DNA of 20,621 bases, taken from a virus. Below, piece by piece: positions 1-20,621 of this stretch (the stretch's first letter is position 1; every line of letters begins with the position of its first letter). The notes beneath the pieces are model-generated. The model did not search any database and was not told the DNA's origin. It saw nothing but the letters and a program-made list of their open reading frames with translations. The position numbers and the translations under genes are program-made. Location: positions 1 to 20,621 of IMG/VR virus record IMGVR_UViG_3300045999_003774; one strand, written 5' to 3'.

Positions 1-2407
1 ACGTGCGGGCAAGTGGCGACAGTGAGGGATCCTGCACCTTCGGGCCAACGACGTTGGACACCGCCGCCGCCCGGGCAACGGTTTCAAATACCGCCATCGC
101 CGCCATGGCCTCGCGGCCTAGGAACCCCCGTGCGGCGGCAAATGCCACCGCCGGGCCGAAGATGCCGCCACGGGTAGCCGCCGCTGCCGCTGCAAAGGCG
201 TTGGCTGCGCCCTCCTGCTCCAGACGGGCCGCGCCCGCCCGGGCGACTCCCGGGGCAATCGGAGCCTGCTGGACGCCCTCCAGCGCCCCAAGAGCGGCCC
301 CGGCCTGCTCCATGGCCGCGAGGTCCATCCGACCCGTAGCAGCCGATTCTGGAGCCCCACGCCCAGCGTATTCGACCCCAGCCGCGTAGATCGGGGCAAG
401 CCCCGCCCGCTCCATAAACACCTCGGCCAACTCCGGCTGGAACATCTGAATATCGTGGAAGACCTCCTCAAGCGCGGAAGCCATGATCCGATCAGGCTTT
501 GCATCTGCGTTCAGGTACACCACCCCACGGCTTCGCATCGAGTGGAATGCCGGGTTGAACTTGCCGGACGGGCGGAACCACACCACCTTCCGCCCCAAAG
601 CCTCGATCTGCTTTTGGACACGCTTGCCAGACTTCGGGGCCGTGGTTTCGGTCATGGTCATCCCAGCCCGGGTGCCCATACCACTCAAGACGGTGGCCGG
701 ATCTGCCTGCTCCATAACCGCAGGCATCTCGCTGATCTTCTCCGCCACCGCATTGTGGATGGCCGAAGCCATCAGCCGATCGGTGACAGCCGAGCCGATC
801 GAAGCATCAATGCGTGCGATGTCGTCCTTGATGTCCTGAATCGCCTGCGCGTCCATGGCATCCATGGCACCCGCAAGACCAATGTCCAGACGCTGGCGTT
901 CGTCCAGCATCGACTCAACCTCGGTCTGGATATCCGCCTGCCGCTGCGCCAAATCAGCGAGGAACACGCCGCGCTGCTGCTGGTCCATTCCGTTCAGGCT
1001 GTCCAACGCACTGGACACGCTGGCAATCTGCGTCTGGTCAAGGCCGTCCTGCCAGTTCACCCGACGCTTCAGCGCGTCACCATGGATGGTCCGCAATGCA
1101 CGTTCGTGGTCCGTTTCGGGCCGCATGGCTTCACGGCGATTCATCAGCGCCCGATTGCCCGACACTGCGAGCACAGATCCCGTTCCGCCGATTCCACCCG
1201 CGATGGTTCCAATGAACGCCCCGTACACACCGTCAGCCAAATCCTTTGACAGCGGTGCTGCCGTGAACGGAGCCATCAGCGCAGCGGTGATTCCCTCTTC
1301 CGCGCCCTCCTCAAGTCCAGACACGCCAATGATTCCGGACGCACGGCCAAGCCACCCGTTCCTGAACGAGGCAGTCCCGTTGGAAATTCTGGCAAACGTA
1401 TCAAGACCCTTCTGGCCAGCCTTGGACTGCAACGCCTTGTTGACAATCGGCGCGCCGCGCTCGATGAACGGACGCAATGCCGCCTTGCCAACCTTGGTAT
1501 TGAGCCCAACACCCGCAATCATTGCGAGCGCCTTGCCACCGATTGCAGCGCCACCAGCCTCCACTCCAGCCTCAATGACGGCGCGGGCTTCGGCTCGCGT
1601 TCTGGATTCCTGAAGCGAGTACTCCGTCAGCGGACGCCCCTCGATTGCGTCATCCGCACGCTGCTGGTCAACCTCGTCCATGGCTTCAATGAAGCCCGAC
1701 GAATATGACGTGAACGGACTCATCGCCGTGCTGATGATGCCTGCCGCAACTGGGACATTTCCCGTCGCCAGCGCACCAGCAACACCAATCATCTGCGGGA
1801 CATTCTGCCCAACTGCACGCGCTACGTCCGGAATCACACCCTCCGGGGCACCGCGCATCATGCCTTGCTGCGCGCCACGCATGGCAATCAATTCCGACCG
1901 CAAATCCTCAACAGTGAGCCCAGACTTCTCCGGCTCGACAGCCATGGACAGTTTGTCTGCAAATGCCTGAGCGACAAAGTTGTGCATTGCCGGATCGACA
2001 TCGGAGAACCACGACGCGATGTACTCACTCGGTCGCATGAGCGACCGAATGAACTGCCCTCGCATGCCCGGAGTGGCAATGGTCTGTGCAGCCTGTTCGG
2101 CGGTCATCCGCAACCCACGCTCAATCTCGCGCAGGGGCAGGATCCCGCCAGACCCAGTCATCCCAATTCCGCCTTCCGGCGTGATCAGCAGGTCTTCATA
2201 CTGCTTGGCAGCACCCTCCAGAAGATCCGCTTCGCCGGGTGCCGTGCCCGGCGTGGCACCGGGCGCTTCCGACAATTGCGTCTGAACGATCGAGTCGATC
2301 GCGTCCTGAAAGGACATTTGCGGTGCGGACTGCGGACGCATAGGTTCCGCGCCCGGCTGCGCAGACATGCGCAGCGCCTCGTCGATCGCCTTCTGGAAAC
2401 TGGACAT
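1..2407 (-). CDS. Large internal virion / DNA-ejection protein candidate, C-terminus beyond window
   Basis: This frame stays open from an ATG at 2407 to the left edge, giving 802 visible residues and no stop. The start is supported by AGGAAG six bases upstream, eight bases after the previous gene's stop. The N-terminus carries two copies of SFQ(K/D)AID (residues 3-9 and 32-38) in a Pro/Gln/Ala-rich stretch. Three glycine/alanine-rich hydrophobic segments follow, at about 195-240, 276-303 and 358-420; the last contains LEEGAEEGITAA. Charged helical sequence with coiled-coil character follows (about 440-560). Near 647-651 the sequence EEVFH, after GVVYLNADAKP, resembles a zinc-peptidase HExxH with its first histidine replaced. 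Size, position after the nozzle and smaller ejection-type genes, and hydrophobic segments fit a podovirus internal virion protein injected with the DNA (compare T7 gp15/gp16 or P22 gp16 by position, not by visible homology). The specific role is inferred. Confidence 0.82.
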   Translation of the reverse strand, partial: MSSFQKAIDEALRMSAQPGAEPMRPQSAPQMSFQDAIDSIVQTQLSEAPGATPGTAPGEADLLEGAAKQYEDLLITPEGGIGMTGSGGILPLREIERGLRMTAEQAAQTIATPGMRGQFIRSLMRPSEYIASWFSDVDPAMHNFVAQAFADKLSMAVEPEKSGLTVEDLRSELIAMRGAQQGMMRGAPEGVIPDVARAVGQNVPQMIGVAGALATGNVPVAAGIISTAMSPFTSYSSGFIEAMDEVDQQRADDAIEGRPLTEYSLQESRTRAEARAVIEAGVEAGGAAIGGKALAMIAGVGLNTKVGKAALRPFIERGAPIVNKALQSKAGQKGLDTFARISNGTASFRNGWLGRASGIIGVSGLEEGAEEGITAALMAPFTAAPLSKDLADGVYGAFIGTIAGGIGGTGSVLAVSGNRALMNRREAMRPETDHERALRTIHGDALKRRVNWQDGLDQTQIASVSSALDSLNGMDQQQRGVFLADLAQRQADIQTEVESMLDERQRLDIGLAGAMDAMDAQAIQDIKDDIARIDASIGSAVTDRLMASAIHNAVAEKISEMPAVMEQADPATVLSGMGTRAGMTMTETTAPKSGKRVQKQIEALGRKVVWFRPSGKFNPAFHSMRSRGVVYLNADAKPDRIMASALEEVFHDIQMFQPELAEVFMERAGLAPIYAAGVEYAGRGAPESAATGRMDLAAMEQAGAALGALEGVQQAPIAPGVARAGAARLEQEGAANAFAAAAAATRGGIFGPAVAFAAARGFLGREAMAAMAVFETVARAAAVSNVVGPKVQDPSLSPLART

Positions 2408-2415
2408 TTATCTTC

Positions 2416-3954
2416 CTACTTACGGTACTTGACGAGCAAGGCCACGAACTTCGCGTAGCGCGCACGACCCTCACGTGAGGTGTCTGCCGCCAGTTGCTTC
2501 GATGCCTCGATGATGTCGCTGACCGGATCACCTGAATCCGGCATGTCGTACCCGAGAGCCGACACTTCATCGCGAAGTTCGGCATACTGCTTCCTATCCT
2601 CTTCGGTAATGATCCCGGTAATGGCTTCGGTCTGTTGAGCAGAAGCCTCGCTGCGACGAGCGCCAGCCAGAGCACCCGCCGCACGGGCACGCTCCGACGC
2701 CAACTTCGCCTGCTGCATTTCCGTAGCCTGTGCCTGCTCTTCGCGGCCAGCCTGAATGCGGGCCATTCCGCCAAGCGTCCGCTGCCGCGTCGGATCCGTG
2801 GCTGGCGATGCCTCAAGAGCCGGGGCGTTGGCGTACTGCATGCCCATTTCCTGCGTGGGGCCATAGATGGGACGCATCCCCCCACCGCCCGTCGATGCCA
2901 TCACAGCAGGTCCAAGACGCTGGGCAATGTACTTGGCCGCAATGTCACGGTCTGCCGGATTCCATGGCCGACCCCAGCCGACCTGCCTCGTCATCTCCTC
3001 CGCTCGCTGTGCTAGCGTGGGAATTCGGAGTTCCGGCGGCATGGCCTCGATCGCATCGCGACCAAGGTCAGAGATGGCCATGTCGGCCATGCTGATCAAC
3101 GCATTGCTGTTCCCGGTCGTCATGTAGTACGACGGGAATGCAGCCGCACCGACAACCGAACCGTCCGGAGGCGCATACACACCAAACTGCTGAAGGTTCA
3201 GCAACTTGATTCGCAAGTGCTGGTCCATCTGCGCCTTGTAGTAGTCCGGGATGGAGTCATCGGACATGACACCTTCCAACTGACTGGTGTACTGGTCGGT
3301 CTTGTAGTTGACGAACGACTCTGCCTGCATGCGCGCCACCTCAAGATTGGTGGCATTCACGCGCTGGGTCATGGCTTGGATGACGGAATCATCCTTGGCC
3401 TGCACTCGCGCATACATCTCCTGAACTGCCGTGTACGCGCCCTGCGGATCACGCTCAAGTGCGCTCTCCGCAAACATATTGAAGCCCGGGGCATAGGCTT
3501 CCAGTTCCTGCGCCATCTGGCGGATAGGGGCGCGCAGCCTGTCGGCGTCACGCTTCTTTCGCATCTGCATGGCCATGCCGATACGAGCCTGCGAACGCTG
3601 CTGAAGTGCCGCAAGCCACTGCTGTTCCGAAAGACGAATTGCCTGACGCTGTCCGGCCTTGTCGGTGAACAACACAGCAGGCGTTCCGTCTGGCATCGTG
3701 CCAAAGTCAAGAGCCTCAAGACCCGTGTAGTACCCGTTCTCCAGCCCCTGCTCAACAGCACCGAAAGTACCGTATGGAGCAATCTCACGCGAACCACGCG
3801 GGTCGAGTGCCGACTGCTTCAGCAGTTCGTCGTCCATCAGCGGATCCGGCTGCTCGGCCTGTTGTGGAGCCGCAGCAAAGCCCTCATTCGGACGAAGCGT
3901 CAGCGGAGGCTGGTTGGCGAAGTTCGTAGGCTGTGGATTGGGGAACGCGCTCAT
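2416..3954 (-). CDS. Putative internal virion (ejection) protein, 512 aa
   Basis: A 512-residue protein whose ATG overlaps the stop of the upstream gene (TAATG at 3954), so the two are probably translationally coupled. The first 35 residues are Pro/Asn/Gln-rich and look disordered. Residues about 110-240 are charged and helical, with many Gln, Arg and Met. A second helical, Ala/Gln/Arg/Glu-rich block spans about 405-450, with likely coiled-coil character. There is no signal peptide or clear membrane segment. I do not recognise a named family. The place between two Ala/Gln-rich genes and the giant virion protein makes a virion core or ejection protein the best guess; a tail accessory protein is the main alternative. 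Confidence 0.75.
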   Translation of the reverse strand: MSAFPNPQPTNFANQPPLTLRPNEGFAAAPQQAEQPDPLMDDELLKQSALDPRGSREIAPYGTFGAVEQGLENGYYTGLEALDFGTMPDGTPAVLFTDKAGQRQAIRLSEQQWLAALQQRSQARIGMAMQMRKKRDADRLRAPIRQMAQELEAYAPGFNMFAESALERDPQGAYTAVQEMYARVQAKDDSVIQAMTQRVNATNLEVARMQAESFVNYKTDQYTSQLEGVMSDDSIPDYYKAQMDQHLRIKLLNLQQFGVYAPPDGSVVGAAAFPSYYMTTGNSNALISMADMAISDLGRDAIEAMPPELRIPTLAQRAEEMTRQVGWGRPWNPADRDIAAKYIAQRLGPAVMASTGGGGMRPIYGPTQEMGMQYANAPALEASPATDPTRQRTLGGMARIQAGREEQAQATEMQQAKLASERARAAGALAGARRSEASAQQTEAITGIITEEDRKQYAELRDEVSALGYDMPDSGDPVSDIIEASKQLAADTSREGRARYAKFVALLVKYRK

Positions 3955-4436
3955 TACTTCACCAGTCCAAGAGTGCGAGCGGCTGCGGTCTGCCCGTAAC
4001 CGATCTTGATTCCGAACGGCTCCTCTGCCTGCTTCTCCGTGGCTCTTGGCGCAATGCCAGCAACCATGCCGCCGATGTCAGGCATGACCGATGCGCGCTC
4101 CGCCTGCGAACGGTAGATATCTTCCTCTGCCTGCGACTTGGCCATCATGTCCGCGACGCTTCGCTGGGTGGCCTGTTCGGCCCGGAACGCCATGACAGGA
4201 GCGTCGAGTTTGGCCTGAAGACCCTGCGTCGATCCAAGAATGGCCCCAGCAAACGAACTGTATTCGTTGCCCGGCTGATATGCAGCAAGACCCGTGGCAA
4301 GCCCACGAAGGTAGTTGCCAGCAAACTGCGCGGTTCCAGACAGGAACGAATCCCAGCCAGACTTCGACTTGGCTTCAACCTGTGGAAGCGTCTGAAATGC
4401 CGCACGGGCTCCAAGACCTGCCTGAAACATACTCAT
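3954..4436 (-). CDS. Putative small internal virion protein, 160 aa
   Basis: A 160-residue protein starting at an ATG preceded by a very good GGAGGT, which lies in the last codons of the upstream gene; the upstream TAA overlaps the start. An in-frame ATG two codons later is less likely. Residues about 30-72 are Gly/Ala-rich and weakly hydrophobic (FLSGTAQFAGNYLRGLATGL), followed by a Gln/Ala/Glu helix at about 84-115. The C-terminal 30 residues are Gly- and Lys-containing. No known domain is recognisable. Small size, amphipathic glycine-rich sequence and position among similar genes suggest a minor ejected or core protein, by analogy to the small internal proteins of P22- or T7-like phages; this is inference from context. 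Confidence 0.72.
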   Translation of the reverse strand: MSMFQAGLGARAAFQTLPQVEAKSKSGWDSFLSGTAQFAGNYLRGLATGLAAYQPGNEYSSFAGAILGSTQGLQAKLDAPVMAFRAEQATQRSVADMMAKSQAEEDIYRSQAERASVMPDIGGMVAGIAPRATEKQAEEPFGIKIGYGQTAAARTLGLVK

Positions 4437-5245
4437 TACTGACCTCCTCCAAAGGCTCGTCCAAACGGCGAAAGCGCCTGCCCAAACCCACCGCCGATTC
4501 CTTCGGCAAGCGCACCAATTCCAGCGCCGAACAGAGCACCACCAAAGGCATTGCCAGCAGCCATGTCCTGTTGCGCCTTATTCATTTCTGCGGCATACCG
4601 CGCATCAATAGGACGAGTCATAAACCCAAGACTCGATTGAAGTTGCGCCGCCCGAGCAGCCTGCGCCGCCGTGGTGTATTGCTGATACTGTCCACTCTGA
4701 TATTGCGCCGATCCAAGGCCAGCCGCAAACAGGCTCTGGGCACCCTGCTGTTCCATCTGTGCAAGCGCAGATGCCTGTGCCATCTGGGCCGATGCAAGCG
4801 TCTGTGCATACTGCTCCTGCACGGCTCCTGCCTGAAGTGCGCCCTGCGCCGCCACAGCATTGACTGCTGCCTGACCAAATGTGGTGTTAGAAAGACCAGT
4901 CAGCATTCCGCTGACTTGCTGTCGCGCAACCGATAGGTCAGTTTGCTGCTTGAGTAGCGCAAGCGTTGCATCGCGCCCGCTCGCAAGCGTCTGATACGCC
5001 TCCTGCCCCGCCGCACGAAACGCCTCGCGGGATTGCGCCATTAGGCTGCTGTACTTACCCACAGCATCGTTATATGCCTGTGAGTAAACCTGCGCGTTGG
5101 CGGTCCGTTCCTTTAGAAACTGATCAATGATTTTGCCATACTCGGCGTCCGAATATGTTCGTACACCAGCATAAGCCCTTTCCATCTTTTTGATGGCTTC
5201 CCCATAGTCCGTTTCTCCACCAAACAAGTTGCTGAAGAGGCCCAT
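4436..5245 (-). CDS. Putative internal virion protein, Ala/Gln-rich, 269 aa
   Basis: A 269-residue protein beginning MGLFSNLFGG, with its ATG overlapping the stop of the nozzle-like gene (TGATG). Residues about 15-225 are almost wholly Ala, Gln, Ser, Met and Tyr in helical pattern, including a Gln/Tyr cluster near residue 185 (QYQSGQYQQY). The last 45 residues form a Gly/Ala/Phe-rich hydrophobic tail (FGGALFGAGIGALAEGIGGG) that could enter or cross a membrane. The short amphipathic N-terminus, long Ala/Gln helical body and glycine-rich end recall T7 gp14-type and other ejection proteins that form a channel in the cell envelope. The family cannot be fixed by eye, so that role is inferred from composition and neighbours. 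Confidence 0.78.
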   Translation of the reverse strand: MGLFSNLFGGETDYGEAIKKMERAYAGVRTYSDAEYGKIIDQFLKERTANAQVYSQAYNDAVGKYSSLMAQSREAFRAAGQEAYQTLASGRDATLALLKQQTDLSVARQQVSGMLTGLSNTTFGQAAVNAVAAQGALQAGAVQEQYAQTLASAQMAQASALAQMEQQGAQSLFAAGLGSAQYQSGQYQQYTTAAQAARAAQLQSSLGFMTRPIDARYAAEMNKAQQDMAAGNAFGGALFGAGIGALAEGIGGGFGQALSPFGRAFGGGQ

Positions 5246-7398
5246 CAGTACGTTCCCTTCACATTTTTTGTGTGCTGCATAGCATCTACAAGCACAGCAA
5301 TTCGCTCAAGTGCCCACGGTACACCATTACTTTCCAAACGCACATAGGCCGATTGCTCGCGAACTCGACAACGCAATGCGTCATTTCGTCCCGGGATCAA
5401 GGTTCCAAGGTTTGTGCGTGTAGCGGTCTCATATACAGCAGAACTCACAAGTAGCCGGGGCGCAACGATGTCACTCGGAAGCAAAAAGTTGTTGTCCCGT
5501 TCTTCAGATCGGTATAAATATGTTCCAGATGGCGTTTGTGCTGATGTATTGCCAAATGTTTCGTCGCGTCGAAATTGCGACTCAACACTCCCAACTGTTG
5601 GAAGGTGTTCCAAATACCAATCGTAAGTCGGCGTACCCGGCGTGGTATTACGAAATCGATTCGTAGTTTTTGCGTAAGTACGGTCGCCCGGATCCGTAAT
5701 CAACGAATCAGCAGTGTTGTAAGTTCCAGCAATTTCGGCATCAAACAACAGATCAAGTGCCTGATCTACTGCGGTACTCCACACCGTATTTGGAGCGCCA
5801 CAGTCATACGTTGCTGTTGGTGTAAAAGCAAGATGAGATCCACCATCTACAACAACAAGTGGGTACAACGGATCGAACTGAACCGTTACCGATGCAATAT
5901 TTGCTCCAATGGCCTCTTCGGCTGTTTGACCAGACAAAATCGTCGCAACTGGTCCCGTAAGTTGCTGGACTGGTGTTGAAAAGATTGGATTTTCAATAGG
6001 AGAATCCATTGACAATTCAACTCTTACATCACGAATCATCACTTGTCCAAGCGAAGGTTCGACAACAGGTCCAAGAGTGAGCACGCTATACACGCGCCTT
6101 ACCGCAGCAAGGGCGTTGGTAACTGAAAATTCTGCCGCTGCTCCTTTGTAGCCAACAGCGGCTTGGCCATCTACTCCAGACACAAGATCACGATCAAACC
6201 ACGCAATGAATCCGTTGCTGCTTCCGAACGCGATAAGCGGAGATCGAGCATCTCCAAATGGAAATTCTCCACAAACAGTTGGGGCAGCAAATGATGTCCA
6301 GCCAGTACTCCACGGCCAAAACGAATCAGTTGTTTGGTTGTAAATTAGGTGAACACTTGAATTCGGCTGGTCTGTTCGCGATAACACCAAATATATGTTT
6401 TGCGCTTCGGCGTCGAATCCAAGCGAGCAATTGAGATTCTCAAACGACTGCTGTTGAAAAAATGTATCAAGTCTTCCGCCAGTAACGCGATTTGACTGCG
6501 TGACTTGAAAGTCGTTTGGACGAACCCGATACAGCCCATCTTGCGCAAGCATGTACATGGTCTGCGAATCGCTTGCACACCATGCGTTCGCACTAACAAT
6601 TCCTACTGATCGAGACAATTCGATGATGCGTGCTGTATCAATTACAGGATCTGCTGTGAGATACGAAATGGAATGTCTGCCAGCAAACATAAGTCCTGAT
6701 TCACCAACTGGAATCAATGCGACAATTGGTTCACCGGGAACTCCAAACCGCGTTGAAGACGCCCCCGCTACGGCGTCGTGAATATTGCCAGCACTTGGGT
6801 GCCAATCATCCGGGTTATTGATGTGACTCAAAAACCAATTATTTGGCGACGCCTTTACGCCAGACAAAGCCAAGCGTCCGCCAAATCGCACCAATAGCGT
6901 TGCATAATCACCAGCCGAACCAACGTTTGCATATGGTCCAGTCCAATCAACAACCGTCGGAGAAGATGCCGTAATATCAATTTTGCGATACCTTGCCCCG
7001 TCTGCAAAGTAGCAAAACTGTCCAAATACGGCTGCTCCAATTGATCCAGTGCTATTCATCGCGGCCAGCGCGCCGCGACCGCAATGTTGTTTTGTCCCGC
7101 CATTGTCAATTACATAGACCTCTCCTCCAGCAACAACAACACATCGCTGCGTCAGCGTCCCGCTAACGTATGCGTCTGCGCGAAGTATCACCTGCACCTG
7201 CCGTGTTATGGCCGTTGGGGTGTCGTTGAATGTGTACGCGCCAAGCAGCGGTTTGCGTTTTCCTAGCCGAAGTTTTCCCTTGAATGTGTCGTACGGAACA
7301 ACATTCATGCATTCGGATGTAAACCCGGCAAGCAGCGACGAATATCCAGCATCGATGCTGATTCCGCGATACGGAATTGCGACTTGGTTATACGGCAT
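5245..7398 (-). CDS. Tail nozzle / tail tubular protein B-like, 717 aa
   Basis: A 717-residue, beta-rich protein starting at an ATG that overlaps the tail-fibre stop (TAATG). The N-terminus (MPYNQVAIPYRGISIDAGYS, then ECMNVVPYD) has the look of podovirus tail-hub proteins, where a short N-terminal segment contacts the upper ring. Residues about 85-430 contain recurring blade-like patterns, such as VVVAGGEVYVIDNG, FCYFADGARYRKID, TMYMLAQDGLYRVRP and LIYNQTTDSFWPWS, as expected for a beta-propeller. The C-terminal third is a different beta-rich domain. Known nozzle proteins (T7 gp12, P22 gp10 class) combine a propeller with added domains and form the hexameric end of the short tail. A receptor-binding role for the C-terminal part is possible. 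DNA here is much less GC-rich than the head genes. Confidence 0.75.
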   Translation of the reverse strand: MPYNQVAIPYRGISIDAGYSSLLAGFTSECMNVVPYDTFKGKLRLGKRKPLLGAYTFNDTPTAITRQVQVILRADAYVSGTLTQRCVVVAGGEVYVIDNGGTKQHCGRGALAAMNSTGSIGAAVFGQFCYFADGARYRKIDITASSPTVVDWTGPYANVGSAGDYATLLVRFGGRLALSGVKASPNNWFLSHINNPDDWHPSAGNIHDAVAGASSTRFGVPGEPIVALIPVGESGLMFAGRHSISYLTADPVIDTARIIELSRSVGIVSANAWCASDSQTMYMLAQDGLYRVRPNDFQVTQSNRVTGGRLDTFFQQQSFENLNCSLGFDAEAQNIYLVLSRTDQPNSSVHLIYNQTTDSFWPWSTGWTSFAAPTVCGEFPFGDARSPLIAFGSSNGFIAWFDRDLVSGVDGQAAVGYKGAAAEFSVTNALAAVRRVYSVLTLGPVVEPSLGQVMIRDVRVELSMDSPIENPIFSTPVQQLTGPVATILSGQTAEEAIGANIASVTVQFDPLYPLVVVDGGSHLAFTPTATYDCGAPNTVWSTAVDQALDLLFDAEIAGTYNTADSLITDPGDRTYAKTTNRFRNTTPGTPTYDWYLEHLPTVGSVESQFRRDETFGNTSAQTPSGTYLYRSEERDNNFLLPSDIVAPRLLVSSAVYETATRTNLGTLIPGRNDALRCRVREQSAYVRLESNGVPWALERIAVLVDAMQHTKNVKGTY

Positions 7399-8450
7399 TA
7401 CGCGGTTCTAATAGCAAAGATCAATCGATCAACACCGCTGTTTACAACGTGAATAGTCCACGTTCCACTCGCAGGCCGAAGATAATAAATTCCCGCAGCA
7501 TTCACCTTTGACCACCCAAGTAACGGGAAAGCACCAAATTGCTCTACAGCAGTAGCATTTCCAGTATTGAACGCCGTTGAAGCAGTGGTAACACCAACTA
7601 GGTGCCCTTGCGTGGTGTTTCCTGAATTCACAGGGCAGTTGAAAATTGTGAACCCATGCACCTGATCTTTAGCAACAAATACTTGTGTGATCGTTGATGT
7701 TGCTACTTCAGTAAGTCCCAACGTCGTTCGTTGCGCGGCAGTGTCCGCATCATCTATCAATGCCCGACCTGCCGATGTGCATGTGATCTCTTCCACCACA
7801 CCAGCGCCAGCGGTGCTCCTTCCGAGCAACCTGTCTGTAGCACTTACGTTTTGAATCTTGGCGTACGTGACGTTTGAGTTCGTGATCTTTGCCGTAGTAA
7901 TGGCCAAATCGCGAATGTGATCCGTCGTGACCGCACGATTGGCGTCCGTTGACGCGTCATCGCGCAACTTGTCTGCGGTCACTGAATCATTAGCAAGTTG
8001 TGCTGTTGCAACAGATCCGTCGTGGTTCGACAAAGCAACCCACGTTGTATAGTTCGTACCATCCCAAGCACGAGAAAAGACACGCTGTGTCTTTGTAGAA
8101 AACAATACTTGCGTAATGTTTCCACTAGAAATGCGAGTGACAATTAGCACTCCCGGGGCGTCTGATGCAGGAGTCCAGCCGGATGGCACATTGGTGACGA
8201 CCGCAGCCAACACCTCATATCGACCCTGCGCTCGATAGCCAGTTCCGTTTAGGTCCGTACCAGCACCAGTGATCTGCGGATAGGTCGCACGCGAATACGC
8301 CAAAGAGTTCCACGCTAGCGTCCCATCACCAATCTTGAAGTTGCCAGTATCGGTTTCAAACCCAATCTCCCCACCCAGCAACACCGGGTTATTTGCGGGG
8401 TTTGCCCAGTCGGCGGCGAGGCCACGGCGGATCTGCAACTTGATTGCCAT
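7398..8450 (-). CDS. Tail fibre / receptor-binding protein with Mtd-like N-terminus, 350 aa
   Basis: A 350-residue modular fibre protein; AGGAAA eight bases upstream supports the ATG at 8450. Residues 1-52 match the phage fibre attachment module seen at the N-terminus of Mtd-type proteins: IKLQIRRG, LLGGEIGFETDTG, FKIGDGTLAWNSL. Residues about 62-142 look like a pyocin-knob domain (GRYEVLAAVV, GVLIVTR, TQRVFSRAWDG, YTTWVAL). A stalk with repeated SVTADKL / LAITTAKI / NVTYAKIQ units follows (146-202), then the common fibre motif DRLLGRSTAGAG with CTSAGRALIDDADTAAQRTTLGL-like sequence (to about 246). Residues about 250-350 form a beta-rich C-terminal domain that is the probable tip. It is the likely trimeric spike or fibre recognising the host; the ligand is unknown. 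Confidence 0.88.
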   Translation of the reverse strand: MAIKLQIRRGLAADWANPANNPVLLGGEIGFETDTGNFKIGDGTLAWNSLAYSRATYPQITGAGTDLNGTGYRAQGRYEVLAAVVTNVPSGWTPASDAPGVLIVTRISSGNITQVLFSTKTQRVFSRAWDGTNYTTWVALSNHDGSVATAQLANDSVTADKLRDDASTDANRAVTTDHIRDLAITTAKITNSNVTYAKIQNVSATDRLLGRSTAGAGVVEEITCTSAGRALIDDADTAAQRTTLGLTEVATSTITQVFVAKDQVHGFTIFNCPVNSGNTTQGHLVGVTTASTAFNTGNATAVEQFGAFPLLGWSKVNAAGIYYLRPASGTWTIHVVNSGVDRLIFAIRTA

Positions 8451-8466
8451 GAGAGTTTCCTGTCAA

Positions 8467-8580
8467 TCAGAACTTCTTGCCATACTTGCGCGACACCAGA
8501 ACGCCTGCGCCAAATCCGACCACGCCGAGAAGCAGGGCGAAGAACACCGAACCGAGAAACGAAGAGGCATCAGCGAGCAT
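8467..8580 (-). CDS. Small single-span membrane protein, holin candidate, 37 aa
   Basis: A 37-residue protein with a short N-terminus, one hydrophobic segment at about residues 10-32 (FLGSVFFALLLGVVGFGAG) and a basic tail (SRKYGKKF). I chose the ATG at 8580 because AAGGA lies eight bases before it; the in-frame ATG at 8589 directly abuts that AAGG and is badly spaced. The gene overlaps the end of the upstream lipoprotein gene by 11 bases in another frame. Size, single span, basic C-terminus and position next to two other membrane genes fit a small holin or pinholin, but no endolysin is visible nearby, so a lysis role is inferred. A minor membrane accessory protein is the alternative. Confidence 0.65.
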   Translation of the reverse strand: MLADASSFLGSVFFALLLGVVGFGAGVLVSRKYGKKF

Positions 8581-9088
8581 GTCTTGCATCCTTCTTTCGT
8601 GCCGCCCGAGCCTTCGTAAAGGCCGAGTTGAATTCGGGGTCTGATGCGCGGCGGGCGGCGATGTACTCCCGCGCATTCTCCTTGTGATGCGGATCAAGCA
8701 TGTCGGCAGCAAGTTCGGCGTCCTGTCGCTTGGCCCGTGGGATCCACCCTAGAGCCATGCGAATGGCCTGACCAATTCCTGTCTGCCACAGAATCACGAC
8801 GGCAGCAACCGCAACGACCGCGATGATGGCCCACTCCAGCGTGATCAACCACTGCGGAACCTTGTCCTCGATGGACGGGATCTCCTTGTGGATGGCCTGC
8901 GCCAAGGTGTAGATGCGTTCGGATCCATCAATCACGGTCTGGTCTCCAGTCTCATTCCCGTGGTCCGCGAGCGCACGCGCCTCCGACTGGATGGTCGATG
9001 CGTTCGTGCCAATCCGCTTGCTCGCGGAGCACCCACATAAGACGAGGCTAGTTGCGAGATACCTCAATCTTCGCCTCAATCTTGGCAA
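8570..9088 (-). CDS. Lipoprotein with internal membrane span, candidate unimolecular spanin
   Basis: The protein has a lipoprotein signal (RRRLRYLATSLVLCGC; lipobox LCGC, with lipidated Cys20 when counted from the first start). A polar, mostly helical stretch of about 60 residues follows, then one clear membrane segment near 80-101 (LEWAIIAVVAVAAVVIL), then a charged tail of about 65 residues. An outer-membrane lipid anchor plus an inner-membrane span in one chain is the arrangement of u-spanins such as phage T1 gp11, which fuse inner and outer membranes at lysis. The start is uncertain: there are in-frame TTG codons at 9088, 9079 and 9067. The last has the best ribosome site (GAGG six bases upstream); the earlier two give a more normal, positively charged signal peptide. 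It overlaps the upstream gene. The 65-residue tail is longer than expected for a spanin, so the role is a hypothesis. Confidence 0.75.
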   Translation of the reverse strand: MPRLRRRLRYLATSLVLCGCSASKRIGTNASTIQSEARALADHGNETGDQTVIDGSERIYTLAQAIHKEIPSIEDKVPQWLITLEWAIIAVVAVAAVVILWQTGIGQAIRMALGWIPRAKRQDAELAADMLDPHHKENAREYIAARRASDPEFNSAFTKARAARKKDARHAR

Positions 9089-9251
9089 GCCTGTCAGACA
9101 ACGACTCCTGTTGCGTCACGACCCGCATGAGCAGACGGTCGTGGTGGATGAATGCAGCCAAGACCCCACTGCTGACGGCCACGACAATGCCGACAATTGC
9201 AATCCAGTCTCTGGAAGACAAACGCACCACGTTATCTCGTTCAATCGTCAT
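9048..9251 (-). CDS. Small membrane protein with coiled-coil tail, 67 aa
   Basis: A 67-residue protein with a polar N-terminus (MTIERDNVVRLSSRD), one membrane segment at about 16-35 (WIAIVGIVVAVSSGVLAAFI) and a C-terminal amphipathic helix with heptad spacing (LLMRVVTQQESLSDRLAKIE). It starts six bases after the sulfotransferase-like gene and overlaps the lipoprotein gene. Phage genomes often carry such one-span, coiled-coil proteins beside lysis genes, as holin-like or inner-membrane-spanin-like parts. With the lipoprotein downstream, it could alternatively be the inner-membrane half of a two-part spanin. No residues identify a specific family. Confidence 0.72.
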   Translation of the reverse strand: MTIERDNVVRLSSRDWIAIVGIVVAVSSGVLAAFIHHDRLLMRVVTQQESLSDRLAKIEAKIEVSRN

Positions 9252-9257
9252 CTTGCT

Positions 9258-9872
9258 TTAGACAAAATCGTTGGTTTGAGTCGGTTCAGGAAACACCCGA
9301 ATGCTATTTGGTTGGGAGATGGATTGATATAGGTCCATGTCTTCCGCATAATGGTCGGCCACCAGCGTTTTTTCTTCCTCAGTCAACACTGGCTTTGGAC
9401 GAACCGCGATATTGCACTCCGGAAACTCATCAAGATCCAGAAGTTCTGCCATCTCATTGACATGTTCTGGAAACCGGAATAAATGGGTTTCGCCACGGCA
9501 ATTATTGATTTGCTTGGCAAAGTGAATGTCTTTGGAAAACACAAAGTTGCGTCGCGGAGTTTGTATGACAGCGCCATTCAACAGCGAATTCAACGCCATC
9601 TCTACCGTCACATTGAAGTGCGCTACGCCGCTGCAAAATCTGTCGATCGGATTGCGAATTCCAATGACAACAGGTCGGAATGGTTGCGTTCGTTGTGGGC
9701 ACAGCGAGTGCCACTGCACGTGTTGCAGCGTTTTCCCTTCCGGGTAATGCCCATTCACAATCGATTGATAGACCACAGGATGCCACCGCTTGATGATTGC
9801 GATCACCATGCTGCTGCTTCCCGCCTTTGCGTTGAGCGGAACCATGAATGGACCTGCATCAAAGTATGTCAT
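9258..9872 (-). CDS. Sulfotransferase-like protein, 204 aa
   Basis: Sulfotransferases move a sulfate group from PAPS to a sugar, lipid, protein or small molecule. The two PAPS-contact motifs are visible: a P-loop-like N-terminal strand-loop at residues 14-22 (NAKAGSSSM, Lys16) and the 3'-phosphate motif at 68-82 (VVIGIRNPIDRFCSG; Arg73, Pro75, Arg78, Ser81). Later parts also fit the family: FAKQINNC and HLFRFPEH near 118-137, and PKPVLTEEEKTLVADHYAED near 159-178. At 204 residues it is compact. I chose the ATG at 9872, which overlaps the previous gene's stop as ATGA; the longer reading frame begins inside that gene and encodes atypical sequence. The acceptor is unknown. Modification of host envelope glycans or of the phage's own fibre are both open possibilities. 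Confidence 0.78.
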   Translation of the reverse strand: MTYFDAGPFMVPLNAKAGSSSMVIAIIKRWHPVVYQSIVNGHYPEGKTLQHVQWHSLCPQRTQPFRPVVIGIRNPIDRFCSGVAHFNVTVEMALNSLLNGAVIQTPRRNFVFSKDIHFAKQINNCRGETHLFRFPEHVNEMAELLDLDEFPECNIAVRPKPVLTEEEKTLVADHYAEDMDLYQSISQPNSIRVFPEPTQTNDFV

Positions 9873-10921
9873 GTCGTTAGAACCACATATCCCTTCGCGG
9901 TAGCAATGGATGGCGTGCAGGTCGCTGCGCCGGGATTGGTTGCGACATGGATAATTGGAGTTCCGATTGGCGCTGTAACGGGAAGTAGGTCTGCAAAAAT
10001 CTTGTCGATTGCAGCCGCGCCAAGTTGATTTAGACGTAGATCGAGGGCTGGTGTAGGTGTGGATCCGTACTTGCCGTCTGTTGGACGACATCCAACCATG
10101 TCTACAGTTGTCAGATTGTTGTTAGAGAGAGAAATCTGACTTGCATATTCGCAATTCCTCAAACTGATGTCGCCCAGCGATGCGTTGCCCATAATGTAAA
10201 GTTGTCGCACATTTGTGTTGTCGCACAACACTGTGTGTACAAGTGGATTGCTAACCACGTTGAGTGTGCCACCCGGGGACTGGTAATCAATCTGACGCGC
10301 GTTGACAGTTGTCAACGCGGTATTACTTGCAATGTAGATGTTCGATATGTTGGATTGCCAACTCAAATCCATCTCTACGGCATCCGTGTTCACCGCAGAC
10401 AATGCAGTGAATTTTACCGCATCAAGACGTTGCCATAATCCGTTGACTTGCAGGAGCCCGCACACAAACGGATCATCTGGAAGTAACAGTACGGTATTTG
10501 ACGAATTGATTACGACGCTGAGTGCTGTTGAATTATTCGCAAATGCACGCACGTCAAGTTCAGTGGCATTCGTCGGAACGCTGATATCAGACAACTCACC
10601 AAACTTTCCTCCTAGTGCATTGGAGGACATTATGGTTACTGGCTTTTTTCCGGCGGGAGCGCCACTCAATGATTTTGCGAAGGTGATGTTTACCAGCGGG
10701 TTTCCACTACCTTGTAAAGAGGTAGTGTTGTCCCAGAACGTAGCAAAGCCATAACCCGTGTTTGATTTTGCCGTTATCGTCAGGGTGCCAGCAACATTAT
10801 TCGCTGACACAAGTGCTTCGCCAGTTCTTGCTGGAAGCGTGAATGTGGCGCGCGCCTGACGCTCTCTGAGCATTTGGCGAGCACCGGAGTCGTTTGGAGT
10901 TCCACGAATTCTAAATCGCAT
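9869..10921 (-). CDS. Leucine-rich-repeat-like virion surface protein, 350 aa
   Basis: A 350-residue protein starting at an ATG that overlaps the upstream stop (TAATG). Residues 1-30 are basic (RFRIRGTPN, MLRERQAR). From about 95 to 330 there are irregular repeats of 20-24 residues in the style of bacterial LRR/BspA-like proteins: TELDVRAFANNSTALSVV, AVEMDLSWQSNISNIYIASN, LYIMGNASLGDISLRNC, ISLSNNNLTTVDMVGC and LDLRLNQLGAAAIDKIFADL. The C-terminus (ATNPGAATCTPSIATAKGY) resembles the cap after such repeats in phage and Bacteroidetes proteins. LRR surfaces bind other molecules, so host adhesion or decoration of the virion is plausible. The position between structural genes and upstream of the fibre supports a virion component. 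There is no signal peptide or membrane segment. Confidence 0.75.
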   Translation of the reverse strand: MRFRIRGTPNDSGARQMLRERQARATFTLPARTGEALVSANNVAGTLTITAKSNTGYGFATFWDNTTSLQGSGNPLVNITFAKSLSGAPAGKKPVTIMSSNALGGKFGELSDISVPTNATELDVRAFANNSTALSVVINSSNTVLLLPDDPFVCGLLQVNGLWQRLDAVKFTALSAVNTDAVEMDLSWQSNISNIYIASNTALTTVNARQIDYQSPGGTLNVVSNPLVHTVLCDNTNVRQLYIMGNASLGDISLRNCEYASQISLSNNNLTTVDMVGCRPTDGKYGSTPTPALDLRLNQLGAAAIDKIFADLLPVTAPIGTPIIHVATNPGAATCTPSIATAKGYVVLTT

Positions 10922-11469
10922 TAGAATTCCCCAATAAATGCTCCGGCGAACTCACCGCCAACGGAACTACTGAAAATTAGTTCTACGAGATCACACGCAA
11001 TGCAATCAACAACAAGCGTGCCATATCGCGAGCCTCCGGCAAATCCCGGATACCGCGTTCGATTACCAGCGGTAGTCGGATCCGCAATCGTCACGGCACC
11101 AAACACGGTCGGCGGAGAACCGCCGAGCGGATACGCAAAACTTCCAGTGGTTGCATTCGTGAGGGGCTGGCTAACGATCGGAATCGGATACCACCGCGAA
11201 ATCACCTCGTTGAACGTCCACCCAAGAATATTCAACGTATATGCGGTTCCGGACCCACTAACCAAAGGTGTAATGCGAAGAAAGTTGAAAGTTGGATTGA
11301 CAATGATCCCAGCGCCATTTCCAGTCGTTGTAGTTGCTGGGCGGGTCTGCGTATAAACACGCTCTGTGATACTTGCGGTTGCAGGAAGCGTAATAGTCGG
11401 AGTTGCCGACCAGTTACTTACAAGCGTGCGTGGAGTCGCAATAACGCCCTTCAAACCAAATTGAGACAT
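10921..11469 (-). CDS. Hypothetical beta-rich structural protein, 182 aa
   Basis: A 182-residue protein rich in Thr, Gly, Pro and aromatic residues, with alternating patterns typical of beta sandwiches, such as SFAYPLGGSPPTVFGAVTIA and RYGTLVVDCIACDLVELIF. AAGGAA six bases before the ATG at 11469 supports the start, and only nine bases separate it from the adaptor gene. There is no signal peptide, membrane segment or coiled coil. I do not recognise the family. Position after the adaptor and before the LRR-like gene suggests a minor virion protein, perhaps a head or connector decoration or a fibre-attachment protein. Confidence 0.75.
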   Translation of the reverse strand: MSQFGLKGVIATPRTLVSNWSATPTITLPATASITERVYTQTRPATTTTGNGAGIIVNPTFNFLRITPLVSGSGTAYTLNILGWTFNEVISRWYPIPIVSQPLTNATTGSFAYPLGGSPPTVFGAVTIADPTTAGNRTRYPGFAGGSRYGTLVVDCIACDLVELIFSSSVGGEFAGAFIGEF

Positions 11470-11478
11470 ATTCGTTCC

Positions 11479-12195
11479 TTATGGGTTGCTTACGGTATTG
11501 ACCATCCTAAATCCACTGCCACGCGCATCGGACCATCCCCACACCGTCGGCTGGACCGGGCCGAAATTGCTCTGAATCATGCCGTCTTTTTGCTTGGCTG
11601 CACCGAAGATCGGACCAGCCTCAATTTCCGCAAATCGCTGGCTCTGGCTTCCATCTTCGTAGCCCTCTGCAACGGCACGAACATAGGCTATCAGCGTTGC
11701 CTCAACATGCTGCGGGATGGACACCACGTGATCATTTGCCGTGTCGTGCGCAACCTGAACCCACCCAGCCCGGAAGAGCACCTTGAGGTTTTCGGCAGCG
11801 ATCGGGGTCGGATACAGTTCCAGACGATGCGTCTGGGTTGGCGCTGCGGTCGTCGGAACGACGACCCTGACATAGGCCATCAAGGTTCGGTCGTTGAAAT
11901 TTGATGCCCGGGCGGTTTCGACCTGTTCGGGAGACAGAACAGCAACCTGCTGGTTCTGCCGCCAGACCTGCGTCAGTTCGGAGAACGCCGCCGGAAGCGC
12001 CACCCATGACTGGGCGGGAACCGTGGCAACAACGTCTGTCTGCTCCCTGAATCGCCACGGGTGCGTAAACAGGTGTTCGCCAGCAATGTTGATGATCTCC
12101 GCCTGCCGCTGTGCAACTGTCTGACCAGCAGCCGTCGATGGACGGCCACCGATAGCAAGCAGAACATGGTTTTTTAGATCACCGTATGTAAGCAT
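11479..12195 (-). CDS. Head-tail adaptor (tail tubular protein A-like), 238 aa
   Basis: The protein looks like the adaptor that docks under the portal ring in short-tailed phages (T7 gp11 / P22 gp4 class). The N-terminus is helical (MLTYGDLKNHVLLAIGG, QAEIINIAGEHLFTHPWRFR), and the phrase HPWRFREQT followed by SWVALPAAFSELTQVW matches the usual W-R-F ... LP pattern. A beta-rich middle carries a proline-rich turn, and the C-terminus has a helix from about 165 (HVEATLIAYVRAVAEGYED). I prefer the ATG at 12195: the GTG at 12207 lies inside the terminator-like hairpin. The start's ribosome site (AAGTGGA) forms part of that hairpin's distal arm, so translation may be structure-sensitive. Confidence 0.78.
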   Translation of the reverse strand: MLTYGDLKNHVLLAIGGRPSTAAGQTVAQRQAEIINIAGEHLFTHPWRFREQTDVVATVPAQSWVALPAAFSELTQVWRQNQQVAVLSPEQVETARASNFNDRTLMAYVRVVVPTTAAPTQTHRLELYPTPIAAENLKVLFRAGWVQVAHDTANDHVVSIPQHVEATLIAYVRAVAEGYEDGSQSQRFAEIEAGPIFGAAKQKDGMIQSNFGPVQPTVWGWSDARGSGFRMVNTVSNP

Positions 12196-12202
12196 AGAAA
12201 AT

Positions 12203-12232
12203 TCCACTTGGCGGGTTTCCCCGTCAAGTGGA
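12203..12232 (-). terminator. Terminator- or attenuator-like hairpin after the decoration gene
   Basis: On the minus strand an 8-bp arm (TCCACTTG / CAAGTGGA) and a 4-bp arm (CGGG / CCCG), separated by one A-C mismatch, close a GAAA tetraloop. The sequence after the stem is ATTTTCT. It begins 14 bases after the decoration-gene stop. A stable stem plus short U-run is the form of an intrinsic terminator. The next ATG is only seven bases beyond the stem and its probable ribosome site lies in the 3' arm, so partial read-through (attenuation) or translational gating is likely rather than full termination. Confidence 0.7.
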
Positions 12233-12246
12233 GTTATTGGAATTGT

Positions 12247-12756
12247 TTACGCCGTAATCCCGAACGACAGATCACCGGGCAGCAGCACGGTAATCGAAGT
12301 GACTGTCGTACCACCGACAAGAACCACCGCGATCGTCTGCGTGGTCGTGGCGTTGGTCATGGTCCCAGCAGTAATAGCAGAAGCCGACAGACCAACACGC
12401 TGACCAACCGCGTAGGTTGCAGAAGCGACATTCGCCGTAGTGATTCCAGCAAGCATCACTGCGCCAGTGGCTCCGGCAGCGATGGACTCCTGTGCAATCC
12501 CATAAAAACCCGACGTAGTGGCTGCTCCCGTAGTCGGTCCAAGAACCACGTTTGCAAACACGCTGTTGGATGCAGCCGTAATTGCGGCAGTGCCCTGACC
12601 GCTTTCCGTGCTTCCCGACGCCAAGGCAAAGTCAAGACGCACCAGCGCACCACGCGAAATGGTCGAACTTGCCTCGGAGTTTCGGCACCGAACGATCAGG
12701 CGGCGCGGCTCGACCCCGAGCGACGGCTGCACGGATGAAGAAATAGTGAGTGACAT
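12247..12756 (-). CDS. Putative capsid decoration (head-stabilising) protein, 169 aa
   Basis: A 169-residue, Ala/Gly/Thr/Val-rich beta protein directly after the major capsid gene. AAGGAA lies five bases before the ATG at 12756. The pattern of small residues and hydrophobic alternation (ATYAVGQRVGLSASAITAGT, TTTQTIAVVLVGGTTVTSIT) and the phrases SRGALVRLDF and GIAQESIAAGATGAVML resemble phage head-decoration proteins, in which such loops cover capsid lattice points. No cysteine cluster, signal or membrane segment is present apart from one Cys near residue 24. Position, size and the strong flanking hairpins fit a high-copy virion protein. The family is not identified beyond this. Confidence 0.7.
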   Translation of the reverse strand: MSLTISSSVQPSLGVEPRRLIVRCRNSEASSTISRGALVRLDFALASGSTESGQGTAAITAASNSVFANVVLGPTTGAATTSGFYGIAQESIAAGATGAVMLAGITTANVASATYAVGQRVGLSASAITAGTMTNATTTQTIAVVLVGGTTVTSITVLLPGDLSFGITA

Positions 12757-12780
12757 GATGTTCCTTATGAAAGTGGTGTT

Positions 12781-12804
12781 GGGGGCGGGCTTGCGCCCGC
12801 CCCC
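12781..12804 (-). promoter_or_regulatory. Perfect GC hairpin after the capsid gene
   Basis: A perfect 10-bp inverted repeat (minus strand GGGGGCGGGC / GCCCGCCCCC) closes a GCAA tetraloop, seven bases after the capsid-gene stop and 24 bases before the next ATG. GNRA loops on GC stems are very stable in RNA. No U-run follows (AACACC), so it is a poor intrinsic terminator by itself. It may protect the 3' end of the capsid message or mark a processing point that sets capsid and decoration protein ratios. Confidence 0.65.
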
Positions 12805-12811
12805 CTAATAA

Positions 12812-14077
12812 TCACGTGTCGTTGCGGCGGACGGGAGAAACAATTCCGTGGCGCTGACGGCTGTTGCAGAACAGATTCCACCAGCAGTCAACGGGCTGCA
12901 CCCAACTAAACGGCTGATTGGGATGACGCATCACGTCGTGCTTCTTCATGTAGCGCGTCGTGTGGAAAATCGGGGTAAGGTACTGGCCGTTGATAAAGTA
13001 GTAGCGCGGTCCCTTATCAATCGTGTTCGCGTTGGTTTCCGTCTGGCCAACGGTAGTCGATGCCGAAGTCGGGGCGTTTCGACCCGTAAGCGTGTCGGTC
13101 ACCGCCGAAGTATGCGCCGGGAAAATTGCCGCGTCATCAAGGTTGGCGCAGTACTCAAGCGGAATTCCACTGAACGTCGGCGTGTTGTACGCAGCATCCT
13201 GAAGGTTGACGAGAACATCATTTTCCGCACGAAGGGCACGCTTGTACTGGTTCATTCCAACGCGAGAGCAAAGAATCATCTGGCGCTGGAAGTTGGTTTC
13301 CTCAAAGTACTGACGCTGCGTAAGAGGCGCCTTGAACTGCACCTTGAGGTACATTTCGTCCATCGCCGGAAAAAGCCCACCAATCAGGCGCGTTCCAGCG
13401 TTATGGTTCGACATGGTTGCACTCGTAGGCGCAGCATTCTGGTCTGCGTTACGGTCATAGAACGAAACCTGATTCGTCCAGCGAGCATCGACCGTGGGGT
13501 CGATTCCGAGAACCGTGTTTCCGAACCCAGTGGGACGACCACCACGATCACCAAACGTCGTGATCGAATTGAGTTGTTCGGTGATGAAGCAGGGAATGGA
13601 GTACGGCTCGCGTCCGCTGGACGACTCAATCGCGCTGCCCTGACCCTGCGAAGCAGCCCACAGGTCGTTTTCCATGCCGTTGAGCATGGAAGTCCACATG
13701 CGCATTTCCTTGACGCGCTTGAGGCGCTTATAGAGCGTCTTCGGATCGCCCTCGTTGAGTTCGACCTCCTGATCAGTCCACGCCATGTAATCCATGCTGA
13801 AGCGCCACGCCGCCGACAGCGTGTCGGTGACCTGCGGGTTCATCCACGTGAACGTATCGTTGGGCTGGTACTTCTGGTACGTGGCGGCATCGTCAAAGAC
13901 AATGACATCACGAATCGTCGTTCCGGACTGAATGAGAGTTTCGCTTGCCTTTTCCTTCAAAAGACGGGAAAGGACATAGTTGTTCTTGACCGCCTCCATG
14001 ATGACGGCATCTGCGGACTTCAGGTATGCAGGGCCAGTGCTCTGCATGAAGTCATTGAACTGGGTAATTGCAGGCAT
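12812..14077 (-). CDS. Major capsid protein, 421 aa
   Basis: A 421-residue protein preceded by a strong AAGGAG nine bases upstream of the ATG at 14077, in the expected place after the scaffold gene. The N-terminal region (FNDFMQSTGPAYLKSADAVI, then SGTTIRDVIVFDD) and the middle (DYMAWTDQEVELNEGD, RMWTSMLNGMENDLWAA) have the pattern of HK97-fold capsid proteins from podovirus-type and environmental phages. Later segments such as FKAPLTQRQYFEETNFQRQ and the C-terminal QPVDCWWNLFCNSRQRHG also fit. A prohead protease is not visible in the window and no N-terminal protease-like domain is fused, so assembly probably depends on the separate scaffold protein. Family identity rests on pattern and gene order, not on a search. 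Confidence 0.88.
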   Translation of the reverse strand: MPAITQFNDFMQSTGPAYLKSADAVIMEAVKNNYVLSRLLKEKASETLIQSGTTIRDVIVFDDAATYQKYQPNDTFTWMNPQVTDTLSAAWRFSMDYMAWTDQEVELNEGDPKTLYKRLKRVKEMRMWTSMLNGMENDLWAASQGQGSAIESSSGREPYSIPCFITEQLNSITTFGDRGGRPTGFGNTVLGIDPTVDARWTNQVSFYDRNADQNAAPTSATMSNHNAGTRLIGGLFPAMDEMYLKVQFKAPLTQRQYFEETNFQRQMILCSRVGMNQYKRALRAENDVLVNLQDAAYNTPTFSGIPLEYCANLDDAAIFPAHTSAVTDTLTGRNAPTSASTTVGQTETNANTIDKGPRYYFINGQYLTPIFHTTRYMKKHDVMRHPNQPFSWVQPVDCWWNLFCNSRQRHGIVSPVRRNDT

Positions 14078-14090
14078 TTTGCCTTACTCC

Positions 14091-14987
14091 TTATTTGCGT
14101 AGCGCGGTGCGAAGGCGACCACCTTCGCCCGAAAGAATCTGGTCAAGGATCAGGTCGTCCTCGTCACGAACAGGCGGCTTCACTGGGGCTGTGTTTCCCT
14201 TTGTTGGGGCAGTCGGCTGTGCAGCGCGTACGTTTGTGGGTTGAGCACTTGCTGATCCAACGATTTCCGAGTAGGCAGCAGCGGCAAGAGAATCGACGCT
14301 TGCATACCCGCCCGGCTTGGCAGACCCGAGTTCCGACATCTTGGCCAATACCGCGTCCCACGTAGGAGACTTTGCTCCATATTGGACACGGAGTGACGCA
14401 TCAGCAGCGCGGGCCTGCGCCAACAGCAGTTGTTCTTGCATCTGCTGCTGCTGGGACACGAAGGCAGCACGAACAGGGGCGACGAGTTCTTCGCCGTACA
14501 CCTGTGCCATCTGTGCAAACGGATCAGCCTTGGTCGGTTCGGCTGCAACAGGGGTGTTGCCCTGCGCAGGCGTCGCCTGCTGGCTCGTCGCAAGACGTGC
14601 CTCCATCTCCTTCAATCGACCGCCGTACGAGTCAACATCCTTCTGGCGCTTCACAGCCGCATCCGCCCATTGCTGGAGGATTTCTGGAGAAGTGCTGGAA
14701 ATGACCTCATCGGGTACGCCGTCCCTCTTCAGGATCTTGGCAACCGCTTCACGGTCGATGGTGGGAACTTCCGGCGTGGTTTCCGCAGCGACCGGAGCCG
14801 AGGCTTCGGTTGGCTGGGGTTCTTCTGCCGCGAGTTCATCAAGCAGTCTCTGCAAGACAATGTCATCTTCATCTAGCGGTTCAGCCGTGACGGCCTCGTT
14901 AGATGGCGAATTGTCCTGCTTGACCTGCTCCTCCGCCCCACTGGACGGAGTCTCGGTCTGCACGATGGGTTCAGCATTGCTGTCCAT
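14091..14987 (-). CDS. Scaffolding protein candidate, acidic, 298 aa
   Basis: A 298-residue, Glu/Ala/Gln/Pro-rich acidic protein immediately before the major capsid gene, the usual site of the scaffold. AGAGGA about seven bases before the ATG supports the start. Residues 1-75 are acidic and disordered; about 78-140 and 160-215 are helical (EAVAKILKRDGVPDEVI; FVSQQQQMQEQLLLAQARA). The last 30 residues turn basic (GRLRTALRK), as in P22-type scaffolds, whose C-terminal basic helix binds the coat. The motif DEDD(I/L)(V/I)L occurs twice, at 39-45 and 275-281. In such phages the scaffold shapes the procapsid and leaves before or during DNA packaging. Confidence 0.82.
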   Translation of the reverse strand: MDSNAEPIVQTETPSSGAEEQVKQDNSPSNEAVTAEPLDEDDIVLQRLLDELAAEEPQPTEASAPVAAETTPEVPTIDREAVAKILKRDGVPDEVISSTSPEILQQWADAAVKRQKDVDSYGGRLKEMEARLATSQQATPAQGNTPVAAEPTKADPFAQMAQVYGEELVAPVRAAFVSQQQQMQEQLLLAQARAADASLRVQYGAKSPTWDAVLAKMSELGSAKPGGYASVDSLAAAAYSEIVGSASAQPTNVRAAQPTAPTKGNTAPVKPPVRDEDDLILDQILSGEGGRLRTALRK

Positions 14988-14989
14988 GT

Positions 14990-15292
14990 TCAGTCCTCTG
15001 CTCGGATGTAGCCATGACGAGCCGCAACATTGCGTTCTTCACGGCGACTATGGATGATTGGGTGGCCAACCGAATCGCACTTCACACCCGGAAGATTTCT
15101 CGGAAGTGCGCGGCTGACATAGGGATACGTGCTGGTGGTGAAGTTCGGGCTGACCTGCGCTGTGCTTGCAATTCGCGTCACGGGCCCAAACATCGGATGG
15201 TCGTAGACGGCACCGATGGTCGGCGCTTCGCTCATGGCGAAGACGCATTCGATGATCTGGCCTTCTGCTGTCTGAAATTCGTATGCTGGCAT
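14990..15292 (-). CDS. FmdB-like small protein lacking zinc cysteines, 100 aa
   Basis: A 100-residue protein whose ATG overlaps the portal stop (TAATG). The N-terminus (MPAYEF, then IIECVFAMSEAP, then FGPVTRIAS) follows the layout of FmdB/zinc-ribbon proteins, MPxYEY...C..CG.....SMS.P...CP.CGG..RR, but the two CxxC knuckles are replaced by TAEGQ- and DHPMFG-type sequence. The C-terminus (GHPIIHSRREERNVAARHGY) is a second conserved-looking block of the kind found after FmdB-like modules in phage proteins. The function in phages is not established. Position between portal and scaffold suggests a head-assembly helper. Confidence 0.75.
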   Translation of the reverse strand: MPAYEFQTAEGQIIECVFAMSEAPTIGAVYDHPMFGPVTRIASTAQVSPNFTTSTYPYVSRALPRNLPGVKCDSVGHPIIHSRREERNVAARHGYIRAED

Positions 15293-17061
15293 TACATTCG
15301 CTCACGCGCTCCAGCAATCGCCGCCTGCGCTGCGGGCGGAACTGCTGGTGCTTCACCTGTAGGAGAAGGGGACGCTGCGGTTTGCGCAACACCCCCCTGC
15401 GCCGGATTTTGCGGAGCCTGCATGGCCTGCCGCATCTGGCGCAACTGGCTGTCATCAATGAACTCGGCCATCTGGGGCACGTTCTGGGCGTCGCCAAGGA
15501 ACCCGAGCAGGTCCTTCCACTTGACCCATGGCATCATCGGCATGGCCTGCGCCGCCTGCGTCACCACTTGGAACGTCTCCACCGCCCGGCGCGACGCCAG
15601 CATCTCGCTGGTCCGCTCCATGCTGTAGGCGTCCACATCGATCTGCATGTCCTCCCATGCCCCAACTTTCAAGCCACCTTGAAACACGGGGTCCGCGATC
15701 CCCATGGCGGCAGTGTCTTCCCCGCCGACCGGGAGGACGATTCGGTTGTCGTGGAACATGTACCACGCCACATTGCGCAACATGAGGTCCATGGAATCCT
15801 GAAATGCGCGCTTCAGGTGGGCAATACGCATGGTGCTGGCGGATTCTGCCACCGCCACCTCCGTTGCGCTGGCCGATCCGGCGATGTTTCCGCGCATGGC
15901 GTCCGACATGCCAAGCGCACGGTCCAGCCGCTCCTTGGCCGTCTCCACCGACTGGATGTGCTGGTTCGTGCTTCCGCCGATCTCGACGGGCTGAAGGCTG
16001 CGAGCGTCAAGTCCAGCCTCCGCAAAGACATACATGTCCGGCGCGTTGACCACGTCCTGTAGGAACTTCGGGTTCTTGGCATCCCCGACCAGCATGCGCT
16101 TGTACCGCTTCTGGTTCTCCTGCTGGCTCTTGGCCATGTCGTTGCAGTACTCGATCTGGTTCCGGCAGGCAACGATCGGGGACAGCGGATAGGGGTCGTT
16201 CGGGACCGTGAATGCGCCGAACATCGTGTATGGACCCGTCGGGGGGCCGTAGTACGGGAGCGGCTTGCGAATCATCTCGCACTGGCAGTCGTTGGAACTG
16301 CTCTGGTACTTCGCGACCGTGTAGATCGTGCCGTTCACAAGCGCCTGATCCGTCATCTCGTCCAGCAGTTCTGCCGCCATCGGGTCCAGTTCTGGCACCC
16401 AAATCTCATAGATGGCGAGTTCGTACCGCTCTGGGATGTCGCGATTGTCGCGCAGTTCGTCCACCCCGTTGTTCGTGGCCAGCATCTCGATGACTTCCTT
16501 GTTCCACGTCTCGTCCGATTCGGCGCGACGCAGCAGGTCATCCTTGTCACCGATCCAGACATGGCCCATGAAGCGGGCCTCTTCCCAGTGCATGGCCGCA
16601 GGATCGAGGATAAACCTCGCAGGATCAATGCGATAGATGCGCGGAAGGTAGGGGCCGTCGGCATCCCACTTGCGTTCCGCTCCCTTGGGCTCGTTCACCA
16701 CCAGCCCGATTCCCCAGCCAAGCAGCATGTCAGTTCCGATGCGTTCGATGGTGGAACGCAGGCGGGTCATCTTGGACCACCGATTCAGTGCCGCCTTCAT
16801 CGCAACGCACGCCGTGCGCTGGACTTCCGGGCGGGCGCTCGTCACGCGGACCTTGGGGTTGTCATGCACGATGCGTGGAAGCACCATGCTCACATAGGCA
16901 TGCACCGCGTTCTCTGGGTGGTCAATGCCATGCCCATCGCGGTATCCCTGCCCAGTGAACCACTCACGCAGTTCCTTTGGGGTGGCAAGGTGCTGATCGC
17001 GGAACCACTCGGCGCGATCGATCTCGTCACGAATTCGCGAGATGCTGGAAAAGTCAAGCAT
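15292..17061 (-). CDS. Portal protein, 589 aa
   Basis: A 589-residue portal, which forms the dodecameric ring at the capsid vertex through which DNA passes. The N-terminal pattern ENAVHAYVSMVLPRIVHDNP (about 50-69) and the middle DMLLGWGIGLVVNEP, RIDPARFILDPAA and EARFMGHVWIG are typical of podovirus-type and environmental-phage portals. So are ACRNQIEYCNDMAKSQQENQ and the long helical stretch with SATEVAVAES (about 410). The C-terminus is Pro/Ala-rich and probably disordered (last 45 residues). The ATG at 17061 overlaps the upstream gene by eight bases and has only a weak ribosome site (GGTAAAG), suggesting coupling. It stands downstream of the terminase genes and upstream of the scaffold, as expected. 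Confidence 0.9.
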   Translation of the reverse strand: MLDFSSISRIRDEIDRAEWFRDQHLATPKELREWFTGQGYRDGHGIDHPENAVHAYVSMVLPRIVHDNPKVRVTSARPEVQRTACVAMKAALNRWSKMTRLRSTIERIGTDMLLGWGIGLVVNEPKGAERKWDADGPYLPRIYRIDPARFILDPAAMHWEEARFMGHVWIGDKDDLLRRAESDETWNKEVIEMLATNNGVDELRDNRDIPERYELAIYEIWVPELDPMAAELLDEMTDQALVNGTIYTVAKYQSSSNDCQCEMIRKPLPYYGPPTGPYTMFGAFTVPNDPYPLSPIVACRNQIEYCNDMAKSQQENQKRYKRMLVGDAKNPKFLQDVVNAPDMYVFAEAGLDARSLQPVEIGGSTNQHIQSVETAKERLDRALGMSDAMRGNIAGSASATEVAVAESASTMRIAHLKRAFQDSMDLMLRNVAWYMFHDNRIVLPVGGEDTAAMGIADPVFQGGLKVGAWEDMQIDVDAYSMERTSEMLASRRAVETFQVVTQAAQAMPMMPWVKWKDLLGFLGDAQNVPQMAEFIDDSQLRQMRQAMQAPQNPAQGGVAQTAASPSPTGEAPAVPPAAQAAIAGARERM

Positions 17062-17350
17062 TGGTCTTTACCGCCTTGTTCTGCCGGATGAGATCACTGG
17101 TGGCGGTCAACGCCATGACGCGAGCCTCAAGCGCCGCAACGCGTGCCATCAACGGCAACGTGGCCTGCGGTTCGGTCGTGGGCTCCGACTTCCCCTGCAA
17201 CTGGCGCATGACCTTCTCTCCCTCAATGGGGTCAAGGTCAATCTTGATGTTGCCATGCAGCGTGATCCGGACACGACCACCCAGATCATCGATCTGGTGG
17301 ATTGCATCGACGGGATACCACGACGACCGAATCCGCAGGAACCCGTTCAC
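17054..17350 (-). CDS. Hypothetical protein, 98 aa, beta-rich with C-terminal coiled coil
   Basis: A 98-residue protein starting at a GTG that overlaps the stop of the 35-residue gene (GTGA at 17350). Residues 1-47 read as short beta strands (LRIRSSWYPVDAIHQIDD; VRITLHGNIKIDLDPIEG), a little like FlbD-type or small RNA-binding folds, though not close enough to name. Residues about 65-92 form an amphipathic helix (LMARVAALEARVMALTATSD) likely to be a coiled coil. No signal or membrane segment is present. Position just before the portal gives no firm function. Confidence 0.7.
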   Translation of the reverse strand: MNGFLRIRSSWYPVDAIHQIDDLGGRVRITLHGNIKIDLDPIEGEKVMRQLQGKSEPTTEPQATLPLMARVAALEARVMALTATSDLIRQNKAVKTNA

Positions 17351-17454
17351 TTGCGCCGCGCCTTTACGGACATTCCCATCTTCTTCGCAGCGGCCTTGGC
17401 GTCCATCTTGCCCTTTGCGGTGTACGGGAACTTCTTCTTTCCGACCTTCGGCAT
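17347..17454 (-). CDS. Tiny basic protein, 35 aa
   Basis: A 35-residue, Lys-rich protein that I translated by hand: it begins MPKVGKKKFPYTAKGKMDAK and ends VKARRK. Its ATG overlaps the upstream stop (TGATG) and its stop overlaps the next GTG (GTGA), so it sits tightly in the operon. About 15 of 35 residues are Lys or Arg. Similar tiny basic proteins beginning MPKVGKKKF occur near the terminase or portal of many environmental phages, as far as I recall; function unknown. DNA or RNA binding during packaging is the natural guess from charge. Confidence 0.72.
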   Translation of the reverse strand: MPKVGKKKFPYTAKGKMDAKAAAKKMGMSVKARRK

Positions 17455-17585
17455 CACTTGCTCTTCTTCCAGCCGCGCTTCATGGCGGCGTAAGACTTCG
17501 CGCTGACAGTGCTGGCAGACTTGGGGCGCGAGATCCCAAGTTTGCGACGCTTGTTGATGTTTCCGACCAGCGAGTTCTTGGCCAT
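17454..17585 (-). CDS. Tiny basic protein, 43 aa
   Basis: A 43-residue basic protein: MAKNSLVGNINKRRKLGISR, a Ser/Lys-rich middle, and a C-terminal AMKRGWKKSK. The ATG at 17585 lies one base after the upstream stop. The longer reading frame upstream overlaps the previous gene and is Arg-rich shadow sequence, so I used the short form. Small basic proteins beginning MAKNSLV are seen near the terminase of environmental phages (recollection, not checked). No function is known; nucleic-acid binding is suggested only by charge. Confidence 0.72.
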   Translation of the reverse strand: MAKNSLVGNINKRRKLGISRPKSASTVSAKSYAAMKRGWKKSK

Positions 17586-17586
17586 G

Positions 17587-17820
17587 TCAGCACCCCCACC
17601 TTGCCCGCGCAGCCTTGCCACGCTCACCAGTCCATGACCGGGATCGAGCACAGAACGACTTGTGGCGAGGATCGTTCTTGTCCTTGGTCGGGGCCTGCAA
17701 CTTGCTTCCCGTCGCCCGGTTGTAACGCGCACGGCCCTTGGCCGTCAGGCCAGCGCCCTTGGACACAGGCAACTTCTCGCCACGGCCAACCGACAGGTTC
17801 GGGCCACGCTTCTTCGCCAT
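17587..17820 (-). CDS. Small basic conserved phage protein (DUF6321-like), 77 aa
   Basis: A 77-residue protein beginning MAKKRGPNLSVGRGEKLPVS, followed by GAGLTAKGRARYNRATGSKL and ending in SFCARSRSWTGERGKAARAR plus four residues. The phrases KGAGLTAKGRARYNRATGS, KSFCARS and the C-terminal W-G-C recur in a small uncharacterised family of phage and bacterial proteins that I associate with DUF6321; this name is from memory. The ATG at 17820 shares one base with the preceding stop (TGATG), and GAGGAA eight bases upstream fits. Two Cys and several Arg/Lys clusters suggest nucleic-acid binding, but no role is proven. Confidence 0.75.
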   Translation of the reverse strand: MAKKRGPNLSVGRGEKLPVSKGAGLTAKGRARYNRATGSKLQAPTKDKNDPRHKSFCARSRSWTGERGKAARARWGC

Positions 17821-18107
17821 CAGTCTGCTTCCTCGATGATCGGCAGGAACGACCAAATGGGGGTTCCCTCGCCCACATATGCACACACGATGTTGTGCTC
17901 CAAGTGCTCGACCGCGTCGTCGTGGTCCATGCCCTTGTCGTTGACCAAGACCTGAACCACCCGGTGCGTGTCGTAGACAACCCGCCACGCGCCCGTCTTC
18001 ATGTCCCGCGTCAGGCCAATGACGGCATCGTCAAGACCATCAGCGAAGATGATCTCTTCCTCGTTCTCGTCGGCCCAATGCCTGACCCTGTCAGCGTTTG
18101 CAATCAT
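17820..18107 (-). CDS. Hypothetical acidic phage protein, 95 aa
   Basis: A 95-residue acidic protein. I chose the ATG at 18107 because it overlaps the terminase stop as ATGA and GGGAGG lies ten bases upstream; the longer start at 18122 sits inside the terminase gene. The sequence has an N-terminal charged part (RHWADENEEEIIFADGLDDA), a strand pair (IGLTRDMKTGAWRVVYDTHR), a helix (MDHDDAVEHLEHNIVCAYVG) and a hydrophobic end (TPIWSFLPIIEEAD). The phrase DAVEHLEHN..CAYVGEGTP is familiar from hypothetical proteins of many environmental phages. Function is unknown. Its acidity contrasts with the basic small proteins that follow. Confidence 0.78.
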   Translation of the reverse strand: MIANADRVRHWADENEEEIIFADGLDDAVIGLTRDMKTGAWRVVYDTHRVVQVLVNDKGMDHDDAVEHLEHNIVCAYVGEGTPIWSFLPIIEEAD

Positions 18108-20212
18108 CGAAATACCTCCCAATGGCGCAAGAGGTCTCCTGCCGTGCCGGGAGCGTACGACTCCTGCTCCCCGCCCGGAACAGGTGCATCATCCATGGCC
18201 ATCCACGCCAAGGCAAGCGCAATCACCCTATCGCCATGGTTCTCACGCGCACCCGTGCTCTCGTCCCGAAGCCTGCCCGGGATCACCCGCCCATTCCCAT
18301 CCAACACATACGCCAACATCTCGTCCAACGTCCCCGTGCATGGGATCACCATCTCACCCTGCTGGACCGACCTCGACAGGTTTCCAAGCAACAGGCGCTT
18401 GCTCTGCTCGCTCGACACCCAGCCAACCCGGTCAATGATCCCGTGCGTGGTCTTGCCCTCCTTGCGAGGCTTCCACACACGATGGAACCGCTGGGCCTCA
18501 AAGTCACGCTGCAAACTCTGGCCGGGCCCGTTCACCTCCCACGCCACCACCGCCTCCCGATACCACCCACGACACACCTCCGCCACCTCCGCAGCCAAGT
18601 CCGCAGGCGTGATGTTGGCATCCACCATCATCGCCACCAACCGCTTGTCCGTCACGTCCAACACCGCCACCGCACTCGCGTGGTTCCCCGTCCCGTAGGC
18701 AGGGTCAATCCCCACCGCATACGACGACACCACCGGGTCCTCGTCACCCCACAACCGCCACCGACCAGTCGGGCTGTCCACCCACTTCCCACGAATCCAG
18801 TTCGCCCGGCGTGGCTCCCGGCCAAACTCCCGCCGATGACTCGTAATCGTCACGCTCGGGAAGAACGCCGCGCCAGCACCCATCGCCTCCGCAAACACGT
18901 TCTGCGCCAAGTCCACCTTGTCACGCTTGCGCAACTGGTCGGCAAGCCATGGCGTCCAGATGTAAGTGCTTCCAACAACCCCACTTATGCTGCCGTCAAA
19001 GTCAACCCGGGTCTCCGCCCCATGCGCCTTCTCCGGATGCTGGTAGTACAGCATCTCAACCAACTCCGGGTTCCCCGTCCCACGCGCCTCGCCAACCAAC
19101 CTGTCATACCGCGTCCCATACCCAATCGGAGTGGAAACCGCGATGCGACAAGAGGTTGTGTCAGATGCCGACCGCCACGCAGCGTCGTCGTCCTCAAGCG
19201 CCGCGAACTCGTCAAACAACACAAACGTGCGCCGACCACCACGGCCAATGTGCGCGCCACTCGCCTGACCCGCAATCGTCGCCCCACTCTGCGGATGACG
19301 CAACACCATGTGCTGCCGATACTGACCACCCTTGCGCAACTCCGGAACAGGACAGGGAAGCAACCACCCGGGCTGACTTGCCAATAAGTAATCCACCTTC
19401 CAGAACAGGCTGTCCGGGTCGCCCGTCCGGTCCACGTTGTCCTCCACGCGACTCACCAACAGACTCTGCCACCCATGGAACATCCACCCCCAGACCGCCA
19501 ACCCCAACACCACCCATGACGCACCCATGTCACGGCTCTTCCGAACCACCACGTCACGACCATCGCCCACGCACGTCCGCAACCGACGGATCGCCCCAAT
19601 CTGCACAGGCCAAGGAATGAACGGTACGTCAGGAACCGCGACAGGCTTCTCGCGACCGTCAAGACCAACCTCCTTGACCCGGTACGTCCACGCCGTAAGT
19701 GCAAGCCACGCCGCAGGATCCGACTTGAACAAGGCGTGCAAATCCGCCCGCTCCGCTGGCGATGCGCCCGTCACCACAAACTCCCGTAGCCGCATCACAT
19801 CAGCCAAGTCCGCAGGCCACGAAGGGAGGCATAGGGGATCCGTACTGGGGGAATAGGGGGCTCCGTGACGCAGACGGGGGTGGGACTCCGGCGGCGCGGC
19901 AGGCCCGGGGGATCCGGACGCAGGACCCCCCCGGGGGGAGGGGTCGGCCCCGGCGGGGGGGTGGGCGGGGGCTGGGGCTGGGCTGGCCTTGGCGGGTCGT
20001 GCCTTGGCGCGGGCGTACCCCCGGTTCTGCATTCGCTTGCGCTTGACGGCGGCGCGGGTGGCGGCTGCTCGCTCTGCGGTGGTGGGTACCCCGCCGGGGT
20101 GGGCGGCTTGCCACGCTGCCCACGCCTCGCCGCCTGCGAGCCGTGCGGCCTTGCGCTTGGCCAGCCAGTCTTTCGATGCGCCTCTCGGGCGTCCCCGCCC
20201 ATCGTCAGCCAT
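18104..20212 (-). CDS. terL: Terminase large subunit, 702 aa
   Basis: The motor that translocates DNA into the procapsid and cuts it. ATPase motifs: Walker A variant RKSRDMGASW (residues 224-233), Walker B VLFDEF (331-336) and coupling motif AVSTP near 358-362. Nuclease acidic residues: Asp503 in GIDPAYGTG, Glu559 in VAWEVNGPG and Asp661 in ENHGDR, the RNase H-like set. At 702 residues it is longer than usual, because a basic N-terminus (about 1-70) and a Pro/Ala/Gly-rich linker (about 70-120) precede the ATPase. I chose the ATG at 20212, which overlaps the small-terminase stop by eight bases with GGAG seven bases before; the reading frame continues 48 codons upstream, but only inside that gene. 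Confidence 0.95.
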   Translation of the reverse strand: MADDGRGRPRGASKDWLAKRKAARLAGGEAWAAWQAAHPGGVPTTAERAAATRAAVKRKRMQNRGYARAKARPAKASPAPAPAHPPAGADPSPRGGPASGSPGPAAPPESHPRLRHGAPYSPSTDPLCLPSWPADLADVMRLREFVVTGASPAERADLHALFKSDPAAWLALTAWTYRVKEVGLDGREKPVAVPDVPFIPWPVQIGAIRRLRTCVGDGRDVVVRKSRDMGASWVVLGLAVWGWMFHGWQSLLVSRVEDNVDRTGDPDSLFWKVDYLLASQPGWLLPCPVPELRKGGQYRQHMVLRHPQSGATIAGQASGAHIGRGGRRTFVLFDEFAALEDDDAAWRSASDTTSCRIAVSTPIGYGTRYDRLVGEARGTGNPELVEMLYYQHPEKAHGAETRVDFDGSISGVVGSTYIWTPWLADQLRKRDKVDLAQNVFAEAMGAGAAFFPSVTITSHRREFGREPRRANWIRGKWVDSPTGRWRLWGDEDPVVSSYAVGIDPAYGTGNHASAVAVLDVTDKRLVAMMVDANITPADLAAEVAEVCRGWYREAVVAWEVNGPGQSLQRDFEAQRFHRVWKPRKEGKTTHGIIDRVGWVSSEQSKRLLLGNLSRSVQQGEMVIPCTGTLDEMLAYVLDGNGRVIPGRLRDESTGARENHGDRVIALALAWMAMDDAPVPGGEQESYAPGTAGDLLRHWEVFR
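19933..19982 (+). other. Clustered G-runs, potential G-quadruplex, opposite the terminase linker
   Basis: The plus strand has seven runs of three or more G in about 50 bases. The densest part (19955-19982) is G7-T-G3-C-G5-CT-G4-CT-G3, which satisfies the usual four-run quadruplex pattern with very short loops. It is opposite the Pro/Ala/Gly-rich linker codons of the large terminase, so the simplest cause is proline codon bias (CCC). The message carries the C-rich strand, so any quadruplex would form in DNA, not RNA. Confidence 0.5.
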
Positions 20213-20621
20213 CGCCCGGCTCCGGCAGGGCTGGCGGACTTTGCTGCTCGGCGCGAAGTCTCGCAGCCGCAGCGAACCTCTCCAGCATCTCCAGCGCCCT
20301 GCTGGCGTTGCCGTCCTCGACGCGCAGCCCGCCGGACACCTCGACCTTCTGCACACCGTCCCGGTACCGCCCGGGCTTCAAGCCCCGCAGCCGGAGCGCC
20401 AGCGCGTTCAACTGCACCTGCGAACCCGGCGACGCGCCGGACGCAATGCCGTCCAGCGTCTCCTCGTGCCGCTCGGCCACCACGCGCTCGGCGGTCGCTC
20501 GCGCCTGCGCGAAGGCCGGGTCCGCCTTCTCCCAGCCCACGGGAGTGCTTTCCGCCACGCCAGCAGCAGCGCAAGCGCCCCGCCAGCCTGCGCCATCAGC
20601 CCACGCTCGCAGCCACGCTGA
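20205..20621 (-). CDS. terS: Terminase small subunit, N-terminus beyond the window
   Basis: The frame is open from the right edge, so the first residues are missing; 138 are visible. The visible start, RAWADGAGWRGACAAAGVAE followed by STPVGWEKADPAFAQA, matches the helix-turn-helix of small terminases (typical form: G-x-x-x-x-AC-x-AAGVSRST-x-x-x-W-x-x-x-DP-x-FA-x-A). The GTG at 20558 would split this domain, so it is not the true start. A helical middle (ERVVAERHEETLDGIAS) and RLRGLKPGRYRD follow, then VSGGLRVEDG and a helical, acidic end. The protein recognises phage DNA and loads the large terminase. It ends eight bases inside that gene (ATGGCTGA overlap). Confidence 0.8.
   Translation of the reverse strand, partial: SAWLRAWADGAGWRGACAAAGVAESTPVGWEKADPAFAQARATAERVVAERHEETLDGIASGASPGSQVQLNALALRLRGLKPGRYRDGVQKVEVSGGLRVEDGNASRALEMLERFAAAARLRAEQQSPPALPEPGDG

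Follow-up and report, generated by a model that had tools for sequence, protein, structure and literature searches.

The analysed stretch of DNA (the window) comprised 20,621 nucleotides and corresponded to positions 1 to 20,621 of the IMG/VR virus record IMGVR_UViG_3300045999_003774. Its recognisable virion genes lay on the minus strand in the order terminase, portal, small ORF, scaffold-like gene, major capsid protein (MCP), cement-like protein and SU10-type adaptor. The genes around the scaffold-like ORF were as follows:

18104-20356, minus strand: terminase
15292..17061, minus strand: portal protein, 589 aa (phrog_156 portal, E 5.1e-6)
14990..15292, minus strand: small 100-aa ORF in the portal-scaffold interval, with no Pfam or PHROG match
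14091..14987, minus strand: scaffold-like protein of 298 aa, beginning with ATG, coordinates including the stop, located between the portal and MCP
12812..14077, minus strand: MCP, 421 aa (phrog_9953 major head protein, E 5.8e-11)

The MCP matched phrog_9953 in two stretches, the best of which was aa 23-141. The phrog_9953 family includes the MCPs of the Myxococcus phages Mx8 and Mx9, and its MCP thus placed the window in the Mx8-type capsid lineage. No Pfam or PHROG match at E<=1 was obtained for the 298-aa protein; hence, we infer from its gene position, charge and predicted helicity that it is a capsid scaffold. As is general for podoviral and P22-like scaffolds, its gene lay between those of the portal and MCP, and the product was mostly helical, elongated and highly charged, with nine predicted helices and a net charge of -19. 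A Foldseek search of the PDB with the model of this protein found nothing (best E 2.9). When the window scaffold, MCP, portal and a 717-aa tail-region protein were used as tblastn queries, no relatives were detected in 50,697 phage records, and no prophage relative was found in a search of genome contigs. Many relatives of the lineage occur in IMG/VR, and the lineage seems to be uncultivated.

Two short similar motifs, hereafter called hooks, were located near the ends of the scaffold-like protein, which was divided into the following parts:

14841..14873, minus strand: N-terminal hook, aa 39-49 DEDDIVLQRLL, within the predicted helix 40-54
14757..14840, minus strand: variable linker joining the N hook and core, aa 50-77, pN/pS 0.67, pLDDT <50 at 56-75
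14250..14756, minus strand: core of helices (aa 78-246), interrupted by low-confidence residues at 137-152
14166..14249, minus strand: Pro/Ala-rich linker joining the core and C hook, aa 247-274, delimited by AlphaFold and pN/pS
14127..14165, minus strand: C-terminal hook (DEDDLILDQIL-SG, aa 275-287), with a helix predicted at 276-285
14094..14126, minus strand: C tail (aa 288-298), short, variable and basic (net charge +3), present behind the C hook alone

The initial annotation had pointed to two similar acidic motifs 236 residues apart, and this was confirmed. The C-copy 11-mer DEDDLILDQIL (aa 275-285, 14133-14165 on the minus strand) started 236 aa after the N copy and was identical to it at 6 of the 11 positions, the similarity being above chance in both matrix and shuffle tests. 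The ungapped, composition-corrected comparison of the first 80 residues (N80) with the last 35 (C35) gave a z of 6.4 (p 0.0033), and none of the 300 shuffles scored as high; the plain BLOSUM62 matrix yielded a z of 4.2 (p 0.0075). The matrix tests covered 23,336 13-mers from all six frames of the window, taken from ORFs of at least 60 codons. With a matrix built from 53 close-family N copies, the window C copy ranked second of the 23,336 and was preceded by the N copy only; it scored 17.0 bits, the next best match listed being 5.9. Likewise, a matrix derived from the C copies alone placed the window N copy second of 23,336, behind the C copy only, at 12.1 bits, with 3.2 for the next best listed. 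No third copy of the motif stood out in the six-frame matrix scan of the window.

Both motifs consisted of an acidic cap and a hydrophobic [VI]L..[LI]L cluster, and the net charges of the two 11-mers were -3 and -5. The earlier description of an acidic-amphipathic helix held in part: the acidic and predicted helical character was upheld, whereas strong amphipathicity was not, the hydrophobic moment being moderate apart from that of residues 42-52 (rank 9 of 288). Since SG and the basic tail follow the C hook only, the two ends of the window protein are not fully equivalent.

An AlphaFold model was built on A3, an alignment of 14 sequences, and had a mean pLDDT of 68.1. The helices 40-54 and 276-285 (block pLDDT 82 and 81, respectively) were isolated and adjoined by low-confidence linkers, pLDDT being <50 at aa 4-34, 56-75, 264-266 and 296-298. 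The linker at aa 50-77 showed a mean amino acid identity of 33%. Docking motifs usually look like isolated helices on flexible linkers, and the modelled end helices of the window protein resemble such motifs.

Scans of IMG/VR with the scaffold and MCP returned 100 loci encoding 64 different scaffold sequences. Both motifs were present in all 52 distinct full-length close relatives at a spacing of 234-240 residues, the regexes for these counts, as well as for those of the distant motifs below, having been written post hoc on sequences already inspected. The homologue alignment thus retained both copies, and relatives keeping a single one were not seen among these 52. The residues invariant in the A3 alignment were D39, D42, L45 and L48 in the N copy and D275, D278, L281, I284, S286 and G287 in the C copy. 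The pN/pS was 0.23 for the N motif and 0.25 for the C motif, compared to 0.47-0.75 for the tails and linkers and 0.31-0.33 for the core. Judged by these ratios, both copies are under purifying selection, with a constraint as strong as that on the folded core. The two ends of one clade were nearly identical (N DDDDSILDQLLGS / C DADDDVLDQILSG). A 262-aa protein from locus L063 (about 3988-4776) was below the length limit and was left out of the count of 52; its scaffold frame was lost near the C end, leaving the C hook out of frame, due to either a sequencing error or a genuine truncation.

Beyond the close family, MCP relatives at 42-46% identity carried a scaffold gene in the same place, and its ends were altered yet paired. 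The ends were ENEDAVLDRLL / DREDAVLDILL in locus L205 and TPEQQQDRILMELD / TPEEREDAVLRILE in L175; the post-hoc regex matched both ends in 29 of the 33 distinct scaffolds of these relatives, L173 being a partial record. A profile alignment of the window group with the L196 type extended over residues 34-290 (E 3.8e-25) and matched N hook to N hook and C hook to C hook, and that with the L168 type ran from residue 76 onward (E 5e-14). The MCP of L168 matched phrog_9953 nearly over its full length (E 7.7e-16), and the MCP of Mx9 matched it with an E of 5.4e-131.

In Mx8 and Mx9, the genes immediately before the phrog_9953 MCP, which belongs to the same family as that of the window, are p47 and Mx9_p80, annotated only as p47 or hypothetical. 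The motif of their products (SLRxxLEAA.) was unlike that of the window, yet it again occurred at both ends. The ends of the Mx9 protein (EESLRGSLEAAMEKHS / DESLRGTIEAAWANSS) matched plainly (z 8.2). Matching ends were also visible in Mx8, where the automatic test chose a linker match instead (p 0.798). Further scaffold ends were TRRFLEEQFDKYE / TRQILERKFAELE in the faecal record MT835830 and SRLDTIKRAAADL / SRNEAIAAAAAEL in Microcystis phage Mwe-JY13. Homology between the window group and the Mx8-type scaffold was not supported by hhalign (probability 14.6%; 26.2% for an intermediate group).

The hypothesis was recorded before 80 further Mx8-type loci were fetched; of these, 6 lacked an ORF upstream and 8 were truncated. 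A strict hook regex matched both ends in 33 of the 57 usable distinct Mx8-type scaffolds (39 at the N end and 44 at the C end), with 0 in shuffles. A variant motif was again paired in L297 (DRREQLLDAFK / DRRSQLMEAYK). No clear end pair was seen by eye in L241, L242 and L246, the pair in L235 was weak, and the match in L244 looked accidental. In addition, L242 is the Methanosarcina virus MetMV, an archaeal virus whose MCP matched the Mx8-type capsid family at 26.6% identity (E 4e-14), this being one of the three loci with no clear pair in the scaffold-position protein. In the Mx8-type contigs L255 and L317, the ORF immediately before the MCP was HNH homing endonuclease-like rather than a scaffold, which we presume from a DHIVPL motif. 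These two, as well as L293 with a spurious 106-aa ORF, were omitted from the plain BLOSUM62 test, and L249, whose C end is disrupted, was omitted from the representative set onward.

Whether the N and C ends of the same chain are more alike than those taken from different chains was assessed with 45 representatives of <45% identity drawn from 158 distinct scaffolds. Upstream start extensions were cut back to motif-like starts for the representative set and for the self and cross scoring. The mean self score was 24.8, compared to 19.6 for the N end of one chain with the C end of another. The self mean was reached by none of 20,000 permutations, and this remained 0 without the 5 or 10 strongest cases; self exceeded the row median in 37 of the 45. 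N80 gave a z of 8.2 against the last 35 residues and of -0.6 to 2.1 against other 35-residue windows, a comparison that controls for lineage-wide composition; C35 gave 8.7 against residues 1-60 and -1.8 to 1.1 against later windows. The self excess therefore belongs to the extreme ends only. It was also obtained for the 22 representatives fetched after the hypothesis had been recorded (5 of 5,000 permutations reaching the self mean) and for the group C records alone (n=13; 0 of 5,000). The controls gave a z of -1.5 for MCPs and 1.7 for other ORFs (256 of 5,000). No such excess would be expected had two ancestral copies drifted independently.

For the 10 representatives of groups A and B alone, self was not above cross (2,695 of 5,000 permutations), since a single motif type is common to the A and B lineages. 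In a set of 34 Mx8-type proteins, the co-variation of N- and C-hook distances was no greater than MCP relatedness accounts for (partial r 0.03; 1,783 of 5,000). When the hooks were compared with MCP columns, a weak partial covariation peak (0.30) was observed at alignment columns 24-54. Individually, 17 of the 45 representatives reached p<=0.05 in the composition-corrected test. The corresponding counts in plain BLOSUM62 shuffles were 41 of 53 in group A, 15 of 33 in B, 6 of 15 in C and 25 of 58 in D, this test being noisy because the linkers are rich in Ala, Pro, Ser and Glu. Hence, the composition-corrected test and the self-versus-cross permutations were used in its place. Matching hooks at both ends were found in Mx8-type scaffolds by the Mx9 pair, by the family permutations (0/20,000) and by the strict regex. 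As far as sequence comparison can tell, the end pairing is a trend across the wider scaffold family and extends beyond the lineage of the window.

Further, known scaffolds were subjected to the same end-pair test, and matching ends were absent in those of T7 (p 0.76), P22 (p 0.361), phi29 (p 0.904) and SU10 (p 0.17). Searches of the open-licence literature yielded no account of a phage scaffold with matched ends. Known scaffolds attach to the MCP by a single end, which in 80alpha, as in P22, is the C end. P22 gp8 shares with the window protein a gene between those of the portal and coat, an elongated helical form and a short helical element near the C end. It has a single coat hook, a C-end helix-turn-helix that we take to be basic, and no matching N-end element. 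The AlphaFold model of the window protein had one short helix near each end. A family relation to P22 gp8 was not found: profile A3 searched against PDB sequences gave one chance-level non-phage match (E 0.66). The P22 C-end element is named the HTH hook in PMC12005531, and the MCP is described in PMC6813328 as being bound by the P22 C-terminal hook and the phi29 N-terminal hook.

For phi29 gp7, binding of the coat protein by the N end is reported in PMC6813328 and PMC12749128. This protein (L330) has 98 aa, one hook and no second copy at the C end. Its residues 6-17 (EEHEDILNKLLD) ranked third of 23,378 12-mers under the matrix of the group-B hooks. The two higher matches, one within the P22 terminase gene and the other midway along T7 gp9, caution that matches of this kind arise by chance too. 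The resemblance at the gp7 N end is suggestive of a link to a real coat-binding hook and is a lead rather than a proof of homology. According to PMC6813328, SPP1 gp11 carries one hook per chain, and its dimers form double hooks between capsomeres. By this description, SPP1 is like the window protein in the proposed bridging of scaffold and shell through two coat-binding hooks and differs in obtaining the two hooks through dimerisation rather than on one chain.

We proposed that the 298-aa protein is a double-ended scaffold of an Mx8-type, podovirus-type phage, with two equivalent hooks for a common partner, most likely the MCP; this is considered fairly probable. A helical core, probably self-associating, would bear two short acidic-hydrophobic helices on flexible linkers, one near each end, and the docking site would be of one type for both helices, most likely situated on the MCP. 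While the procapsid assembles, a single scaffold chain could thereby keep hold of two coat subunits belonging to one capsomer or to different ones, and bridging by the two hooks may help to set the shell geometry. The coat protein as the partner, the simultaneous occupation of both hooks and the contribution of bridging to geometry are each presumed. Two equivalent contacts had also been suggested in the initial annotation; the equivalence was borne out by the joint conservation, the constraint, the predicted helices and the within-chain likeness across the family. As for the contacts, the structure prediction for the MCP (11-sequence alignment) had a mean pLDDT of 29.7 and no docking surface could be named, and MCP residues 1-48 had a net charge of 0, with no obvious charge match to an acidic hook. 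That the ends are alike despite a changing helix suggests that each molecule may grip the shell at two places, not one.

A double hook on two MCP subunits was favoured, with somewhat more than even confidence, over a division between coat and portal and over self-association. In the former case, one end, probably the C end, would act on the coat, and a similar helix at the other end would bind the portal or else an ejection protein. The presence of SG and the basic tail after the C copy alone is consistent with this, as is the known scaffold-portal contact of P22, made by stacking of the base domain against the portal wing (PMC12005531). However, that contact is described there for the base domain and not for a second copy of the coat hook. 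Moreover, with two different partners the ends could drift apart, whereas the ends of one chain were alike while the motif type varied among phages, and such a division is regarded as rather unlikely. If the N hook instead paired with the C hook of another or its own chain to give scaffold polymers or dimers, the ends would likewise be kept alike, and oligomerisation is described as general for scaffolds (PMC12749128). Both window hooks are acidic, which is unfavourable to mutual pairing, and the AlphaFold single-chain model, which says little on oligomers, keeps them as separate helices; such self-association is improbable.

It is very improbable that the likeness is a coincidence of acid-rich disordered ends whose helix-capping sequences are alike without a shared function. 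Both ends are indeed acid-rich, the hydrophobic moment is moderate and only 17 of the 45 representatives were significant singly. Against this stand the second rank in both matrix cross-checks, the conservation in 52 of 52 relatives, a purifying selection stronger than in the linkers and the restriction of the self excess to the end pair under composition correction and internal-window controls. The near-identity of the ends in one clade could also be due to a recent duplication or gene conversion that copied one end onto the other as a functionless hitchhiker. DNA copying between the ends was rejected, since the same codon was used at 43 of 124 identical residue pairs of the two ends, with 52.1 expected; codon sharing not above expectation indicates that the likeness is upheld at the protein level. 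Besides, the pS of 0.81 in the N motif marks it as old and the pair was found in very distant lineages, leaving this origin scarcely credible.

With regard to the favoured double hook, we give about an even chance to the broader proposition that a large podovirus scaffold family consists of single-chain double hooks, in which the helices at the two extreme ends are kept alike by selection for one coat site, both this site and the motif varying among phages. If true, this would depart from one shell-binding end per scaffold chain: one chain would clamp two coat subunits with a reach set by the core and linkers, and a two-hook chain would serve as a ruler or clamp built into the molecule. Scaffolds are mostly invisible in cryo-EM maps, and how they determine capsid size and curvature is a long-standing question. 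The paired ends may also help to annotate those fast-evolving scaffold genes which are missed by profile libraries.

Three other ORFs of the minus strand were also recorded in the window. The 350-aa ORF at 9869-10921 showed a weak leucine-rich-repeat character (LRR_6, E 0.036, below the cutoff). It was overlapped by a 277-aa ORF at 9258-10091, for which the Pfam search found nothing and whose RNPIDRF stretch we take to be reminiscent of sulfotransferases. The 350-aa ORF at 7398-8450 matched the Major tropism determinant N-terminal domain (PF18454, E 5.7e-13) and, by this match, likely encodes a tail or receptor-binding protein.
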